A stretch of DNA of 64,000 bases from positions 62,001 to 126,000 of the forward strand of contig JAIMBI010000003.1 in NCBI GenBank assembly GCA_023565505.1. Reading direction: 5' to 3'. This document shows positions 1 through 64,000 of the stretch, one piece after another. Source of the stretch: Actinomycetes bacterium. GTDB taxonomy: Bacteria; Bacillota; Sulfobacillia; Sulfobacillales; JAIMBI01. The position numbers were made by a program, and so were the translations under genes. Every line of letters begins with the position of its first letter. Positions within the stretch are counted from its first letter, which is position 1. The notes beneath the pieces were generated by a model. It was not told the DNA's origin and ran no database searches. It worked only from the letters and a program-made list of their open reading frames with translations.

Positions 1-132
1 GACGACGGTTCTCGGCGACTGGCCGGGCTTCTCCGCTGGTTGCCCCGATTCGCGTCAAACTGGTCCGACACTTGGAGAGTGGATCGGAGCGTGATTCGGC
101 TGGCCGGATTCCAGGTCTCCCCGACGAAGAAA

Positions 133-151
133 CCCCGCAGGCGTTGCGGGG
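133..151 (-). terminator. Intrinsic terminator-like hairpin
   Basis: A perfect 7-bp stem (CCCCGCA with TGCGGGG) with a 5-nt loop. Read on the minus strand it is followed by TTTCTTC. It lies about 115 nt beyond the stop of the minus-strand glutaredoxin gene and could end the lrgA-lrgB-glutaredoxin transcript. Confidence 0.6.
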
Positions 152-159
152 ATTGTGTC

Positions 160-189
160 TCAGATCGATCTCGGTCTGAATCGATCTGA
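160..189. repeat. 10-bp inverted repeat
   Basis: TCAGATCGAT (160-169) is repeated in inverted form as ATCGATCTGA (180-189) with a 10-nt spacer. It sits between the glutaredoxin stop and the terminator-like hairpin. It may be an operator or part of the transcript end; nothing in the window says which. Confidence 0.4.
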
Positions 190-265
190 ACTCTCCTTCC
201 GCCGCTGAGGGAGCGGTCGTTCTAAATCCTAATCCATCCGCGGCGTGCCCCGCGGCCGCGCCCGG

Positions 266-511
266 CTAGACCCCCAGGGCGCGGCCGAGCTTCCGCTGGT
301 CGAACCCGATGATGATCTGCCGGTCGGGGCCTTCCCCGATGACGGTCGTGGGCGTACCCCGGGAGCCCATCTCGATGAGCTCGTTGAGCCAGGCCGGGTT
401 GGTGGTGATGTCGCGGTCCTCGAACGGGATTCCCCTTTGAGAAAGCCACGCTTCCTCCGCTCGGCAGGCGCTTCACCCCGGCTGGACGTAGACGACGACT
501 TTCGGCGTCAC
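266..511 (-). CDS. Glutaredoxin-like selenoprotein (UxxC), in-frame TGA
   Basis: An 81-residue glutaredoxin/NrdH-type thiol-disulfide protein. Translating from GTG at 511 gives a beta strand (KVVVYVQPG), then an in-frame TGA at 475-473 (codon 13), then S-A-C, so the redox motif reads U-S-A-C where family members have CxxC. The rest is continuous and family-typical: GIPFEDRDI, the cis-proline loop SRGTPTTV and a C-terminal GFDQRKLGRAL, ending at TAG. The start is chosen because AGAGGGGGG lies just upstream; an in-frame ATG at 532 lacks a good ribosome site. The gene follows lrgB by 82 nt on the same strand. Known of the family: Sec replacing the first Cys occurs in some bacterial glutaredoxins. 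Inferred: TGA is recoded, helped by the hairpin at 439-457. The alternative, a nonsense mutation exactly at the catalytic Cys, is less likely given the intact remainder. Confidence 0.85.
439..457 (-). promoter_or_regulatory. Candidate bacterial SECIS hairpin in the glutaredoxin mRNA
   Basis: Starting 16 nt after the TGA, GAGGAAGC pairs with GCTTTCTC: eight consecutive pairs including one G-U, closing a GUG triloop. The loop GU falls 24-25 nt after the TGA, close to its place in the E. coli fdhF SECIS. Bacterial SECIS elements lie inside the coding region just after UGA with a GU in the apical loop, as here. Binding by SelB is inferred. Confidence 0.7.
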
Positions 512-593
512 ACGAAGCCCCCCTCTGGTCATGCGGCGCGGGCCGGCCGGCCCGCGCGACTCGGCTCCATCCTGGAAAAACCGCGGAAGCTTG

Positions 594-1307
594 TCAACCG
601 CGCGCCCCGAGCGCCGGCCCCAGGAGCGCCGCCGCCCCCAGCACTACCAGGCCCGTCCACACCATGCCCACGCTCGCGGCCGCACCGGCCGCCTCGTCCT
701 CGGCGAAGGCGGCCGCCGTGCCGATGGCGCTCGCGGCGATCCCCAGCATCGCTCCGCTGGCCGGACCGGGCGGGACGCCGAGGGTCCGGCGCAGCCAGGG
801 GGCGACGGCCGCCCCCCACATGGCCCCGCCGATCACCAGCACCGCCGCCAGGTGCGGATCCCCTCCGAGCCGGGCCGCCACGGCCATGGCGATGGGCGAG
901 GTCGCCTCGAGCGGCAGCGCCGTCGCCTGGAGCGGGCGGGGCAGCCGGCACAGCCACCCCAGGCCCGCCGGCAACAGGACCGCGAGGCCGGCCCCCACGG
1001 CGAACGCCGGCGCGAACGCCCGCCAGCGGCGCGCCACCTCCGGGCCGTAGCGCACCAGCGGCCACGCCAGGGCCGTCGTGGCGGGCTCCAGCAGCGTGCT
1101 CAGGCCGGCCGTGTCCCGTCGGTAGGCGGCGAAGCCGCCCGGCACGACGCCGGCGGCGACGAGGGCGACCACGGCGGCCACGGCGAGGGCCACGGGGGAG
1201 AGCCACGGCTGCGCCAGACGCCGCGTCGCCGCCCGCGCGGCGAGCCAGGCGCCGACGGTGACGAGCGGCCCCGCCATCCCGGCAACCGGTCCCGTCGGGA
1301 CGCTCAT
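594..1307 (-). CDS. lrgB: LrgB/CidB-type membrane protein
   Basis: A 237-residue polytopic protein of the LrgB family, the partner of the LrgA holin-like protein. LrgAB affects murein hydrolase activity, lysis and, in some Bacillota, pyruvate uptake. The sequence has about six to seven hydrophobic segments and the family-typical second half, with LPLEATSPIAMAVAARLGG, AVLVIGGAMWG and ASAIGTAAAFAEDE. The length matches the family (about 230). The ATG at 1307 overlaps the lrgA stop as ATGA, so translation is probably coupled. A selenoprotein glutaredoxin follows on the same strand. Confidence 0.9.
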   Translation of the reverse strand: MSVPTGPVAGMAGPLVTVGAWLAARAATRRLAQPWLSPVALAVAAVVALVAAGVVPGGFAAYRRDTAGLSTLLEPATTALAWPLVRYGPEVARRWRAFAPAFAVGAGLAVLLPAGLGWLCRLPRPLQATALPLEATSPIAMAVAARLGGDPHLAAVLVIGGAMWGAAVAPWLRRTLGVPPGPASGAMLGIAASAIGTAAAFAEDEAAGAAASVGMVWTGLVVLGAAALLGPALGARG

Positions 1308-1720
1308 GTCCAGCGGCCTCCGCCGGACCGGGTCCCGCCGCCCGTGCTGCGGCGGCGCAGAAGCAGCCCGGTCGCCGCCAGCACCGTCGTGACGGTCAGG
1401 ACGGTGATGCCCGCCAGGACGGCGCCCCGTATCCCGAGGCGCCCCACGGCCATCACCGCGTCCGCGGCCGAGGGGACGAAGAAGAGGGGCAGCAGGGTCA
1501 CCCAGGCGGCCGCACCCTCTTCCAACCAGCGGAGCGGCACGAGTCCGGTGGCCAGCGCCACCGCGAAAGACAGCAGCCCCAGCACCCCGGAAGGCCAGTC
1601 CCAACCCCACCGGTGCCCGATCCATCCCGCACCGGCCGTCCACGCCGCCACGAACGCCATCCCGGCGAAGCGCCGTACCCAACGTCGCCGGGGCTGCGAC
1701 AGCGCTCGCGGTGCCGGCAT
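1304..1720 (-). CDS. lrgA: LrgA/CidA-type holin-like protein
   Basis: A 138-residue membrane protein with four predicted hydrophobic helices and the LrgA core (PSGVLGLLSFAVALATGLVPLRWLEEGAAAW, then LLPLFFVPSA), matching the CidA/LrgA family in length and order. The start at 1720 (MPAPRAL) is preferred because AAGGGGGGG lies 7 nt upstream; an in-frame ATG at 1786 would add 22 hydrophilic residues with no support. It is the first gene of a minus-strand operon with lrgB, divergent from a LysR regulator whose likely binding site is at 1796-1812. Confidence 0.88.
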   Translation of the reverse strand: MPAPRALSQPRRRWVRRFAGMAFVAAWTAGAGWIGHRWGWDWPSGVLGLLSFAVALATGLVPLRWLEEGAAAWVTLLPLFFVPSAADAVMAVGRLGIRGAVLAGITVLTVTTVLAATGLLLRRRSTGGGTRSGGGRWT

Positions 1721-1795
1721 GCGACACCCCCCCTTGCTGCTCACCAGCTTAGGGCGGACATCTTTATTTGAGAAATGAATCGTCATGATGGATAC

Positions 1796-1812
1796 TATTC
1801 GTACCGCGAATA
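1796..1812. promoter_or_regulatory. Candidate LysR operator between lrgA and lysR
   Basis: TATTCG-taccg-CGAATA is a perfect 6-bp dyad with a 5-nt centre in the divergent intergenic region. Its T-N(x)-A outline suits a LysR-type box. It lies 18 bp upstream of the LysR start and about 75 bp upstream of lrgA. Confidence 0.5.
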
Positions 1813-1829
1813 ATCAGGGGGGTCGCACC

Positions 1830-2732
1830 GTGGAATGGCGGCACCTGGAGTACTTCCGCGCCGTGGTGCGCCACGGCGGCTTTTCGCGCGCGGCGGAGGC
1901 CATCCACGTGGCCCAGCCGACCTTGACCAAGGCGGTCCAGGACCTGGAACGGGCGACGGGGACGGTGCTGTTGGACCGGAGCCGACGGCCGCCCGGTCTC
2001 ACCGACGCTGGCGCCGTGGTCCTGCGCTACGCGGAGGAAGCGGACCGTCTCCGGCGCCAGTTGGACCGGGAGCTGGCGGACCTCGCCGACGGCGCCGGGG
2101 GCCGCCTGGCCGTGGGGCTGCCGCCCATGGTGGGTTCGAGCGTGGCGGCGGACATCCTGGCCCGCTTCCATCGCCGCTACCCGGGCATCGCTCTGGCGCT
2201 TCACGAAGTGGGCAGCAAGGCCGTGGAGGCGGGCATCCTGGCCGGCGAGCTCGACGTAGGATTCGCCGTGCTCCCCGTGCGGGAGCCGCTCCGGGCCATC
2301 CCCGTCTGGGACGAGCCGCTCGCCGCGGTGATGGCGGCGGACCACCCCCTCGCCCGCCGGGAGGCGGTGAGCTGGACCGACCTCGACGGTCAGCCGCTGC
2401 TCCTCTACCGGGAGGACTACGCGCTGCACGATCGGATCCGCGAGGAGTGCCGGCGCCAGGGCGTGACCGTCGCCGTCGTCGGGCAGAGTTCCCAGTGGGA
2501 CGTGCTCGGCCGCCTGGCCGGCCACGGACTGGGTCTGGCCCTCTTGCCCCGAAGCCTCACCCGCCGGCTCGCGCCCGGCGCCTGGACCGTCCGGCCCCTC
2601 GTCCGGCCCGCGCTCCACTGGACCCTGGGCGTGGTGTGGGACGCCGAGCGGTACCAACCCTTCGCTCTGCGCCGGTTTCTGGCCACGCTGACGGCGGACG
2701 CGACCCCGTCCCCCGACGTCCCCTCGGCCTGA
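1830..2732 (+). CDS. LysR family transcriptional regulator (CidR-like)
   Basis: A 300-residue LysR regulator. The N-terminal winged helix-turn-helix (residues 1-60; RHLEYFRAVVRHGGFSRAAE, then QPTLTKAVQDLE) is followed by a two-lobe effector domain (VGLPPMVGS... to about residue 290). The start is the GTG at 1830, 7 nt after AGGGGGG, which places VEWRHLEYF at the N terminus as in the family. An in-frame ATG at 1785 would cover the operator. Its divergent position to lrgAB matches CidR control of cid/lrg genes in other Bacillota; control of this pair is inferred from position. Confidence 0.9.
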   Translation: MEWRHLEYFRAVVRHGGFSRAAEAIHVAQPTLTKAVQDLERATGTVLLDRSRRPPGLTDAGAVVLRYAEEADRLRRQLDRELADLADGAGGRLAVGLPPMVGSSVAADILARFHRRYPGIALALHEVGSKAVEAGILAGELDVGFAVLPVREPLRAIPVWDEPLAAVMAADHPLARREAVSWTDLDGQPLLLYREDYALHDRIREECRRQGVTVAVVGQSSQWDVLGRLAGHGLGLALLPRSLTRRLAPGAWTVRPLVRPALHWTLGVVWDAERYQPFALRRFLATLTADATPSPDVPSA

Positions 2733-2751
2733 CCCCCGTTCCCGGCCGGGT

Positions 2752-3534
2752 TCAGCCCGGAAAGGCGATGCCGCCGTTCAAGCTGATGGTGGCGCCGCTC
2801 ACCTGATCGGCGGCGTCGCTGGCCAGGAAGGCGGCCACGTTGGCGACGTCCTCGGGGCGGTTGAGCCCGAAGGGAGCCGTCCGCTCGATCTTCTCGAAGG
2901 CCTTCCAGATGACCGCGCCCGACTGCTTCTGCCGCTGGTACTCGGCGAAGATCGGCGTGTCCTGGGTCAGGCTCAGGGCGATGGTGTTCACGCGAATCCC
3001 GAACCGCGCCAGCTCCCGGGCGAGGGCGCGGGTGCCGAAGATCACGGCGGCGGCCGACGCCCCGATCAGCACCTCGGCCGGCGTCGGCGTGCGTCCGGCG
3101 TCGGTGGTGAGAAAGAGGATCTTGCCCTTGCCCTGCGCCTTCATCAAGGGTGCCGCCGCCCGGGCGGCATAGAAGCGGGAGACGGTCCGGCCGACGAAAT
3201 AATCCGGGAAGGTGGCCGGGTCGGTCTCCAGGAAGAGGTCGGCCGCCGGACGCTCCGGCTTGCCCGCGACCACGACGACGTCGAGCCGGGCGTGGCGCGC
3301 GTGGGTGGCCTCGACCACCCGCCGCACGTCGTCCCACACGGTCATGTCGCCCACCTGCACGGACAGGTCCAGGCCGGCCGCCGTGGCCTCGGCCTCGAGT
3401 TCCGGACGCGGTCGGCGGCCCGTCGCCACCACGTGGGCCCCCTCCTCCGCGAAACGCCGCGCGACGGCCCTCCCGATCCCGTAGGTCCCTCCCAGGACCA
3501 GCGCCACCTTGTCCTGCAGCACCCCCACCGTCAT
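2752..3534 (-). CDS. Short-chain dehydrogenase/reductase family protein with altered active site
   Basis: A 260-residue Rossmann-fold protein of the SDR family. The nucleotide-binding motif reads GGTYGIG (residues 15-21) and the C-terminal glycine region (ISLNGGIAFPG) is typical. The canonical YxxxK is not there: the aligned stretch reads LIGASAAAV, so Tyr and Lys are replaced by Ile and Ala, and the catalytic Ser region reads FLTTDAG. It may therefore not be a standard oxidoreductase. It is the last gene of the minus-strand organic-acid locus, 61 bp after a CoA-transferase, and has a strong GGAGGGAGAAGGGAGG leader. Confidence 0.85.
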   Translation of the reverse strand: MTVGVLQDKVALVLGGTYGIGRAVARRFAEEGAHVVATGRRPRPELEAEATAAGLDLSVQVGDMTVWDDVRRVVEATHARHARLDVVVVAGKPERPAADLFLETDPATFPDYFVGRTVSRFYAARAAAPLMKAQGKGKILFLTTDAGRTPTPAEVLIGASAAAVIFGTRALARELARFGIRVNTIALSLTQDTPIFAEYQRQKQSGAVIWKAFEKIERTAPFGLNRPEDVANVAAFLASDAADQVSGATISLNGGIAFPG

Positions 3535-3595
3535 CGCCCCCTCCCTTCTCCCTCGGAGGGCGTCCCCGGGCGCCGACGGCCGCCGCGGGACGCGC

Positions 3596-4798
3596 CTAGA
3601 TCACACCGCGACGCGCCAGGGCGGCGACCTCTTCGGTCGTGAGCCCCAGTTCGTCGTGGAACACGGCCAGGTTGTCCGCGCCCCGATCCCGCCCCGGCCA
3701 CCGGATGCGTCCCGGGGTGGCCGACAGGCGGGCCAACACGTTCTGCATCCGGATGGGACCCAGGACCGGGTCCTCCACCGTCACGATGCTCTGCCGATGC
3801 CGGAAGTGGGGATCCTCGAGGACGTCCCGCACGTCGTAGATCGGGGCGACGGCGGCCTCCACCGCCTCGAACCGCTCCATCACCTCGGCGAAGTCGTGGG
3901 CCGCGATCCACTCCCCGACCATCCGGTCGAGCAGGTCCCCGTGCTCCGCGCGTCCCCGGCCGGTACGGAACCACGGCTCCTCCACCACCTCGGGATGGCC
4001 CACGAGGCGCATGACGCGCTCGGCGATGGTGTCGGCGCTGGTGGACAGGGCCACCCAGCGGCCGTCCCGCGTCTTGTAGGTGTTGCGCGGCGCGTTGTTG
4101 GCGGTCCGGTTGCCGGTGCGTTGCTGGATGATGCCGAGCTGGTCGAACACGGTGGGCTGGGCCCCGAGGACGGTCAGGAGCGGCTCGTAGATGGCCATGT
4201 CGATCATCTGACCCTCCCCGCTCCGCGTGTCCCGCTCGTAGAGGGCGAACGCCGTGGCCCACGTCCCCGCCATGGCGCACACGCCGTCCGCCAGCCCGAA
4301 GGGCGGCAACGTGGGCGGACCGTCCGGCTCCCCCGTGATGTGGGCGAAGCCGGTCATCGCCTCCATCAAGGTGCCGAAGGCAGGCCGGCGGGCATAGGGC
4401 CCGTCCTGCCCGAAGCCGGTCACGCGCACCATCACGAGGCGCGGATTGAGCTGATGGAGGACGTCCCAGCCCAATCCCCACCGCTCCATGGTGCCCGGGC
4501 GGAAGTTCTCCACCACCACGTCGGCCGTGGCCGCCAGCCGCCGGAACAGGGCCGCCCCGTCCGGGTCGCCCAGGTTGAGCGTGATGCACCGCTTGTTCCG
4601 GCCGATCACCTTCCACCACAGCGGCTGGCCGTCCTTGGCGTATCCGTGCCCGCGGACCGGATCGCCCCGCTGGGGGTGCTCGATCTTGATCACGTCCGCA
4701 CCGAAGTCGCCCAGCATCGTGGCGATGAGCGGCCCGGCGAACAGCGTGGCCGCGTCCAACACGCGGATGCCTGCGAGGGGTCCCCTGCCGTCCGTCAT
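3596..4798 (-). CDS. CaiB/BaiF (family III) CoA-transferase
   Basis: A 400-residue acyl-CoA:carboxylate CoA-transferase. It shows the family start GIRVLDAATLFAGPL, the CoA-binding ADVIKIEHP, NKRCITLNL and VVVENFRPGTMERWGLG, and the GFAHITGEPDGPP block. The catalytic residue of the family is an Asp that forms an acyl anhydride; I cannot place it with certainty. Start ATG at 4798 with GAAGGAGG 5 nt upstream. It is a paralogue of the gene at 12029-13237 in the same locus, so two acids, or two steps of one pathway, are probably CoA-activated. Confidence 0.92.
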   Translation of the reverse strand: MTDGRGPLAGIRVLDAATLFAGPLIATMLGDFGADVIKIEHPQRGDPVRGHGYAKDGQPLWWKVIGRNKRCITLNLGDPDGAALFRRLAATADVVVENFRPGTMERWGLGWDVLHQLNPRLVMVRVTGFGQDGPYARRPAFGTLMEAMTGFAHITGEPDGPPTLPPFGLADGVCAMAGTWATAFALYERDTRSGEGQMIDMAIYEPLLTVLGAQPTVFDQLGIIQQRTGNRTANNAPRNTYKTRDGRWVALSTSADTIAERVMRLVGHPEVVEEPWFRTGRGRAEHGDLLDRMVGEWIAAHDFAEVMERFEAVEAAVAPIYDVRDVLEDPHFRHRQSIVTVEDPVLGPIRMQNVLARLSATPGRIRWPGRDRGADNLAVFHDELGLTTEEVAALARRGVI

Positions 4799-4851
4799 GT
4801 GGCCTCCTTCCCGCCCCCGACGGCCGCCCGGACGGGTCGTCCGGCGCGCCC

Positions 4852-6309
4852 TCAGGGGACCAGGTGATCGATGATCTCGTCGACGGGCGTGGCGCAGAAC
4901 CGGTCCCAGTCGTCGAACAGGGTGAACAGGGCGTCCACCCGGGCCGCCGGCAGACGCCGGCCCAGACCGGCCCGCCACTTGCGCTCGAGGGGTTCGCGGC
5001 TCTCCGCCCGGCGCCGTGGGTGGCCGAGCGGATACTCCACCACCACCTCCTCCGTCGTCGAGCCGTCGTCGAACTCCACCCGGATGGCGTTGGCCACCGA
5101 GCGCTTCGCCGGATCCAGGTAGTCCCGGGTGAAGCCCGCGTCCACTTCGACGACCATCTTGTCGCGCAGCGCGTCAATCCGCGGATCCTGCGCGACGGGG
5201 TCCCGGTAGTGCTCGGCGTCGACCCGACCGTAGAGGAGCGCCACGGCGACCATGTACTGGAGGCAGTGGTCGCGGGCGGCCGGGTTGTCGAGCGGCCCGC
5301 GCTTGTCGATGATGCGGGCGGCCGACTCCTGGGTGCGGATGCGGATGCGCCGGACGGCCTCCAGGCGCTCGGCGACCGCCGGGCGGAGACGGACGGCCGC
5401 CTCGATGGCGGTCTGCCCGTGGTACTCGGACGGATACGGCACCTTGAAGAGGACGTGCTCCATGACGTCGTGTCCCAGCGGCCGTTCCAGCCGGAGCGGG
5501 GATCCCCGCAGCACCACGTCCTGGAAGCCCCAGCGGGGCATCGCGACCGCCTCCGGGTAGCCCCGTTCCCCCCGGAGGGTGAGGGCCGCCAGCCATACTG
5601 CCCGGCTGGCCGCGTCGCCCGCCGCCCACGACTTGCGCCATCCCGTCGCCGGGCCGTGGCGGTACACTCGGAGCGTGCCGCCGTCGGCGACGGCCTGGGA
5701 GAGCGCGTGCAGTACCGCGGTGCGGTCCCCGCCCCAAAGGTGCGTCACCACCGCCGTGCTCGCCAGCTTGACGAACGCCACGTGGTCGATCCCCACGGCG
5801 TTGAGGCTGTTGTCCAGCGTCAGGGCGCCCTGGATCTCGTGGGCGCGCACCATCGCCTCCAGTACGTCCCGCATCACGAGCGGCTCCCGGCCGCGGGCCC
5901 GCCGCGCGGCGGTGGCCCATTCGGCCGCCGGCAGGATCGCCCCCAGGTTGTCCGACGGGTGGCCCCATTCGCGCCCCAAGAAGGCGTCGTTGAAGTCCAG
6001 CCAGCGGATCATGCTCCCGAGCGCGAAGGCGGCCTCCGCCGGGTTCAGACGGTAGCGGGTGCCCACCAGCCGCACGCCCGCCGTCGCGCCGGCGCCGTCC
6101 GACCAGAACGGGCCGACCAGCTTCCAGCACTCCGGATCGTCCAGCGCCGCCATCGCCACGGCCATGGCGTCCATGAAGTCCCATCCCGCCATCCGGAGCG
6201 CGGCGTCCGCGCCGCCGAGCGGCGCCACGACGTAGTCCGCAATGGTTGCCAAGACCGCGTCGCCGGTCGCCAGGGCAGTCCCGCGCGCCTCCTGTCCGTC
6301 GTCGTCCAT
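4852..6309 (-). CDS. prpD: MmgE/PrpD family dehydratase (2-methylcitrate dehydratase-like)
   Basis: A 485-residue protein of the MmgE/PrpD family, the same size as E. coli PrpD. PrpD dehydrates 2-methylcitrate to 2-methyl-cis-aconitate without an iron-sulfur cluster. Visible family blocks are SMIRWLDFNDAFLGREWGHPSDNLGA near residue 100, HEIQGALTL, and FKVPYPSEYHGQTAIEAA. No PrpB or PrpC is adjacent. The surrounding CoA-transferases, CitE-like lyase and ABC importer suggest that its substrate here may be another branched tricarboxylic or hydroxy acid. The gene name rests on family and length, not on proven substrate. Confidence 0.85.
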   Translation of the reverse strand: MDDDGQEARGTALATGDAVLATIADYVVAPLGGADAALRMAGWDFMDAMAVAMAALDDPECWKLVGPFWSDGAGATAGVRLVGTRYRLNPAEAAFALGSMIRWLDFNDAFLGREWGHPSDNLGAILPAAEWATAARRARGREPLVMRDVLEAMVRAHEIQGALTLDNSLNAVGIDHVAFVKLASTAVVTHLWGGDRTAVLHALSQAVADGGTLRVYRHGPATGWRKSWAAGDAASRAVWLAALTLRGERGYPEAVAMPRWGFQDVVLRGSPLRLERPLGHDVMEHVLFKVPYPSEYHGQTAIEAAVRLRPAVAERLEAVRRIRIRTQESAARIIDKRGPLDNPAARDHCLQYMVAVALLYGRVDAEHYRDPVAQDPRIDALRDKMVVEVDAGFTRDYLDPAKRSVANAIRVEFDDGSTTEEVVVEYPLGHPRRRAESREPLERKWRAGLGRRLPAARVDALFTLFDDWDRFCATPVDEIIDHLVP

Positions 6310-6403
6310 GCCTCACCTCGCGCGTCCTGGGTATCGAACCGGACTCCGCGCGCCGCGAGCGCCCGGGGGCTGGCCACAAGCGGCCCCGCCCCCGGCGCGG
6401 CGG

Positions 6404-7675
6404 TTAGAAGTTCTGGATGTCCTGGGCCGTCACGTGGAACACGGGATGCAGGTTGCCGCTGGTGTCGAACTGGGCGACGTCCCAGCCGCCGAAGACGTTG
6501 TGGTACTGGTTGAAGTCGTCGGGCCCGGTGGCTCCCTCGTAGTTGATCTTCTTCCCCGCCTGGAGCTCCTTGACGCCCTGCGCGTACGTGTAGACGGGCA
6601 CGCCCGGCGGGTTGGACACCTTCGTGATGTCGTTGACCCACACTTTCGGATCCGTCGAGTGGGCCGCCGTCATGGCCAGGGCGGCGATGATCACGGCGTC
6701 GTAGGTGTTCTGGGACAGTTCCACCGGTTGGTTGGAACCCCAGACCTTCTGGTAGACCTGCACGTAGTGGGACCAGGCCGGCCCGGAGGGCGGCGCCCCC
6801 GCCATCCCGACCAGCCACCTCGAGGCGTCGCTGAGCCCCATGGCCTTGGCGAACTCGATGGTCGCCCCGGCGTCGGTGCCGATGAAAGGCACGTTCAGGT
6901 CGCCCAGCTGCTTGATGTTGGCGAACAGCGTGCTCGCGGTCTGGGGGTCGGTCTGGATGAACACGCAGTCGGGATGGTTCTGGAACGCCTGGAGCACCTC
7001 GCTGCGATACGAGCTCTGGTGCGGCACCAGCTGGATGTTCGCGACGACCGTCCCGCCGTGCCGGGTGTAGGCGTCGATGAGCGGCGGCACGAGGGTCTGG
7101 GCGTTGGACGTGGACTCGAACAGGAAGGCCGCCCGGGTGTAGTGCTTCTGGAGCGCGTAGTACGCCATGGCCTTCGCCATCGTGGAGTCGGACGGGGTAG
7201 TGCGCCACACGTACTTGTACTGCATGTGGTCGACCTGGGTGGTGCCGCCCTCCATGAAGTCGACCAGGTGCGCCGGGTCATACAGCTTGATGACCCCCAT
7301 GATCTCGAGCGACGACGGGCCGAGTTCGAACGTGGGATTGTGCGTCTCGAGTTGGCGCCAGGCGGGGACGGCGTCCACCGGGTCGCCGCCCGTGTCGGCC
7401 AGCACGGCCTGCAACGGATGGCCCATCACCCCGCCGTTATGATTGACATCGTAGATCCCGGCCTTGGCTCCGTGCAGGAACCACTGGCCCACGAACGGCT
7501 CCCGCCCCGTCATGGGGAACAGTTCCCCGACGATGATCGGCGACTTGCTGGACGACGACCCCCCGCCGCCCCCTCCGTTGGCCGCCGGCGTCGATCCGCA
7601 CGCGGCCAGAAGCGCCGCCGCCGCGGCCAGAGCCAGCCCGCCCGCCGCCTTACTCTTCCAGTTCACGGCTTTCAT
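6404..7675 (-). CDS. livK: Branched-chain amino acid type ABC transporter substrate-binding lipoprotein
   Basis: A 423-residue type I periplasmic-binding protein (Peripla_BP_6, LivK-like). A basic start (MKAVNWKSK), a hydrophobic stretch and the lipobox LLAAC give a lipoprotein signal peptide with Cys about residue 20, followed by a low-complexity G/S linker and the ligand domain (VGELFPMTGREPF...). Start ATG at 7675 follows CAGGAGGG. It heads the livFGMH set on the same strand. The ligand is unlikely to be a simple amino acid given the acid-catabolic neighbours; that is inference. Confidence 0.9.
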   Translation of the reverse strand: MKAVNWKSKAAGGLALAAAAALLAACGSTPAANGGGGGGSSSSKSPIIVGELFPMTGREPFVGQWFLHGAKAGIYDVNHNGGVMGHPLQAVLADTGGDPVDAVPAWRQLETHNPTFELGPSSLEIMGVIKLYDPAHLVDFMEGGTTQVDHMQYKYVWRTTPSDSTMAKAMAYYALQKHYTRAAFLFESTSNAQTLVPPLIDAYTRHGGTVVANIQLVPHQSSYRSEVLQAFQNHPDCVFIQTDPQTASTLFANIKQLGDLNVPFIGTDAGATIEFAKAMGLSDASRWLVGMAGAPPSGPAWSHYVQVYQKVWGSNQPVELSQNTYDAVIIAALAMTAAHSTDPKVWVNDITKVSNPPGVPVYTYAQGVKELQAGKKINYEGATGPDDFNQYHNVFGGWDVAQFDTSGNLHPVFHVTAQDIQNF

Positions 7676-7719
7676 CCCTCCTGTCGTAATGGGTATCCCG
7701 CGACGCCGCATCGGGCGTC

Positions 7720-8460
7720 TTAGTGCTCGACCCGCCGTTGTCCCGCAACCACCTCCTCCGCGGCGCCCAGGAACACCGCGGCCAGGTCCATCCGCAAAAG
7801 CTCCGCCGGACTCGCCGCGAGGCGGTTCCTCCCGGCGACCAGGACGTACCCCCAGTCCGCGTGCTCCAGGGCCATGTGGACGTTCTGCTCCACCACCACC
7901 ACGGCGGTCCCGAGCGCGGCGATGCGGCGGATCTGCTCCCACACGACGCGCGTGTACCCGGGCGAAAGGCCGGCCGTGGGCTCGTCGAGCAACACCACCT
8001 TGGGGTCCAGCATCAGGCTCCGGGCCATGGCCAGCATGTTGCGTTGGCCGCCGCTCAAGGTGCCGGCCCGGCGCCGCGCGGCCGCCCGCAGGTCGGGGAA
8101 CACCGACAACACCGCTTCGATCCGCGGCCGCACGTCCCCGCTTTGGACAAACGCGCCCATCTCCAGGTTCTCGATGACCGTCAACGAGGGGAACACGTTG
8201 TTGACCTGCGGCACGTAGGCCATCCCCTGCCGGGCCACGAGGTGCGGCGGCAGACCGGTGATGTCGCGGTCGGCTACCGTCACCCGTCCGGCCGTCGGCC
8301 TGAGGACCCCGAAGATGGCTTTCAGCAGCGTCGACTTGCCGGCCCCGTTGGGGCCGATCAGCGTGACGACTTGGCCCGGGTCGGCCTGGATACAGACGTC
8401 CTGGATGATAGGGACGCGGTTGTAGCCGGCCGTCAGGTTCTCAACTGCCAGTATGCTCAC
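7720..8460 (-). CDS. livF: ABC transporter ATP-binding protein LivF
   Basis: A 246-residue ATPase of a branched-chain amino acid type importer. Walker A is GPNGAGKS (about residue 37), the signature is LSGGQ, and Walker B with catalytic Glu is VVLLDEPT; the switch His region reads VVVEQNVHMAL. Sequence style (ENLTAGYNRVPIIQDV) and size match LivF rather than LivG. It overlaps livG by 20 bp, so the two are translated together. It works with LivG to drive the LivH-LivM permease loaded by the lipoprotein at 6404-7675. Confidence 0.93.
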   Translation of the reverse strand: MSILAVENLTAGYNRVPIIQDVCIQADPGQVVTLIGPNGAGKSTLLKAIFGVLRPTAGRVTVADRDITGLPPHLVARQGMAYVPQVNNVFPSLTVIENLEMGAFVQSGDVRPRIEAVLSVFPDLRAAARRRAGTLSGGQRNMLAMARSLMLDPKVVLLDEPTAGLSPGYTRVVWEQIRRIAALGTAVVVVEQNVHMALEHADWGYVLVAGRNRLAASPAELLRMDLAAVFLGAAEEVVAGQRRVEH

Positions 8461-9229
8461 GCACAGCGCCCCCCAGGTAAGCGTCGACCACCGCCCGATT
8501 GGCCCTGAGCTCGCCCATGGTCCCGGAGGCCAGAGTGCGCCCCTCGGCCATCACGATGACCTGGTCGCACAGCCGCTCGACCAATCCGAGGTTGTGCTCG
8601 ACCATGAGAAAGGTGATGCCCTGGTCCCGGAGTGCCCGGATGTGTTCGCCCAGCTCGTCGACGAGCGCCGGGTTGATCCCGGCCATGGGCTCGTCCAGGA
8701 GCAGCAGCTTCGGTTCGGCCATGACCGCCCGCGCGAGTTCGAGCAGCCGTTTCTGGCCGCCGCTCAGGTTCTGCGCGTACTCGTCCCGCAGGTGCAGGAG
8801 GTTGAAGGTCTTGAGCAGGTCCAAGGCTTTGGCCAGGAGCTTCTGCTCGTAAGCGAGCCACTGCCGCCGCCGGAACAGCGCGCCGGTCAGGGTCTCGCCC
8901 ACGGGATTGTGGGCGGCCATCATGAGGTTCTCCAGCACCGTCATGCGACCCAGCTCGCGGGAGATCTGAAACGTCCGGATCAAGCCCGCGCGGGCGATGT
9001 CGTGGCTGGTCATCCCGCTGATGTCGCGCCCGTCGAACACGATGCGGCCCGCCTGGAGCGGAAGGGCCCCGGCGATGACGTTGACCATGGTGCTCTTGCC
9101 CGCCCCGTTGGGTCCGATAAGCGCGGCCAGCGCCCCCCGGCGCACCGCGAACGAGCAGTCGTCGACGGCGACCAGCCCGCCGAACGCATGCCGCACGCCG
9201 GATACGGTGAGAATGTCATCCGCCGACAA
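8441..9229 (-). CDS. livG: ABC transporter ATP-binding protein LivG
   Basis: A 262-residue ATPase, second of the Liv pair. Walker A GPNGAGKS near residue 38, signature LSGGQ, Walker B LLLLDEPMAG followed by the LivG-typical INPALVDEL, and a C-terminal FLMVEHNLGLV switch. It overlaps livF (20 bp) and livM (14 bp), which indicates one operon in the order livH-livM-livG-livF-livK in the direction of transcription. Confidence 0.93.
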   Translation of the reverse strand: MSADDILTVSGVRHAFGGLVAVDDCSFAVRRGALAALIGPNGAGKSTMVNVIAGALPLQAGRIVFDGRDISGMTSHDIARAGLIRTFQISRELGRMTVLENLMMAAHNPVGETLTGALFRRRQWLAYEQKLLAKALDLLKTFNLLHLRDEYAQNLSGGQKRLLELARAVMAEPKLLLLDEPMAGINPALVDELGEHIRALRDQGITFLMVEHNLGLVERLCDQVIVMAEGRTLASGTMGELRANRAVVDAYLGGAVREHTGS

Positions 9230-10223
9230 CGCCTTGGGCCTCCTTCCCCGTCAGTTGGCTGCGCAGGAGGATCTGGTAGAACGGCGGACGCTGTTCGGGC
9301 AGGATGCCGTTCGGCCGGAACCACAGCGTGGCGATGAGCAGGAAGCCGATGACCACGTTGCGCAGCGCCTCGATGAGCGCGGGATGGCCGGGGATGGCCG
9401 GCAGGAACCGGGTCGCCTCGGAGAAGACCACCGGGACCAGGAGGGCGCCCAGGATCGCTCCCTTGTTGTTCCCGCGCCCGCCGAGGAGGAGCGCCGCCCA
9501 GATGACGAACGTCTCGCCCGCCTGCCAACCGCTCGGATTGAACGACCCGATGAACTCGATGGTCAGAGCCCCGGCGACGCCGGCGAACATGCACCCCACC
9601 ACGAAGGCGATCATCTGGTACCGGAAGGTGTTCTTGCCGAAGGCTTCGGCGACGTCCGGGTCCTCGCGGATGGCGCGGAGCGTCCGCCCGAACGGCGAGT
9701 CGTAGATCCGGCTCGCGATCCACCACATGATGAGCATGATGACCAGGCTCAACCCGATGAAGAAGAACATGTAGGTGTTGTAGTTGAGGTTGAGCACGCC
9801 TTCGAGGGGCGGGTTCACGCCGCTGATCCCGTCCTGCCCGTTGAACAGGGACACGTCGTTGCCGACGATGTCGAACACCACCGACCCCAGGGCCACGGTC
9901 ACGATGGCGAGGTAGTCGCTCCGAAGCCGCCGGAGCGCGATGGCGCCGACGAGCAGGGCCAGCAGGCCGGCGGCCACCGTCCCGGCCAGCAGGGTGAACG
10001 GGAAGTGCCAGCCGAGACCGAGGATGTATTGTTCCTGGTTGGCCGCGTTGGGGGGACCCAGGCCGGTCACCCCCGTGAAGTAGGCGCTGATGGCCATGAA
10101 CGTGATGTAGGTGAAGTTGAGGATCCCGGTGAAGCCGAACTGGATGTTCAGGCCCCACACCAGGATGTTGTAGATGATGAAGTACACCGCCAGGGTGGCC
10201 AGGTAGTAGACGACCGCAGACAC
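9216..10223 (-). CDS. livM: Branched-chain amino acid type ABC permease LivM
   Basis: A 335-residue inner-membrane permease with eight or more hydrophobic helices. LivM hallmarks include GFTGILNFTYITFMAISAY, SDYLAIVTVALG, the cytoplasmic SPFGRTLRAIREDPDVAEAFG loop that contacts the ATPases, and LLGGRGNNKGAILGA. It lies 1 bp from livH and overlaps livG. A normal, complete gene. Confidence 0.93.
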   Translation of the reverse strand: MSAVVYYLATLAVYFIIYNILVWGLNIQFGFTGILNFTYITFMAISAYFTGVTGLGPPNAANQEQYILGLGWHFPFTLLAGTVAAGLLALLVGAIALRRLRSDYLAIVTVALGSVVFDIVGNDVSLFNGQDGISGVNPPLEGVLNLNYNTYMFFFIGLSLVIMLIMWWIASRIYDSPFGRTLRAIREDPDVAEAFGKNTFRYQMIAFVVGCMFAGVAGALTIEFIGSFNPSGWQAGETFVIWAALLLGGRGNNKGAILGALLVPVVFSEATRFLPAIPGHPALIEALRNVVIGFLLIATLWFRPNGILPEQRPPFYQILLRSQLTGKEAQGVVGG

Positions 10224-10224
10224 G

Positions 10225-11100
10225 TTACGCCCTCCCCCGCGACGCGATGAGACCCTGAGGTCGGAGGAGCAGCATGACCACCAGGATCAGGAACGCGACG
10301 TCGTTCTTGTAGGCCGGGTCGATGAACACGGCGGAGATCTCGGTGGCCAGCCCGATGACCAGCGCGCCCAGCATGGCGCCGTAGGGCTGGCCGATCCCGC
10401 CCAGGATGACGGCCGCGAAGATGACGAACAGGAAGTCGCCGCCGAAGCTGGGCTGGAAGGTCGTGATGTTGATGGCCAGCACGATCCCGGCCAGACCCGC
10501 GAGGAAACCGCTCAGCATCCAGGTCCAGCCTATGATCCGTTCGCTGTCGATCCCGCTGATCCGGGCCAGCTCCGGGTCGTCCGAGAGCGCCCGCATGGCC
10601 TTGCCGAGTTTCGTCCGGCTCAGCAGCAGGTGCAGGCCCACCATCGCCACCACGGCGATGCCGATGACGATGAGCTGATGGACCGTGAACAGCATCGGCC
10701 CCACGTGGACCGAGGGCGACGCGCCGAGGTTGTATCGCCGGAAGTCGGCGCCGAAGATCGCGAGCGTCAGGTTGGACAGGATGAGGGACAAGCCCAGCGT
10801 CACGATGAGCAGGAACAGGAGCGGCGACCGCCGCCGCACGAACGGGCGGAGGATCAGGCGGTTGGCGACGACCGCCACGAAGCCCGTCAGGAGGGCGCCC
10901 ACCACCAGGGCCACCCAGAAGTTCAGGTGCCAGCTCACCTCGGCGATCCAGGCGAAGTACGCGCCGAGGGTGAGGAATTCGCCATAGGCGAAGTTGACGT
11001 AGTTGGTAACGCCAAATTGCAGGCTCAGTCCGACGGCCGCCAACGCGAGCACCGAGGCCGTGACCAGGCCGAACCCGACCGCCATGCCCAGAAGGCTCAT
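10225..11100 (-). CDS. livH: Branched-chain amino acid type ABC permease LivH
   Basis: A 291-residue inner-membrane permease. LivH hallmarks are NYVNFAYGEFLTLGAYFAW, the coupling loop TKLGKAMRALSDDPELARISG and AVILGGIGQPYGAMLGALVIG. The ATG overlaps the stop of the CitE-like gene (ATGA), placing the transporter in the same transcript as the CoA-dependent enzymes. Confidence 0.93.
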   Translation of the reverse strand: MSLLGMAVGFGLVTASVLALAAVGLSLQFGVTNYVNFAYGEFLTLGAYFAWIAEVSWHLNFWVALVVGALLTGFVAVVANRLILRPFVRRRSPLLFLLIVTLGLSLILSNLTLAIFGADFRRYNLGASPSVHVGPMLFTVHQLIVIGIAVVAMVGLHLLLSRTKLGKAMRALSDDPELARISGIDSERIIGWTWMLSGFLAGLAGIVLAINITTFQPSFGGDFLFVIFAAVILGGIGQPYGAMLGALVIGLATEISAVFIDPAYKNDVAFLILVVMLLLRPQGLIASRGRA

Positions 11101-11990
11101 GCTTGCCCATCCTCCCCGTCCCGCTCGGCGAGTTCCCGGTGCACCGCGAGCACCCGTTTCGCCCGCTCGGCGATGGGATAGTCCACGAAACGCCCCTTAA
11201 CCCGGATGGAGGCCACCCCGGCCGCGAGGGCGGCCTCGAACGCCGCCACGACCTCCTCCGCCCAGGCCACCTCGTCGGGAGTCGGCGTGAAGATGGCGTT
11301 GACGACGTCGACCTGGCGGGGATGGATGCACGTCTTGCCCTGGCACCCGACGCTCTTGGCCCACCGGGCCTCCTCGGCCAAGCCGTCGAGGTCCTCCAGG
11401 TTGGGGAACACCGTGTCGAGCGGCGGGTCCAGCCCCAGCGCCCGCGAGACCACCACCAGCTGCACCATGGCCCAGCGGACGCCCAGTTGGCCGACTTCCC
11501 AGGCCATGCTGGTGTCGAGGGTGAAGTCGCCGGCCCCGAAGGACAGGCGCCGGACCCGGGCGCTCGCCTGGCCGATGGCCTCGAGCTGCATCAATCCCCG
11601 GGCCGTCTCCACCACCGGGAGGATGGCCACCGTACCGGGGGCGAGACCCTGCCGCTGCTCGAACTCCGTCAGCAGGAAATCCACGATGGCCACCTGCCGG
11701 GCGTCCTCGACCTTCGGCAGGACGATGCCGTCCAGACCCGGCACGACGACTGCCTCGAGGTCTCCGAACGTCAGTCCCGTCTCGAGTCCGTTGATCCGGA
11801 CGTAAGCCTGGGGCCGGCGGACCGTGCGGCCGCGGAGGAGCGCCCGGACGTCCTCGCGCGCCCGGACTTTCTCATCCCGGGCGACGGCGTCCTCCAGGTC
11901 CAGAATCGCGATGTCGGCGTTTCCCGTCAGGGCCTTCTCCGCGTGGCGACGGTGATTGGCCGGTGCGAACAACGCGCTGCGGACGACCAT
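11097..11990 (-). CDS. CitE-type CoA ester lyase (HpcH/HpaI aldolase superfamily)
   Basis: A 297-residue TIM-barrel lyase of the CitE/citramalyl-CoA lyase/malyl-CoA lyase group. It begins RSALFAPANHRRHAEKAL, has DIAILDLEDAV (Mg-binding acid), the YVRINGLETG Arg, ILPVVETARGLMQLEAI (second metal-binding Glu), SFGAGDFTLDT and the C-terminal CIHPRQVDVVNAIFTPT. Start ATG at 11990 with GGAGG 5 nt upstream. Members cleave hydroxyacyl-CoA esters to acetyl-CoA (or propionyl-CoA) plus a 2-oxo acid. Next to two CoA-transferases this fits cleavage of an activated citramalate- or malate-like acid. Confidence 0.9.
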   Translation of the reverse strand: MVVRSALFAPANHRRHAEKALTGNADIAILDLEDAVARDEKVRAREDVRALLRGRTVRRPQAYVRINGLETGLTFGDLEAVVVPGLDGIVLPKVEDARQVAIVDFLLTEFEQRQGLAPGTVAILPVVETARGLMQLEAIGQASARVRRLSFGAGDFTLDTSMAWEVGQLGVRWAMVQLVVVSRALGLDPPLDTVFPNLEDLDGLAEEARWAKSVGCQGKTCIHPRQVDVVNAIFTPTPDEVAWAEEVVAAFEAALAAGVASIRVKGRFVDYPIAERAKRVLAVHRELAERDGEDGQA

Positions 11991-12028
11991 TTGAGCCTCC
12001 TTTGGCGTCTTTTGCCGTCTCGGGGCGA

Positions 12029-13237
12029 CTAGACGACGCCGTCCTGTCGGAGCGCCTCCAGTTCGGCGGCCGTCACCCCGAGTTCCCGGTACACTTCCTC
12101 GTTGTGCTGGCCCAGGCGCGGTCCCGTGGTCCGGACGACCCCCGGCGTAGCGCTGAGCCTGGGGACGACGTTGACGATGCGCATGGGTCCCAGGTCCGGG
12201 TCGTGCACCTCCGCGAACGTGTTGCGGGCGTGGAAGTGGGGATCGGCGAAGATGTCGGGGACGTCGTAGATGGGAGCCACGGCCACCTCGTACCGCTCCA
12301 TGACGGCGAGAACCTCGGCGCTCGGGCGCTCGCGCATCCACGCCGCGATGATGGCGTCCAATTCTTCCACGTGGGCCACGCGGGCCTGGTTGGTCGCAAA
12401 GCGGGGGTCCTCGACGAGGTCGGGCCGCTCCATCGCCTGGAACAGGCGCTCGACGATGGGCTGGGCGCTCGCCGACAGAGCGATCCACTTGCCGTCGGCG
12501 CACTGGTAGGCGTTGCGGGGCGCGACATGGTCGGACCGGTTTCCGACGCGGCCCCGGGCGATGCCGAGTTGGTCCCAGTCCAACAGGCTGGGTTCCATCA
12601 GCCGGAGCAGCGGCTCGTACAGGGACACGTCGATCTCCTGCCCCCGGCCGCCCCGGGCGTCGCGCCAGTAGAGGGCCATCATCACCGCGTACGCCCCCGT
12701 GATCCCGGCGATCCCGTCGGCCAGAGGCAGGTTCGGCAGTGTGGGCGGCCCGTCGGGCTCACCCGTCAGGTGGGCGAAGCCGGACATCCCTTCGGCGAGC
12801 GTGCCGAAGCCCGGACGGTCCCGATACGGCCCCGTCTGCCCGAAGCCGGTGATGTGCAGCAGGATGAGGCGGGGATTGCGCTCCGCCAGCACCGGGTACC
12901 CCAGTCCCCACCGGTCCAGCGTGCCGGGCCGGAAGTTCTCGATGACGACGTCCGCCGTCTCCGCCAGCCGCAGGAAGAGCTCGGCCCCCTTCGGGCGGCG
13001 CAAGTCCAGGGTGACGGACCGCTTGTTGCGGGCGATGGACTTCCAGAACAGCCCGATGTCCTGCTTGCGGGAGCCCCAATGCCGCTGGTGGTCGCCGCGG
13101 CCGGGCAGCTCGACCTTGATGACGTCCGCGCCGAACTCGGACAGGTAGCTGGCGGCCCACGGGGCCGCCGCCAGGGTGGCGATGTCGAGCACGCGGATGC
13201 CTTCCAGGGGCATCCGGGACGGTTCAGTGGGATTCAT
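12029..13237 (-). CDS. CaiB/BaiF (family III) CoA-transferase, second copy
   Basis: A 402-residue family III CoA-transferase paralogous to the gene at 3596-4798. It shows GIRVLDIATLAAAPWAAS, GADVIKVELPGRGD, NKRSVTLDLRRPKG, VVIENFRPGTLDRWGLG and SGFAHLTGEPDGPP. The stop lies 38 bp before the start of the CitE-like gene; the 5' end overlaps the GntR gene by 4 bp. Start ATG at 13237; an internal ATG at codon 9 (MPLEGIRV) is a possible alternative. It probably moves CoA from succinyl-CoA or a product ester to the substrate acid. Confidence 0.92.
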   Translation of the reverse strand: MNPTEPSRMPLEGIRVLDIATLAAAPWAASYLSEFGADVIKVELPGRGDHQRHWGSRKQDIGLFWKSIARNKRSVTLDLRRPKGAELFLRLAETADVVIENFRPGTLDRWGLGYPVLAERNPRLILLHITGFGQTGPYRDRPGFGTLAEGMSGFAHLTGEPDGPPTLPNLPLADGIAGITGAYAVMMALYWRDARGGRGQEIDVSLYEPLLRLMEPSLLDWDQLGIARGRVGNRSDHVAPRNAYQCADGKWIALSASAQPIVERLFQAMERPDLVEDPRFATNQARVAHVEELDAIIAAWMRERPSAEVLAVMERYEVAVAPIYDVPDIFADPHFHARNTFAEVHDPDLGPMRIVNVVPRLSATPGVVRTTGPRLGQHNEEVYRELGVTAAELEALRQDGVV

Positions 13238-13977
13238 GGACGCGGGTCCCCTCCTTCCGGCACCGTCGCGGCGGGATCCGAGGTCTCCCGGGGCGGACGG
13301 CGGCTGTGGAGATAGCGGTCGGCAGCCCGGACGGCGCTGTCCATGCCGGCGAGGATGTGCTCGCGCATGACCTGCTCGGCGCCGTCGGGGTCCCCGCGGA
13401 TCACACGGTCGATGACCCGCCGGTGCTCGGCGATGATCTGTTCGCGGCGCTTGGGCTCGGCCGTGGTCAGGATGCGCACGCGATCCACGTGGCGGTAGAT
13501 GACGTCCAGCAACGCCACGGCCCAACGATTGCGCGCCATGGTACGGAGGTACGCATGCATTTGTCCGCCCGCTTCCAGCATGTCCGTGGACGAGTCCAGG
13601 GCTCGCTCCATCTCCCGGGAGAGGCGGCGCAGCTGGTCGGCATCCTCGGGCGAGACGTGCTGGGCCGCCTCGCGGGCGACAAGCCCCTCCAAGACGGCCC
13701 GGACGCCGTACAAGGCGCGCACCTCCTCGGCGTCCAGTCCCACCACCGAGAAGCCGCCGGTCGGAGCGCGCTCGACGTAGCCCTGTCCTTGGAGCAGGCG
13801 CAGCGCCTCGCGGACGGGCGTCCGGCTCACCCCCAGCCGGCGCGAAAGGTCGGGTTCCCTGAGGCGCGCGTTGGGCGGCAGCTCGCCGCGGATGATGGCG
13901 TCCCGCAGGACGCGGTAGACCGCCTCGCCGCTGGAGACCCGCCACACCACGCCGTCGAGGAGATCGTCACGGCTCAT
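13234..13977 (-). CDS. GntR family regulator, FCD (FadR-like) type
   Basis: A 247-residue regulator with a GntR winged helix (residues 15-80: REPDLSRRLGVSRTPVREALRLLQGQGYV) and an all-helical FCD effector domain (about 90-225), which usually binds an organic acid, often with a metal. It overlaps the CoA-transferase downstream and the lyase gene upstream, so it lies inside the operon it probably controls. A TGTATACA palindrome at 14990-14997, upstream of the first gene, is a reasonable target. Confidence 0.92.
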   Translation of the reverse strand: MSRDDLLDGVVWRVSSGEAVYRVLRDAIIRGELPPNARLREPDLSRRLGVSRTPVREALRLLQGQGYVERAPTGGFSVVGLDAEEVRALYGVRAVLEGLVAREAAQHVSPEDADQLRRLSREMERALDSSTDMLEAGGQMHAYLRTMARNRWAVALLDVIYRHVDRVRILTTAEPKRREQIIAEHRRVIDRVIRGDPDGAEQVMREHILAGMDSAVRAADRYLHSRRPPRETSDPAATVPEGGDPRP

Positions 13978-14962
13978 GGGCGACCCTCGAGTCCCCGGGA
14001 CGCCGGGCCTCCAGCTCCGCCAACCGCGCGCGGTTCCGCCCGACGAAGGTGGCGACGTCCCCGAACGACATCGTCCGCCCGCTGCCGGTCCCCACGCGGG
14101 CGGTCACCCACTCGGCAAGACGGGTAAGCCGCGCCTGGTCGATCCCGGTGCGCACGCCGCTCGCCTCGAACAGGTAGACCAGGTCCTCGGTGGCGACGTT
14201 CGCCATCTCGGTGACGTGGACCGGCATCGCGATGCCGCCGCCGATGCCGCCGACACTGCCTTCGAACCGGCGGACGCCGGCCTCGTAGGCGACCCAGGCG
14301 TTCCCCAGGGCCGTGCCCGCCAAGGTGTGCAGATGCAGCCCCAGCTCGAGGTCGGGCCAGCGGTCCAGGATCCGCGCCACCCGGTCGCGCACCAGGGCCG
14401 GCACGGCCAACCCGACGCTGTCCGCGAGCGATACCTCGCGGTAGCCCAGGCGCACCAACCGTTCGACCAGCCACAGCAACCGCTCCGCCGGGACGACGCC
14501 CTCATAGGGGCAGACGAAGCTGGTGCCCACCCCCACCATGACGGCGACCCCGCGGCGGTCCCCCTCGTCCTTGATGCGGGCCAGTTGCTCGAGGTTCTCC
14601 TCGACGGACATGTTGGCGTTGAGGCGCTGGTAGGTCTCGCTGGCCACGACGAGACCGGCGAGCTTGGTCATCCCCGCGTCGAGGGCGCGTCGGGCGCCGT
14701 GGAGGTTCGGCACCAGGGCCCGAAGGACGGCTCGATGCGGAGCCGCCGTCGCCAGCGCGGCCACGGCCTCCGCGTCGGCCAGGCTCGGGATGACGCGCGG
14801 GTGCACGAAGCCCGTGATCTCAATCTCCGGCACCCCGGCGGCGTCGAGGGCGGCGATGATGTCCGCCTTCTCCGCCGTCGTGGGCAGCCGGAGCGCCGGC
14901 TCGTGCACGGCGGCCTGAAGACCGTCCCGCGGGAACACGTCGACGATGACCACGTCGGGCAT
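13967..14962 (-). CDS. HMG-CoA lyase-like DRE-TIM metallolyase lacking the usual catalytic Cys
   Basis: A 331-residue HMGL-like TIM-barrel enzyme. VFPRDGLQAA (DRxGLQ-type metal/substrate motif), EITGFVHPRVIPSLADAE, SLADSVGLA and HLHTLAGTALGN are family hallmarks; the last holds metal-binding His residues. In HMG-CoA lyase the active-site Cys lies in GGCPYA; here the aligned stretch reads GIGGGIAMPV, so the Cys is absent. It may cleave a different hydroxyacyl-CoA. Start taken as ATG at 14962 (MPDVVIV); an ATG at 15001 would cover a likely operator. First gene of the acid-catabolic operon. Confidence 0.85.
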   Translation of the reverse strand: MPDVVIVDVFPRDGLQAAVHEPALRLPTTAEKADIIAALDAAGVPEIEITGFVHPRVIPSLADAEAVAALATAAPHRAVLRALVPNLHGARRALDAGMTKLAGLVVASETYQRLNANMSVEENLEQLARIKDEGDRRGVAVMVGVGTSFVCPYEGVVPAERLLWLVERLVRLGYREVSLADSVGLAVPALVRDRVARILDRWPDLELGLHLHTLAGTALGNAWVAYEAGVRRFEGSVGGIGGGIAMPVHVTEMANVATEDLVYLFEASGVRTGIDQARLTRLAEWVTARVGTGSGRTMSFGDVATFVGRNRARLAELEARRPGDSRVAHEP

Positions 14963-14989
14963 TCGGATCCGCCTGCCTTGCGGCGCACA

Positions 14990-14997
14990 TGTATACA
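14990..14997. promoter_or_regulatory. Candidate GntR-type operator TGTATACA
   Basis: A perfect 8-bp palindrome 28 bp upstream of the first gene of the operon that encodes an FCD-type GntR regulator. FadR/FCD-family operators commonly centre on a GTATAC-like core. A further dyad, TGACA-N8-TGTCA, lies at 15015-15032. Confidence 0.45.
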
Positions 14998-15450
14998 GCA
15001 ATACGCGTCGCTTTTGACACTATTGTCTGTCACGTCCGAATGTGCACGGACGGCTCAGGGCGTATTTCAGGAAGGGAATAGCCTTTGGAGTGATTTGGCA
15101 GGCCGGACGGCTCCGCTCACAAAATCCTTCCGGATCGCGACGGATTTCTTACGATTGCGGGTTCCGCGTCATGTCCCCCGCGTCATGATCTTCAGTCCCC
15201 AGCGAACCCGGCGGCTCCGTGCGCGGGCCGGGCGACGGCGGGGCAGCGGGACGGTGCCGACGAGGATGCCCGTCGTGCGCCCGGACGGCATCCCGGCCGG
15301 ATCCGAACGCCGGCGGCTCCGGTCCGCCGCCGCGAAGGGTCGACGGGGGACGACGCCGCACCGTCGGGCGCGCGGGCTGCCGGGCGGACCGCCCCCCGCC
15401 GGCGCACGGTTCCCCCCACGGCCCGGGCGCCCGCGGTCACGCGCCTTGAG
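14998..15450. other. Intergenic region without a convincing gene
   Basis: This stretch separates the start of the acid-catabolic operon from the 3' end of moeA. The part next to 15000 is less GC-rich and holds the dyads named above, so it is probably promoter DNA for the leftward operon. From about 15200 to 15450 it is very GC-rich. Reading frames in it have no family features and I see no clear terminator. Confidence 0.5.
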
Positions 15451-16662
15451 CTACCGCGCGCCGGACCACCGGGGCCAACGTCCCCCCATGCCCACGGGTT
15501 CCCAGTAGTCCACCACGGTCCCCGCCGGCACCGGCGGTCCCTCGGGCAGGACGGCGAACCCGTCGGCGTCCAGGTAGGCGGTCAAGACGTCCGCACCCTG
15601 CGGGAGGTCCCAGTCCAACCCGGCGGCGGTCCGGCGGACCCGCAGGTAGCGCGGCTCCCGGCTGGGCTTGGGATAGGCGTCCCGAAGCGGCAGCCGCTCC
15701 GTCCGTTCCACCAGGCGCCCGCCGTGGACCGTCGCCCACCAGGGAGCGGCCAGCACCAACCAAGTCGTCATGGCGGCGCCGGGATTGCCGGAGAGGGCCA
15801 ACACCAGGGTCTCGCCCCGACGGCCGGCGGCCACGGCGCGGCCGGGGTGCATCCGCACCCACCAGAACAACCGGTCCGTCAAGCGCTCGAGGACCCCGGG
15901 CACGTGGTCGTACCGCCCGACCGACGTGCCGCCGGTCACGAGGACCAGGTCCGCCCCCGCGGCCAGGGCCTCGAGCCGGCGCGCGATGAGGTCGGCGTCG
16001 TCGCCCACCGTCTCCACGGCGACCGGCTCGCCGCCCCACTCCCGCACCAGGGCGCTCAGCCAGACCCCGTGGGTGGCGTAGATCCGGCCGGGCGCCAAAG
16101 GGTTCCCCGCTTCGACCAACTCCGCGCCGGTCTGCAGCACGGCCGCCCGCAGGGGACGCCGGACCGTCACCGTCGTCACCCCCAGGCTGGCCAGGAGGGC
16201 CAGGTGGGTGCTGGACAGCCGTTCGCCGACCCCGAACACCGGCCGGCCGGCGGCCACCTCGTGGCCGCGGGGCATGACGTTGCGGCCGGCCGGCACGGGC
16301 CGGAGGATGCGGACGGCGTCGCCCTCCACCCCGGCGGCCTCCTGCTCCAGCACCGCGTCGGCGCCCGCGGGCAGCGGGGCCCCGGTCCAGATCCGGTGGA
16401 CCGTGCCCGGCTCGAGACGCCCGGGGGGACTGCCCGCCGGCGTCTCCCCCCGCACCGGCAGGACGACCGGCGCGCGCGCGGTGTCGGCCGCGCGCAGCGC
16501 GAACCCGTCCATCGCAGCGCGGGTGAAGGGCGGCAGATCGACGGGGGCGTAGACCGGTTCGGCCAGCGTGCGTCCGAGCGCGGCCGCCACCGCCACCGCC
16601 TCCGGCTCCAGATGCGGCCGGACCGTCCCGAGCCGCCGCCGGGCCTCGTCAACGCTCACCAT
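15451..16662 (-). CDS. moeA: Molybdopterin molybdenumtransferase MoeA
   Basis: A 403-residue MoeA protein that inserts molybdate into adenylated molybdopterin. Domains run in the standard order: N-terminal linker with LPPFTRAAMDGFALRAAD, the beta-rich insertion with IWTGAPLPAGADAVLEQE, the MoCF/MogA-like core with LQTGAEL, VLVTGGTSVGRYDHVPGVL and ALSGNPGAAMTTW, and a C-terminal domain IV. It overlaps mobB by 14 bp. With mobB, mobA and fdhD alongside, it serves maturation of molybdenum (or tungsten) enzymes such as formate dehydrogenase. Confidence 0.93.
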   Translation of the reverse strand: MVSVDEARRRLGTVRPHLEPEAVAVAAALGRTLAEPVYAPVDLPPFTRAAMDGFALRAADTARAPVVLPVRGETPAGSPPGRLEPGTVHRIWTGAPLPAGADAVLEQEAAGVEGDAVRILRPVPAGRNVMPRGHEVAAGRPVFGVGERLSSTHLALLASLGVTTVTVRRPLRAAVLQTGAELVEAGNPLAPGRIYATHGVWLSALVREWGGEPVAVETVGDDADLIARRLEALAAGADLVLVTGGTSVGRYDHVPGVLERLTDRLFWWVRMHPGRAVAAGRRGETLVLALSGNPGAAMTTWLVLAAPWWATVHGGRLVERTERLPLRDAYPKPSREPRYLRVRRTAAGLDWDLPQGADVLTAYLDADGFAVLPEGPPVPAGTVVDYWEPVGMGGRWPRWSGAR

Positions 16663-17188
16663 CGTCGTCCCGCACCCCTCGCCGCACCGCCTCCAACGTC
16701 ACCGAACAGACGTGGCGCCACCGGTCGACCCACGCCGCCACGTCCTCCGCCTCCGCGGGCAGTCGGGCCCGGCAGTGGTAGGGCGCCAGCGGGGGGTCCG
16801 GGCCCGCCGAGGCGAGCACCACGCCGCGGACCGGCGGCCACGACCCCGACCCGAGGACCACCTTGGGCGTCGCCAGATGCCGGCCCCCTTCGACCAGAAC
16901 CCAGTCCCAGTCCGCGGCGACCCGCCAGAACCATTCGGGAACGCCGGTCCCGCCGCTCCCGCGGAACAGGAAGCCGTCGGCTCCCACGAGAAGCCCGGCG
17001 CGCGTCCCCGCGGCGAGAAGACGCCCGGTGTCCTTGGCGTCCGGCTCGAGCGGGTGGTGGGAGAACTTGATCGCCCCCACCCGCTCTCCCCGGGCGGTCA
17101 TCCGCGCGGCCAGCGCCGCAAGCACCCGGGTCTTGCCGACGCCCGAAAACCCCACCACCTGCAGCCACCGGGTCGCCGCCTCACCCAT
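16649..17188 (-). CDS. mobB: Molybdopterin-guanine dinucleotide biosynthesis protein MobB
   Basis: A 179-residue P-loop GTPase of the MobB family. The start (WLQVVGFSGVGKTRVLAAL) has a Walker A loop, followed by GAIKFSHHPLEPDAKDTGRL, which matches the MobB KHxxH..D..D region, and LVEGGRH. MobB assists MobA in making the guanine dinucleotide form of the cofactor. Start ATG at 17188 lies 7 bp into the end of mobA, so the three Mo-cofactor genes overlap in sequence. Confidence 0.9.
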   Translation of the reverse strand: MGEAATRWLQVVGFSGVGKTRVLAALAARMTARGERVGAIKFSHHPLEPDAKDTGRLLAAGTRAGLLVGADGFLFRGSGGTGVPEWFWRVAADWDWVLVEGGRHLATPKVVLGSGSWPPVRGVVLASAGPDPPLAPYHCRARLPAEAEDVAAWVDRWRHVCSVTLEAVRRGVRDDDGER

Positions 17189-17807
17189 CGCGGTCGCGTG
17201 CCTCCGCCGGGCGCCGCCCCCTTTCAGCCCATCGCTCCCAGTCCCGGGGCGTGTTGACGTTGTGGAGCCATTCGACCTCGTCCCCCGACAGGACCACCGC
17301 ACGGCAGGGGACCCGCTCGAGGACCCGCCCGAGCGGAATGCCCTCGGACGGCACATCCTCGGTGGCGTCCAGGACCCCCCGATGCCAGACCGCCGCGAGG
17401 GGCTGCCGCACCGCGCCGGCGGCCGAAAGCGCCACGCCTCCGGGGATCCGGGCGGCCCACAGGCGGTCGAGCAGGGCGACCGGCACGCCCGGGAGGTCCA
17501 CGGCGAGCACCGCCAGCCACGGGGCGGCGGGGTCGAGCCGCGCGAGGGCGGCCCGGATCGCCCACCAGGGCCCCGGATACGGCACCGGGTCCACCAGATC
17601 GTCCGGACCCGCGGGGGAGCCGTACGGCAAGGCCCGCCAGACCTCGTCCACCCGGGTGGCAAGGAGGCGGACCTGCCGCCGCCACAACGGCTCCCTTTCC
17701 CATTCGATCCACGCCTTGTCCCGTCCGAACCGCGCCGACCGACCGCCCATCAGCAACAGTCCCCGGCAACCGGCGAAGCCCGCCGGCCGGTCGCCCTCGG
17801 CCGCCAT
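17181..17807 (-). CDS. mobA: Molybdenum cofactor guanylyltransferase MobA
   Basis: A 208-residue nucleotidyltransferase that attaches GMP to molybdopterin. It has the MobA start LLLMGGRSARFGRDKAWIEW (GG..SxRxGxDK), LAVDLPGVPVALLDRLW where other members have DxP, and the C-terminal HNVNTPRDW motif. Start ATG at 17807 with GGAGGCGGGG upstream. It diverges from fdhD across a 109-bp gap with a promoter-like TATACT. Confidence 0.92.
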   Translation of the reverse strand: MAAEGDRPAGFAGCRGLLLMGGRSARFGRDKAWIEWEREPLWRRQVRLLATRVDEVWRALPYGSPAGPDDLVDPVPYPGPWWAIRAALARLDPAAPWLAVLAVDLPGVPVALLDRLWAARIPGGVALSAAGAVRQPLAAVWHRGVLDATEDVPSEGIPLGRVLERVPCRAVVLSGDEVEWLHNVNTPRDWERWAERGRRPAEARDRDG

Positions 17808-17864
17808 GCCGCCCCGCCTCCGTTCCGCCCCCACGATAGCACAGCACCGGGAAACCCGCGGCGG

Positions 17865-17870
17865 TATACT
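17865..17870 (+). promoter_or_regulatory. Candidate -10 element for fdhD
   Basis: TATACT, one base from the sigma-A consensus, lies 46 bp upstream of the fdhD ATG in the short divergent region with mobA. No convincing -35 hexamer is seen at 17-bp spacing. Confidence 0.4.
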
Positions 17871-17916
17871 GGGCCCAAAAGTTCTCACACCTTGCCGCAG
17901 TGGGAGGGGTGCGGGC

Positions 17917-18810
17917 ATGGGCGAGCACGCGGGATCGGACGCCTCCGTGACCCCGGCCGACCTGAGGGGCGAACGGCCGGCGTGGACGCTTCGGGCCGAC
18001 GGCACGCTCGAGCCGACCTCGCGCCCCGCCGCGGTCGAGCGCCCGTTCACGCTGTACGTCAACGGGCGCGAGCTCGTGACCATCGTTGCCTCCCCGAGCC
18101 ATCTCCTCGAGCTTGCGCTCGGCTACCTCGCCAACGAAGGGCTCATTGCCCGGGCGGACGAGGTCACCACCCGCGTCGTGGATCCCGAGGCCGGGCAGAT
18201 CTGGCTCCACGTGCCGGGCCGGACCATCTCCGGGGTCGAGTTGGGGCGCCGCTGGCTGACGGCCTGCTGCGGCCGGGCCCGCGCGACGCTGTACTTCGCC
18301 AACGACGCGGACCTTGCCCCCGTCGGGCCGGGCGTCCGCCTGGACCCCGCGGCCATCTTCGCCCGCATGGCGGACCTCGAGGACGGCCCCCCGGCGCTCC
18401 GCCAGACGGGGGGCCTGCACTGGGCCGGCGTCGGCGACGGCAAGCGCCTGTGGGTACGCCGCGCCGACGTCGGCCGCCATAACGCCCTGGACAAGGTCGC
18501 CGGCTGGTGCCTCCTCACCGGCCGCTCCCCCGCGGGGTACGCCGTGGTCTTCTCCGGCCGGGTTTCCTCGGAGGTGGTGGTCAAGGCGGCCCGGATGGGG
18601 GCGGCCTGGATCCTCTCCAACGCCGCCCCGACGTCGCTGGCGCTGGAGCTGGCCGACACGCTCAACCTCACCGTGGTGGGCTTCGTCCGCGACGGCCGCG
18701 CCACCGTGTACACCCACCCCGAACGCCTCGGCGTCCCCCTCCCCACGACACTGCCGCCCCCGTGCCCGCCGGACGGGCCGTATGAAAGAGGAATTTCCTG
18801 GAGACCTTAA
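17917..18810 (+). CDS. fdhD: Formate dehydrogenase accessory sulfurtransferase FdhD
   Basis: A 297-residue FdhD protein, which passes sulfur from a cysteine desulfurase to the Mo/W-bis-MGD centre of formate dehydrogenase. Hallmarks are PFTLYVNGRELVTI, HLLELALGYLANEGLI, the mobile-loop cysteines in TACCGRAR, and the C-terminal DVGRHNALDKVAGW and FSGRVSSEVVVKAARMG blocks. Start ATG at 17917 with GGGAGGGG upstream. No formate dehydrogenase is in the window, but bacterial formate dehydrogenases are often selenoproteins, which fits the Sec evidence elsewhere here. Confidence 0.95.
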   Translation: MGEHAGSDASVTPADLRGERPAWTLRADGTLEPTSRPAAVERPFTLYVNGRELVTIVASPSHLLELALGYLANEGLIARADEVTTRVVDPEAGQIWLHVPGRTISGVELGRRWLTACCGRARATLYFANDADLAPVGPGVRLDPAAIFARMADLEDGPPALRQTGGLHWAGVGDGKRLWVRRADVGRHNALDKVAGWCLLTGRSPAGYAVVFSGRVSSEVVVKAARMGAAWILSNAAPTSLALELADTLNLTVVGFVRDGRATVYTHPERLGVPLPTTLPPPCPPDGPYERGISWRP

Positions 18811-18921
18811 CAGGCAAGCGGGTACCGGGATGCTCGGCCGGCAGCGCGGATTGACAAGCCTCTGCCCATGGCCGACGATTTGAAAGATGTACGGCACCCC
18901 GAGGGCGGTCGCCCATCTGTT

Positions 18922-18940
18922 CCGGGGCCGGAGGCCCCGG
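18922..18940. terminator. GC-rich hairpin after fdhD
   Basis: CCGGGGCC pairs with GGCCCCGG (8 bp) around a 3-nt loop in the gap between fdhD and the LCP-like gene. There is no T-tract, so it is only a weak terminator candidate. A TTGACA hexamer at 18851-18856, with GACGAT 17 bp later, lies just upstream and may be a promoter for the next gene. Confidence 0.3.
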
Positions 18941-18991
18941 CCTGGCCGGCGCACGCCGCCGGCTGGCCGGGTGTCGGCGAGCGCAGGAAGG

Positions 18992-19729
18992 ATGTGGGAA
19001 AGCCGCGTGGGTTTCAAGACCGGACCGTCCGCCGGCAAGCCGCCGACCGTCGCATCCGTGCCGACCTTCGCGTCGCGCCTCCTGTGGGGTCTCGTCGCGG
19101 CGGTGCTGGTGGGCGCGGTGCTCCTGGTGCTCTCGGTGGTGCGCCCCAACCGCGGCGTCGACGAGCTGGCCGAGACGCCGCGGGTCGTCCTGGTGGCAAT
19201 GTCGGGTACTCCGGAACAGCCCGGATTCGCCGGATTCCTGGCCATCCTGAACCCGGCCAGCCGGGTGGTCAAGGTGGTCCCGGTACCAGGCACCCTGCCC
19301 GTGGTCGCGCCGAGCGACCCCCTGTGGTCGGAGGCCCCTCGCCTGACGCCCAGGCAGATCGCCGCCGTGGTCGGCCGGGACCTCCACATCCCGGTTTCGG
19401 GCTATTTCATCGTCGACGCGCCGGAGGCCCAGGCGGTGCTGAGCGCGCTGGCGGCCAGCGCCCCGGGTTGGCCCGCCCACCTGACGTCCGACCAGCTGCT
19501 GCGGGCCCTGGGCTGGCCCTACGGCATCCCGGGGGCCCAAGGGCAGCTCGACGCGCTCCAAGCCATCATCACCGGCCTGCCGGAGCTGCCGCCGAGCCAG
19601 GACCCTCTGCTCAACGTGGCGCTCAAAGCCTCGCACACCAACCTGTCGCTCTATCAGATGTTCATGCTCGCCACCTACATCCGGGGCGACACGCTGGAAC
19701 TGGCGCCGGCGAAGGGGGTGGGACGATGA
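18992..19729 (+). CDS. LCP-like (LytR-CpsA-Psr type) membrane-anchored protein
   Basis: About 245 residues. One N-terminal transmembrane helix (LLWGLVAAVLVGAVLLVLSVV, about residues 32-52) is followed by an extracytoplasmic domain of LCP style: VVLVAMSG, GFAGFLAILNPASRVVKVVPVPG, then VSGYFIVDAPEAQAVLSAL. LCP proteins attach glycopolymers to peptidoglycan. The match is partial; I do not see the Arg cluster that binds the polyprenyl phosphate, so LCP-like is the safe call. The start is uncertain (ATG 18992 has an AGGAAGG that is too close; GTG 19007 is possible). The stop overlaps the next start as ATGA. Confidence 0.6.
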   Translation: MWESRVGFKTGPSAGKPPTVASVPTFASRLLWGLVAAVLVGAVLLVLSVVRPNRGVDELAETPRVVLVAMSGTPEQPGFAGFLAILNPASRVVKVVPVPGTLPVVAPSDPLWSEAPRLTPRQIAAVVGRDLHIPVSGYFIVDAPEAQAVLSALAASAPGWPAHLTSDQLLRALGWPYGIPGAQGQLDALQAIITGLPELPPSQDPLLNVALKASHTNLSLYQMFMLATYIRGDTLELAPAKGVGR

Positions 19730-20943
19730 GCCGCGCCGCACCCGCGCTCCGCCCCCGGGCCGAAGGGCGCCGGGTCCGCGACCCCGCCCTCGAGATCCGC
19801 AGTTGGGGGCTCTTGGCGGCCATCGTGGTGCTCTCCCGCCTCCTCGTCTTCGAGGAGGGCGCGTTGGCGTTCCTGTACCTGCCCCACGCCTGGGTGCAGG
19901 ACGTGCCGGGCTACCTCCCGCCGCCCGGGGGGTTCTGGTTCCAGACGCTTCTGGGGCCGTGGGCCCACTGGGACGGATACTGGTACCTGTCCATCGCCCA
20001 CCTCGGCTATGCCGGCCGACCGCTGGCGACGGCCTTCTTCCCGTTGTACCCGCTCCTGCTGCGGGCCCTCGGCGGGACGGTGTTGGCCGGCGTGCTGGCA
20101 TCGACCGTGGCGTTCGTCGTCGCCCTGGGGATCATCCACCGCCTCGCGGCCGAGGTGCTCTCGCCCCGCGCGGCGTGGTTCACGGTGCTGGCCCTGGCCT
20201 TCTTCCCCACCAGCTTCTACTTCAACGCCGTCTACCCCGAGTCGCTGTTCCTCCTGCTGGCCGCCGGCACGTACCTGGCCGCGCGGCGCGGCCGGCTGGG
20301 CCTGGCCGCGGGGTTGGCGGGCCTGGCCTCGGCCACGTCCATCTACGGCCTCTTCCTCGCCGTCCCGCTGGCCGCCGCGCTCTGGCGCCGCCGCGCCCCC
20401 GCCCCCCTGTGGCTTTGGCTGGCGCTCGTGCCGGCGGGCCTGCTCGGGTACATGGCGACCCTCTTCGAGGCGTTCGGCAACCCCATCATCTTCCAGTCGG
20501 TCCAGAGCAACTGGGGACGGGCCTTCGCGCCGCTCTGGGTGACCGTCCGCGAAGCGGTAACGCAAGCCGTGGCCAACGTCCCCGCGGTGGTGTCCTTCCC
20601 GCGGCTGTTCGCCACCGGCCAGCCCACCGACACGGCGAGCAACGTGTGGAACCTCCTGTTCGCCGCCGTTGCGGTGTGGCTCCTGGTCCTGGCGATCCGG
20701 CGCCTGCCGTGGGAGTACTGGCTGTTCAGTCTGCTGGTCGTGGCCGTCCCCTTCTCCTACCCGTCGGCCGCGGTGCCGCTCATGTCCGTCCCCCGGCTGC
20801 TCCTGGCCGCCTGGCCGCTGTTCCTGGCCTTGGGGGACCGCCTGGCGGGCTCCCCGACGGCGCTCAAGGCTTACCTCTGGCTCTCGGGGGCGGCCGGCCT
20901 GGTCCTCGTCGCCTTGTTCACGACGGCCCACTGGGTTGCCTGA
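19726..20943 (+). CDS. Polytopic membrane protein, mannosyltransferase-like (GT-C fold)
   Basis: A 405-residue protein with about ten hydrophobic helices. The first loop has WAHWDGYWYLSIAHLGY, close to the WDxxWY pattern of PIG-V/GPI mannosyltransferase-like bacterial membrane proteins, followed by AFFPLYPLLLRAL and FFPTSFYFNAVYPESLFLLL, both typical of that group. Such proteins transfer sugars from lipid-linked donors outside the membrane. Coupled to the LCP-like gene by ATGA and located upstream of rml genes, it may help make a rhamnose-containing surface polymer (inference). Confidence 0.75.
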   Translation: MSRAAPALRPRAEGRRVRDPALEIRSWGLLAAIVVLSRLLVFEEGALAFLYLPHAWVQDVPGYLPPPGGFWFQTLLGPWAHWDGYWYLSIAHLGYAGRPLATAFFPLYPLLLRALGGTVLAGVLASTVAFVVALGIIHRLAAEVLSPRAAWFTVLALAFFPTSFYFNAVYPESLFLLLAAGTYLAARRGRLGLAAGLAGLASATSIYGLFLAVPLAAALWRRRAPAPLWLWLALVPAGLLGYMATLFEAFGNPIIFQSVQSNWGRAFAPLWVTVREAVTQAVANVPAVVSFPRLFATGQPTDTASNVWNLLFAAVAVWLLVLAIRRLPWEYWLFSLLVVAVPFSYPSAAVPLMSVPRLLLAAWPLFLALGDRLAGSPTALKAYLWLSGAAGLVLVALFTTAHWVA

Positions 20944-20975
20944 GGCCCCGGGCGGGTGTGTGCTAAACTCGCGAC

Positions 20976-21611
20976 ATGACGACAGGGTGCGCGCCCGACG
21001 GGGAGCGGCTCGGCACGGCGTGGGGCCATTATCCCCCGGCCGTGCGCCGCCTCGTGTTGGCCCGGGGCTTCCGGAGCCTGGGTCAGGGGCTGATGGTGGT
21101 GGACTTTTCCCTATACCTGCGGGCCTTGGGGTGGCACGCGGGCCAGCCGGAGGAGATCCCGGTTCTCACGCCGCGTGACGGGATCCCGGTCGGGACCGGA
21201 CCCAGGGCCGGTCGACCGGTCGGCACGGAGGGCGGGCCGGGCAGGGGGGCCAAGAGCCCCGGGTTGACGCCGGAGCCCAGCGCCACCAGGAGGAACAGCG
21301 GCCGGAAGGGCCAGGGCGCCCGGAAGCCGTCGCGCGAGCTCGTGAACCGCGGCTCCCTCGGCCTGCGTCAGGCCGTGTCGGTGAGCCTCACCCGCGATAC
21401 CCGGAGCGGGCTCGCCGCGGGTCTCAGCACCGCGTCGATGCGCCTGCCGGCGTCGGTGGGGCCGCTGGTCGCCGGCTGGCTGATGGACAGCGGCAACCTC
21501 GCCCTGCCGTTCTTCCTGGGTGCGGCCGTGCAGCTGGGCTACGCGGTGCTCTACGGCCGGCTCTTCGGCCACCTGGACCAGGACTTGAGCCGCCTGGCCG
21601 CGAAGACCTAG
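20976..21611 (+). pseudogene. Remnant of an MFS transporter, internally deleted or rearranged
   Basis: The reading frame starts as an MFS protein (PAVRRLVLARGFRSLGQGLMVVDFSLYLRALGW, TM1) and ends as one (GLAAGLSTASMRLPASVGPLVAGWLMDSG, then LPFFLGAAVQLGYAVLYG, last two helices). Only about 211 residues remain against about 400 in the family. The middle (about 21165-21350) is hydrophilic and repeat-like in this frame. On the opposite strand the same DNA encodes a hydrophobic, MFS-like stretch (FRPLFLLVALGSGVNPG), so part of the gene may be inverted. It is unlikely to transport anything. Confidence 0.6.
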
Positions 21612-21661
21612 GAGACGACAGGCGTCGCGGGGCGCCGGGGCACACAACGGAGGGATGCGCC

Positions 21662-22726
21662 ATCAAGGGACTCATCCTCGCCGGGGGGACGGGATCGCGG
21701 CTCCGCCCCCTCACCTACACCGGCGCGAAGCAGCTGCTCCCGGTGGCCAACCGCCCCATCCTGCACTACGCCCTCGAGGCGGTGGTGGCGGCCGGCATCA
21801 CGGACGTGGGGATGGTCGTGGGCGACACCGCAGCCGAGATCGAGGCGGCCTGCGGCGACGGCCGCGCCTTCGGCTGTCGGATCACCTACATCCGCCAACC
21901 CGCGCCCCTCGGGCTGGCCCACGCGGTCCAGACCGCCCGGCCGTTCCTGGGCGACGCCCCCTTTCTCATGTACCTCGGGGACAACCTGCTCAAGGGCGGC
22001 GTCACCGAGCTGGTCCAGGCCTTCCGCGCCGCCGACTGGGACGCCGCCATCCTGCTCACCCCCGTGCCCCACCCGGAGCAGTTCGGCGTGGCCGTGGTCG
22101 AGGGCGGCCGCGTCGTCCGCCTGGTCGAGAAGCCGCGCGTCCCGCCGTCCAACCTGGCCCTCGTCGGCGTCTACCTCTTCCGACCGTCCGTGCACGCCGC
22201 CATCGCCACCCTCACCCCCTCGTGGCGGGGCGAGCTGGAGATCACGGACGCGCTGCAGCGGCTCATCGACGCCGGCCGGACCGTCCATGCCGAGACGGTG
22301 ACCGGGTGGTGGAAGGACACCGGCCGCCCGGAGGACGTGCTGGAGGCCAACCGCCTCGTGCTCGAGGACCTGGTCCCCCGCGTGGCCGGCACCGTCGACG
22401 CCGCCTCCCGGCTCGACGGGCGGGTGGTGGTGGAGGCCGGCGCCCGGATCGTCCGGAGCACGGTGCGGGGCCCGGCCATCATCGGTCCCGACGCCCTGGT
22501 GGAAGACAGCTTCGTCGGCCCCTTCACAAGCCTCGGCCCCCGGGTGGTGGTGCGCGAGACGGAGATCGAGCACAGCGTGGTGATGGCCGACACGGTGCTG
22601 GAGGCGGTCCCCGGCCGGCTCGACGGGTGCCTCCTCGGCCGGGGCGTCCGGGTCGCCCGCCGGCGCGACGCCCCCCGGGCGTTCCGGCTCGTGCTCGGCG
22701 ACCAGTCGCACGTGGAGGTGTTGTGA
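21662..22726 (+). CDS. rmlA: Glucose-1-phosphate thymidylyltransferase, long form; apparent ATC start
   Basis: A 354-residue enzyme making dTDP-glucose from glucose-1-phosphate and dTTP, first step to dTDP-rhamnose. N-terminal LILAGGTGSRLRPLTYTGAKQLLPVAN is the nucleotide-binding signature, and FLMYLGDNLLKGGV and RLVEKPRVPPSNLALVGVYLF follow. From about residue 240 there is a left-handed beta-helix as in long StrD-type enzymes (about 355 residues). The family N terminus MKxLxLAGG aligns exactly with ATC AAG GGA CTC at 21662. GGAGGG lies 7 nt before this ATC, and no ATG, GTG or TTG is nearby in frame. An ATG at 21655 is out of frame. Thus either ATC is the initiator or there is a 1-nt error just after ATG. 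Confidence 0.88.
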   Translation: MKGLILAGGTGSRLRPLTYTGAKQLLPVANRPILHYALEAVVAAGITDVGMVVGDTAAEIEAACGDGRAFGCRITYIRQPAPLGLAHAVQTARPFLGDAPFLMYLGDNLLKGGVTELVQAFRAADWDAAILLTPVPHPEQFGVAVVEGGRVVRLVEKPRVPPSNLALVGVYLFRPSVHAAIATLTPSWRGELEITDALQRLIDAGRTVHAETVTGWWKDTGRPEDVLEANRLVLEDLVPRVAGTVDAASRLDGRVVVEAGARIVRSTVRGPAIIGPDALVEDSFVGPFTSLGPRVVVRETEIEHSVVMADTVLEAVPGRLDGCLLGRGVRVARRRDAPRAFRLVLGDQSHVEVL

Positions 22727-22727
22727 G

Positions 22728-23198
22728 GTGAACCCGCCGCCCCGCATCGCGGGCGTCCGCTACAAGCCCCTGGTCCGCCATCCGGACGACCGGGGCTTCT
22801 TCCAGGAGATCCTGCGCGCGGACGAGGGTCTTCTGAGCCGCTTCGGCCAGGCGTCGCTCTCGCTCAGCTACCCCGGGGTCATCAAGGCGTTCCACTACCA
22901 CGAACGCCAGGACGACCTCTGGTTCTTCCCCGTGGGCCACGCGCAGGTGGTGCTGTACGACCGCCGCCCGGACTCGCCCACCCACGGCGTCACGGACGTC
23001 TTCTACCTGGGCGAGCACATCCCCGCCCTGGTGCTGATCCCCGCCGGGGTGGCCCACGGCTACCGGGTGCTCGGGAACACCCCGCTCCAGATCGTGTACT
23101 TCACCACGGAGCCGTACAATCCCGCTGCCCCCGACGAGTACCGAATCCCGTGGGACGACCCGACCATCGGGTTCGACTGGACCACGCGGTTCCGCTGA
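22728..23198 (+). CDS. rmlC: dTDP-4-dehydrorhamnose 3,5-epimerase-like protein
   Basis: A 156-residue cupin of the RmlC family. DDRGFFQEILRAD, FGQASLSLSYPGVIKAFHYHERQDDLWFFPVG and LIPAGVAHGYRVLG follow the family order, including the His in FHYH and the Asp/Tyr region. It is a little shorter than the usual 180 residues. The GTG start at 22728 lies 1 bp after the rmlA stop, with GTGAGG overlapping the junction. It acts on dTDP-4-keto-6-deoxyglucose made by RmlB. Confidence 0.88.
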   Translation: MNPPPRIAGVRYKPLVRHPDDRGFFQEILRADEGLLSRFGQASLSLSYPGVIKAFHYHERQDDLWFFPVGHAQVVLYDRRPDSPTHGVTDVFYLGEHIPALVLIPAGVAHGYRVLGNTPLQIVYFTTEPYNPAAPDEYRIPWDDPTIGFDWTTRFR

Positions 23199-23215
23199 GC
23201 GACAGGAGGATCCCC

Positions 23216-24232
23216 ATGCGGCTTCTGGTCACCGGCGGCCTCGGCTTCATCGGGAGCCACTTCATCCGCTGGGCCCTCGCCCAGGACCCCGCCGTCACCG
23301 TGGTCAACCTCGACGCCCAGACGTACGCCGGCGACCCGGCGAACCTGGCGGACGTCGACCCGGCCCGGTACACCTGGATCCGCGGCGACATCCGGGACCC
23401 CGAGGCGGTCGCCCGGGCGTTCGCCGCCGGCGTCGACGCGGTGGTGCACTGCGCCGCCGAGTCCCACGTGGACCGGAGTCTCCTGAGCGCCGAGGCCTGC
23501 CTGACCACGAACGTCCTGGGCACCCAGGTGCTCCTCGACGCGGCCCGGACCCACGGGGTCCGCCGGTTCGTGCACGTCTCCACCGACGAGGTCTACGGCG
23601 CGCTGGCCCCGGACGAGCCGCCGGCCACGGAGGCCCACGCCCTGGCCCCGCGCAGCCCCTACGCGGCCAGCAAGGCCGCCGCCGACCTGTTGGTGGGCGC
23701 GGCCGTGGCCACTTGGAACCTGCCCGCGGTCATCACCCGCGGCACCAACACCTACGGCCCCTTCCAGCATCCCGAGAAGTTCATCCCCCTGTTCATCACC
23801 CACGCCCTGGAAGGCCGCGACCTTCCCCTCTACGGCGACGGGCTGCAGATCCGCGACTGGCTCCACGTGACCGACCACGTGGCGGCCATCTGGACGGTGC
23901 TCGAACGGGGGCGCGTGGGGGCGGTGTACAACATCGGCGCCCGGAACGAACAGCCCAACCGGGCCGTGGCCGAACGCATCTGCGCGCTCTTGGGGGTCGA
24001 CCCGGCCCGGATCCGGTCCGTGGCCGACCGGCCGGGGCACGACCGGCGCTACGCGCTGGACCCGACACGCCTCGAGACGGAATTGGGCTGGCGGCCCCGG
24101 GTGCCGTTTGCGGAAGGGCTGGCGGAGACCGTCCGGTGGTACGCCACCCACCGCGCCTGGTGGGAGCGTCGCCGCGACGCCACGTTCTGGACCTACTACC
24201 GGCAGCAGTACGGGGAGCGGCTCCGTCCGTGA
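23216..24232 (+). CDS. rmlB: dTDP-glucose 4,6-dehydratase
   Basis: A 338-residue extended SDR. NAD-binding TGGLGFIGSHF at residues 6-16, AAESHVDRS (family-specific), HVSTDEVYG with catalytic Thr-Asp-Glu, YAASK as the YxxxK pair, and TRGTNTYGPFQHPEKFIPLF. Start ATG at 23216 with GACAGGAGG upstream. The stop overlaps the rmlD GTG start (GTGA). Complete and canonical. Confidence 0.95.
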   Translation: MRLLVTGGLGFIGSHFIRWALAQDPAVTVVNLDAQTYAGDPANLADVDPARYTWIRGDIRDPEAVARAFAAGVDAVVHCAAESHVDRSLLSAEACLTTNVLGTQVLLDAARTHGVRRFVHVSTDEVYGALAPDEPPATEAHALAPRSPYAASKAAADLLVGAAVATWNLPAVITRGTNTYGPFQHPEKFIPLFITHALEGRDLPLYGDGLQIRDWLHVTDHVAAIWTVLERGRVGAVYNIGARNEQPNRAVAERICALLGVDPARIRSVADRPGHDRRYALDPTRLETELGWRPRVPFAEGLAETVRWYATHRAWWERRRDATFWTYYRQQYGERLRP

Positions 24233-25119
24233 AGCGGCACCTGGTCGTCGGGGCCCACGGCCAGGTGGGGCGGCACCTGGTGCGGGCGCTCGCCGCCCGC
24301 GGCGAGCCGGTGGTCCGGGCCGGGCGGCGGGAACCGGCCGACCTCCTCCTGGACCTCGACCGGCCGGAGACGCTCCCGCAGGCCCTGGCCGGGCTCCGCG
24401 CCGACATCCTGTGGCTCTGCGCCGCCTACACCCACGTCGACGGCTGCGAGGCCGACCCCGACCGCTCCCGCCGGATCAACCTCGACAGCCCCGCCGTCCT
24501 GGCCCGGTGGGCGGCGGCCTCCGGCTGCCGCGTCGTGTTCTTCTCCACGGACTATGTCTTCGACGGTCGGGCCGGTCCCTATACCGAAGCCGACCCGCCC
24601 CACCCGCTGTCGGTGTACGGCCGCCACAAGCAGGCCGCCGAAGAGGTGCTGGCGGCAACCCTGGGACCCCGGGCCCTGGTGGTGCGGACGGCCTGGGTAT
24701 ACAGTCGCGATCCCGGCGGCACCAACTTCTTCGAGCAGGTACGGGCGGCCCTCACGGCCGGGCGACCGCTGGCGGTGGCGGCGGACCAGTTCGGCAACCC
24801 CACCTACGCCCCGGACCTGGTCGACGCGGTCCTGGCCCTGGTCGACCGCCGCGCCGCCGGCCTCTTTCACGTGGCCGGCGCCACCGTCATGACGCGGGCG
24901 GCCTTCGCCGAGGCGATTCGGGCCGCCTTGGGCGGGCCGCCGGACCTCATCCGGCCGGTCGCGACCCGGGATCTCGGCCAACGGGCGCCCCGCCCGTTGC
25001 GCGCGGGCCTGGTCACCACCAAACTCCAAGCGGTCGTGGGCTTCGTGCCCCGCCCGCCGGAACCCGTCCTGGCGGAGCTGGCCCGGACCGCCTCCCCGGA
25101 GTCTCCCGCCTCGTCGTAA
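24229..25119 (+). CDS. rmlD: dTDP-4-dehydrorhamnose reductase
   Basis: A 296-residue RmlD-type reductase finishing dTDP-L-rhamnose. N-terminal VVGAHGQVGRHLV (GxxGQVG), CAAYTHVDGCEADPDRSRRIN, FFSTDYVFDGRAGPYTE, and the catalytic YGRHK are all in place, then VRTAWVYS and DQFGNPTYAPDL. GTG start coupled to the rmlB stop. The four rml genes form one plus-strand operon in the order A-C-B-D. Confidence 0.93.
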   Translation: MKRHLVVGAHGQVGRHLVRALAARGEPVVRAGRREPADLLLDLDRPETLPQALAGLRADILWLCAAYTHVDGCEADPDRSRRINLDSPAVLARWAAASGCRVVFFSTDYVFDGRAGPYTEADPPHPLSVYGRHKQAAEEVLAATLGPRALVVRTAWVYSRDPGGTNFFEQVRAALTAGRPLAVAADQFGNPTYAPDLVDAVLALVDRRAAGLFHVAGATVMTRAAFAEAIRAALGGPPDLIRPVATRDLGQRAPRPLRAGLVTTKLQAVVGFVPRPPEPVLAELARTASPESPASS

Positions 25120-25222
25120 TTCCGCCACAATAGTTGCCCCGAGGCAGCCCGGCGGTGCCATCATGAGAGGAGACGCCGCGTCACACGACGCGGCCGCCAC
25201 GCTGCGAGGGGAGGAGTGGCTC

Positions 25223-26641
25223 ATGACCGTACGGTTCTTGATGGAGACCGCCTGTCCGTCCGCGCGCGCCGAGGAACCGGGCCTCGTGGCCGCGTGGCGG
25301 CTTCAGACCGAACCGGACGGGGTCCTCTTCGTCACCGACGGCGAAGGTCGCCTCGTGGGCGCCGTCCGCGAACCCCCCGACCGGGTCCGGCGGAGCGCCA
25401 CCGTGGCCGCGGTCATGCATCCCGTCGACGCCCTGCCGATGCTCTCGCCCCGGGACGGCCACGAGGAGCTCGTGCGGACCTTCGCCCACCATCCGGAATG
25501 GGAGCTGATGCCGGTGGTGGACGATGCGCGGCGGCTCGTGGGGATCGTCCGCCGGCGGGCCCTGGAACCCTATCTCAAACCTGTCGGCGCCGCGCCGACC
25601 CCGCTCGAGCCGCTGTGGCGGGCATTGCCCGAAGCGGTGTTCACCGGCGTGATGGTCATCGACAGCACGGGCACGGTACGCTTCCTGAACCGGCACGGCG
25701 CCGAGCTCCTGGGCGTCGCGGCGGACCGGGTCGTGGGCCGCCCCTACGAGGTGGTCGCCGCCGCCATCTTCCCCCACGTGGAGGCCTACCTCGCCGAAAG
25801 CGCGATCCCCCGCGTCCTCCTCGGCCTCGAGGCATCCCAGGGCGAACGGGAACTCACGGTGCAGAACGGACGCCGACTCTTGTTCAAGTTCGCCGCCGTC
25901 CGGGAGGCGGGCGAACTCGCGGGGATCCTCGTGACCTTCATGGACGTGAGCCCGATCCGTGCCGCCGAGGCCGCCGCCGTGGCCTACGCGGACGAACTGG
26001 AGAAGGCTTTCGCCCTGACGCTCCCCAACAGCAAGGTGGAGGCGAAACTCAAGTCGTCGCCCGAATACCAGGACGTCTACGATCCCAAGACCGGCCGGGC
26101 GGTGGTGACGGGCGTGATTCCCGACGGCACCTACCGCCATGTCGTCAACGGCCTCCGCCTGCTCGCGGAGCTGAACGCCCTCGGGTTGTTCCAGCTCGTC
26201 GGACTCGACAAGGACACCCTGGTGCAGGCGTTCATCTTCCACGACGTCGGCAAGGAACAGCCGGTGCTCGAGGTGGGACAGAGCTTCATCCCGCACGAGA
26301 CGTTCGAGCCGAGCCATCTCCACGCCCAGCGGAGCGCCGACTGGGCCCGGAAGTACTACGGCGTCGCGCCGGACGTCGAGGCCCTCATCCGCCATCACCA
26401 CACCCCTGAGTCCGATTTGCCCCCCGACTTCCCGGACGCCCTCCGCCCCATGCTCCGGATCTTCAAGCTGGTGGACGGGCTGTCCGCCGGCCTGACCCGG
26501 TGGAGCGCCCGCCATGATCCGTTCGTGCTGGACGGCAGTCGCCTCGAAGTCCGCGAGCACAACGTCGACCCCCGCTACAACCGGGCCTACCGCCTCTGGA
26601 TCTACAGCGGCCGCGAGGAACCCCTCGACGCGGGCCGGTAA
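25223..26641 (+). CDS. CBS-PAS-HD domain signalling protein
   Basis: A 472-residue soluble protein. Residues about 25-115 resemble a CBS pair (LFVTDGEGRLVGAV, then LMPVVDDARRLVGIV); residues about 130-255 form a PAS domain (GVMVIDSTGTVRFLNRHGAELLGV, then ILVTFMDVSPIRAAE). Residues about 280-440 hold an HD-type phosphohydrolase with AFIFHDVGKE (HD) and ALIRHHHTPE. It is not an HD-GYP: no GYP is seen. Start ATG at 25223 with GGGGAGGAG upstream. It probably senses a nucleotide or redox ligand and hydrolyses a phosphoester or nucleotide; the substrate is unknown. Confidence 0.75.
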   Translation: MTVRFLMETACPSARAEEPGLVAAWRLQTEPDGVLFVTDGEGRLVGAVREPPDRVRRSATVAAVMHPVDALPMLSPRDGHEELVRTFAHHPEWELMPVVDDARRLVGIVRRRALEPYLKPVGAAPTPLEPLWRALPEAVFTGVMVIDSTGTVRFLNRHGAELLGVAADRVVGRPYEVVAAAIFPHVEAYLAESAIPRVLLGLEASQGERELTVQNGRRLLFKFAAVREAGELAGILVTFMDVSPIRAAEAAAVAYADELEKAFALTLPNSKVEAKLKSSPEYQDVYDPKTGRAVVTGVIPDGTYRHVVNGLRLLAELNALGLFQLVGLDKDTLVQAFIFHDVGKEQPVLEVGQSFIPHETFEPSHLHAQRSADWARKYYGVAPDVEALIRHHHTPESDLPPDFPDALRPMLRIFKLVDGLSAGLTRWSARHDPFVLDGSRLEVREHNVDPRYNRAYRLWIYSGREEPLDAGR

Positions 26642-26666
26642 GGGTTGCCGACCTCCCTACCGGCAG

Positions 26667-26716
26667 GGGTCCCCGGAAGCCTTGTCCCATAGCGTCCTCT
26701 CCTTTTCCGGGGACCC
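26667..26716. promoter_or_regulatory. Long 12-bp inverted repeat (GGGTCCCCGGAA)
   Basis: GGGTCCCCGGAA at 26667-26678 is repeated inverted as TTCCGGGGACCC at 26705-26716 around a 26-nt loop. It lies after the HD gene and before the DUF3311-mctP pair. It could end the first transcript or form a leader structure for the second. A TTGACG hexamer at 26755-26760 may be a -35 for the transporter genes. Confidence 0.4.
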
Positions 26717-26869
26717 TACCCCCGTCCCGTATCCTTCCAGACAAGTGCGCAATATTGACGCAACACCTCGGGTATGCGACACTGCTCGTGGTTTCCTGGG
26801 GCAACTATGGTCCGTCCCGACTCCGGGGCGGACGCCCGGCACCCTGCGGAGTGCCTTGTGACGGGAGGG

Positions 26870-27073
26870 ATGTCTTTGGGCAACCGGGAGCGGACCGGAT
26901 GGTACTGGCTTTTCCTCATTCCGTTCATCGCCACGCTCTGGCCCCCGTTCTACGCGTCGGCCGAACCGGCGGTGGCCGGCTTCCCGTTCATGTACTGGTA
27001 CCTCATCCTGTGGATCGTCCTGGTGGGGATTTTGAGCGGGATCATCTATTTCGCGACCCAGCCGCGGCGCTAG
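26870..27073 (+). CDS. DUF3311 small membrane protein, MctP partner
   Basis: A 67-residue protein with two transmembrane helices: WYWLFLIPFIATLWPPFYA and FPFMYWYLILWIVLVGILSGIIYF. The pattern and length match DUF3311 proteins, which lie directly before MctP-type symporters and are thought to be small subunits. The start is uncertain: ATG 26870 abuts the GGGAGGG, while TTG 26876 has better spacing. It ends 50 bp before mctP. Confidence 0.8.
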   Translation: MSLGNRERTGWYWLFLIPFIATLWPPFYASAEPAVAGFPFMYWYLILWIVLVGILSGIIYFATQPRR

Positions 27074-27123
27074 CCGGGCCGGGATCAGGGCGCCCGGGGG
27101 CGCCGAGGAAGGGGTGACCTCGT

Positions 27124-28650
27124 ATCAACTGGACCGCTTTCATCGTGTTCTTGATCTTGTTCGTGTTCGTCGCGGTGCTCGGGTTCTACGCGGCCCGCTG
27201 GCACCAGGGCGACCTCGACCTCCTCGACGAGTGGGGTCTCGCGGGTCGGCGCTTCGGGACGCTCATCACCTGGTTCCTGATCGGGGGCGACCTCTACACC
27301 GCGTACACCTTCATCGCCGTGCCCGCCCTGGTCTACGGCGCGGGCGCGACCGGATTCTTCGCGGTGCCGTACACCATCGTAGTGTTCCCGATCATGTTCG
27401 TCATCCTGCCGCGGCTGTGGCGCGTCGCCAAGCAGCGCGGCTACGTGACGCCGGCCGACTTCGTGCGGGGACGGTTCGACAGCTCCCTGTTGGCCCTCGC
27501 CGTGGCCATCACGGGGATCCTGGCCACCATGCCGTACATCGCCCTCCAGCTCGTCGGCATCCAGGCCGTGCTGGTGGCGATGGGCATCAAGGGCAGCGGC
27601 TGGCTCAACGACCTGCCGCTCATCATCGCCTTCGCCATCCTGGCGGCCTACACCTACACCAGCGGGCTTCGGGCCCCGGCGCTGACGGCTATCGTCAAGG
27701 ACCTCCTCATCTACATCACGGTCATCGTCGCGGTCATCGCCATCCCCATGCAGCTCGGCGGCTACGGCCACATCTTCGCCGTCGCCACGGCCACGCTGGC
27801 CAAGGCCAAGGTGCCGGTGATCCTGGGACCGAAGGGGTACTCGGCCTTCGCCACGCTGGCGTTGGGGTCGGCGTTCGCGCTGTTGCTGTACCCCCACTCG
27901 GTGACCGGCGCCCTTGGGGCCAAGAGCGGCCGCACGATTCAGCGCAACGCGGCGCTCCTGCCCACCTACTCGCTGGCGCTCGCGTTCATCGCGCTGTTCG
28001 GGTACATGGCCATCGCAGCGGGAATCAAGACGAAGGTGACGAGCCTGGTCGTGCCGCTCCTGTTCCTCAAGATGTTCCCGTCCTGGTTCGTCGGCATCGC
28101 CTTCGCGGCGGTCGCCATCGGGGCGCTGGTGCCGGCGGCCATCATGTCCATCGCGGCGGCGAACCTCTTCACGCGGAACATCTACAAGGAGTACTTCCGG
28201 CCCGACGCCACGGACCAGACGGAGGCCCGGGTGGCGAAGTTCGTCTCGCTCATCGTCAAGCTGGGGGCGGTGGTCTTCGTGGTGGCCATCCCCACCCAGT
28301 ACGCCATCTACCTGCAGACCCTGGGCGGGATCTGGATCCTGCAGACGCTGCCGGCGATCATGTTCGGGCTGTACACGCGCTGGTTCCACCGCTGGGCGCT
28401 GCTGCTCGGCTGGCTGGTGGGGATGATCACCGGAACGGCCATGGCGGCTGCGGAGCAGTTCAAGACCTCGGTCTACCCGCTCCACCTGGGCGCCTCCGTG
28501 ATCCCGGGTTACGCGGCCGTCTGGGCCGTACTGGCCAACATCATCGTGACGGTGGTGCTGTCCGTCGTTTTCAACGCCATGCGGATCTCCAACGGCGTGG
28601 ACCACACGGCCGAGGAGGACTACGTCACCGACACGGAGGCGGTCGGTTAG
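27124..28650 (+). CDS. mctP: Sodium:solute symporter, MctP-type monocarboxylate permease; apparent ATC start
   Basis: A 508-residue solute:sodium symporter with about 13 hydrophobic helices. It resembles MctP, which imports lactate, pyruvate and similar monocarboxylates. The N terminus read from ATC at 27124 is (M)NWTAFIVFLILFVFV, the usual MctP start, with GGAAGGGG upstream. An in-frame TGA lies at 27115-27117, so no upstream ATG or GTG is possible; the next start, GTG 27145, would remove the conserved NWTAF and part of helix 1. Other features are GLAGRRFGTLITWFLIGGDLYTAYTF and ALVPAAIMSIAAANLFTRNIYKEY. A terminator-like hairpin follows. Confidence 0.9.
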   Translation: MNWTAFIVFLILFVFVAVLGFYAARWHQGDLDLLDEWGLAGRRFGTLITWFLIGGDLYTAYTFIAVPALVYGAGATGFFAVPYTIVVFPIMFVILPRLWRVAKQRGYVTPADFVRGRFDSSLLALAVAITGILATMPYIALQLVGIQAVLVAMGIKGSGWLNDLPLIIAFAILAAYTYTSGLRAPALTAIVKDLLIYITVIVAVIAIPMQLGGYGHIFAVATATLAKAKVPVILGPKGYSAFATLALGSAFALLLYPHSVTGALGAKSGRTIQRNAALLPTYSLALAFIALFGYMAIAAGIKTKVTSLVVPLLFLKMFPSWFVGIAFAAVAIGALVPAAIMSIAAANLFTRNIYKEYFRPDATDQTEARVAKFVSLIVKLGAVVFVVAIPTQYAIYLQTLGGIWILQTLPAIMFGLYTRWFHRWALLLGWLVGMITGTAMAAAEQFKTSVYPLHLGASVIPGYAAVWAVLANIIVTVVLSVVFNAMRISNGVDHTAEEDYVTDTEAVG

Positions 28651-28673
28651 TTTCCGCCCCTCCTTCCTACCCA

Positions 28674-28699
28674 ACGGGCGGGCTCACAGGCCCGCCCGT
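28674..28699 (+). terminator. Terminator-like hairpin after mctP
   Basis: ACGGGCGGGC pairs with GCCCGCCCGT (10 bp) around the loop TCACAG, 24 bp after the mctP stop. Only a short, mixed T stretch follows, so it may be a factor-aided or imperfect terminator. Between here and 28916 I see no gene, only a further imperfect hairpin at about 28855-28884. Confidence 0.6.
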
Positions 28700-28916
28700 G
28701 GACGTTTCGGGCCCCGTCACCCGCCCTGTTGGAGCACACCCCGCTGAGACGCACGTTAAGACGCCGCCCGTTACTGTGTCGTCGGCCTACGATGGGAGAG
28801 GCCCCAACCGGTTCCCTTCGTTTCCTCTTCCTCTTGCTTAAGTGGGGCCCCCGGACACGGCGACGCGGCCGGCGTCGTGTCCCCCTCCGGGCGGATCATC
28901 CCCAGAAGGAGGCCAC

Positions 28917-29430
28917 ATGGATATTCTTCACGTGTCACCCGGCGACTCGGCGTACCCGCTGCAGGCCTACTGGCCCTGGGCCTGGCGCTGGCCCCAAGCC
29001 TGCCGTCCTCGGCCGCCGGCGATCAGGACAACCCGAATGCCGAAGGCGAGAGTATCCACATCGCCGTCGACCAGCTCAAGAACCCCGACGGCACCCGGTA
29101 GGTCATAGGTGAGCGATTCAATAACGTGCTCCACACGGCCCAGGTCGTCGTCTTCCGCAACGTCACAGAACCGTCAGAGAGGGGGCGCGACGCCGACGCC
29201 GGCACGACCATCTGGCAGCCGTCCCAAAACCCAACGTCCGGCGTAACATCGACCAGAAGCCGGACAGCAGCACGTCGTTCGAAGAGCTGGGGCAGGAGTC
29301 GGACCCCGTCCCGCTGGACCCGCAAAATCTACCCTTCGGCCAGCTGCCCGAAGTACCGTACGCAGCGCTTCCGCTGGTCCTCGCACGCGGCGTGCTGCTT
29401 AGGCTGCGCCGACGCCCTCGCGACGACTGA
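28917..29430 (+). pseudogene. Decayed gene for a secreted, possibly membrane-anchored protein
   Basis: A strong AGAAGGAGG precedes ATG 28917, but the signal-peptide frame (GLLALGLALAPSLPSSAA) is shifted from that ATG. It continues through EGESIHIAVDQLKNPDG to a TAG at 29099-29101, resumes in the same frame (VLHTAQVVVFRNV), and then needs a second shift near 29190. The last part encodes KPDSSTSFEELGQESD and a C-terminal hydrophobic stretch with a basic tail (PYAALPLVLARGVLLRLRRR), ending at TGA 29428. So at least two shifts and one stop have broken a gene with signal peptide and C-terminal anchor. The original family is not recognised. Confidence 0.5.
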
Positions 29431-29484
29431 CCGCACGCGCCATGAAGGGTCCCTATGGGCTCGGTCGGGGCTAAGAAGGGACCG

Positions 29485-29907
29485 TCATCGGTCGTCAGTA
29501 ACCCACCGTCGGTGGACCACCGACGGACGCGAGCCCGTTCGCAGGCGATACGGGCGGGCGGACACGATGTCGCCCAGGACGCAGACCTGAAAGGCAGTGC
29601 ACCACAGGCAGATCTCGCCGAGGGCCAGTTCATGGCCGACCGCCCAGAGGAGCCCGGCGATACCGACGGCCGCCCAGAGCGCGTAGCCGCGCCGCAGCAC
29701 CAAGGGACCGAGGGACCACACAAGCCCCCAGGCGGTAAGCGGGAAAGGACCCACCATGCTTCCCGAAGAAGACAGCACCGTCTGGCAGTTGATAGTAGGC
29801 GTGGCCGGACATCCGACCGGGAGCGCCGCGTAATGCAACACTGTCAAATACGTCCCGATAGCCATGCCCGCCAGGGAGCAGGCCCAAGTCCAATACGTCC
29901 GCCGCAT
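29485..29907 (-). CDS. VKOR family thiol oxidoreductase
   Basis: A 140-residue membrane protein of the vitamin K epoxide reductase family, which reoxidises periplasmic disulfide-forming proteins using quinone. Four helices are visible. The loop pair is in GCPATPTINCQTVLSS and the active-site CxxC is CLWC in GEICLWCTAFQV. Start ATG at 29907 with GGGAGGACGACGGTGGAGG upstream. It is alone on the minus strand after a long leader, downstream of the signal peptidase gene. No DsbA-like partner is seen nearby. It may form disulfides in secreted proteins such as the Cys-containing TasA-like products. Confidence 0.88.
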   Translation of the reverse strand: MRRTYWTWACSLAGMAIGTYLTVLHYAALPVGCPATPTINCQTVLSSSGSMVGPFPLTAWGLVWSLGPLVLRRGYALWAAVGIAGLLWAVGHELALGEICLWCTAFQVCVLGDIVSARPYRLRTGSRPSVVHRRWVTDDR

Positions 29908-30472
29908 CCTCCACCGTCGTCCTCCCTCAACGCTGGGATTGCCGGATGAAAAATCTGGGCAAGTCCACCGCCGAAGCGCGCGGTCCTTGGCCGGAGCCTA
30001 TCGGGCCGGTGCCGGTGGCTCGGATTTCGGCACCCCGGCAACCCGGGTCAGCTGTTGCCCCATGGATCCCGGGCGCGCCACACGTGGCGACCCGGACCAT
30101 TCCACTGGAACTCGAAAGTCACCGGTAAGCCGCGACGGCTATCAGTTCCGAGCTCCCGAACCTAAACCGAAAGGCCCGACATCGTCTCCGCGCCGGGCGG
30201 GGAAGACCCGTCGGCGGCCGCCCCCGAGCACCAGTCCCATCCCGCTCATCCATTGCGGTCATAACAACAACGAGCGGAAGGAGACACTTGGGGTTCCGGG
30301 AAGCTGCGGCACCACGCCCGAGGCCGTCACGCGCGCGTCGCGCCGACGAGCTCGGACCGCCCGTCCTCGACCTCAACACCTGCAAGCATGGTTGGCATCG
30401 CTTCCGCGCCCCGGCCTCGCGGATATAAGGATGCTTACCTACCGGACGACGTCGGCAAGGCAGCCCCTTCGG
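29908..30472. other. 565-bp intergenic region with several strong hairpins
   Basis: No frame here looks coding. Between about 30005 and 30150 several inverted repeats are packed: GGTGCCG with CGGCACC; GGCAAC with GTTGCC; CCGGG-CGCCAC with GTGGCG-CCCGG; and AGCC with GGCT. It is the leader side of the VKOR gene and lies 3' of the signal peptidase gene. It could be a structured leader RNA or degraded DNA. I tried SAM, cobalamin, c-di-GMP and c-di-AMP riboswitch patterns by eye without a match. Confidence 0.35.
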
Positions 30473-32092
30473 TCACGGGGATGCCACCGATTCCGATCTG
30501 ATGGCCTTCGGCCTCGGCTGCTGAGACAACGGGGTGTCCGCCGACTCGTCGCCGGTGGTGAAGTAGTAGCTCTCCCCGATGTTCTCCAGCAGGTAGACGT
30601 GCTGTCCGTCACGGTAGGCGTGGAGGATCATGCGCTCGCACTGGTCCGCCAAGCGTACCAGACCTTCCATGGATCCCACGCGGATGCTGCGCTCGACCGG
30701 CGAGAACGGCAGTTGGTCGACGTCGACCAGCATCCCGCCGTACTGCCGGGCGATTCGGGCCGCCGGATTTAGCCGCCGTTCACGCCGCCGTTCGGTCCAC
30801 GTCAGGATGCCCGCAGCGACGCCGGCCGCGAACGCCACGGGCGGTCCGAACGTCCGCGCCGACGCAATCGGGATTTGACGGCCCAGCAGGGCGATGGAAC
30901 CCGGAACGCCGACCACCCGGGGCACGCTCCCGCTTTCAGTGGGATTCAGGTATTGCGCCAGGGTAGATGATGGGGGCACTTCCAACTGGATCCAGTTGGA
31001 TTGAACGGCAAACCGGATGGAAGGCGCGAAACGTGTCGACACCAGCCGCTTATTGGCCAAAGCGGATACCGTGACCGACGGTTTGAGGTACAAGGTGTAG
31101 CGCTCGTAGCTGTCCTGCGTCAGCTTCTCAAGCTGTGCGATGGTCCCGAAGAGCTGCTTGAGGTCGATGGGCCCGGCGAGCGTGACGCTGTCCCCGCGGA
31201 ACCGGGACGGCGGAACCACCGACCACGTGTCATGCCAACCGTTGGTGCCGACCAACTCGGCGTCGAGACCGGCCGTGCCGGTCACCGCCTGGGCACCGCC
31301 GGCGAGGGCCAAATGGTAGGTATAAGAAACCGTCATCGTGCTCGCCGGCGGCACATAAACCGGATCCCCCGGCGTCACGGCCCCCGTGGGGTACAGGACA
31401 CTCTTCGCCACGGAAGCCGAATACCGGAAGTGCCCGGCCTGACGGTAGGTGAGCGGCCGGGAGACGGCTGCCACCACCGGACGCCGGAAGGACCAGAAGC
31501 TGAATCCGGCACCGGCGACCGCCAGCGCCGTCAGGATCCCCGCGCCTGCCATCCCCCAGGAGAGCCCGCGGCCGGCTCGCACCCGGCGGTCCTGCTGACT
31601 GGAAGCTCCCACTTTACGCCGCCTCCTCGGGTTCCACACCGTCGTCACAACGCTTATGCCGGCCACCAACAGGGCTGCGTGCAGCGGTTCGCGCCAGAAC
31701 GTGAACCACGACCCCACCTGGGGCAGGGCGAACCAGAAGCGCCCTATGATCTGGCTCCGGGTAGGCCGGTACGAATCCACGAAATCGTTGTGGATTCCTT
31801 TGAACACGTACCGGCTGCCCTGTCGCCCGATGATCTGGTGGAAGAATATTGCATGAAGCGGAACGTCCTCGTAGGCAGCCAGCGTCCCCACCGGATAGTC
31901 CCCGGCCCGGCGGACGAACACCAGGTCGCCGGCGTGGAAGCGGGGCAGCATGCTCGTCCCCCGCACGACCAGAATCGTGGTGCACCCCCCCAGTCGCGGC
32001 GGGGCGAACTGGCTCCAGAGGACGACCAGGGCTGCCAGCGCGGCGATCCACACGGCCGCCCGGCTATTGCGGTTGATGGCTGCACCCTCCAC
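30473..32092 (-). CDS. SipW-type signal peptidase I fused to a DUF5305-like domain
   Basis: A 539-residue protein. Residues about 12-140 are an S26B signal peptidase: a membrane helix, catalytic Ser in VRGTSMLPRF, then FFHQIIGRQ where His replaces the bacterial Lys, as in SipW and ER/archaeal peptidases. Residues about 175-540 contain a helix, a long extracellular beta-rich region (VSYTYHLALAGG...), another helix and a cytosolic tail, resembling DUF5305 proteins. It lies 69 bp downstream of the first of two TasA-like genes, its likely substrates. The start could be GTG 32092 or ATC 32077, which has GGAGGG 7 nt before it. Confidence 0.85.
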   Translation of the reverse strand: MEGAAINRNSRAAVWIAALAALVVLWSQFAPPRLGGCTTILVVRGTSMLPRFHAGDLVFVRRAGDYPVGTLAAYEDVPLHAIFFHQIIGRQGSRYVFKGIHNDFVDSYRPTRSQIIGRFWFALPQVGSWFTFWREPLHAALLVAGISVVTTVWNPRRRRKVGASSQQDRRVRAGRGLSWGMAGAGILTALAVAGAGFSFWSFRRPVVAAVSRPLTYRQAGHFRYSASVAKSVLYPTGAVTPGDPVYVPPASTMTVSYTYHLALAGGAQAVTGTAGLDAELVGTNGWHDTWSVVPPSRFRGDSVTLAGPIDLKQLFGTIAQLEKLTQDSYERYTLYLKPSVTVSALANKRLVSTRFAPSIRFAVQSNWIQLEVPPSSTLAQYLNPTESGSVPRVVGVPGSIALLGRQIPIASARTFGPPVAFAAGVAAGILTWTERRRERRLNPAARIARQYGGMLVDVDQLPFSPVERSIRVGSMEGLVRLADQCERMILHAYRDGQHVYLLENIGESYYFTTGDESADTPLSQQPRPKAIRSESVASP

Positions 32093-32161
32093 GTGCTCCC
32101 CCCATCCGCGCCACGACCGTAGCCGGGAGAGAGGGCAAAGCCGCCCTCTCTCCCCTCACAC

Positions 32162-32599
32162 TCAGTGGGCCGCTGCGACATCCAGCGTCGTTCCGTTCCC
32201 GGCCGTTGCACCCAAGCTACTTACGTTGCATGTCCACGTTGTAGCAGGCGAAGCGGGTTGATTCTCATTCGCAGCCAGGCTGCAGTCCTTGTTTGCCGTC
32301 GATGCAACGGCCGCGGTGTTCCCGTTGAACCACACTGCCACGCTGGTAGCGGGATCAGTGCCGTCAGCCGGCGTAAGGGTAAACGTGACGGAGTCGATCC
32401 CATCGGGATTATTGTTCGACCCGTCCAGTTTGTATGAAATGTTGCTTACCGTGTAGCCACTGATTGTTCCGCTTCCGGTGCCTGCACTGGAGTTGTTCAC
32501 CGTATTCGACGCCATGAACGCATAGGCCGATCCCCCAAGCAGGACCGTCATCGCGACGGGCGCGAGGATCTTGCCCGCCTTGGACGAGAAGAGTCGCAT
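32162..32599 (-). CDS. TasA-like small secreted protein A
   Basis: A 145-residue exported protein. A signal peptide (KAGKILAPVAMTVLLGGSAYAF) is followed by a mature beta-rich domain starting ASNTVNNSSAG. It shares GSGxISGYTVxxIxY, PATSVAVWF and a C-terminal LDVAAAH with the gene at 32776-33207; two cysteines (DCSLA, WTCNV) may pair. Small proteins encoded with a SipW-type peptidase are usually TasA/camelysin-like fibre subunits; that role is inferred. AAGGAGGG precedes ATG 32599. Its G+C is visibly lower than the window average. Confidence 0.75.
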   Translation of the reverse strand: MRLFSSKAGKILAPVAMTVLLGGSAYAFMASNTVNNSSAGTGSGTISGYTVSNISYKLDGSNNNPDGIDSVTFTLTPADGTDPATSVAVWFNGNTAAVASTANKDCSLAANENQPASPATTWTCNVSSLGATAGNGTTLDVAAAH

Positions 32600-32775
32600 G
32601 AAAGTCCCTCCTTCTATCGTTGTGCACCCGAAACGGGGCGTTTTGGTCGTGCGCCTGTACCGACCCCGGTTTGCACACCTTGAGATCTCCCCGACACCCC
32701 CGGTTGAGTCACCGAACCTCCCGGCCGGGTGGCATTGGCTTACGCCTCGGTCCAGGTCCGTCGATCTCCGCGCCG

Positions 32776-33207
32776 TCAGTGCGCCGCGGCGACGTCGAGC
32801 ACGGTCGCGCCGGCCGACGGATTCCAGAGATTCAGGTCGCAGCTCCAGTAGGTGACGCCCTCATCGGTCGGCCCGCCGATTTTTCTGCACGTCCCCTGCG
32901 TGCTGGAGGCGACATGCGAGGGATCGTTGTCGAACCAGACGGCCACGCTGGTCGCCGGTTGTCCGCCCGGAGCCGGCGTCACACTGAAGGCCACGTTGAT
33001 CAGGCCGTCGGGGTCACCGGGGGTCATGTTCAAGCCGTACGTGATGCCTCCCACGGTGTAGCCGCTGATTGGACCCCCGCCGCTCCCGGCGCTGGAAGCG
33101 GAAACCCCGTTGCTGGCCATGTAGGCGTAGGCCGATCCCCCCAACGCCAGCGTCAGGAGGAGCGGCACCAGGATTCGCCCGGGTCGTGTGGAAGGCCAGC
33201 CCACCAC
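32776..33207 (-). CDS. TasA-like small secreted protein B
   Basis: A 143-residue paralogue of the preceding protein. Signal peptide RPGRILVPLLLTLALGGSAYAY, then ASNGVSASSAGSGGGPISGYTVGGITY, PATSVAVWFDNDP, two cysteines (GTCRK, WSCDL) and the same C-terminal LDVAAAH. GTG start at 33207 with AAGGGAGG 6 nt upstream. The two copies are separated by 176 bp, which includes a strong ribosome site for copy A. Tandem paralogues with a shared core suggest major and minor subunits of one fibre. Confidence 0.75.
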   Translation of the reverse strand: MVGWPSTRPGRILVPLLLTLALGGSAYAYMASNGVSASSAGSGGGPISGYTVGGITYGLNMTPGDPDGLINVAFSVTPAPGGQPATSVAVWFDNDPSHVASSTQGTCRKIGGPTDEGVTYWSCDLNLWNPSAGATVLDVAAAH

Positions 33208-33573
33208 CTCTGCCTCCCTTGCGATCCACCTCGACCACAGCCTCCGGATACCGGGCAGGGACTCGGGGGCCTCTCCCCGGCCGGTGCTGCGGCCGGCTTC
33301 ACGCTACACCGCCAGCGACCCAGGGACATCCCCTTGCGTTCCCATTTTCCGGCTCGTCGGCATGGGTCGCCCGACCCAGAGGGGTAGGCCCGGGGACCTA
33401 TTTTTGTCAGGAGACCCATTTTCAGGAAGGAAGGGGGGCGGAGCCTGCCGAATACGACCCTCCGCCCAAGCGTCAGGAGCGGACGCGGAACGACCCGCCC
33501 GCCCCTCGGGAGCCGGACCTCGGCGATGTGTGTCCACAACGTCCCCAAGTTGTCGGAGGGAGGACCGGCGTAC
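33208..33573. other. Divergent intergenic region upstream of the TasA-like operon and LuxR gene
   Basis: About 365 bp between divergent genes. On the minus strand it contains short repeats (AAAATGGG occurs twice, at about 33416-33423 and 33343-33350) and GC-rich hairpin-forming stretches. No open frame in it looks coding. It must hold the promoter of the fibre/signal-peptidase operon. Confidence 0.4.
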
Positions 33574-34344
33574 ATGGAAGTGCGAGAGGAAACCCAGGCC
33601 GTCATTGTGACGGGCCATGCCAAAGGACATTGTCAAATGGTGGCACAGTGGCTTAGGGACATCGGGGGCTCCGTCGACGGGATCGTCGACCCTGATGCCC
33701 TCAAGAGCGGCGAAACGGCCGGATCGGTCGTACTGGTCGCGGAATGTGCCGCCGACCTCGACGTGGTGCGGGCCATGAGCGGCGGGCCGAGGCGGCCGCC
33801 GGTTGTGGCCGTGCTCATGGAACCGTCCTGGCCGTTGGTGCTGGATCTCGTCCGGACCGAGGTCCATGCCGTCGCGGTCCTCCCGCTCCCCGGCGAGCTG
33901 ATCCTCCAGGTTCTCGCGGAGGCCCGGCGCTCGCGCCCGACGGAACAGCCCATCGTCCTCCTTCCGAGAGACATGCTCGAACGGCTGGGGACCTTCCGGG
34001 CACGTCCGCTGCCGCACCGGGCGGCACCCACGCTCCCCCTCACGCCGCGCGAGCAAGAGATTCTGGAACTTCTCGACCGTGACTTCACCAACGAAGAGAT
34101 CGCCCGGATCCTGGTCATCTCGCCCCATACCGTGAAACGGCATCTGGAGCACCTGTTCGACAAGCTCGCGGTCCGCTCGCGCTACGAGGCGGTCCGTCTG
34201 GCCCACCGGTACGGACTCCTGAGGACGCGTTCCACCGACCGCATCATTCCCCCCGGCGTCGGTCAAGGACCCGAATCGGAGGCATTGTCGTTCCCCGTGC
34301 GTGCCCGTTCCGTCCCCGCCCCCGAGCAATGGTGCGAGGCATGA
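33574..34344 (+). CDS. LuxR-type transcriptional regulator
   Basis: A 256-residue regulator. Residues about 1-115 look like a degenerate receiver-like alpha/beta domain (QAVIVTGHAKGHCQMVAQWL, then VVLVAECAADLDVV). Residues about 150-215 are a LuxR/GerE helix-turn-helix (LTPREQEILELLDRDFTNEEIARILVISPHTVKRHLEHLFDKL). No clear phospho-accepting Asp is evident. Start ATG 33574 follows GGAGGGAGGA. It diverges from the TasA-like/signal peptidase genes and is the obvious candidate regulator for them. Confidence 0.85.
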   Translation: MEVREETQAVIVTGHAKGHCQMVAQWLRDIGGSVDGIVDPDALKSGETAGSVVLVAECAADLDVVRAMSGGPRRPPVVAVLMEPSWPLVLDLVRTEVHAVAVLPLPGELILQVLAEARRSRPTEQPIVLLPRDMLERLGTFRARPLPHRAAPTLPLTPREQEILELLDRDFTNEEIARILVISPHTVKRHLEHLFDKLAVRSRYEAVRLAHRYGLLRTRSTDRIIPPGVGQGPESEALSFPVRARSVPAPEQWCEA

Positions 34345-34360
34345 GGGCGTCAGACCCGTG

Positions 34361-34789
34361 TCAGCGCGCCACCAACACCGGCCGCCGCGTCTGGTTCAGC
34401 ACGGCCCGACTCACGCTGCCGATGAAGGTCCGTTCCAAGGCCCCACGTCCGTGGCTCCCGACAATGATCACGTCGGCATCCAGTTGGTCCGCGACCCGGC
34501 AAATCTCGGTCGCCGGGTGGCCTTGCCGCCGCACGAAGGTCACCCGGCCGGCAAAAGCCGCAAATTCCTTGTAGATGCGCTCCTCGAGCGCTTTCTCGAA
34601 CGCTTCCTCGGCTTCGATCAACGCGTCCGGCACCACGATGTCCGGAGCCAGCAGGTACTGGGCATCGGCTCGCACGTAAACCACGGTCAACCGTCCATCA
34701 GCAACCGCCTGCAGCAGGTCGGCGGCCAGCCGATGGGCCCCGTTGGCCGACTCGGAGCCGTCGGTGGCCAGTACGAATGTCTTCAACAT
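34361..34789 (-). CDS. Universal stress protein (UspA family)
   Basis: A 142-residue UspA-fold protein. It begins FVLATDGSESANGAHRLA, has LTVVYV, and the ATP-binding GSHGRGALERTFIGSVSRAVL (G-2x-G-9x-G(S/T)). The ATP-binding signature suggests the nucleotide-binding subgroup. Start ATG 34789; the ribosome site is weak (GGGAAAG). It converges with the LuxR gene. Confidence 0.92.
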   Translation of the reverse strand: MLKTFVLATDGSESANGAHRLAADLLQAVADGRLTVVYVRADAQYLLAPDIVVPDALIEAEEAFEKALEERIYKEFAAFAGRVTFVRRQGHPATEICRVADQLDADVIIVGSHGRGALERTFIGSVSRAVLNQTRRPVLVAR

Positions 34790-35220
34790 ATCTTTCCCAA
34801 CCCCCCAAGGAAGACGCCTTTCCCTCATGATGCCATGGGGCGACCGGGGGGACCAGCCGGCCGTTCGTCGACACCCCGTGGGATTTTGGTGGGGCCGCTC
34901 CCATTCCGTCACATAGGGGGGCCGGCCTCGCCGAGGGGGGGAGGGAATGAGCATCTGATGTCGCGGCGCCGAGTTGGCTCCCAGCGGTCAGGTGACCCGT
35001 GAGTCACAGAGGCAGTCTCGCCATGGGTCACACGAAGCGGCCTGGTTAGGAAGTGGCTGGTTCTGACATAATTGGAGCATTGTTCTCTACAGGACGGTGG
35101 GCCGCCATCGTCCAGAGCCACTCCGCCAAGGGAGCCAGTAGGCGTATCGGCCCAACGCGTTCCGCCACGGCGGCACCGCGTGTACGACGGGCGGCCGCGG
35201 GGCGAACAGGGCCCACCGGG

Positions 35221-35443
35221 TCAGGCGAGCCGACACGCGGCGTTCCGGCCACGGGCGCCGCCAAGCTCCCTGCCGCCACGTCGCACCCTCGCCCTGCAAC
35301 GCGCGAGCGCAGCCCAGAGAAACGGCCTGCCCCCCAACGTCGGCAGCGCGGCCGCCCACGGAAGCCCCGGCAGCTGGCCCGCCGGCGTCTCGACGCTCGC
35401 GCTGAACACGCTGATGTCCCGCCACTCGCCGCCGGGAAAGTCG
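35221..35443 (-). pseudogene. Possible 3' remnant of a membrane-anchored surface protein
   Basis: In the 720-bp gap between usp and the CoA ligase, one minus-strand frame reads SYDFPGGEWRDISVFSAS, a hinge VETPAGQLPG, a hydrophobic stretch LPWAAALPTLGGRPFLWAALA and a basic tail, then a stop. This is the layout of a C-terminal surface anchor. No upstream part or start is present. Much of the rest (34790-35220) shows no gene. Confidence 0.25.
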
Positions 35444-35512
35444 TAGGAGAATGCATACGCTAAGCAGGCGGGGTGTCCCCCGCCTGCCGCTCGCTTCGAT
35501 CTCCGCTCCGGC

Positions 35513-37219
35513 TCAGCCGGACTGCTCCGCCTCCGCCTTGACCTTGGCGGCGATGCGCTCCCGCAGTTCCTGCTTGACGATCTTCCCCCCCGGCCCCAGC
35601 GGCATCGCGTCGATGAGCTCCACCCGCTCCGGCCACTTGAACTTCGCCACGCCCCGGGCCTCGAGGAAGGCCGCGAAGTCTTCCACCGTGGGCCGGGCGC
35701 CCTCCCGGGGTACCACGAAGGCGCACGCCCGCTCCCCCAGCACGGGATCCGGCATCGCCACGATGGCGATGTCCCGCACCATGGGGTGCTGGCTCAGCAC
35801 GTCCTCGATCTCCTTGGGGAAGATGTTCTGGCCGCCGCGCAGGATCATGTCTTTCTTCCGCCCTACGACGCGGAGGTACCCGTGCTCGTCGTAGACGCCG
35901 AGGTCGCCGGTGTGCTGGTAGCCCTCCCACTTGCCGCCGTACTCGACGTCGTGGTACGTCGCCCGGCTTTCCTCGGGGGAGCCGAAGTAGCCGTGGTGGA
36001 TGTTCCAGATGAGGATCTCGCCCACTTCGCCGGGCGGCAGCCGGTTGCCCTCCGCGTCCACCACCGGCACGTCGAACCCCTCGAACGGCACGCCCGCGGC
36101 CGACAGCAGGTGCTCCTTGCTGATCCCCGGCAGGATGGGGCTCATGCAGCCGCCCACCTCCGAGGTGCCGTACACGTTGAAGCTGATGACCCCCCGGTTG
36201 TACAGCTTCTCGATGACGTCGCCCGGCATCGGGGCGCCCGAGTAGCTCACCAAGCGCAGGGTGGCGAGGTCGTAGCGCTCGAAGTGGGGGCTGGTCACCA
36301 CCCGCGTGATGAGCGCCGGGTTCCAGACCCAGATGGTGAGCCGCTCCTCCTGCGTGACCCGGCACACCATCTCCTCGTCGAACTCGAGCGGCAGGATGGT
36401 CCGCCCGCCGGTGAAGAGAGGGGTGTGGACCGCCCACAACCGGCCCGATCCCCCGGACAGCGGGCCGATGAGGATGCGGGAGTCGTAGACCGTGTGGCCG
36501 GCGCGCTGAGCGATACCCGTGCTGTGGACATGAAACCAGTCGACGGTCGTACGCCGGGAAATCTTGGGCACGCCGGTGGTGCCGGCGGTCGGCAACAGTT
36601 CGTGCACGTCGAGCGGATCCGTCTTGAGGTAGTCCAGGTCGCTCTCCTCGTAGCGGTTCCACACCGACCGGTCGAACAGCGCCTCAAGCGGCTCGTAGCC
36701 GTCCGGCACGGGCTCGCCCGGCCGCACCAGGGCCACCAGGTGCATGCCCGGCACCCGCCGCTGGCCCTCGCGGTACCACTCGGCGAAGTCCCGTCCGTGC
36801 CACTCGGGGATGATGACCGCCAGGTCCGGCTGGAGCTTCTCGATGGTCCCGAGCGTCTCCGCCCGCCCGAGGTCCACGTTGAGGCCGCAGTGCATGGCGC
36901 CGAGTTTCGACGTGGCCCAGTCGAGGTACACGCTCTCGATGGAGTTCGGGAGGTGCGACAGGACCAGGGCCCCCCGCCGGATCCCCCGGTCGAGCAGGTT
37001 GAAGATGAGGGTGTTGGTCTCGGCGAACGCGTCGGCCCAGGTCTTGCGCCGCCACCGGGACCGCTCGGCCCCCATCACCATGTCCACCAACGCCTCGCGG
37101 GTCCCGTAGAGGTGGGCGTTCTGCTTGAGCAGGTCCCACTGCACCCAGTCGTAGTGGCGGCCGCCGAGCGCCTTCGACTTCTTGATCTGGTCGAACGTAA
37201 AGAGGCTCTCCGGAAGCAT
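35513..37219 (-). CDS. Acyl-CoA synthetase (AMP-forming), probably for an alicyclic or aromatic acid
   Basis: A 568-residue ANL-family ligase. The P-loop-like A3 motif is atypical (LLPTAGTTGVPKI, about residue 195), followed by FNVYGTSEVGG (A5), HTGDLGVYDEHGYLRVVGRKKDMILRGGQNIFP (A7-A8) and the C-terminal Lys in LGPGGKIVKQELRE. The fold style resembles the 2,3-dihydroxybenzoate and cyclohexanecarboxylate ligase (AliA) branch. Start ATG 37219 with GGAGGGAGG 7 nt upstream. Downstream of badI, badH and the acyl-CoA dehydrogenase on the same strand, it most likely activates cyclohexanecarboxylate or a related acid. Confidence 0.85.
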   Translation of the reverse strand: MLPESLFTFDQIKKSKALGGRHYDWVQWDLLKQNAHLYGTREALVDMVMGAERSRWRRKTWADAFAETNTLIFNLLDRGIRRGALVLSHLPNSIESVYLDWATSKLGAMHCGLNVDLGRAETLGTIEKLQPDLAVIIPEWHGRDFAEWYREGQRRVPGMHLVALVRPGEPVPDGYEPLEALFDRSVWNRYEESDLDYLKTDPLDVHELLPTAGTTGVPKISRRTTVDWFHVHSTGIAQRAGHTVYDSRILIGPLSGGSGRLWAVHTPLFTGGRTILPLEFDEEMVCRVTQEERLTIWVWNPALITRVVTSPHFERYDLATLRLVSYSGAPMPGDVIEKLYNRGVISFNVYGTSEVGGCMSPILPGISKEHLLSAAGVPFEGFDVPVVDAEGNRLPPGEVGEILIWNIHHGYFGSPEESRATYHDVEYGGKWEGYQHTGDLGVYDEHGYLRVVGRKKDMILRGGQNIFPKEIEDVLSQHPMVRDIAIVAMPDPVLGERACAFVVPREGARPTVEDFAAFLEARGVAKFKWPERVELIDAMPLGPGGKIVKQELRERIAAKVKAEAEQSG

Positions 37220-37348
37220 CGCGCGTCCTCCCTCCTGCCTAGCCGGCTGCCTCGGCGCCGGCGCCCCCTCCTGCGCGGCGCCCGTTGCCGGCCGGCGTGC
37301 CATTCGACAGGACCCGCGCGAACTCCTGGCGACCGTCGCGCCTCGCCG

Positions 37349-38491
37349 TCAGCGCCGTCCCAGCAGATGGCGGGCGACGATGAGTTCCTGCACCTCGCGG
37401 GTTCCGTCCCCGATCTCGAGCCCCATCACGTCGCGCAACCGTTGCTCGAACGGCAGATCCTTGGTGTAGCCGTATTGCCCGTGGAGCAGGAGCGCGTCGT
37501 GGATCGCCTCGAATGCCGCCCGGGGCGCCAGCCACTTGCAGACGGCCGCCTCCACCGTGTGGGGCCGGCCCTCCTGACGGAGCCACAAGGCGCGGTAACA
37601 GTACCACCGGAGCGTCTCCAGGGTGGCGTAGTGCCGGGCCAGGCGGAACGACACCGCCTCGAAGTCGGCCAAGGCGCGGCCGAAGGCCCGACGCCGTCCC
37701 ACCCACTCCCGGGTCTCGTCCAGGCTCGCCGCCGCCGCCCCCAGGCACTGCAGGGCGATGAGCACGCGGCTCAAGTCGAAGCTCGCAAGGATGATGCGCA
37801 GCCCCTCCCCGTCCGCCCCCAGGCGGTACTCGGGCCCGAGGTCCACCCCGTCGAAGAACAGCGTTCCCCGCCCGATGGGCCGGTTGCCCGCGTCGTCGAA
37901 CGGCTGCCGCGAGAAGCCGGGCGCGTCCGCCGGCACCAGCCAGGCGGAGAAACCGGGCCGCTCCCCTTCGCCCGGCGTGCGCGCCAGTACCACGAAGGCG
38001 TCGCCTGCCATCGCCAGGCTGATGCCCGTCTTCTCGCCGAACACCCGCACCCCGGCGCCGGTGGGCTCGGCCCGGGTCCGGATCGCCGCCACGTCGGACC
38101 CCGCCTCGGCCTCGGTCACCGCGATCCCCACCACCCGCGTGCCGCGGGCCATGGGCACGAGGTACTTTTCCCGCACCACGTCGCTCCCGTGCCGCTCCAG
38201 GATGCCGCCCACCAGGCCGCCCAGCACGACCGCGTAAGCGCAGTTGAAGTCCCCCCGGGCGATCTCCTCCGCCGCGATGCCCGCCTCCACCGGGCCGAGG
38301 CCGGCCCCGCCGTACGCCTCCGACACGGTGAGGCCGGTCACGCCGAGTTCGCCGAGCCGCCGCCACGGCTCCCGGGGGAACGTGCCCGTCCGGTCCCACT
38401 CGGCGTACCGCGGCGACAGCTCCTTCTGCGCGAACTCGCGCAGCACCCGGCGGAGTTCCTCCTGCTCGTCCGTGAAACTGAAGTCCAGCAC
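37349..38491 (-). CDS. Acyl-CoA dehydrogenase, AliB/BadJ-like context
   Basis: A 380-residue flavin-dependent acyl-CoA dehydrogenase. FTDEQEELRRVLREFAQ (N-terminal helices), YGGAGLGPVE, the FAD-contacting IAVTEAEAGSDVAAI, and a C-terminal GQYGYTKDLPFEQRLRDV are typical. Where short-chain enzymes have the catalytic Glu in IYEGT, this has IGDGT, so the base there is Asp. Start GTG 38491 (VLDFSFTDEQ). Its neighbours BadH and BadI suggest oxidation of cyclohexanecarboxyl-CoA; the Asp would be consistent with an alicyclic substrate, but this is inference. Confidence 0.88.
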   Translation of the reverse strand: MLDFSFTDEQEELRRVLREFAQKELSPRYAEWDRTGTFPREPWRRLGELGVTGLTVSEAYGGAGLGPVEAGIAAEEIARGDFNCAYAVVLGGLVGGILERHGSDVVREKYLVPMARGTRVVGIAVTEAEAGSDVAAIRTRAEPTGAGVRVFGEKTGISLAMAGDAFVVLARTPGEGERPGFSAWLVPADAPGFSRQPFDDAGNRPIGRGTLFFDGVDLGPEYRLGADGEGLRIILASFDLSRVLIALQCLGAAAASLDETREWVGRRRAFGRALADFEAVSFRLARHYATLETLRWYCYRALWLRQEGRPHTVEAAVCKWLAPRAAFEAIHDALLLHGQYGYTKDLPFEQRLRDVMGLEIGDGTREVQELIVARHLLGRR

Positions 38492-38562
38492 CTGCTCCGC
38501 CTCGCTTCGCGCCGCCGCGCCGATGTCGTCGCCGCACCGGGCCGTGGCCCGATGCCGCCCCT

Positions 38563-39309
38563 TCAGACCATGGTGAGGCCGCCGCTCACCGACAGCGTCT
38601 GGCCGGTCACATAGGCCGCCTCGTCCGAGGCCAGGTAGGCCACCGCCGCCGCGACGTCCTCGGGTCGCGCCAGTCGGCGGAGGGGAATGGCGCGGACCAG
38701 GGCGTCGCCGAGGCCGGGGTTTTCCGCCCGCACCGCGGCGAACAGCGGCGTGTCGGCCGGACCCGGGCACACCGCGTTGACGGTGATTCGATACCGGGCC
38801 ATCTCCCGGGCCAGGGTCTTGGACAGGGCGATGAGGCCGCCCTTGGTCGCGGAGTACACCGCTTCGCCGCTCGACCCGACGCGGCCGGCGTCGGAGGCGA
38901 TGTTCACCACCCGCCCGCCGCCCTGGGCCACCATCAGCGGCAGGACGGCCTTCAGGAAGTACAGCGGGCCGTAGAGGTTGATGCGGATCACGCGGTCCCA
39001 GTCGGCCTCGTCCGACTCCAGGAACGGCGCCACCTTGTCCCATCCGGCGTTGTTGACCAGGATGTCGATGCGCCCGTGCCGCGCCCGGACCCGCTCGACG
39101 CAGGCGAACACCTGGGCGCGGTCGGTCACGTCGACCGGCGCGGCCCAGGCCCCCCCGCCGATGGCCGCGGCCGCCGCCTCGGCCGCCTCCTGCTGGACGT
39201 CTGCGAGGACCACCGTCGCCCGCTGGGCCGCGAGCGCCGCGGCGATGCCCCGCCCGATGCCCTGCGCCGCCCCGGTTACCAGGGCGACCTTGCCGGTCAG
39301 ATCAAACAT
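38563..39309 (-). CDS. badH: BadH-like 2-hydroxycyclohexanecarboxyl-CoA dehydrogenase (SDR)
   Basis: A 248-residue classical SDR. TGAAQGIG (NAD binding), NNAG, catalytic Ser in IASDAGRVGSSG and YSATK (YxxxK) are intact. From memory it is close to Rhodopseudomonas BadH in several diagnostic stretches: ILVNNAGWD, VNIASDA-RVGSSGEAVY, VCPGPADT and the end TGQTLSVSGGLTM. BadH oxidises 2-hydroxycyclohexane-1-carboxyl-CoA to the 2-keto form. The start overlaps the badI stop by 8 bp, so the two are co-transcribed. Confidence 0.82.
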   Translation of the reverse strand: MFDLTGKVALVTGAAQGIGRGIAAALAAQRATVVLADVQQEAAEAAAAAIGGGAWAAPVDVTDRAQVFACVERVRARHGRIDILVNNAGWDKVAPFLESDEADWDRVIRINLYGPLYFLKAVLPLMVAQGGGRVVNIASDAGRVGSSGEAVYSATKGGLIALSKTLAREMARYRITVNAVCPGPADTPLFAAVRAENPGLGDALVRAIPLRRLARPEDVAAAVAYLASDEAAYVTGQTLSVSGGLTMV

Positions 39310-40129
39310 GGGCCCCCGCCCCCTTCTTCGCCCGGCGCGCCGCCTCGCGGAACCGGGGCGGCCGCTTCTCCAGGAACGCGTCCCGGCCCTCGAGCGACTC
39401 CGGCGTCTCGTAGTACAGCGCCAGCGCGCCCATGGCCATGTCGTCGATGCCGCCGATGGCGGCCGTGTCCGCGTTGAACGACGCCTTCAGCATCCGAAGC
39501 GCGAACGGTCCCCGCGCCAACAGCTCCCGGGCCCACCGCTCGGCTTCGGCCATCAGCTCCTGGGCCGGGACCACCTTGTTGACCAGGCCCATGGCGAACG
39601 CCTCCTGGGCGGTGTAGCGGCGGCACAGGTACCACATCTCGCGGGCCCGCTTCTGTCCCACCACCCGGGCGAGATAGGCGCTCCCGTAGCCGGCGTCGAA
39701 GCTCCCCACCTTGGGTCCCACCTGGCCGAACTGGGCCGTGTCCGCCGCGATGGTCAGGTCGCACAGCACGTGCAGCACGTGCCCGCCCCCGATGGCGTAG
39801 CCGTTGACGGCGGCGATGACCGGCTTGGGGATGTGCCGGATGATCTCGTGCAGCTCCGCGATCCGGAGCCCGATGCCCATGTTGCGCCCCCGGTCGGTCC
39901 CGTAGCCGCCCTCCGTCCGTACCTTCTGGTCGCCGCCGACCGAGAAGGCCCGGTCGCCGGCCCCGGTCAGGATGACCACGCCCACGTCGTTGTCGTCCCA
40001 GGCGTCCTCGAACGCCGCGATGAGTTCGTCCACGGTCTCCTCCCGGAAGGCGTTGAGCACCTCCGGCCGGTTGATGGTGACGAACGCGATGCCGTCCCGC
40101 TTCGCGTACAGAATGTCCTGGAAGTTCAT
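39302..40129 (-). CDS. badI: BadI-like 2-ketocyclohexanecarboxyl-CoA hydrolase (crotonase fold)
   Basis: A 275-residue crotonase-family protein. FVTINRPEVLNAFREETVDELI, AGDRAFSVGGDQ, YAIGGGHVLHVLCDLTIAAD, FGQVGPKVGSFDAGYGSAYLARVVG and ALALYYETPES match BadI/MenB-type ring hydrolases rather than ordinary enoyl-CoA hydratases; the VGPKxGSxDxGYGxxxLAR block is diagnostic. BadI opens the ring to pimelyl-CoA. Start ATG 40129 with GGGGGATGAG upstream; ATG 40171 is an unlikely alternative. No BadK hydratase is present in the cluster. Confidence 0.85.
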   Translation of the reverse strand: MNFQDILYAKRDGIAFVTINRPEVLNAFREETVDELIAAFEDAWDDNDVGVVILTGAGDRAFSVGGDQKVRTEGGYGTDRGRNMGIGLRIAELHEIIRHIPKPVIAAVNGYAIGGGHVLHVLCDLTIAADTAQFGQVGPKVGSFDAGYGSAYLARVVGQKRAREMWYLCRRYTAQEAFAMGLVNKVVPAQELMAEAERWARELLARGPFALRMLKASFNADTAAIGGIDDMAMGALALYYETPESLEGRDAFLEKRPPRFREAARRAKKGAGAHV

Positions 40130-40169
40130 CAGCTCATCCCCCTCCCCCAAGTGTCCCCACACGTCCATC

Positions 40170-40194
40170 ATAAATTATCTAACCGGTGATTTAT
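40170..40194. promoter_or_regulatory. Candidate TetR operator in the badI-tetR divergent region
   Basis: ATAAAT at 40170-40175 and ATTTAT at 40189-40194 form the ends of a 25-bp imperfect dyad centred on 40182. It lies in an AT-rich island between divergent badI and the TetR gene. A TATAAT hexamer just after it (about 40226-40231) could be the -10 for tetR. Confidence 0.45.
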
Positions 40195-40256
40195 ATATCC
40201 CCGCAGAGGGATCCCGCCGGCTTGTTATAATGGGGGCGATTAGCTCAGCGTCCAGG

Positions 40257-40949
40257 GTGGGGGCGGTCAGGTTGCAGCGACGAGTCGGTCGGCCTCCGCG
40301 TTCGGGGCCCCACGCCCGCACCCATCCCCTGCACACGATGGCCCCGGAGGAGCGGCGGACCCTGGTCCTGGAGACCGCGGCCAACCTGTTCGCCACCAAG
40401 GGCTTCGCCAGCACCACCATCGAGGACATCACCGACGCCCTCGGGGTCTCCAAGGCCGTGTTCTATTACTACTGGAACAACAAGCGCGAGGTGCTGCGGG
40501 AGATCCACCGCCGGGCCATCGAGGCCCTGGACCGCCGCCTCGAGGCCGTCCTGGCGTCCCCGCTGGGTCCCGCCGAGCGCCTCGCGGCCCTGGTGAAACA
40601 TCACATCGACGTCATCGTCCGCCACCGCTCGCTGGTCCTGGTGCTGCTGGGCGAGGCCACGGCCGCGGAGGACACCCTGGAGGACCGGCGCCGCTACACC
40701 CGGCGGGTCCAGGAGCTCGTCGAGGCGGCCCAGCGCGCCGGCGCCGTCGATCCCGCGTTCGACCCCAAGATCCTGAGTTTCGCCTTGCTCGGTCTGTGCA
40801 ACTCCGTGGCCCAATGGTACGACCCCGACGGGCCGCTTTCGCCCGGCGCCGTGGAGGAGCTGTTCGCGCGGTTCGCGCTGGGGGGCATGACCGGCGGCGG
40901 GCCGGTGCAGGTCCTCCTCGACCGGCTGCGCGAGACCGGTCCCGCCTGA
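40257..40949 (+). CDS. TetR family transcriptional regulator
   Basis: About 230 residues. The TetR helix-turn-helix (LVLETAANLFATKGFASTTIEDITDALGVSKAVFYYYWNNKREVL) is at about 28-75, followed by an all-helical ligand domain. There is a basic N-terminal extension, and the start is uncertain: GTG 40257, TTG 40269 or the internal ATG before APEERRT. ATG 40230 overlaps the likely promoter. It probably controls the divergent cyclohexanecarboxylate-type genes, sensing an acyl-CoA or the acid. A 182-bp non-coding gap follows. Confidence 0.85.
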   Translation: MGAVRLQRRVGRPPRSGPHARTHPLHTMAPEERRTLVLETAANLFATKGFASTTIEDITDALGVSKAVFYYYWNNKREVLREIHRRAIEALDRRLEAVLASPLGPAERLAALVKHHIDVIVRHRSLVLVLLGEATAAEDTLEDRRRYTRRVQELVEAAQRAGAVDPAFDPKILSFALLGLCNSVAQWYDPDGPLSPGAVEELFARFALGGMTGGGPVQVLLDRLRETGPA

Positions 40950-41131
40950 GGCCGGCGCCACCGCGGCAGCCTCGCCACCTCCCGCCCGGCCCGTCGGGGG
41001 AGCCCCCGCCTCCGGCCGGGTGTACATTCAAGACGAGACCGCACCCGGCAGGAGCGCGCCGGGCCGTCGCGGCGAGGCCCGGTGCGCCGGCCCCGACGCG
41101 ACGGCCCCTGCCGAGCCGAGGGGGCGTCCAT

Positions 41132-41782
41132 ATGACCCGCATCGCCTGTCCGTCTCGTCGCTCCGCCGGAGCCGCCGGCGGCCCCGCCCCGCCGGCGGGA
41201 CGCAGGCCGCGGGCCGCCGTATCCCTCGCGGTCCCGTTCCTGCTCGGGATCCTGGCGGTCGGGCTGCTCCCCGGCGGCCCCGCGCCGCTAGCGGCGGCGT
41301 CGGGGGTCCTCGCGCGCTTCCAGGTGCCCCCGCCCGTCCCGGCCGCGGCCCCCGCGCCCGTCCCGGTGGGCGTGCTGCACGGCACGCTCACCGACGGCGC
41401 CATCCGCATCCCCGTGTGGATCGCGGCCGCGCCCGCCGGGCCGCGGATGCGGGCCACGGCCCTCGTGGACACCGGCGCCGCGCACACCATGGTCGACCCC
41501 GAGCGCGCGGTCGCCGTCGGCGTGCGGCCGGTCCCCGGCCTCCGGGCCACCTACGGGGGTGTCGGCGGAGCGGTGACGGTGGGCTTCTACAGCCCCCTGT
41601 ACGTCTGGCCCGTCGCGGGCGGCCCGCCCCTCCTGGTACGCGCCACGGAGCCGGGCGGCCTGGCGGGGACGGTCTTGGCCTCCCAGGGGGTCGCCGTCCT
41701 GCTGGGCCAGGACGTGCTGGCGCACTGGCACCTGGTTCAGGCCGGTACCCGGTGGACACTCCGGTACACGCCGGCCGGCTGA
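41132..41782 (+). CDS. Membrane-anchored retropepsin-like aspartyl protease
   Basis: A 216-residue protein. An N-terminal signal/anchor helix (AAVSLAVPFLLGILAVGLLPGG, about 30-52) precedes a proline-rich linker and a single retropepsin-like domain. ATALVDTGAAHTMVD carries the catalytic DTG(A) motif; VLLGQDVLAHW is the typical second-half I/LGxxxL motif. One domain implies a homodimer. ATG 41132 follows GAGGGGG. The target is unknown. It ends at a shared bidirectional terminator. Confidence 0.75.
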   Translation: MTRIACPSRRSAGAAGGPAPPAGRRPRAAVSLAVPFLLGILAVGLLPGGPAPLAAASGVLARFQVPPPVPAAAPAPVPVGVLHGTLTDGAIRIPVWIAAAPAGPRMRATALVDTGAAHTMVDPERAVAVGVRPVPGLRATYGGVGGAVTVGFYSPLYVWPVAGGPPLLVRATEPGGLAGTVLASQGVAVLLGQDVLAHWHLVQAGTRWTLRYTPAG

Positions 41783-41810
41783 GCGGGGCGGCCCTTCGCC
41801 CCCAAACGCC

Positions 41811-41845
41811 GCACCGCCCGCCCGGGACCTCCGGGCGGGCGGTGC
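41811..41845. terminator. Bidirectional terminator, 15-bp perfect stem
   Basis: GCACCGCCCGCCCGG pairs completely with CCGGGCGGGCGGTGC around a GACCT loop, exactly between the convergent aspartyl protease gene and the sugar-acid operon. CTTT follows on the plus strand. It very likely ends both transcripts. Confidence 0.85.
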
Positions 41846-41860
41846 GCTTTCCGACGGAGC

Positions 41861-42721
41861 TTACTGGAAGCGGGTCTCGAGCTCGCCCAGTTTCTCGATG
41901 GACACCACGGCCACGTCGCCGGGTTTCAGCCACACCCGCCGGTCGGGCGGGAAGCCCTGGATGACTCCGGACGGCGTGCCGGTCAGGATGAGGTCGCCCG
42001 GCTCGAGCGTCCAGAACTTCGACAGGTACGCGATGATCTGGGCGCAGGAGAAGATCATGTCGGCCGTGTTGGAGGCCTGGCGCACCTCGCCGTTCAGGCG
42101 GAGCTGGATCTCGAGCGCGTTGGGGTTCCCCACCTCGTCGGCGGTGACGACGAACGGTCCGACGGGGGCGAACTTGTCGCAGGACTTCCCGAGCAGCCAC
42201 TGCCCGCTTCGGAACTGCAGGTCGCGGGCGGAGACGTCGTTGGCGGGAGTGTAGCCGAACACGTACCCCAGCGCGTCGGCCTCGGACACCCGGCGGGCCG
42301 GCCGACCCATCACGATGGCCAGCTCCGCCTCGTAGTCCACCTGCCGCGACTCCTCCGGCAGCGGCACGGTCTCCCGGTGCGCCGCGAGGGTGTTGTGGTA
42401 CTTGCTGAAGACGACCGGGTACTCGGGGATGGGGGAGCCGGTCTCCTCGGCGTGCTTGCGGTAGTTGAGCCCGATGCAGAAGATCTTCGGCGGCCGCCGC
42501 ACCGCCGGGGCGAACGTCGCCCGGTCGGCGGCCACCGTCGGCAGACTCCCGTCCAATGCGTCCGCGATGGGCCGCCGGAGCAGGTCCCAGGCGGCGATGA
42601 CGTCGTCGGTGGCGCGCACGGTCATCCCGGCCACCGTCTCCGGGAGTACCGCGAGCGTCCCGTCGGGGCGGGCCACGGCCACCGCCGGCCGCCCCTCCCA
42701 CGTGATGTTGGCGAACTTCAT
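41861..42721 (-). CDS. Fumarylacetoacetate hydrolase (FAH) family protein 1
   Basis: A 286-residue FAH-fold enzyme. IFCIGLNYRKHAEETGSPIPEYPVVFSKYHNTL, VDYEAELAIVMGRPARRV (metal-binding E-x-E), GYTPANDVSARDLQ and GDLILTGTPSGV are diagnostic. The family includes acylpyruvate hydrolases, 2-keto-3-deoxy sugar acid dehydratases and 2,4-diketo acid hydrolases. In this operon it probably acts on a 2-keto-3-deoxy or 2,4-diketo sugar acid. Last gene of the operon, just before the shared terminator. Confidence 0.9.
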   Translation of the reverse strand: MKFANITWEGRPAVAVARPDGTLAVLPETVAGMTVRATDDVIAAWDLLRRPIADALDGSLPTVAADRATFAPAVRRPPKIFCIGLNYRKHAEETGSPIPEYPVVFSKYHNTLAAHRETVPLPEESRQVDYEAELAIVMGRPARRVSEADALGYVFGYTPANDVSARDLQFRSGQWLLGKSCDKFAPVGPFVVTADEVGNPNALEIQLRLNGEVRQASNTADMIFSCAQIIAYLSKFWTLEPGDLILTGTPSGVIQGFPPDRRVWLKPGDVAVVSIEKLGELETRFQ

Positions 42722-42767
42722 GCTCGTACTCCTTCCCCTTTTGCCGTGATGCCGAACCCGTCGACCC

Positions 42768-43616
42768 CTAGGCCACCGGGTTGACCAGCGTCCCGATCCC
42801 CGCGATCCGGGCCTCCGCCACGTCCCCGGACCGGATGACGGCCGCCCCGGGCGTTCCCGTGGAGAGGATGGCCGTCGCCCCGACGGTCGCCTCCGTGGTC
42901 ACGAACTCCACCAGCCGCGGGCAGTCGTAGGTCATCCCGGCGACCACGTTCTCGGCCTTGACCTCCCCGTTGACCACCGTCTGGACCCGGACTCCCTCGA
43001 GGTCGGGGATCTCGTCGAGCGTCACGATCCACGGCCCGAGGCTGATGAAGGTGTCGTAGCCCTTGACGCGGGTGAGGAACCGCGGGTTCTTGCGGAGGAT
43101 GTCCTCCGCCGTCATGTCCAGCACCGGCACCACCCCGAAGATGACCGACCGCCACGCGTCCCGCGCCACGTTCTTCACCGTCCGGGCGAAGACCAGCGCC
43201 ACCTCCGCCTCGGCCGTCACCCGCTCCGAGACCCGCGGCAGCCGGATGGGGTCGCCGGGCCCGATGATGGCCGTCTGGGGCTTGAGAAACGTCGCCGGCT
43301 CCTCCGGGACCTTCTCCGACAGGTCCGCCGCGTGGGCGCGGTAGTTGAGGCCGATGCCCACGATCCGCTCGGGGTGGCGGAGCGGCGCGAGCACCCGCAC
43401 CGCCTGCTCGTCCACGGCCACCGCGTCGAACGCCTCCGGACGGTCGGCGAGCCAGGCCGCCAAGCCGTCGGCCGCCCCCGTGGCGATGAGGGTCTCGAGA
43501 TCCAGGGCGTCCGTGCGCCCAAAGCGCGCGTTGAGCGACCGGACCGTGGCGACCCGGCCGGCGCGCCAGATCGCCGCCGACTGCTCCCCGTTGTGTTCCA
43601 CCGTTCCCCAGCGCAT
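42768..43616 (-). CDS. Fumarylacetoacetate hydrolase family protein 2
   Basis: A 282-residue FAH-fold protein distinct from its neighbour (ER-IVGIGLNYRAHAADLSEKVPEEPATFLKP, TAEAEVALVF, VLDMTAEDILRKNPRF, ILSTGTPGAAV). It keeps the E-x-E metal site (AEAEVA). FGVVPVLDMTAED replaces the usual GYTxxNDVSARD, so the substrate may differ from copy 1. Start ATG 43616 with AAAAAGGAG upstream. Two FAH genes in a row, with a third fused to a SAF domain at 48024-49226, suggest successive hydrolytic and dehydrating steps. Confidence 0.88.
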   Translation of the reverse strand: MRWGTVEHNGEQSAAIWRAGRVATVRSLNARFGRTDALDLETLIATGAADGLAAWLADRPEAFDAVAVDEQAVRVLAPLRHPERIVGIGLNYRAHAADLSEKVPEEPATFLKPQTAIIGPGDPIRLPRVSERVTAEAEVALVFARTVKNVARDAWRSVIFGVVPVLDMTAEDILRKNPRFLTRVKGYDTFISLGPWIVTLDEIPDLEGVRVQTVVNGEVKAENVVAGMTYDCPRLVEFVTTEATVGATAILSTGTPGAAVIRSGDVAEARIAGIGTLVNPVA

Positions 43617-43665
43617 GTCTTCGCTCCTTTTTCCGCTCTTTCTGGGCCGCCGCCCGGGCGACGGC

Positions 43666-44793
43666 CTACCGGTCGACGCGGTAGCGCGCGACGGTGTCCG
43701 GGTTGAGCCGGATGCCGAGTCCCGGCCCGTCGGGCACCACCAGGTGGCCGTTCTCGACCTGGAGCGGCTGCTCCAGGAGCTCGTCCCGAAGCGGGTTGGT
43801 GCGGAGGTGCAGCTCCTGGTAGAGCGCGTGCGGCATCGCCGCGGCCAAGTGGAGGTTGGCCACCAGCGCCACCGCCCCGGCCGAGTAGTGGGGGATGAAC
43901 GGCAGCCCGAACGCCCGCCCGAGTTCCGCCACCCGCCGCGCCTCCGTGAGCCCGCCGACCCAGATGGCGTCGGTCTGGACGATGTCCACGCCTCCCCGGA
44001 CGATGAACTCCCGCATGCCGTAGAGGCCCGTCTCGGTCTCGTAGCCCGCGATGGGCACGTCGAGGGCCGCCGCAAGCCGCGCCGACAGCTCCGGCTGGTC
44101 GGTGGAGACGGGCTCCTCGAAGAAGTCGATGCCCAGGGCCTCGAGGTCGCGCCCCCAGCGGAGCGCCTCGGGGTAGGTGAGCCCGTTGTTGGCGTCCACC
44201 CCGAAGAAGAAGTGACGGCCGGCGACCTCGCGCACCAGCTCCAGGCGCCTCAGGTCGACGGCCCGCTCGTCGCCCCCGATCTTGAGCTTGATCCCGAAGA
44301 ACCCGCGCCGGACGATGTCCTCCAGCTCCGCGCGCAGCTCCTCGAAGCCCTTCCCCTCCTGGTAGTAGCCGCCGGTCACGTACGCCGGCACCGTCCGCCG
44401 CCACTGGCCGAGGAGGCTCGCCACCGGCCGGCCGGTCACCTGGCCGAGGATGTCCCACAACGCGATGTCCACCCCGCTCAGCGCGCACATCAGGAGCCCG
44501 CGGCGGCCGAGGCGGAAGTTGACGTTGTACACCTTCTCCCACAGCCGCCCGATCTGCGTCGGGTCCTCCCCGACGATGAGCGGTTCGACGAGCTCGTGCA
44601 CCGCCGCGCTCACCGTCTTGAGGGCGGCGTACGCGTAGTGCTCCCCGACGCCGACGATCCCCTCGTCGGTGACGACCTCCGTGAGGAGCACGTCCATGGG
44701 ATGCTCCGCCCCGAAGCGGACGGCCAGGGCGTCCCGCTCGAGCCGCTCGCCCCGGTACTGCAGCGGGATGGTCCGCACCGCGACAATCTTCAC
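43666..44793 (-). CDS. Mandelate racemase/muconate lactonizing enzyme family (sugar-acid dehydratase)
   Basis: A 375-residue enolase-superfamily protein. The KxK catalytic pair is in GIKLKIGG; metal ligands are in GVDANNG, FFEEPVS and GYETETG; the C-terminal HYSAG supplies a His. N-terminal capping domain MKIVAVRTIPLQYRG. Such enzymes remove a proton next to a carboxylate; many dehydrate aldonic or aldaric acids to 2-keto-3-deoxy acids, in keeping with IlvD, UxaA and FAH genes around it. Specific substrate unknown. Confidence 0.9.
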   Translation of the reverse strand: MKIVAVRTIPLQYRGERLERDALAVRFGAEHPMDVLLTEVVTDEGIVGVGEHYAYAALKTVSAAVHELVEPLIVGEDPTQIGRLWEKVYNVNFRLGRRGLLMCALSGVDIALWDILGQVTGRPVASLLGQWRRTVPAYVTGGYYQEGKGFEELRAELEDIVRRGFFGIKLKIGGDERAVDLRRLELVREVAGRHFFFGVDANNGLTYPEALRWGRDLEALGIDFFEEPVSTDQPELSARLAAALDVPIAGYETETGLYGMREFIVRGGVDIVQTDAIWVGGLTEARRVAELGRAFGLPFIPHYSAGAVALVANLHLAAAMPHALYQELHLRTNPLRDELLEQPLQVENGHLVVPDGPGLGIRLNPDTVARYRVDR

Positions 44794-44886
44794 GTCCGTG
44801 CCGGGGTCGGTCCCTCACCGCCGGCCCCGGCTCCCCCCTTTCCTGCTGCTCGGCCGCTCGCGCGCCGCGGGCGGCCGCCGCCGACC

Positions 44887-45948
44887 TCAGACCGCGCCGC
44901 CGGGACGGCCCGCCTCCATCCGACCCGGCTCGGGGGCCCCGGCCAGCCGGGCGGCCACGCGCATCGCCGCGAGCATGCTCTCGGCCCGGGCGACGCCCGT
45001 GCCGGCGATGTCGAATCCGGTCCCGTGGTCCACCGACGTCCGGATGATGGGCAGCCCCAACGTGAGGTTGACCGCCTCGTCGAACGCCAGGAGTTTGACC
45101 GGGATGTGCCCCTGGTCGTGGTACTGGGCCACCACGGCGTCGAACTCGCCCGCCCGGGCGCGCACGAACACCGTGTCGGCGGGCACCGGCCCGACCACGG
45201 GCCACCCCTCGGCCCGCATCGCCTCCACCGCCGGCCGGATCACCCGGTCCTCGGTGTCGCCGAACAGCCCGTGCTCCCCGTTGTGAGGGTTCAAGCCGGC
45301 CACCGCCACCCGCGGGGCCGTCACCCCGAAGCGGGGGAGCGCGTCGAGGGTCATGCGCGTCACGGCCCGGATGCGCTCCGGCGTCACCCGCGCCAGCGCG
45401 TCCGCCAGGCTGACGTGGGTACTGACGTGGGCGACGCGCAGCCCGCCGCCCACCAGCATCATGGCCACGGCCCGCGCTCCGGTCAGCTGCTGCAGGATCT
45501 CGGTGTGCCCCGGCTCGCTCACGCCGGCCAGGTGGATGGCCTCCTTGTGGATGGGGGCGGTCACCACCCCCGCGAGCCGCCCCGCCAGGGCCGCCGCCAC
45601 CGCCGCCTGGATGTAGGCGTAGGCGGCCCGGCCCGCGGCCGCCGAGATCCGGCCCCACGGCTCGTCCACCGCCGGGCCCGGCACCACCACCACCGGTTCG
45701 GGCCGGTCGGCCCAGGCCGCCTCGTCCTCGGCCACCCCCCACGCGAGCGCCGGCGCCAGCCGGGCCCGGACCGCCTCCAGGCGCGGCGCGTCCCCGAACA
45801 CGACCCAGCGCACGGCCGGCCGGTCCGGATCCGCGGCCCACGCCGCCAGCGCCTTGACCACCACCTCCGGCCCGATGCCCAGGGGATCCCCCATCGTGAT
45901 GCCGAGATGCACGGCGGCCGCCGGCCGCCCGTTGGATCCGCCTGTCAT
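44887..45948 (-). CDS. pdxA2: PdxA2-type 4-phospho-threonate/erythronate dehydrogenase
   Basis: A 353-residue PdxA-family protein: ITMGDPLGIGPEVVVKAL, VTAPIHKEAIHLAGVSEPGHTEILQQL, VAGLNPHNGEHGLFGDTE and QYHDQGHIPVKLL hold the metal His residues. PdxA of vitamin B6 synthesis is one possibility, but it lies directly downstream of a DUF1537 kinase. That pair is the established arrangement for PdxA2, which oxidatively decarboxylates 4-phospho-D-threonate or D-erythronate to dihydroxyacetone phosphate. So PdxA2 is preferred. Confidence 0.85.
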   Translation of the reverse strand: MTGGSNGRPAAAVHLGITMGDPLGIGPEVVVKALAAWAADPDRPAVRWVVFGDAPRLEAVRARLAPALAWGVAEDEAAWADRPEPVVVVPGPAVDEPWGRISAAAGRAAYAYIQAAVAAALAGRLAGVVTAPIHKEAIHLAGVSEPGHTEILQQLTGARAVAMMLVGGGLRVAHVSTHVSLADALARVTPERIRAVTRMTLDALPRFGVTAPRVAVAGLNPHNGEHGLFGDTEDRVIRPAVEAMRAEGWPVVGPVPADTVFVRARAGEFDAVVAQYHDQGHIPVKLLAFDEAVNLTLGLPIIRTSVDHGTGFDIAGTGVARAESMLAAMRVAARLAGAPEPGRMEAGRPGGAV

Positions 45949-46000
45949 GGCGCCCCCCCTCGTCGTCGTCACGGAACGTCGACCCGTCGGCCCGCCGTCC

Positions 46001-47137
46001 TCAGGACGCCCGGACCACCGTGTCCGCCAGGGCCGCGAGCGTCTCCCGCCGACCGAACGACCCCGACTTGGTCCACAGCGGCAGGCCGGCGTACGGCCCG
46101 CCCCAGATCCGGGCGGCGACGCTTCCCTCGCGGTCCAGCGCCACCACCTCCACGCCGTCGGCCCCGGCCGCCTCCAGCACGGCCGCGGCGGTCTCGCCGC
46201 CCGCGGCCACCAGCGCCGCCCACGCCCGGCGCGCCAACAGATCCCGTACGGCCTCGACCCAGCCGGCGAAGACCCCGGCCGCGCCGCCCGGCGGCGGCGC
46301 GGCATCCTGGCTGGTCACCACCACGACCGGCGCCGGCGGGAGCGCGCCGAGCGGCTCCCCGAACGCCATCCGCAGCACGGGGTACCGCTCCTCCAGGGCC
46401 GCGACCTGGCTCCGGGCCATCGCGGTCCGGCTGCCCACCAGCACCAGGACCGGCCGGCCCCGGACCGCCGGCGGAGCGGCCCCGCCGGCGCCGTGGGCCC
46501 GCGCCAGGGCCGCAATGAGTCCCCGGGTGCCAACCCACAGGAGGCCGGGCCGGGCGCCGCCGGCCGCAGCCACGAGCGCGTCGAGGTCCGCGTCCGACGT
46601 GGCGTCGGCCAGCACCAGAGCGGCACCCGCCGGCCACGGGGCGCCGGGCGTCCAGGACGCCGCCGGCTCGTCCGGGAAGTAGTCCGCCAGGCGCGAGCTG
46701 GGCACGGACCCCGCCACCTCGGTGGCCTCCAGGAGCCGCCCGTGCCAGCGGACCCGGCCGCCCACCACCACGCGGTCCTGGTCCGGAAGGGCCGGGGCCA
46801 CGACGACCGCCTCGGGGCCGAAGACGGCCCGGAGCCGGCCGACGTCGTCCGCCCAACGGCCCCGGAGGAGCGAGTCCATCTTGACCATCGCCAGACCCGG
46901 CCGGACCCCCGCGAGGGCCTCGGCCCAGGCCGCCCAGCGGGCGGCCCAGCCGGCCGCGTCCGCGTCGCGGGTGCGCGTCGCCACCACCAGCCCGGCGGCC
47001 CGGTCGGCCCGATCCAGGGCCTTGGGGCGCACCGCAACGGGCACCGGCCGCCCCGGGCGGGCCCACACCGCCGCCGCCTCGGCCGCCCCGGTCAGGTCGT
47101 CCGCCACGGCGAGCCAGGCGGGACCGGACGCGGTCAC
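46001..47137 (-). CDS. Four-carbon acid sugar kinase (DUF1537)
   Basis: A 378-residue DUF1537 kinase. The N-terminal ADDLTGAAEAAAVWARPGRPVPV is diagnostic, with VKMDSLLRGRW, VVVAPALPDQDR (variant of APAxPxxGR), and the C-terminal ALVAAGGETAAAVLEAAG nucleotide region. Family members phosphorylate D-threonate, D-erythronate, L-threonate or related acids. GTG start at 47137 overlaps the stop of the upstream UxaA-like gene (GTGA). It works with the PdxA2 next to it. Confidence 0.9.
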   Translation of the reverse strand: MTASGPAWLAVADDLTGAAEAAAVWARPGRPVPVAVRPKALDRADRAAGLVVATRTRDADAAGWAARWAAWAEALAGVRPGLAMVKMDSLLRGRWADDVGRLRAVFGPEAVVVAPALPDQDRVVVGGRVRWHGRLLEATEVAGSVPSSRLADYFPDEPAASWTPGAPWPAGAALVLADATSDADLDALVAAAGGARPGLLWVGTRGLIAALARAHGAGGAAPPAVRGRPVLVLVGSRTAMARSQVAALEERYPVLRMAFGEPLGALPPAPVVVVTSQDAAPPPGGAAGVFAGWVEAVRDLLARRAWAALVAAGGETAAAVLEAAGADGVEVVALDREGSVAARIWGGPYAGLPLWTKSGSFGRRETLAALADTVVRAS

Positions 47138-48027
47138 AGCGTCGGGCCCAGCCGCTCGATGGCGAACAGGGCGGCGCCGACCTCCTCCGCGGCGGTGGGC
47201 GTACCGTCCGCGACGCTCAGCAGGAACGCGGCCCACTGGTCCGGCGTGCGGGCGTCGACCATCCCGTCCATGTCGTCCGCCAGCGCCCGCGCCAGCGCGG
47301 GATCATATCCGAGGCGCACCACCGGGGCGATGGGGTGCCCGCCGATGCGCGCCGCGTCGGCCGGCGCCAGCACCAGGTGGCAGCCCGACGCCACCAGGCC
47401 CGTGATGGTCTCGCTGTCGCCCGCCCCGGCCCGCATGAACACCTCCGGCACCCCGTCGGGGACCGGTTCGGCGTAGTCGATGACCACCGCCCCCTCGGGA
47501 GCCGTCTCGCCCGGCGCGAGCGCCCGCACCACGCGGCCGCCCGCCTCCCGGAAGGCGGCGACGACGGGGTCGGCCCGGCCGCCGAAGAGGCCGAGGCCCT
47601 CCACGCCCAGGATCAGCCGCTCCGGGGGCAGCGGCACCCGGTCGGCCGGCGGCGCGTTCCGGAGCGCCGCCGCGGCCATCTCCGCCGCCTGGTCGGTGCC
47701 GCCCGCCGTCTGGATGGAGTAGACCGCGGCCTCGCGGCCCCGGTCCAGGATGCCCTGGTGGATCGTCGCGGCCTGCACGCCCTCGCACCCGAGCCCGATG
47801 ACCACCGTGCGGCGCACGTTGGGGTGCGCCCCGATGCCGACCAGCGTGCGCCACGTCTGCTCCTTGTCCGCCCCGATCTGCGCGCAGCCCAGCGGGTGCT
47901 CCACCCACACCCCGCCGACGGCCTGGCCCGCGGCCAGGGCCGCGCGGTTGGAGCACACGACGGACGGCAGGGCGAGGAGATGGTCCCGGATCCCGATCTG
48001 CCCGTTCTCACGGAGGTACCCCGTCAT
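47134..48027 (-). CDS. UxaA C-terminal-like sugar-acid dehydratase, copy 1
   Basis: A 297-residue stand-alone version of the C-terminal catalytic part of altronate/galactarate dehydratases. MTGYLRENGQIGIRDHLLALPSVVCSNR is the family start (G--GIRN-v-v-psv-C-N), with HPLGCAQIGADKEQT and IGLGCEGVQA; cysteines at VVC, GCAQ and GCEG would bind the metal. ATG 48027 overlaps the stop of the FAH-SAF fusion. Shorter than copy 2 at 49223-50395; the two may form a heteromer with the SAF domain. Confidence 0.85.
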   Translation of the reverse strand: MTGYLRENGQIGIRDHLLALPSVVCSNRAALAAGQAVGGVWVEHPLGCAQIGADKEQTWRTLVGIGAHPNVRRTVVIGLGCEGVQAATIHQGILDRGREAAVYSIQTAGGTDQAAEMAAAALRNAPPADRVPLPPERLILGVEGLGLFGGRADPVVAAFREAGGRVVRALAPGETAPEGAVVIDYAEPVPDGVPEVFMRAGAGDSETITGLVASGCHLVLAPADAARIGGHPIAPVVRLGYDPALARALADDMDGMVDARTPDQWAAFLLSVADGTPTAAEEVGAALFAIERLGPTL

Positions 48028-49226
48028 CCGATGTGCGCCTCCTTCCGCGCCAGGAGATCCCCGCGCCCGCGGTTCGAGTCGATGTTGTGCACGTGGGCGT
48101 GCTGGCCGGGTTCGATGAGCCGGGTGGCCACGCCGATGACCTCCCCGTACTTGATCACCGGATCCCCGGGCTGCATCGCCACGAGCGCCACCTTGTGGCC
48201 GAAGGGGATGGGGTCGCGCACGACCAGCTCGCCGCCGCCCCCCACCTGAAGCCGCATCCCCGGCTCGAGCTGGCCCAGCGCCACCACCACGGTGTCGCGC
48301 GGGTCGACCCGCAGGAGGCGCGGCGGCGGCGTCCCCACCTTCGCCCAGTCGGCGTCGATGCGGCGCGCCACGTTGGTGAGCGTCCCGATACTGTCGACGG
48401 TGACGGCGATCTCGTCGCCGTCCTCGAGCGCGAACCAGTCGGGCGGGACGATGCCCGTTCCGGTCATGAGTCCGGTCCACGGCGCGAGCGGCCACTCGTG
48501 GGCGAGGTAGGCCACCAGCTCGTCGAGGGAGCGCTTGAGCCGCCGCACCTCCGCGGCCCCCTCGAACACCACCGCCCCGTGCCGCCGGACGACCAGCCGG
48601 ACGGTGAGCGCGTACGGGTCCACCGTGCCCGCCAGGGCCACCGTCGGCCCGACGGCGGCGCTCCGGTGGAAGATCTTCGCCTGGGGGAGGTAGAGCGGGT
48701 TCTTGGCCTCGAGGTCCCGGGCGGTCATGTCGTTGCCGGCCGTGTAGCCGAAGATGCGGCCGTCGGGGCCCAGGATCACCGTCAGCTCGGGCTCGGGGAC
48801 GTGCCAGGTGGCGTCCCGGCGGAGGCCCACCGCCTCCCCCGGCCCCGCGATGCGCCCCGCCGGCGCCTTGAAGAACAGTTCCGGCCGCGGCGCCTCGTAC
48901 ACCCAGTCGTAGATGCTCTCCTTGACCTCGGTCTCCTCGTTGCGGGCCTCGCGGCTCCGCTCGTAGGTCACGCCCGCCGCCCACAGCTCGTCGAGGTCGA
49001 GCGGCAGCAGGAGGGCGGAGGGCATGGGCCGGTGGTCCAGTTCCGCCCACCACGCGGCGACGGCCTCCGCCAGCGCCCCCGCCTCGGGGTGCCGCTCCCA
49101 CAGCTCCGGGATGCTCCGGACACCGAGCGCCGCCGTCAGGTCCACCGCCGCCGCGCCGTCGCCGGACACCCCGAGCCGGGGTCGTCCCTCCTCGTCGGCC
49201 CAGCGGAACAGCCGCATTGCCGTCAT
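48024..49226 (-). CDS. FAH domain fused to a UxaA N-terminal (SAF) domain
   Basis: A 400-residue fusion. Residues about 1-290 are a FAH-type enzyme close to 2-keto-3-deoxy-D-arabinonate dehydratases (GVTYERSREARNEETEVKESIYDWVYEAPRPELFFKA, then VPEPELTVIL and GYTAGNDMTARDLEAKNPLY). Residues about 310-400 are the SAF-like N-terminal domain of altronate dehydratase (IPFGHKVALVAMQPGDPVIKYGEVIGVATR, then HVHNIDSNRGRGD). UxaA C-terminal parts lie on both sides with ATGA overlaps. The fusion physically links two steps or lends the SAF domain to the neighbouring UxaA halves. Confidence 0.88.
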   Translation of the reverse strand: MTAMRLFRWADEEGRPRLGVSGDGAAAVDLTAALGVRSIPELWERHPEAGALAEAVAAWWAELDHRPMPSALLLPLDLDELWAAGVTYERSREARNEETEVKESIYDWVYEAPRPELFFKAPAGRIAGPGEAVGLRRDATWHVPEPELTVILGPDGRIFGYTAGNDMTARDLEAKNPLYLPQAKIFHRSAAVGPTVALAGTVDPYALTVRLVVRRHGAVVFEGAAEVRRLKRSLDELVAYLAHEWPLAPWTGLMTGTGIVPPDWFALEDGDEIAVTVDSIGTLTNVARRIDADWAKVGTPPPRLLRVDPRDTVVVALGQLEPGMRLQVGGGGELVVRDPIPFGHKVALVAMQPGDPVIKYGEVIGVATRLIEPGQHAHVHNIDSNRGRGDLLARKEAHIG

Positions 49227-50395
49227 ACCGCCTCCGCCCCCCATCCCTGGAAGATGCCGAACTCCCGGTGTCCGAGCCGCTCCGCGGCGACCAGCTCCCC
49301 GTTGGCCACCGCCAGGATCTTGCGGTACAGCTGCCAGCCGACCTCCTCGACGGTGAGATGCCCGTCGATGATGGGCCCCGCGTCGATGTCGATGAGGTCC
49401 GGCAGCGCCCGCTTGAGCGCCGTCCGCGTCGACATCTTGATCACCGGGCAGATGGCCGACCCGGTGGGGGTCCCCCGCCCGGTGGTGAACACGATGACCT
49501 GAGCCCCCGCGGCCGCCATGCCGACGAGCTGCATGACGTCGTGGCCGGGCGTGTCCATGACCACCAGCCCCTGGGTCTTGGGTCGCTCGGCGTAGTCGAT
49601 GACGTCCGTCAACGGGCTCGTCCCGCCCTTGTGGACGCAGCCCAGGGACTTCTCCTCGATGGTGGTGATGCCGCCCTCGATGTTCCCCGGCGCCGGCTGG
49701 GCCCCCCGGAAGTCGACCCCCATGCGCATGGAGGCGCGCTCGGCGTGGGCCACCGTGTCGACCAGGAGTTGGCCGACCCGGGGCGTCACGGCGCGGTTCT
49801 GCAGAATCGGCTCCGCGCCGATGAGCTCCGTGGTCTCGGCGAGGATGCTGCTTCCGCCCCGGGCGATGATGAGGTCGCTCGCGTAGCCCAGGGCGGGATT
49901 GGCCGACAGGCCGGAGCAGGCGTCCGAACCGCCGCACTCCGTGGCCAGCAGCAGCTTCGCCACCGGCACCGGCTCGCGCCGGGCGGCGCGCGCCGCCTCC
50001 GCCCACGGCCGCGCCACGGCGGCGACGCGCTCGGCGGCCCGCCGCGTCCCGCCGGCCTCCTCCAGCGTCACCACCTCGTAGCGCACGTGCGCCCCGAGGT
50101 CGCGCGTCACGTCGGCCACCAGGGGGTCGTCGGGGGTGAGCGCCACCAGCACCGTGCCGTACACGTTGGGGTGATCCACCCACCCGCGGAGCGTCCGCAC
50201 GGCCAAGTCGTACCCCTCGATGGCCGGCGCCACGTCCTGGTGCATCTCCACGCCCACCGCCCCGGCGACCGCCTCGCGGCCCAGCGTGGCCGCCCGGTTG
50301 GCCCCCGGCGCCAAGGGCAGGACCAACACGTGGTTGCGGGTCCCGGCCAGCCCGTCGGCGCGCCAGAATCCCCAGAACTCGTCCAAGCTTCCCAT
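49223..50395 (-). CDS. UxaA C-terminal-like sugar-acid dehydratase, copy 2
   Basis: A 390-residue altronate/galactarate dehydratase C-terminal domain protein. GFWRADGLAGTRNHVLVLPLAPGANR, LLLATECGGSDACSGLSANPALG (metal-binding Cys), TTIEEKSLGCVHKGGTSPLTDVIDYAERP and VVFTTGRGTPTGSAICPVIKMSTR match the family well. It lacks the N-terminal SAF domain, which is supplied by the adjacent fusion protein. Stop overlaps the fusion start (ATGA). Confidence 0.9.
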   Translation of the reverse strand: MGSLDEFWGFWRADGLAGTRNHVLVLPLAPGANRAATLGREAVAGAVGVEMHQDVAPAIEGYDLAVRTLRGWVDHPNVYGTVLVALTPDDPLVADVTRDLGAHVRYEVVTLEEAGGTRRAAERVAAVARPWAEAARAARREPVPVAKLLLATECGGSDACSGLSANPALGYASDLIIARGGSSILAETTELIGAEPILQNRAVTPRVGQLLVDTVAHAERASMRMGVDFRGAQPAPGNIEGGITTIEEKSLGCVHKGGTSPLTDVIDYAERPKTQGLVVMDTPGHDVMQLVGMAAAGAQVIVFTTGRGTPTGSAICPVIKMSTRTALKRALPDLIDIDAGPIIDGHLTVEEVGWQLYRKILAVANGELVAAERLGHREFGIFQGWGAEAV

Positions 50396-50422
50396 GAGCC
50401 CCTCCTTGCGGCCGAGGCCGCC

Positions 50423-52204
50423 TCAATACCCGTCCGCCGCGCGCTGCCGGGCCGCCTCGTCCAGCTCCGCCTCCGGCGGGTCGTCCCACAGCGACCACGG
50501 CGTCGGCGGCCGGAGGAAGTCGAAGTCCACGCCCTCGGGCGCCTGCAGCACGTGGTCGAAATACAGCCGGCGGTAGCCCCGGGCGGGCCGCGGCGGCCGC
50601 CGACGCGCCTGAAGCCGCCGGGCGAGGTCCTCCGGCGCCACCTCCACCTCCAGGACGCCCGCCTCCACGTCCAACCTCACCATATCGCCCGTCTCCACGG
50701 CCGCCAAGGGGCCGCCCACCGCCGCCTCCGGGGCCACGTGCAGGACCACGGTGCCGTAGGCCGTCCCGCTCATCCGACCGTCGGAGATGCGCACCATGTC
50801 GCGCACCCCTCGGCGCAGGACCGCGGGGGGGATGGGGATCATCCCCGCCTCCGGCATGCCCGGGCCGCCCACGGGACCGATGGACTTCAGCACCAGGACG
50901 TGCTCCGGCGTGGCCGCCACATCGGACAGGCGCCGCTCCAGGTCCGCCTCGTTCTCGAACACCAGGGCCGGGCCGCGGTGCCGGAGCAGGCCGGGCGTGG
51001 CCGCGTGGCTCTTGATGACCGCCCCGTCGGGGCAGAGGTTGCCCCGGAGCACCCGGAGGCCCCCGTCGGGCTTGAAGGGCCGCTCCGGGTCGGCCAGCAC
51101 CTCCCGGTACGCCTCCGGCACGGGCCGCTCCGCCACCCGGAGCGCCTCCCAGTTCTCCCGGTGCGTCCGTCCCGTCACCGTCAGCGCGTCCGGCTCGAGC
51201 AGCGCCCGAAGCCGCCACATCAGGGCGGGCACGCCGCCGGCGTGGTAGAAGTCCTCGAGATGGTAGCGCCCCACCGGCTTCACCTGGGTCAAGAGCGGCG
51301 TCCGGCGGCTGATGCGGTCGAAGTCGTCGAGCGCGATGCGGATCCCCGACCGCGCCGCCATGGCCGTCAGGTGCACCACGGCGTTGGTCGACCCGCCGAT
51401 CGCGGCGAGAACCGTCAGCGCGTTGCGGTAGGCCCGCGGCGTCAGGATTCGGGACGGCCTGAGGCCCGCCCGGGCCAGCGCCACCGCCGCCTTGCCGCTG
51501 GCCTCGGCGTGGGCCAGCCGTTCCTGGTGCACCGCCGGGATGGCCGCCCCCCCGGGCAGCATCAGCCCAAGGGCCTCGATGGTAATGGCCATGGTGCTCG
51601 CCGTGCCCATGACCATGCAGTGGCCGTGGGTGGGCGCGAGTTCCCGGTTGACCGCCTCCAGCGTGTCCGCGTCGATCCGCCCCGCGCGCCACTCGGTCCA
51701 GTAGCGGCGGCAGTCGGTGCAGGCGCCGAGGCGCTCGCCCTGGAAGTCTCCGGCGAGCATCGGCCCGCCCGACACGACGAGGGCCGGGAGGTCGGCGCTG
51801 GCCGCGCCCATCACCAGGGCCGGCAGGGTCTTGTCGCAGCCTCCCACCAGCACCACGGCGTCGAACGGCTGGGCCCGGATCATCTCCTCCGCGTCCATCG
51901 CCGCGAGGTTGCGGAACAGCATGGCCGACGGCTCCAAAAACGGCTCGCCGAGCGAGATGGTGGGGAACTCGAGGGGCACGCCCCCGGCCATCAGCACCCC
52001 CCGCTTGACGGCCTCCACCAACGGGCCGAAGTGGGCGTGGCACCGGTTGACCTCGGAGAACGTGTTGAGGACGCCCACTACCGGCCGCTCGAAGTCGTCG
52101 GCGGAAAACCCCAGGTTGCGGCTCATGGCCCGGCGGAGAAAGCGGGAGAAGCCGGGATCCCCGTACCGCGTGACCTTGTCGTACAGACCGCCCACCGGCC
52201 TCAC
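50423..52204 (-). CDS. IlvD/Edd family dehydratase 1 (aldonic acid dehydratase-like)
   Basis: A 593-residue IlvD/Edd protein. GVLNTFSEVNRCHAHF, VVLVGGCDKTLPALVMG, ERLGACTDCRRYWTEW and HGHCMVMGTASTMAI show the iron-sulfur cysteines in the pattern of sugar-acid dehydratases (such as arabinonate or xylonate), rather than the branched-chain enzyme. GRMSGTAYGTVVLHVAPEAAVGGPLA is the C-terminal signature. It would dehydrate a pentonate or hexonate to a 2-keto-3-deoxy acid. Confidence 0.9.
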   Translation of the reverse strand: MRPVGGLYDKVTRYGDPGFSRFLRRAMSRNLGFSADDFERPVVGVLNTFSEVNRCHAHFGPLVEAVKRGVLMAGGVPLEFPTISLGEPFLEPSAMLFRNLAAMDAEEMIRAQPFDAVVLVGGCDKTLPALVMGAASADLPALVVSGGPMLAGDFQGERLGACTDCRRYWTEWRAGRIDADTLEAVNRELAPTHGHCMVMGTASTMAITIEALGLMLPGGAAIPAVHQERLAHAEASGKAAVALARAGLRPSRILTPRAYRNALTVLAAIGGSTNAVVHLTAMAARSGIRIALDDFDRISRRTPLLTQVKPVGRYHLEDFYHAGGVPALMWRLRALLEPDALTVTGRTHRENWEALRVAERPVPEAYREVLADPERPFKPDGGLRVLRGNLCPDGAVIKSHAATPGLLRHRGPALVFENEADLERRLSDVAATPEHVLVLKSIGPVGGPGMPEAGMIPIPPAVLRRGVRDMVRISDGRMSGTAYGTVVLHVAPEAAVGGPLAAVETGDMVRLDVEAGVLEVEVAPEDLARRLQARRRPPRPARGYRRLYFDHVLQAPEGVDFDFLRPPTPWSLWDDPPEAELDEAARQRAADGY

Positions 52205-52216
52205 TCCTTCCGCGCG

Positions 52217-53149
52217 CTAGGCCACGCCGAGCACCTGGAGGATGGAGGTCGCCGCCGCCCGCGCCATCCGTTCCATGGCCTCGGCCGTGGTTGCCGCCAG
52301 GTGCGGCGCCAGGACCACGTTGGGCAGGCTCAGCAGCGGGTCGTCGGCCCGCGGCGGCTCGGGGTCGAACACGTCGAGCGCCGCGCCCGCCAGGTGCCCC
52401 GACCGGAGCGCCTCGTACAGCGCCGCCCCGTCGACCACGCCCCCCCGGGCGGCGTTGACCAGGTAGCTCTGCGGCCGCATCCGGGCGATCCGCTCCCGGT
52501 TGAGGAGGTGATACGTCTCCGGCCCGAGCGGGACGTGCACCGTCACCCCGTCCGACGCCTCCAAGAGCGTCTCCACGGCGTCCACCCGCCGGGCCTCGGG
52601 CGGCAGGACGGCGCCCGCCGGCCAGTAGGGGTCGTAGACCAGCACCCGGGCCTTGAGACCGCCGACGAGTCGGGGCGCCAACGCCTGGCCGATGCGTCCG
52701 TAGCCCACGATCCCGATGGTCTTGCCCATCCACTCCCGGCCCATCAACCGGTCGCGGTCGGAGAACCGACCGGCCCGCACCGCCGCGTCCGCCGCCACGA
52801 GGTGGCGCGCCACGGCGATGAACAGCCCCAGCACGAACTCCGCGACCGTCTCCTTGTTGGCGTCGGCGGTCACCGTGACCTTAACGCCCCGCTCCTCGCA
52901 GGCCTGGCGGTCGATGTTGTCGGTCCCCACCCCGTGCTTGGCGATGACCTTGAGCCGGGGGGCGGACCGGATGAGGTCGCCAGGGATCCGCATGGTCCGC
53001 ACCAAGAGCCCGTCGACGTCACGGATGGCGTCGGGCAGTTCCTCCGGCGACGCCAGCGGGCCGACCACCTCCACCTGCGGGTGGCGCAGCACGGCCATGC
53101 CCGCGTCCACGATGCGTTCCGTCACCAGGACCCGCACGCGTCCGCTCAC
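52217..53149 (-). CDS. D-isomer specific 2-hydroxyacid dehydrogenase
   Basis: A 310-residue NAD-dependent dehydrogenase of the SerA/glyoxylate-reductase group. GKTIGIVGYGRIGQALA binds NAD; the catalytic Arg is in NAARGG, the Glu in DVFDPEPP and the His in LAPHLAATT. GTG start at 53149 overlaps the aldolase stop (GTGA). In a sugar-acid operon it likely reduces or oxidises an aldolase product (glyoxylate, tartronate semialdehyde or pyruvate-type). No ACT domain, so serine synthesis is unlikely. Confidence 0.9.
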   Translation of the reverse strand: MSGRVRVLVTERIVDAGMAVLRHPQVEVVGPLASPEELPDAIRDVDGLLVRTMRIPGDLIRSAPRLKVIAKHGVGTDNIDRQACEERGVKVTVTADANKETVAEFVLGLFIAVARHLVAADAAVRAGRFSDRDRLMGREWMGKTIGIVGYGRIGQALAPRLVGGLKARVLVYDPYWPAGAVLPPEARRVDAVETLLEASDGVTVHVPLGPETYHLLNRERIARMRPQSYLVNAARGGVVDGAALYEALRSGHLAGAALDVFDPEPPRADDPLLSLPNVVLAPHLAATTAEAMERMARAAATSILQVLGVA

Positions 53150-53901
53150 GCGCCCCGCCCCTCCTTCAGCCACGCCTCGCAGGCGCCGTAGACCAGCGAG
53201 GTGATGCCCGTGGCGCAGTACGCGGCGCCCCGCTCCCGCCACAGCTTGTAGCGGGCCGCGGGGCCGGCGAAGAGGCCCCAGGGCTTTCCGACCGCCTCGG
53301 CGCGCCGCACCACATCCTCGATGACCGCGTCCACGCGGGGGGTGAGGCGACTCTGCTCCCCGAGCGCCACGGACAGGTCCGTGGGGCCGACGAAGATGCC
53401 GTCGTACCCGGGCAGGGCCAGCAGCGCGTCGAGCTGGTCCAAAGCCCCCTGGGTCTCCACCTGCAGCAGGATGGCGAGGGTGCGGTTCGCCTCCGCCAGG
53501 AACTCGGGGCCGCTCCGCTTTCCGTAGAGCGCACCCCGGGTGGAGAAGGCCACCCCGCGGCGCCCCTCGGGGGCGTACCGCCCGGCCGCGACAGCCCGCG
53601 CCGCCTCGTCCACGCTCTCGATGCCGGGCACCAGCACCCCGTCCGCCCCCCAGTCGAGGGCCAGGTGGATCATGTCCGGCCGCTTGGGCAACACCCGCAC
53701 GATGCCCGGGATGCCCGCCGCCCGGCAGGCCACCAAGAGCGCCGGCAGCTCCCGCCACGCCATCCCGTGCTCGGCGTCGAGCACCACGAAGTCGAACCCC
53801 GCCGCCCCGGCCATCTCCACCAGCGTCAGATCCGTCCCGCCGAGGAACAGGGCCGCGAGGCCCCGCTCGCCGGCCCGAAGCCGCTCCGCCAAACCGGCCA
53901 C
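53146..53901 (-). CDS. HpcH/HpaI class II aldolase (2-keto-3-deoxy acid aldolase)
   Basis: A 251-residue TIM-barrel aldolase. FDFVVLDAEHGMAWRELPAL, VRVLPKRPDMIHLALDWGADGVLVPGIESVDEA (Arg and metal region), LLQVETQGALDQLDALLALPGYDGIFVGPTDLSVALG hold the HpcH/HpaI signatures. Members split 2-keto-3-deoxy acids to pyruvate and an aldehyde. GTG start at 53901 with GAAGGAGG upstream. It is the natural step after the dehydratases. Confidence 0.9.
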   Translation of the reverse strand: MAGLAERLRAGERGLAALFLGGTDLTLVEMAGAAGFDFVVLDAEHGMAWRELPALLVACRAAGIPGIVRVLPKRPDMIHLALDWGADGVLVPGIESVDEAARAVAAGRYAPEGRRGVAFSTRGALYGKRSGPEFLAEANRTLAILLQVETQGALDQLDALLALPGYDGIFVGPTDLSVALGEQSRLTPRVDAVIEDVVRRAEAVGKPWGLFAGPAARYKLWRERGAAYCATGITSLVYGACEAWLKEGRGA

Positions 53902-53975
53902 TTCGTCCGCCTCCTTCGTCCTTGCCGCGTGTCCCGCCTCCCGCCGTCCGGATCCGCGCCGGCCCGGCGCCCCGC

Positions 53976-55691
53976 TCAGCCGATGGTCGCCCCCTTCATG
54001 GGCGAGGTGGCCAGCCGGCGGTAGATCCCGAGCGCCCCCCGCAGATCCAGGGCCGGAGGCACGAACCGGGCGCGCCGTTCGGCCAGCACCCGCTCCACCT
54101 CCGCCGGCGACTTCCGCTCGCCGGCGATGCCCACGATGTCCAGCCGCCGCGCCGGGATGTCGATGGCGATGAGGTCGCCCTCCTCCACCAGGGCGATGGG
54201 GCCGCCGTCGACCGCCTCGGGCGAGACGTGGCCGATGGCCGGACCCCGGGTCGCCCCGGAGTACCGGCCGTCCGTGACCACCGCGCAGCCCACGGCGTAC
54301 TCGGGCACGGCCATGAGCGCCTCGGTGGTGTGGAACATCTCCGGCATCCCGGACCCCTTGGGACCCTCGTACCGGATGACGATGACGTCGCCCACCCGGA
54401 TGCGCCGCGCCAGGATGGCCTCCAGGGCCGCCTCCTCGGAGTCGAACGGCACCGCGCGGCCCACGTGGCGCATCATCTCCGGCGCCACCGCGCGGGCCTT
54501 GACCACGGCGCCCTCGGGGGCGAGGTTGCCCGTCAGCACGGCGATGTCGCCGCCCACGAACACCGGCCGCTCCCAGCCGGGGATGACGTCCCGCCAGTCG
54601 ACGCCCCGGCCCTTCAGATGCTCCCGGACCTTCTCGTAGTACCCGCTCCGCGCGAGCTCCTCCAGGTTCTCCCCGACGGTCTTGCCGGTCACGGTGAGGC
54701 AGTCGAGGTGCAGGCGGTCCTTGAGGAGCTCCATGATGTACGGGATCCCGCCGGCGTACCAGAAGTACTCGGTGGGGTACTTGCCCGCCGTCTTGACGTT
54801 GGCCATGACCGGGATCTCCCGCTGGATCCGGTCGAAGGCGAACGCGTCGAGCTCCACCCCGGCCTCGTGGGCGATGGCCGGCAGGTGCAAGGTGGCGTTG
54901 GACGAGCCGCCGATGGCCGCGTGCACCATGATGGCGTTCTCGAACGCCTCGCGGGTGAGGATGTCGCGCGGCCGGATGTTCCGCTCCAACAGCTCCAGCA
55001 CCTTGCGGCCGGCCTCCTGCGCCAGGCGCTGGAGGTCGTTCAGGGTGGTCGGCAGCATCGCGGTCCCGGGCAGGGCCAGCCCGAGCGCCTCGGCCATCGC
55101 CTGCATGGTCGAGGCCGTCCCCATGAACTGGCAGGCCCCGCAGGAGGGGCAGCTCTTCTCTGCGGCGGCGAGGAACTCCTCGTCGCTCACCTCGCCCTTG
55201 ACCCACCGGTCGCCGAGCGCCCAGAGGAGGTCCGAGGAGTAGAACTCCGGGCCGGTCACCTGGGCGCCGCCCGGCACGTGGATGGCCGGCAGGTTGATGC
55301 GGGCCATGGCCATCAGGTGGGCCGGCACCGCCTTGTCGCAGGACGAGAGCAGCACCAGGGCGTCGTAGGGGCTCGCCATGGCGTGGATCTCGACCATGGA
55401 GCAGATCATCTCGCGCGAGAGCAGGGAGAAGTTCATGCCGTCGTGGCTCTGCGCGATGCCGTCGCAGATGTCGGTCACGAAGTACTGCGCCGGCTTGCCG
55501 CCGTGGGCGATGACGCCCTTGCTCACCGCGCGGCCGACCATGTCGAGGTGGAAGCTGCCGGGATGGCTCGAGCCGTAGACGCTGTCGACGAGGATCTGCG
55601 GCTTGGCGAGATCCTCCCGGGTCCAGTCCATCCCCAGGCGGAGCCCGTCGCCCTGGAAGTTGACCCGCCGGAGCTGCTGGCTGCGCAACAT
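53976..55691 (-). CDS. IlvD/Edd family dehydratase 2
   Basis: A 571-residue IlvD/Edd dehydratase, distinct from copy 1. QILVDSVYGSSHPGSFHLD, LLSSCDKAVPAHLMAMARIN, and EKSCPSCGACQFMGTASTMQ give the cluster cysteines; DGRYSGATRGPAIGHVSPEAVDGGPIA ends it. Start ATG 55691 (MLRSQQLRRV) with AAGGGGGCCAGGAAC upstream. It is the first gene of the twelve-gene minus-strand operon ending at 41861, whose promoter must lie in 55692-55950. Confidence 0.88.
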   Translation of the reverse strand: MLRSQQLRRVNFQGDGLRLGMDWTREDLAKPQILVDSVYGSSHPGSFHLDMVGRAVSKGVIAHGGKPAQYFVTDICDGIAQSHDGMNFSLLSREMICSMVEIHAMASPYDALVLLSSCDKAVPAHLMAMARINLPAIHVPGGAQVTGPEFYSSDLLWALGDRWVKGEVSDEEFLAAAEKSCPSCGACQFMGTASTMQAMAEALGLALPGTAMLPTTLNDLQRLAQEAGRKVLELLERNIRPRDILTREAFENAIMVHAAIGGSSNATLHLPAIAHEAGVELDAFAFDRIQREIPVMANVKTAGKYPTEYFWYAGGIPYIMELLKDRLHLDCLTVTGKTVGENLEELARSGYYEKVREHLKGRGVDWRDVIPGWERPVFVGGDIAVLTGNLAPEGAVVKARAVAPEMMRHVGRAVPFDSEEAALEAILARRIRVGDVIVIRYEGPKGSGMPEMFHTTEALMAVPEYAVGCAVVTDGRYSGATRGPAIGHVSPEAVDGGPIALVEEGDLIAIDIPARRLDIVGIAGERKSPAEVERVLAERRARFVPPALDLRGALGIYRRLATSPMKGATIG

Positions 55692-55960
55692 GTTCCTGGC
55701 CCCCTTAAAACCCCGTGCTCCATGACGCAAACTGCGGGCGTTGTGAAGCCTTCTCTTCCGGCGCGGTGAATTCCTCCCGGATTTCACATCCGGAACCCGT
55801 TCGTTGAGATTTCTCAACAATAAGGCGAAAGCGGGGGACGGCGATCCCGTGGCGGCTTCCCGGTCGTGAGACAAAGTTGCGGCCCCCGGAGGGCGGCCAT
55901 GGACCCTGGGGGAGCCGACGGGACCCTAACCGGCTTGCGTCATGACTCGCCTTGACCAAG

Positions 55961-55970
55961 CTAAGCTTAG
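55961..55970. promoter_or_regulatory. Palindrome CTAAGCTTAG upstream of the antitoxin gene
   Basis: A perfect 10-bp palindrome, with TTGACC (possible -35) at 55952-55957 next to it, 24 bp before the GTG of the Phd-like gene. Antitoxins of this family usually repress their own promoter through such dyads. The same intergenic region also serves the divergent sugar-acid operon. Confidence 0.45.
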
Positions 55971-55993
55971 TTCAAAAAAAGGGGGGTGATCCG

Positions 55994-56260
55994 GTGCGAG
56001 GCGTGAATGTGCAGGGGGCCAAGACGCCGCTCTCCCGTCTCTTAGGACAGGTCGAGGCGGGCGAGGACGTCGTGACCGCCCGCGCCGGGAGGCCTCTCGC
56101 CCGGCTCGTGGCGGCGAATCGGGACGGCAGCCCCCAACGCCGACCGGAGTTCCTGCGCGGCCGTATCGCTGGAGGGGCCTTTCAAGCTCCTGACCCGCGA
56201 TGCGCGGTTAAGAGAGTACACCGAGTTGGTCCCAGTAATCCAAGCCGACGGATACGGTGA
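55994..56260 (+). pseudogene. Collapsed toxin-antitoxin module: Phd/YefM-like antitoxin running into a VapC (PIN) tail
   Basis: From GTG 55994, with GGGGGGTGATCC upstream, the frame encodes a Phd/YefM N-terminal domain: VNVQGAKTPLSRLLGQVEAG, then EDVVTARAGRPLARLVA. After about residue 57 it loses family character. In the +1 frame from about 56178 the DNA encodes KLLTRDARLREYTELVPV, the C-terminal end of PIN-domain toxins (LLTRDxRL). So most of the toxin gene is deleted, leaving antitoxin start and toxin end abutted out of frame. The antitoxin part may still be translated and bind DNA; toxin activity should be lost. Confidence 0.65.
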
Positions 56261-56394
56261 CGGCCTCCCAGGGACAGAGCTGCCCCTCCGGGAATCCTCC
56301 CCGTCCCACGGCGCGCCGCCGGACGTGGTCCGCGCCGTCGTGCCCACTCGAGGGGAAGGCCCCGGAATCCGCCGCTTTTTCCTCCCGACGACCA

Positions 56395-56643
56395 TCACTG
56401 TCCCAGGACCTCCTCCCGCAGGCGGCGTTCCTCCCCGTCCGGGTCCTCCGCCGGCCGGATCTCCCGGTCGAACAGGCGGGCCGGATGCCGTTGGGGATCG
56501 GTGAGCGGCCACGCCTCCCCGTCCGTCCCGGCGGTCGGGTCGCCGGTGCGGGGGAACGCTGCCCCGTCGCGCTGCATGCGCGCAGCGAGGTCCCGTCGGT
56601 CCGGGCCGTCCCGAACCGGCGGGCGATCGATGAGAACACGCAC
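56395..56643 (-). CDS. Hypothetical small charged protein
   Basis: An 82-residue frame from GTG 56643 (VLIDRPPVRDGPDRRDLAARM, ending REEVLGQ) with GGAGGGG about 11 nt upstream. It is strongly hydrophilic with many Asp, Glu and Arg, no helix or signal and no recognisable family. Codon third positions are GC-rich as in neighbours. It may be a real small gene, a remnant next to the broken toxin module, or chance. The rest of 56260-56940 shows nothing else. Confidence 0.3.
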   Translation of the reverse strand: MRVLIDRPPVRDGPDRRDLAARMQRDGAAFPRTGDPTAGTDGEAWPLTDPQRHPARLFDREIRPAEDPDGEERRLREEVLGQ

Positions 56644-56949
56644 CCAGTCCGCGTCCCCTCCATCCGTCCAGAGCCCGTCGCCCCCCCACGCCCGCCGCCT
56701 GGGCCATGCCGCCTCGCTTCGTCTCTCGTCCGAAGCAGAGCCGACAGCTGGTGTTGGGCAAAAGTCTAACATTGCCGAAACATTGCCGATAACATGGCCG
56801 AACGCTCGGATCCCCGGAATGGCCGCCGGTCGGAAGCTCTGCGGCAGGGAGGCCGGCCGTCCGCCGCGAATCCGATACATGGATGCGCCAGGTGCGCCAG
56901 ATCCCGCCGGTCGCCCGGCGCATACTAGCGGCAGTGAGGCGAGGCAACC

Positions 56950-58293
56950 ATGGCGACACGGGTAGTCATCGTAGGAGGCGACGCCGCCGGTATGAGCGCG
57001 GCCTCCCAGGCGAAGCGCCGGCGCCCGGAGCTGGAGATCGTGGCCTTCGAGCAGGGGCCGTACATCTCGTACTCGGCCTGAAGCATTCCATACTACGTCG
57101 GCAGTTTGGTCGACGACATCAATCGGCTCGTGGCGCGCACGCCGGCGGCGTTCGCGCGGCAGGGCATCGACGTCCGCGTCCACCACCGCGTGGTGGCGGT
57201 CGATCCGGCCGCCCGCCGAGTCGCGGTCCTGCCGCCGGGCGCGTCCGAGCCGGTCTCGGAACCGTACGACGAACTGGTCCTGGCCACCGGCGCGCTGCCC
57301 GTCGTCCCCCCGTTGGAGGGTCGCGACGCCGAGGGGATCTTTCCGGTCAAGACGCTTCCGGAGGCCGAGGCCATCCGGACGCTTCTCGAGGCGCGCCGGC
57401 CGCGCCGGGTCGTCGTCGTCGGGGGCGGCTACATCGGCGTCGAGATGGCGGAGAATCTCGCCCATCGAGGGCTGGAAGTCACGGTGGTGGAGATGGCTCC
57501 GACCCTTATGCCACGACTGGACCCGGACATGGGCGCCAAGGTGACCGAGGCGGTCGCGGAGCTGGGCGTGCGCGTGCTGGTCGAGCAGCCGGTCCGCCGC
57601 TTCGTGGTCCGCGACGGGGCGGTGCGGGGCGTCGAGACCGACCAGGGCGTCGTGGAGGCGGATCTGGTGTTCCTGGGCCTTGGAGTGCGCCCGAACGTCG
57701 CGCTGGCCCGGGAGGCGGGGATCCCGCTCGGGGTGAGCGATGCCGTGGTGGTGGACGAGCACATGCGGACGGCCGTCGCGGGCGTCTGGGCGGCGGGCGA
57801 CGTGGCTCAGTCGTTCCACCTCGTGAGCCGGCGGCCGACCTACGTGCCCCTGGGCACGGTGGCCAACAAGCAGGGCCGGATCGCGGGGCTCAACCTCGCG
57901 GGCATCCCGGCGACCTTCCCCGGCGTGGTCGGTACGAGCATCACCCGGGCCGGACGGTGGGAGATCGCGACCACGGGGCTGTCCACGTCCGAGGCCCGGG
58001 ACCTGGGCTACGACGTCGTCGCCTCCACCATCACGGCCGAGACCAAGCTCGGCTACTTCCCCGACGTCGGCCCCATCACGGTCAAGCTCCTCGCCGACCG
58101 GGCGAGCGGCCGGATCCTCGGCGGCCAGATCATCGGCACCCAGGGTGCCGGCAAACGCATCGACACCATTGCGACGGCCCTGTACGCGGGTCTTCGGGCG
58201 GACGACATGGTCCATCTCGACCTGGCCTACGCCCCGCCGTTCTCGGACGTGTGGGACCCGGTCCTCATCGCCGCACGGGGCTTGGTGCGGTGA
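56950..58293 (+). CDS. CoA-disulfide reductase-like flavoprotein with Sec (in-frame TGA) at the active site
   Basis: A 447-residue pyridine nucleotide-disulfide oxidoreductase when TGA is read through. ATG 56950 begins TRVVIVGGDAAGMSAASQAKRR (FAD binding) and reaches GPYISYSA, then TGA at 57079-57081 (codon 44), then SIPYYVG. In CoA-disulfide reductases and NADH oxidases this stretch is SxxxCGxPYxxGG with the catalytic Cys at about residue 43, so TGA is exactly the Cys. The rest is intact: ELVLATGALPVVPP, VVVGGGYIGVEMAENLAHRG (NADH binding), VWAAGDVA, and the C-terminal dimer domain. A gene caller would start at 57106 and lose the FAD domain. Stand-alone on the plus strand. Confidence 0.88.
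57088..57115 (+). promoter_or_regulatory. Candidate bacterial SECIS in the flavoprotein mRNA
   Basis: Two hairpins can form just after the TGA. One (57088-57109) pairs CCA-ACU-C with G-AGU-UGG with two mismatches and a GUCG loop. The other (57096-57115) pairs CGUCG with CGACG around a 10-nt loop with GU at 23-24 nt after TGA. Both place a GU in the loop at bacterial SECIS distance. They are mutually exclusive; which forms is unknown. Confidence 0.5.
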
Positions 58294-58336
58294 GCCGCGG
58301 CGCGGCCGGGGAAACCGTCCCGGCCGCGCCCGGACC

Positions 58337-59278
58337 TCACAGGATGCGTTCCATGACGAGCGTGTCGCGCCAGCGCCCGTCCACCCACCCCTGCTCGTGG
58401 AAGACGCCCACAGGTTCGAATCCGTAGCGCCGATACAGATGGCGGGCCGCCTCGTTCTCCGGGAGCATGGTGAGCACCAGCTTGTGGAAGCCGTGGCGCC
58501 GCGCCAGCCGGATGCCGGCGTCGAGCAGCCGGGCACCGACGCCCCGCCCGCGCCAGGCGCGCTCGACGTAGAGGGAGAAGTCGGCCACGAAGCGATAGGC
58601 CTGGCGCACGCTGAAGGGGTTGAGCGAGAACCAGCCCACGACCTCGTCGGCCGTCTCGGCCACCAGCACGCCGTAGCGGGGGTCCCGGTGGCGGAGCCAC
58701 TCCATCCGGTCCGCCTCGGTCCGGAGTCCCGTCTCCAGCGTGGCGATGCGGTCCTCGATGCCCTGGTTGTAGATCCGGGCGATGGCCGCCGCGTCGGCCG
58801 GGCGGGCCGGCCGGATCCGCACCACGGAGCGGGCCAGGGAAAGCCGCATCCAGGCGGCCGCCTCCGCCCCGGGCGGTCCGCCGCGGCGCCGCCAAGGCGC
58901 CGGCACCGACCGGTCGGAGACGCGCTCGAACCCCCACGCCGCAAAGTAGGGCGCCGTGCTGGCCGCCCGGAGGTAGGCGTGCTCGTGGCCCGCGCCCCGG
59001 AGGTCCTCCAGCGCCGCGAACACCAACCGGGCCCCGAAGCCCTGCCCGCGCCGGCCGGCCCGGACCAGGATCGTGCGCAGGAATGCCGTGCGCCCGTCGG
59101 TGTCGGCCGCCGCCACCCCCTCCCATCCCTCCGCTCCCCGGATCCCCCACCACAGGGAGGGAGTTGTCTGCTCCGGCGCTCTGGACGTGGTGCAGTCCGC
59201 TTCCGCCAACAGGTGCCGGATCTCGTCGTGCGTCGTCACGGAGCCTTCGAGGCGAACCACCGTCGGCCGCATCGTCAT
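58337..59278 (-). CDS. Tandem GNAT acetyltransferase: ArsN2-like plus ArsN1/phosphinothricin-type
   Basis: A 313-residue protein with two GNAT domains. Residues about 1-125 resemble ArsN2-type proteins of arsenic operons (HDEIRHLLAEADCTT, then LRTILVRAGRRGQGFGARLV). Residues about 150-313 resemble phosphinothricin/arsinothricin N-acetyltransferases (VRIRPARPADAAAIARIYNQGIEDRIATLET, YVERAWRGRGVGARLLDAGI, and the hallmark end VDGRWRDTLVMERIL). Each domain keeps an acetyl-CoA loop (RRGQGFG; RGRGVG). The start is uncertain: ATG 59278 or 59287. No other ars gene is in the window. It converges with the selenoflavoprotein gene. Confidence 0.8.
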   Translation of the reverse strand: MTMRPTVVRLEGSVTTHDEIRHLLAEADCTTSRAPEQTTPSLWWGIRGAEGWEGVAAADTDGRTAFLRTILVRAGRRGQGFGARLVFAALEDLRGAGHEHAYLRAASTAPYFAAWGFERVSDRSVPAPWRRRGGPPGAEAAAWMRLSLARSVVRIRPARPADAAAIARIYNQGIEDRIATLETGLRTEADRMEWLRHRDPRYGVLVAETADEVVGWFSLNPFSVRQAYRFVADFSLYVERAWRGRGVGARLLDAGIRLARRHGFHKLVLTMLPENEAARHLYRRYGFEPVGVFHEQGWVDGRWRDTLVMERIL

Positions 59279-59456
59279 CGCGTCCATCCCCACCGCCGGG
59301 CCGGGACGCTCGGCGCCCCCGCTGATGCCGTCTCTTTCGCCGCCGGGTCCCGCTCCCCCTTCCGATTCCGGTCGACGAGGAGGCGGCGGGGTCCGCCCGC
59401 CATGGTCGGAACACGCCCGAGCCGCCGGGGAATCCAAGGAAATTCTTAAGGGCGGT

Positions 59457-59470
59457 TTACAACTTCGTAA
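59457..59470. promoter_or_regulatory. Dyad TTAC-N6-GTAA in a divergent promoter region
   Basis: A short dyad (TTACAACTTCGTAA) in the relatively AT-rich region between the GNAT gene and the small membrane protein that starts the apbE operon. It could be an operator or overlap a -35 (TTTACA). Support is positional only. Confidence 0.3.
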
Positions 59471-59559
59471 CATTCCGCCGCTAGACTACCGTTCGGAAAC
59501 GATTCGGACGTCGCGCCGTCACGGTCGGTGCGCCGCGTCCGCGCACGGGAGGGAAGCGG

Positions 59560-59874
59560 ATGGCTGCCACCAGCGCCCGGGAAGAAGCACTCGAGCGAGT
59601 CCGGCTGTACAAGCGGGGAATCGTCTGGGCCTCGCTCGCAGCCACGGCTGCGTTCGCCCTCGCGGCGGCGCACCATGTCGTCGGGGTGACGGCCCGTGCC
59701 GCCGGTACGCCCGGTCCCTCCGTCGGTTCGGGCGCCCCGCCCCCTTCGTTCGGTGACAGTTCGCCCACGTTCGGCGGCAGCGCGCCGAACTTCAGCGCAC
59801 CGGCGCCCCAGGGTTCCTTCGGCTTCGCCAATCCCCCGACGGCTCCTCCCATCGGCCAGAGCACCCTTTCGTAA
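59560..59874 (+). CDS. Small membrane-anchored protein with Pro/Gly/Ser-rich tail
   Basis: A 104-residue protein: a cytosolic start (REEALERVRLYKRG), one transmembrane helix (IVWASLAATAAFALAAAHHVVGV) and an extracellular tail rich in Pro, Gly, Ser and Phe with SFGDSSPTFGGSAPNF-type imperfect repeats. Start ATG 59560 with GGAGGGAAGCGG upstream. It ends 1 bp before the ApbE start and is co-transcribed with the ferric-reductase-like gene. No family is recognised. Its position suggests a partner, or possibly an accessory tether, of that membrane redox protein. Confidence 0.7.
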   Translation: MAATSAREEALERVRLYKRGIVWASLAATAAFALAAAHHVVGVTARAAGTPGPSVGSGAPPPSFGDSSPTFGGSAPNFSAPAPQGSFGFANPPTAPPIGQSTLS

Positions 59875-59875
59875 G

Positions 59876-60799
59876 ATGTGGACGCCCCCGGGCATGGTGC
59901 GCTGCAGCTGGCGGGCCATGGGGACCACGTTCGAGCTGGTGGCCCCGGCCGACCGGGCGGAGGCGGCCTGCCGGGATGTGGCCGCCGTGGTGGCCGACTG
60001 GGAGCGGACGTTCAGCCGCTTCGACCCCGCCAGTGAGCTCACCCGCGTCAACACGGCCGCCGGCAGCCCCGTGCGAACCAGCGACCGTTTCCGCGAGGTC
60101 GTCCGGGCCGCCCTCGAGGCAGCCGAGGCGAGCGACGGCGCGTTCGACCCGACCGTCCTGCCCGCGCTGCTGCGGCTGGGCTACGACCGGCCGTTCGACG
60201 CCCTGGTCGAAACGGCTCCCGCGGACCCGGTCCCGGCCGGTCGATGGCGGGCGGTGCGCATCGGACGGGACACCGTGGAGGTGCCGAGGGGATCGGGGCT
60301 GGATCTGGGCGGCATCGCCAAGGGCTTGGCAGTGGACGCGGGGATCTGCGCGCTCGCCGCCGCCGGCATCCCCTCCGCCCTGCTGTCCGGCGGCGGGGAC
60401 CTCGCCGTGCTGGGACTCCCGCCGGGACTGGACGCTTGGCCGGTCGAACTCGCGGCGCTGCCGGGCCACCCGGTGCTGGGGCTGGTGCGGGGAGCCGTGG
60501 CGACCTCGGGACCGTCCCGCCGGCGCTGGCGGCAAGGGCCGTGGCTCCGCCACCACCTGGTGGATCCCCGCACCGGACTGCCCGCCGAAACCGGTCTGGC
60601 CGCGGTGGTGGTGGTCGCCGACCGCTGCGGGCGGGCCGACGTCGCCGCCACCGCCGCCTTCGTGCTCGGACCGGAGCGTGGAGCCGCCCTCATCGCAGCG
60701 TGGGGACTGGCCGGCTGGCTCGTGGGTGCCGACGGCAGCGTCCGCACGGCCGGGCCGGTGCCCGTCCTCGGAGGCTCGGCAGGGAGGGATGAACCGTGA
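59876..60799 (+). CDS. apbE: ApbE-like FAD:protein FMN transferase
   Basis: A 307-residue ApbE-family protein that attaches FMN covalently to Thr/Ser of exported redox proteins. MGTTFELVAPADRAEAA, WERTFSRFDPASELTRVN, LDLGGIAKGLAVD, SALLSGGGDLAVLG and HHLVDPRTGLPAETGLAAVVVVA are all diagnostic. No signal peptide or lipobox is present, so it may be cytosolic or non-classically placed. The stop overlaps the next GTG start (GTGA). I see no clear FMN-acceptor motif (DxxSGAT) in the two co-encoded proteins. Confidence 0.9.
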   Translation: MWTPPGMVRCSWRAMGTTFELVAPADRAEAACRDVAAVVADWERTFSRFDPASELTRVNTAAGSPVRTSDRFREVVRAALEAAEASDGAFDPTVLPALLRLGYDRPFDALVETAPADPVPAGRWRAVRIGRDTVEVPRGSGLDLGGIAKGLAVDAGICALAAAGIPSALLSGGGDLAVLGLPPGLDAWPVELAALPGHPVLGLVRGAVATSGPSRRRWRQGPWLRHHLVDPRTGLPAETGLAAVVVVADRCGRADVAATAAFVLGPERGAALIAAWGLAGWLVGADGSVRTAGPVPVLGGSAGRDEP

Positions 60800-61890
60800 C
60801 GACCCCGGAGACCTGGACGTGGCTCGTCGCCCGCGCCACGGGGTTCACCGCCTACGGACTGGTGACGGTGGCCGTGGCCCTGGGTCTGGCGCTCTCCCTC
60901 CGCTGGCAGAGCCCGCGCTGGCCCCGGCTCATCAACAACGAGCTCCACCAGTTCCTGGTGATCCTGGCCGGCGTCTTCACCGTGGTGCACGGGCTCTCGG
61001 TCCGGATCGACCCGTTCACGGCCTTCACCTGGCGCGAGGTACTCGTCCCCGGCCTCAGTCACTACCGGCCGCTCTGGATGGCGTTCGGCATCCTCGCCGG
61101 CTACCTCGGCCTGGCCCTGGGCTTGAGCACCTGGCTCAGGCCGAGGATCGGGTTCAGGACGTGGCGGCTCGTCCACTACCTGACCTATTTGGTCTGGGCG
61201 TTCGCCACCGTCCACGGCCTCGGGGACGGCAGCGACACCCGGACCGGGTGGGCCACGGCCGTCTACGGCGCCGCCACGCTCCTGGTGCTGGGCTTGACGG
61301 TGGTGCGGGTGGCCAAGGTGACCACGTGGCCCGTGTTGGGCCGGGCGGCCGTGACAGCCGGCGTGGGTGCGCTGGGCCTGGCCGGCGTGGCCTGGGCCCA
61401 CGGCGGGCCCCTCCAGCCCGGGTGGAACGCCGTCGCCAACAACGGACACGGCTCGGGCGGGCGCGGTCTGTACGCGGCCCCGGCACGGACGCCCACGGTC
61501 CGACCGGCCGCCTGGCCGACGGCGGCCTTTTCGAGTCCCGCTGCCGGGACCCTCAGCCAAGCTCCGTCCGCCGACGGCCAGGGGCTGGTGGTCACCCTCT
61601 CCCTCCGCCTCCTGGCCGCGCCCGGGGGGCGGCTGGTCGTCCGGCTCGACGCGGCCCCCACCGACGACGGCGGGGCGGTGATCACCGGGAGCACCGTCAC
61701 CTTCGGCCCCCCGTCCAATCCCACGGCAGACCACGGAGCGGTCCAGGCCGTCCGGGGCGACCGCGTGACGGCGTCCGTGCAGGACGCCGCCGGGAATACC
61801 TGGACGGTCCTGGTGGCCCTCACGGGTTCCACCGGCCCCGACGGCGTCACCGGCACCGTCTGGGTAAGCCCCGGCACCCAGACGCCCTGA
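60796..61890 (+). CDS. Ferric reductase-like transmembrane protein with extracytoplasmic domain
   Basis: A 364-residue protein. Residues about 1-200 hold six helices of the ferric-reductase-like/YedZ type; His residues in ELHQFLVILAGVFTVVHGLS and LVHYLTYLVWAFATVHGLG are suited to bind two haems. Residues about 210-364 are an extracellular, Thr/Ser/Ala-rich beta domain (VVTLSLRLLAAPGGRLVVRLDA...). GTG start coupled to apbE. It probably moves electrons across the membrane to an external acceptor; an FMN acceptor domain is not evident. Confidence 0.8.
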   Translation: MTTPETWTWLVARATGFTAYGLVTVAVALGLALSLRWQSPRWPRLINNELHQFLVILAGVFTVVHGLSVRIDPFTAFTWREVLVPGLSHYRPLWMAFGILAGYLGLALGLSTWLRPRIGFRTWRLVHYLTYLVWAFATVHGLGDGSDTRTGWATAVYGAATLLVLGLTVVRVAKVTTWPVLGRAAVTAGVGALGLAGVAWAHGGPLQPGWNAVANNGHGSGGRGLYAAPARTPTVRPAAWPTAAFSSPAAGTLSQAPSADGQGLVVTLSLRLLAAPGGRLVVRLDAAPTDDGGAVITGSTVTFGPPSNPTADHGAVQAVRGDRVTASVQDAAGNTWTVLVALTGSTGPDGVTGTVWVSPGTQTP

Positions 61891-62013
61891 CCGCGGCGCA
61901 GCCCGTCCGTACACCGTGCCGGTGACCGTCGGGGCGTGGGAGCCGGTCTACCGTTGCAATCAGCCGTAAGTGCATGGCGGCCGGGCTCGTCCCTTGGCGG
62001 GCGGCAGGTCGCT

Positions 62014-62143
62014 CTACGCCAGCCCGATCCCCAGGGCGAGGGCACGACGCACCGCCAGCAGCGTCCGATCGTCCATGTGTCCGATGGTTGGCCCGATCTT
62101 CCCGCGCGCGACGGTCACGATCCTGTCCACCCGCCCGGCCCGC
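62014..62143 (-). pseudogene. C-terminal remnant of a MazF/PemK toxin
   Basis: A minus-strand frame reads VDRIVTVARGKIGPTIGHMD, then DRTLLAVRRALALGIGL, ending in TAG at 62016-62014. This is the last 40 or so residues of MazF-family endoribonuclease toxins, which end xDQIxTVxxxRLGxxxGxLxxxxxxxVxxALxxxLGL. Upstream the frame turns into unrelated sequence and no MazF N-terminal part or MazE gene is present, so it is a fragment. The remaining DNA from 61891 to 62252 shows no gene. Confidence 0.6.
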
Positions 62144-62197
62144 CCCGAGGACCCCGAGGCCCTGGACCCGGGGGGCAACCGCCCCTTCCGGTGGGCG

Positions 62198-62232
62198 CCG
62201 GAGGGGGCCGGGCGCCTTACGGCCCCCTCCGG
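62198..62232 (-). terminator. Terminator-like hairpin after the isomerase gene
   Basis: CCGGAGGGGGCCG pairs perfectly with CGGCCCCCTCCGG (13 bp) around a 9-nt loop, 21 bp beyond the stop of the isomerase gene on the minus strand. No T-tract is seen, but the stem is long and positioned as a terminator. Confidence 0.65.
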
Positions 62233-62252
62233 TCCTCGTGCCGGGCGGGTTC

Positions 62253-63038
62253 CTACAGCACGAACCCCATCCGACCCACCCAGGCGAGACCGTCCTCGGT
62301 CCGCCCGGCGGGAATGTACTCGAGTCCGATCCACCCCGCGTACCCCAGGCGGTCCAGCGCCTCGAACACGTACCGGTACGCGATCTCCCCCGTCCCCGGC
62401 TCGTGCCGGCCCGGGTTGTCCGCGACCTGGATGTGGCCGATGCGTTCCCGCAGCCGCTCGAAGGTCCCCACCAGCTCCCCCTGGGTGCGCTGGGCGTGGT
62501 AGATGTCGTACTGGATCCCGAGGTTCGGGTGGGCCGCGGCCTCCAGCACCCGCACGGCGTGCGCGGTGGTGTTGAGGTGGAAGCCGGGGATGTCGAAAGG
62601 GTTCACCGGCTCGGTGAGCAGCCGGACGTTGTGGGCCGCCAGACGCTCCGCCGCCAGGCGCAGGTTGTCCGCCAGCACCCGGTCCGCCTCCTCGGGCGGC
62701 ACGTCGGCCGGCCGGATGCCCGCGAGGCAGTTGACCCGGGGGCAGTGGAGCGCCCGCGCGTACGCCACGGCCCGCTCCACGCCCTCCCGAAACTCCTCGC
62801 GGCGAGCCGGGTCGACGGCGATGCCGCGCTCGCCGCGCTCCCAGTCCCCGGCCGGCAGGTTGAACAGCACCACCTCCACGCCGGCGTCGGCCGCGGCCCG
62901 GCGCACTTCCTCGGGGTCGAACGCGTAGGCGAACTGGAACTCCACCGCCCGGAAGCCCGAGGCCCGGGCCGCGGCGAACCGGTCCAGGAACGGACGGTCG
63001 GTGTACAGGAGACTCAGGTTGGCGGCGAATCGGGGCAT
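62253..63038 (-). CDS. hyi: Hydroxypyruvate isomerase family protein (Hyi/OtnI)
   Basis: A 261-residue TIM-barrel sugar isomerase. MPRFAANLSLLYTDRPFLDRFAAARASGFRAVEFQFAY is the family start; LLTEPVNPFDIPGFHLN and GIQYDIYHAQRTQGELVGT supply the metal-binding Glu and Asp, HIQVADNPGRHEPGTGEI the His, and IGLEYIPAGRTEDGL the last Glu. Start ATG 63038 with AGAGGTG 8 nt upstream. Hyi and OtnI act on hydroxypyruvate or on 2-oxo-tetronates in DUF1537-kinase pathways, so it may belong with the operon at 41.8-55.7 kb. Confidence 0.9.
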   Translation of the reverse strand: MPRFAANLSLLYTDRPFLDRFAAARASGFRAVEFQFAYAFDPEEVRRAAADAGVEVVLFNLPAGDWERGERGIAVDPARREEFREGVERAVAYARALHCPRVNCLAGIRPADVPPEEADRVLADNLRLAAERLAAHNVRLLTEPVNPFDIPGFHLNTTAHAVRVLEAAAHPNLGIQYDIYHAQRTQGELVGTFERLRERIGHIQVADNPGRHEPGTGEIAYRYVFEALDRLGYAGWIGLEYIPAGRTEDGLAWVGRMGFVL

Positions 63039-63068
63039 GCGTGTCACCTCTTTCGCAAACGTGGGGAC

Positions 63069-64000
63069 TCAGGCCGGGGGATCGGCGGCGAACCGGTCCT
63101 GCATCGCCGCCGCGAGGGCGGCGAGCCGTTCCCGTCGCTCGGCCTCGGACCGCCCCGGCCGCGGCACGAACACCTGTTCCGGCGGCGGGGGATAGGGCGG
63201 CCCGCCGAGCGCCTCCCGGGCCAGCGCCGCGGCGCCGACCACGGCCGCGTCCCGCCCCCCGCGGAGCGCCACCGGCTTCTCCAGCACGTCGGCCGCCCAC
63301 TGCGCCAGCGCGGCGTGCTGGAACAGCCCGCCCGCCGCGCGAAAGCCCCGGGGCGGTCCGAGGTCGTCCTCGAGCCGCCGGGCCACCAGCGCCAGCGAGA
63401 GCAGGATCCCGTCCACCAGGGCCGCCGCGAGATCGGCGCGGGTGTGGCGGGCCGACAACCCCACCACCTGCCCGGTCAGCCGGGCGTCCCAGAACGGCGC
63501 CCGAGCCCCGTGGAGGTAGGGCACCACGAGCAGGGCGTCGGCGGGCGGCCCTTGGGCCAGGGCCTCCTCCAGCAGGACGTCGACGGGCGCGCCGGTCACG
63601 CGGCTCCACCACTCGACCAGGTTGCCGGCGTCCGACAAGGCCCCGCCGACGAGCGTGAGCGTCGCCGTGACGGCGTACGCGAACAGGCCGGACGCCTCGA
63701 CCGCCTGGCCCGCCTCCGGCACCAGGCGGCGGGCCGCTCCGCTGGTCCCGAGGCTCAGGGCGCCCCAGGCGCCGACCGCGTCGAGCCCGATCTGCGTCGC
63801 CGCGCCGTCGGAGGTCCCGACCACCAGCGGCACGCCGGCGTAGGTGCCCACCACCGTGGTCGGCTCGCACACCCGGGGGAGTTCCCCGGGGTCGAGGCCC
63901 AGCGCCCCCAGCACCTCGGGGTCCCAGGTCCGCTCCCGGCGGGCCAGGAGACCCTGCGCCGCCGCGGTGGCGAAGTCGGTCGCCGCCGCCCCCGTCCAGC
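63069..64000 (-). CDS. FGGY family carbohydrate kinase (partial, 5' end beyond the window)
   Basis: The visible part (about 310 residues) is the second half of a gluconokinase/xylulokinase-type FGGY enzyme. At the right edge it reads TDFATAAAQGLLARRERTWDPEVLGALGLDP. Next come VVGTSDGAATQIGLDAVGAWGALSLGTSGAAR (the C-terminal domain's phosphate loop), PYLHGARAPFWDARLTG and FRAAGGLFQHAALAQWAADVL (nucleotide-binding GG). The frame stays open to base 64000. It lies 30 bp upstream of hyi on the same strand, so the pair is probably co-transcribed for sugar or sugar-acid use. Confidence 0.9.
   Translation of the reverse strand, partial: WTGAAATDFATAAAQGLLARRERTWDPEVLGALGLDPGELPRVCEPTTVVGTYAGVPLVVGTSDGAATQIGLDAVGAWGALSLGTSGAARRLVPEAGQAVEASGLFAYAVTATLTLVGGALSDAGNLVEWWSRVTGAPVDVLLEEALAQGPPADALLVVPYLHGARAPFWDARLTGQVVGLSARHTRADLAAALVDGILLSLALVARRLEDDLGPPRGFRAAGGLFQHAALAQWAADVLEKPVALRGGRDAAVVGAAALAREALGGPPYPPPPEQVFVPRPGRSEAERRERLAALAAAMQDRFAADPPA

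Follow-up and report, generated by a model that had tools for sequence, protein, structure and literature searches.

Selenocysteine (Sec) forms of the CoA-disulfide reductase (CoADR)/NADH oxidase group of flavoenzymes have been in print since 2006, when “NADH oxidase” was listed as a selenoprotein family, with Geobacter metallireducens as its source, in the part of PMC1794560 available to us. In the sections at hand, PMC2398784 (2008) has one GOS sequence of the Sec form of this enzyme family, and PMC9312934 (2022) and PMC13188914 (2026) include a Sec-containing FAD-dependent oxidoreductase, with WP_011365774.1, apparently a Geobacter protein, as the example. PMC13188914 gives the motif UGxP for this oxidoreductase (CoADR, NADH oxidase; COG0446/TIGR03385). 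The Sec-containing NAD(P)/FAD-dependent oxidoreductase in the accessible text of PMC12013277 is of a different family, COG1252.

Here, we describe a gene of the CoADR/NADH oxidase group in a 64-kb window, the whole stretch of DNA that was analyzed. A preliminary description of this gene held that a Sec version of the family may be little described; that view calls for revision, because the publication of the Sec form since 2006 means that the kind is already known and that the window gene is a further member. What is added here appears to be the recurrence of Sec within an order whose Cys forms are nested among the Sec forms, a separate case in the phylum, a U-S-I/V-P motif, and the pairing with a fusion gene. 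Neither a USIP/USVP motif nor an order-level distribution is present in the available portions of PMC1794560, PMC2398784, PMC9312934, PMC13188914, and PMC12013277.

The frame at 56950 to 58293 (+) has a single internal stop, the TGA at 57079 to 57081, and its 447 codons are otherwise open. That TGA is codon 44, and it occupies the position of the active-site Cys in homologs of solved structure, as the preliminary description had proposed. The features of the locus, with the evidence for each in parentheses, are as follows.

56950..58293, + strand: predicted selenoprotein gene for a 447-residue flavoenzyme of CoA-disulfide reductase/NADH oxidase type, Sec at residue 44 (open frame, profiles, alignment, AlphaFold model)
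57079..57081, + strand: UGA codon 44, where homologs have their single catalytic Cys, at the N terminus of helix 43-50 (homolog alignment, model)
56962..56991, + strand: FAD-binding dinucleotide motif VVIVGGDAAG, residues 5 to 14 (Pfam PF07992, alignment)
57409..57444, + strand: NAD(P)H-binding motif VVVVGGGYIGVE, residues 154 to 165 (Pfam PF00070 from residue 153, alignment)
57955..58254, + strand: dimerization domain, residues 336 to 435, with conserved Tyr369 and Tyr427 (Pfam PF02852, alignment)
56936..56944, + strand: possible ribosome-binding site, the purine-rich GAGGCGAGG just 5' of the ATG (read off the sequence only)
57096..57115, + strand: bacterial SECIS hairpin CGUCGGC-AGUUUG-GUCGACG, 7 bp, loop of 6 nt with G second, 21 nt downstream of the UGA (fold, conservation, published constraints)

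The FAD and NADH motifs and the dimer domain had been called intact, and Pfam agrees, with undamaged matches on both sides of codon 44 (Pyr_redox_2, 207 bits; Pyr_redox, 87 bits; Pyr_redox_dim, 60 bits). The active-site motif had been given as SxxxCGxPY; the position of the active-site Cys in it stands, but the residue that follows Sec44 in the window protein is Ser, not Gly. Purifying selection was detected on both sides of codon 44, with dN/dS or pN/pS at or below 0.29 for eight gene pairs, seven of Sec genes and one of Cys genes, over 40 codons upstream and 401 to 407 codons downstream, and three close pairs had no amino acid changes at all upstream of the codon. We consider it very likely that the UGA at codon 44 is decoded as Sec in a reductase of the CoADR/NADH oxidase group, a prediction from sequence. 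Sec insertion is supported by the exchange of UGA and Cys among orthologs, a conserved SECIS, the four parts of the selenium machinery, and purifying selection flanking the codon; the exchange, the SECIS conservation, the machinery, and the fold are computed supports. If the UGA were taken as a stop, the enzyme would appear cut at residue 43 or begun at codon 53.

Other genomes with TGA at this codon, which the preliminary description suggested searching for, were found in the same order. In a set of 41 genomes (the window's own, G000, and 40 relatives), there were 14 intact orthologs at about 52% identity or more, and codon 44 is TGA in 11 of these, G000 included (the others are G001, G003, G008, G011, G021, G027, G028, G029, G031, and G037), and TGC in three (G020, G030, and G032). 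The TGA orthologs span several genera. Searching all 42 genomes of the order at E 1e-100 returned the identical 14 orthologs; two broken gene copies, one with TGA (G038) and one with Cys (G010), lie outside that cut-off. Among the best 80 of 562 confirmed named loci, codon 44 is Cys in 79 and TGA in one, L046. This locus (Bacillota MAG TL1-5.bin82) repeats G001, just as L041 (Clostridiales MAG clean1781, Cys) repeats G032, and with both repeats counted, the 138 loci in which codon 44 was read comprise 125 with Cys and 13 with TGA. In a draw of 398 genomes from the phylum, in which four candidates were scored per genome, 61 matched at E 1e-100; TGA was found in G000, in G008, and in a single genome from outside the order, G229, at the identical codon.

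The G229 gene (L203; G229:C6:45384-46700) shares the enzyme group and the TGA but stands apart from the others, in another order of the same phylum, with the motif UGLP. A tRNA-Sec is present in G229, and no hairpin in L203 conforms to the standard SECIS model. A midpoint-rooted tree was built from 61 chosen proteins; in it, one supported group unites the order's 11 Sec genes and has the three Cys genes nested within it, and L203 is placed far off, among Cys proteins. Four changes of the Sec/Cys label are required, three of them forced by well-supported branches. Most simply, the sequences would be read as a gain of Sec in the order lineage followed by reversion to Cys once or twice, with G229 having acquired Sec separately; gain followed by return is suggested because neighboring groups have Cys, and with a midpoint root we infer the directions of change. 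An order with Sec or Cys orthologs, in which the SECIS is present or absent to match, offers a natural experiment on selenium need.

SECIS-like hairpins had been claimed to follow the TGA, and the one at 57096 to 57115 proved real and conserved in all 11 Sec genes. Its energy is -10.5 kcal/mol in context and -9.4 kcal/mol alone. The codons that hold it, +6 to +11 from the UGA, read GTC GGC AGN TTG GTC GAC in 7 of the 11 Sec genes. Synonymous identity, scored over pairs sharing an amino acid with the expectation taken from codon use, is 1.00 at these codons versus 0.34 expected, the highest of 333 codon windows in the 11 Sec genes (mean excess, 0.06; standard deviation, 0.09), and the same codons again come first with 7 sequences at 53% mean amino acid identity. 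At the same place, two actinobacterial Cys control groups (n = 11 each) rank 26 and 288 of 380 and a control of eight Cys paralogs from the order ranks 182 of 423; no score was obtainable at the hairpin place in a fourth control of 11 Cys homologs from the phylum. In the first actinobacterial group, the highest-ranking window falls nearby, at +10, where the excess is 0.24, versus 0.66 in the Sec genes, and a peak of the size seen in the Sec genes is absent from the Cys control groups.

All six stem pairs are formed in 11/11 Sec genes, in none of the three Cys orthologs of the order, and in 6 of 84 Cys homologs with at least 46% identity. The bacterial SECIS model, as laid out in the available part of PMC13188914 (Fig. 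2), has a loop of 3 to 9 nt, a stem of 4 to 16 bp, a G in loop positions 1 to 2, a spacing of 16 to 37 nt, and a minimum free energy of at most -7.5. Every one of the 11 Sec genes of the order satisfies these constraints and none of its three Cys orthologs does; as a chance level, 27 of 125 Cys homologs fit them somewhere. Folding energy as proof of a SECIS was rejected, since the z values are unremarkable (-1.2 over 47 nt, -2.6 over 36 nt, and -0.17 over 69 nt) and synonymous redraws from the gene's own codons often pair (all six pairs in 46,814 of 200,000). The fold of the 47-nt piece that the preliminary description recommended does form the hairpin, but with a z of only -1.2 it is weak evidence alone. 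Mean local folding is not stronger in Sec genes (-12.7 kcal/mol) than in 84 Cys homologs (-15.1 kcal/mol). Covariation gives no support because the core stem pairs are nearly invariant (58 of 500 shuffles equal the observed score), and Rfam at gathering thresholds has no match within the window. Folding alone being weak, the case for the hairpin rests on its conservation.

Absence of Sec machinery had been named as an argument against Sec; G000 has selA (561 bits), selB (357 bits), and selD (367 bits), all above the family cut-offs, and a tRNA-Sec at C46:128569-128659 (anticodon tca, 74 bits). Both selB and selD exceed their cut-offs in all 11 TGA genomes, and all four parts were found in six (G000, G003, G008, G011, G027, and G037), although selA of G011 contains an internal TAA. 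With the cut-offs applied, selA is missing from G001 and G028, and tRNA-Sec from G001, G021, G029, and G031; these gaps may stem from the draft state of the genomes and from strict filtering. The selD gene carries one in-frame TGA in G000 and in all 37 genomes with an above-cut-off match. Of the genomes with a Cys form, G020, G032, and G010 keep all four selenium genes, and the Cys state is thus not simply loss of the trait; G030 has selA and selB, with no tRNA-Sec at 1e-9 and no selD above the cut-off.

Three other explanations of the internal TGA were weighed and rejected on conservation, TGA gene ends, and continuous Cys orthologs. The assembly is a draft of 49 contigs with 6.62% contamination, and broken copies of the gene occur in the relatives G010 and G038, circumstances that would suit a pseudogene or a sequencing or assembly error in which a Cys codon was mutated or misread to TGA. 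Such an origin is nevertheless very improbable given the identical TGA in 11/14 intact orthologs from several genera, the low dN/dS or pN/pS on either side of it, the unchanged upstream parts of the three close pairs, and the conserved hairpin. Genome-wide reassignment of UGA (for example, to Trp), or read-through by a near-cognate tRNA, has nothing found in its favor and strikes us as extremely improbable: the gene itself and many coding-like open reading frames (ORFs) of the window terminate in TGA, homologs have Cys here and not Trp, three orthologs of the order have TGC, and tRNA-Sec and SelB are present. A 395-amino-acid ORF from the TTG at 57106 does exist, so that the locus might be split into two genes, a 43-codon peptide and that second protein, with the hairpin as a coupling element. 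However, the second part would have neither the catalytic residue nor the first FAD-binding strand, in the Cys orthologs the protein is continuous, and the three Cys orthologs have no hairpin though coding continues; we give this division hardly any credence.

Assuming Sec at codon 44, the nature of the enzyme can be approached from its fold and profiles. An AlphaFold model (25 window and locus sequences, with C for Sec) has a mean pLDDT of 92.9, and its best PDB match is 6ruz (TM 0.95, rmsd 1.5). By profile, CoA-disulfide reductase is nearest, yet under its curated cut-off (TIGR03385, 424.3 bits versus 578.8, matched over positions 1 to 439 of 439), and the H2O-forming NADH oxidase family is far below its own (NF046103, 232.3 bits versus 600). 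Tyr427 is invariant and Tyr369 is conserved in at least 90% of 25 alignment rows, and both align with Tyr in 3cgb. We take CoADR to use tyrosines of the partner subunit, and Y361 and Y419 of the Staphylococcus aureus enzyme to be its active-site tyrosines. Those two residues are the ones given for S. aureus CoADR in PDB entry titles, and Tyr369 and Tyr427 are their probable equivalents. A Pfam search of the 447-residue protein found no rhodanese domain. That the selenoprotein is mainly an NADH oxidase or peroxidase, its selenol passing to selenenic acid, and not a CoA-type disulfide reductase is a possibility we regard as somewhat unlikely. Sec is suited to peroxide reduction, NADH oxidase and peroxidase structures match the model at TM 0.93 to 0.94, and the closest solved sequence, 6ruz, goes by two names, “NADH oxidase” and “NADH-dependent Coenzyme A Disulfide Reductase”; against this, CoADR is the nearer of the two profiles, neither of which reaches its cut-off, and the conserved tyrosines, in the role given above, would fit the CoADR type.

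We favor a putative reductase that uses NAD(P)H, works through one selenol, and acts on a low-molecular-weight disulfide or persulfide. SelB and tRNA-Sec would insert Sec at codon 44, directed by the hairpin 21 nt downstream, and electrons would pass from NAD(P)H through FAD to the single selenol of Sec44. Sec44 would then attack a low-molecular-weight disulfide or persulfide, for which the CoA type is the nearest precedent, forming a mixed selenenyl sulfide that would be reduced via the flavin. Sec is expected to speed the attack and to make over-oxidation reversible. Candidate substrates are CoA disulfide, CoA persulfide, oxygen, and peroxide. The neighbors in G000, a GNAT protein and an opposite-strand dihydroxy-acid dehydratase-type protein, offer no hint of the substrate.

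Elsewhere in the window, a catabolic run at 35513 to 55874 (-) encodes an AMP-binding enzyme, an acyl-CoA dehydrogenase, an enoyl-CoA hydratase, an FAA hydrolase, an MR/MLE enolase, a PdxA family protein, parts of an altronate/galactarate dehydratase, a 2-hydroxyacid dehydrogenase, and two dihydroxy-acid dehydratase-type proteins.

In eight relatives, the next same-strand gene downstream of the flavoenzyme encodes a fusion of an RluA/RluD-type pseudouridine synthase-like part with a glutaredoxin. The G011 fusion matches PF00849 (35 bits) and PF00462 (34 bits), and the Cys-form fusion of G032 matches only PF00462 (E 1e-4). The synthase motif reads HRLMAQDRG or similar; the Asp of HRLDxxTSG, which we take to be the pseudouridine synthase motif, is missing from it. 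The active site is UxxC in G011, G029, G031, and G038 and CxxC in G010, G020, G030, and G032, and the Sec/Cys state of the fusion is that of the adjacent flavoenzyme in 8/8 pairs, not all of them independent (G030 and G032 belong to a single genus, and in G010 and G038 the flavoenzyme gene is a broken copy). Six further genomes (G000, G008, G021, G027, G028, and G037) have the two genes on different contigs, both with TGA, the fusion rows of G027 and G028 additionally showing TAG; the window gene has no adjoining fusion gene. At E 1e-10, 25 of 42 genomes have a fusion match (G007 and G018 over one domain only), with TGA in 21 of 30 rows; G001 and G003 have none, and G031 has a second, stop-free copy. 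The fusion loci with UxxC or CxxC are listed here.

L246 = G000:C3:29501-30304; others, L220, L224, L225, L227, L228, L015, L244, and L245

Our literature search returned no report of the combination of pseudouridine synthase, glutaredoxin, and selenium, and “pseudouridine” has 0 occurrences in the main text of PMC13188914. A dedicated selenium relay, running from NADH through FAD and Sec44 to the Sec/Cys glutaredoxin domain of the fusion protein, is a putative arrangement that we put forward tentatively and think unlikely; its ground is that the states match although G010, G020, and G032 are complete for the four selenium genes. If it were true, the flavoenzyme and fusion sites would behave as if required to match. 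The joint Sec/Cys state makes the neighboring redox protein a testable partner.

A second selenoprotein candidate in the window is an 81-amino-acid glutaredoxin-like ORF with UxxC at 266 to 511 (-), its UGA at 473 to 475 (PF00462, 39 bits; NCBIfam Uxx_star, 42 bits, under the cut-off of 66). It is very probably the other TGA-at-Cys case that the preliminary description counted in the window. Across the order, TGA is present in 46 of 58 glutaredoxin-like matches. Matches with an in-frame TGA also occur at G026:C120:6948-7106 and G018:C146:4621-4752, and none of selA, selB, selD, and tRNA-Sec was found in G026 and G018 at the cut-offs used. Scans of the window by GC3 and by codon use found coding-like sequence crossing a TGA at 3 and 5 places, respectively, 57079 among them; the others were, by eye, gene ends or wrong frames. 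The short glutaredoxin ORF escaped both scans and came up among the 78 matches of a motif search.

Compared with known systems, the window protein shares with the published Sec-containing FAD-dependent oxidoreductase, so far as the available text describes it, the enzyme group and a Sec predicted from sequence, and the UGxP motif likewise places Sec at the catalytic Cys. It differs in that 7 of the order's 11 Sec genes have USIP or USVP and the other 4 have UGxP, and in its setting, a Bacillota-type order with nested Cys forms; WP_011365774.1 is compared by description. The CoA-persulfide/NADH persulfide reductases 8a56, 6pfz, and 3ntd share the whole-length fold (TM 0.93 to 0.96), but their chains run to about 540 to 570 residues, presumably through an extra rhodanese-type domain, and the window protein ends at 447. 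With 6ruz, whose molecule name is NADH oxidase, it shares the whole-length fold (TM 0.95), 44% identity, and the place of codon 44, where 6ruz has Cys followed by Gly and the window protein would have Sec followed by Ser.
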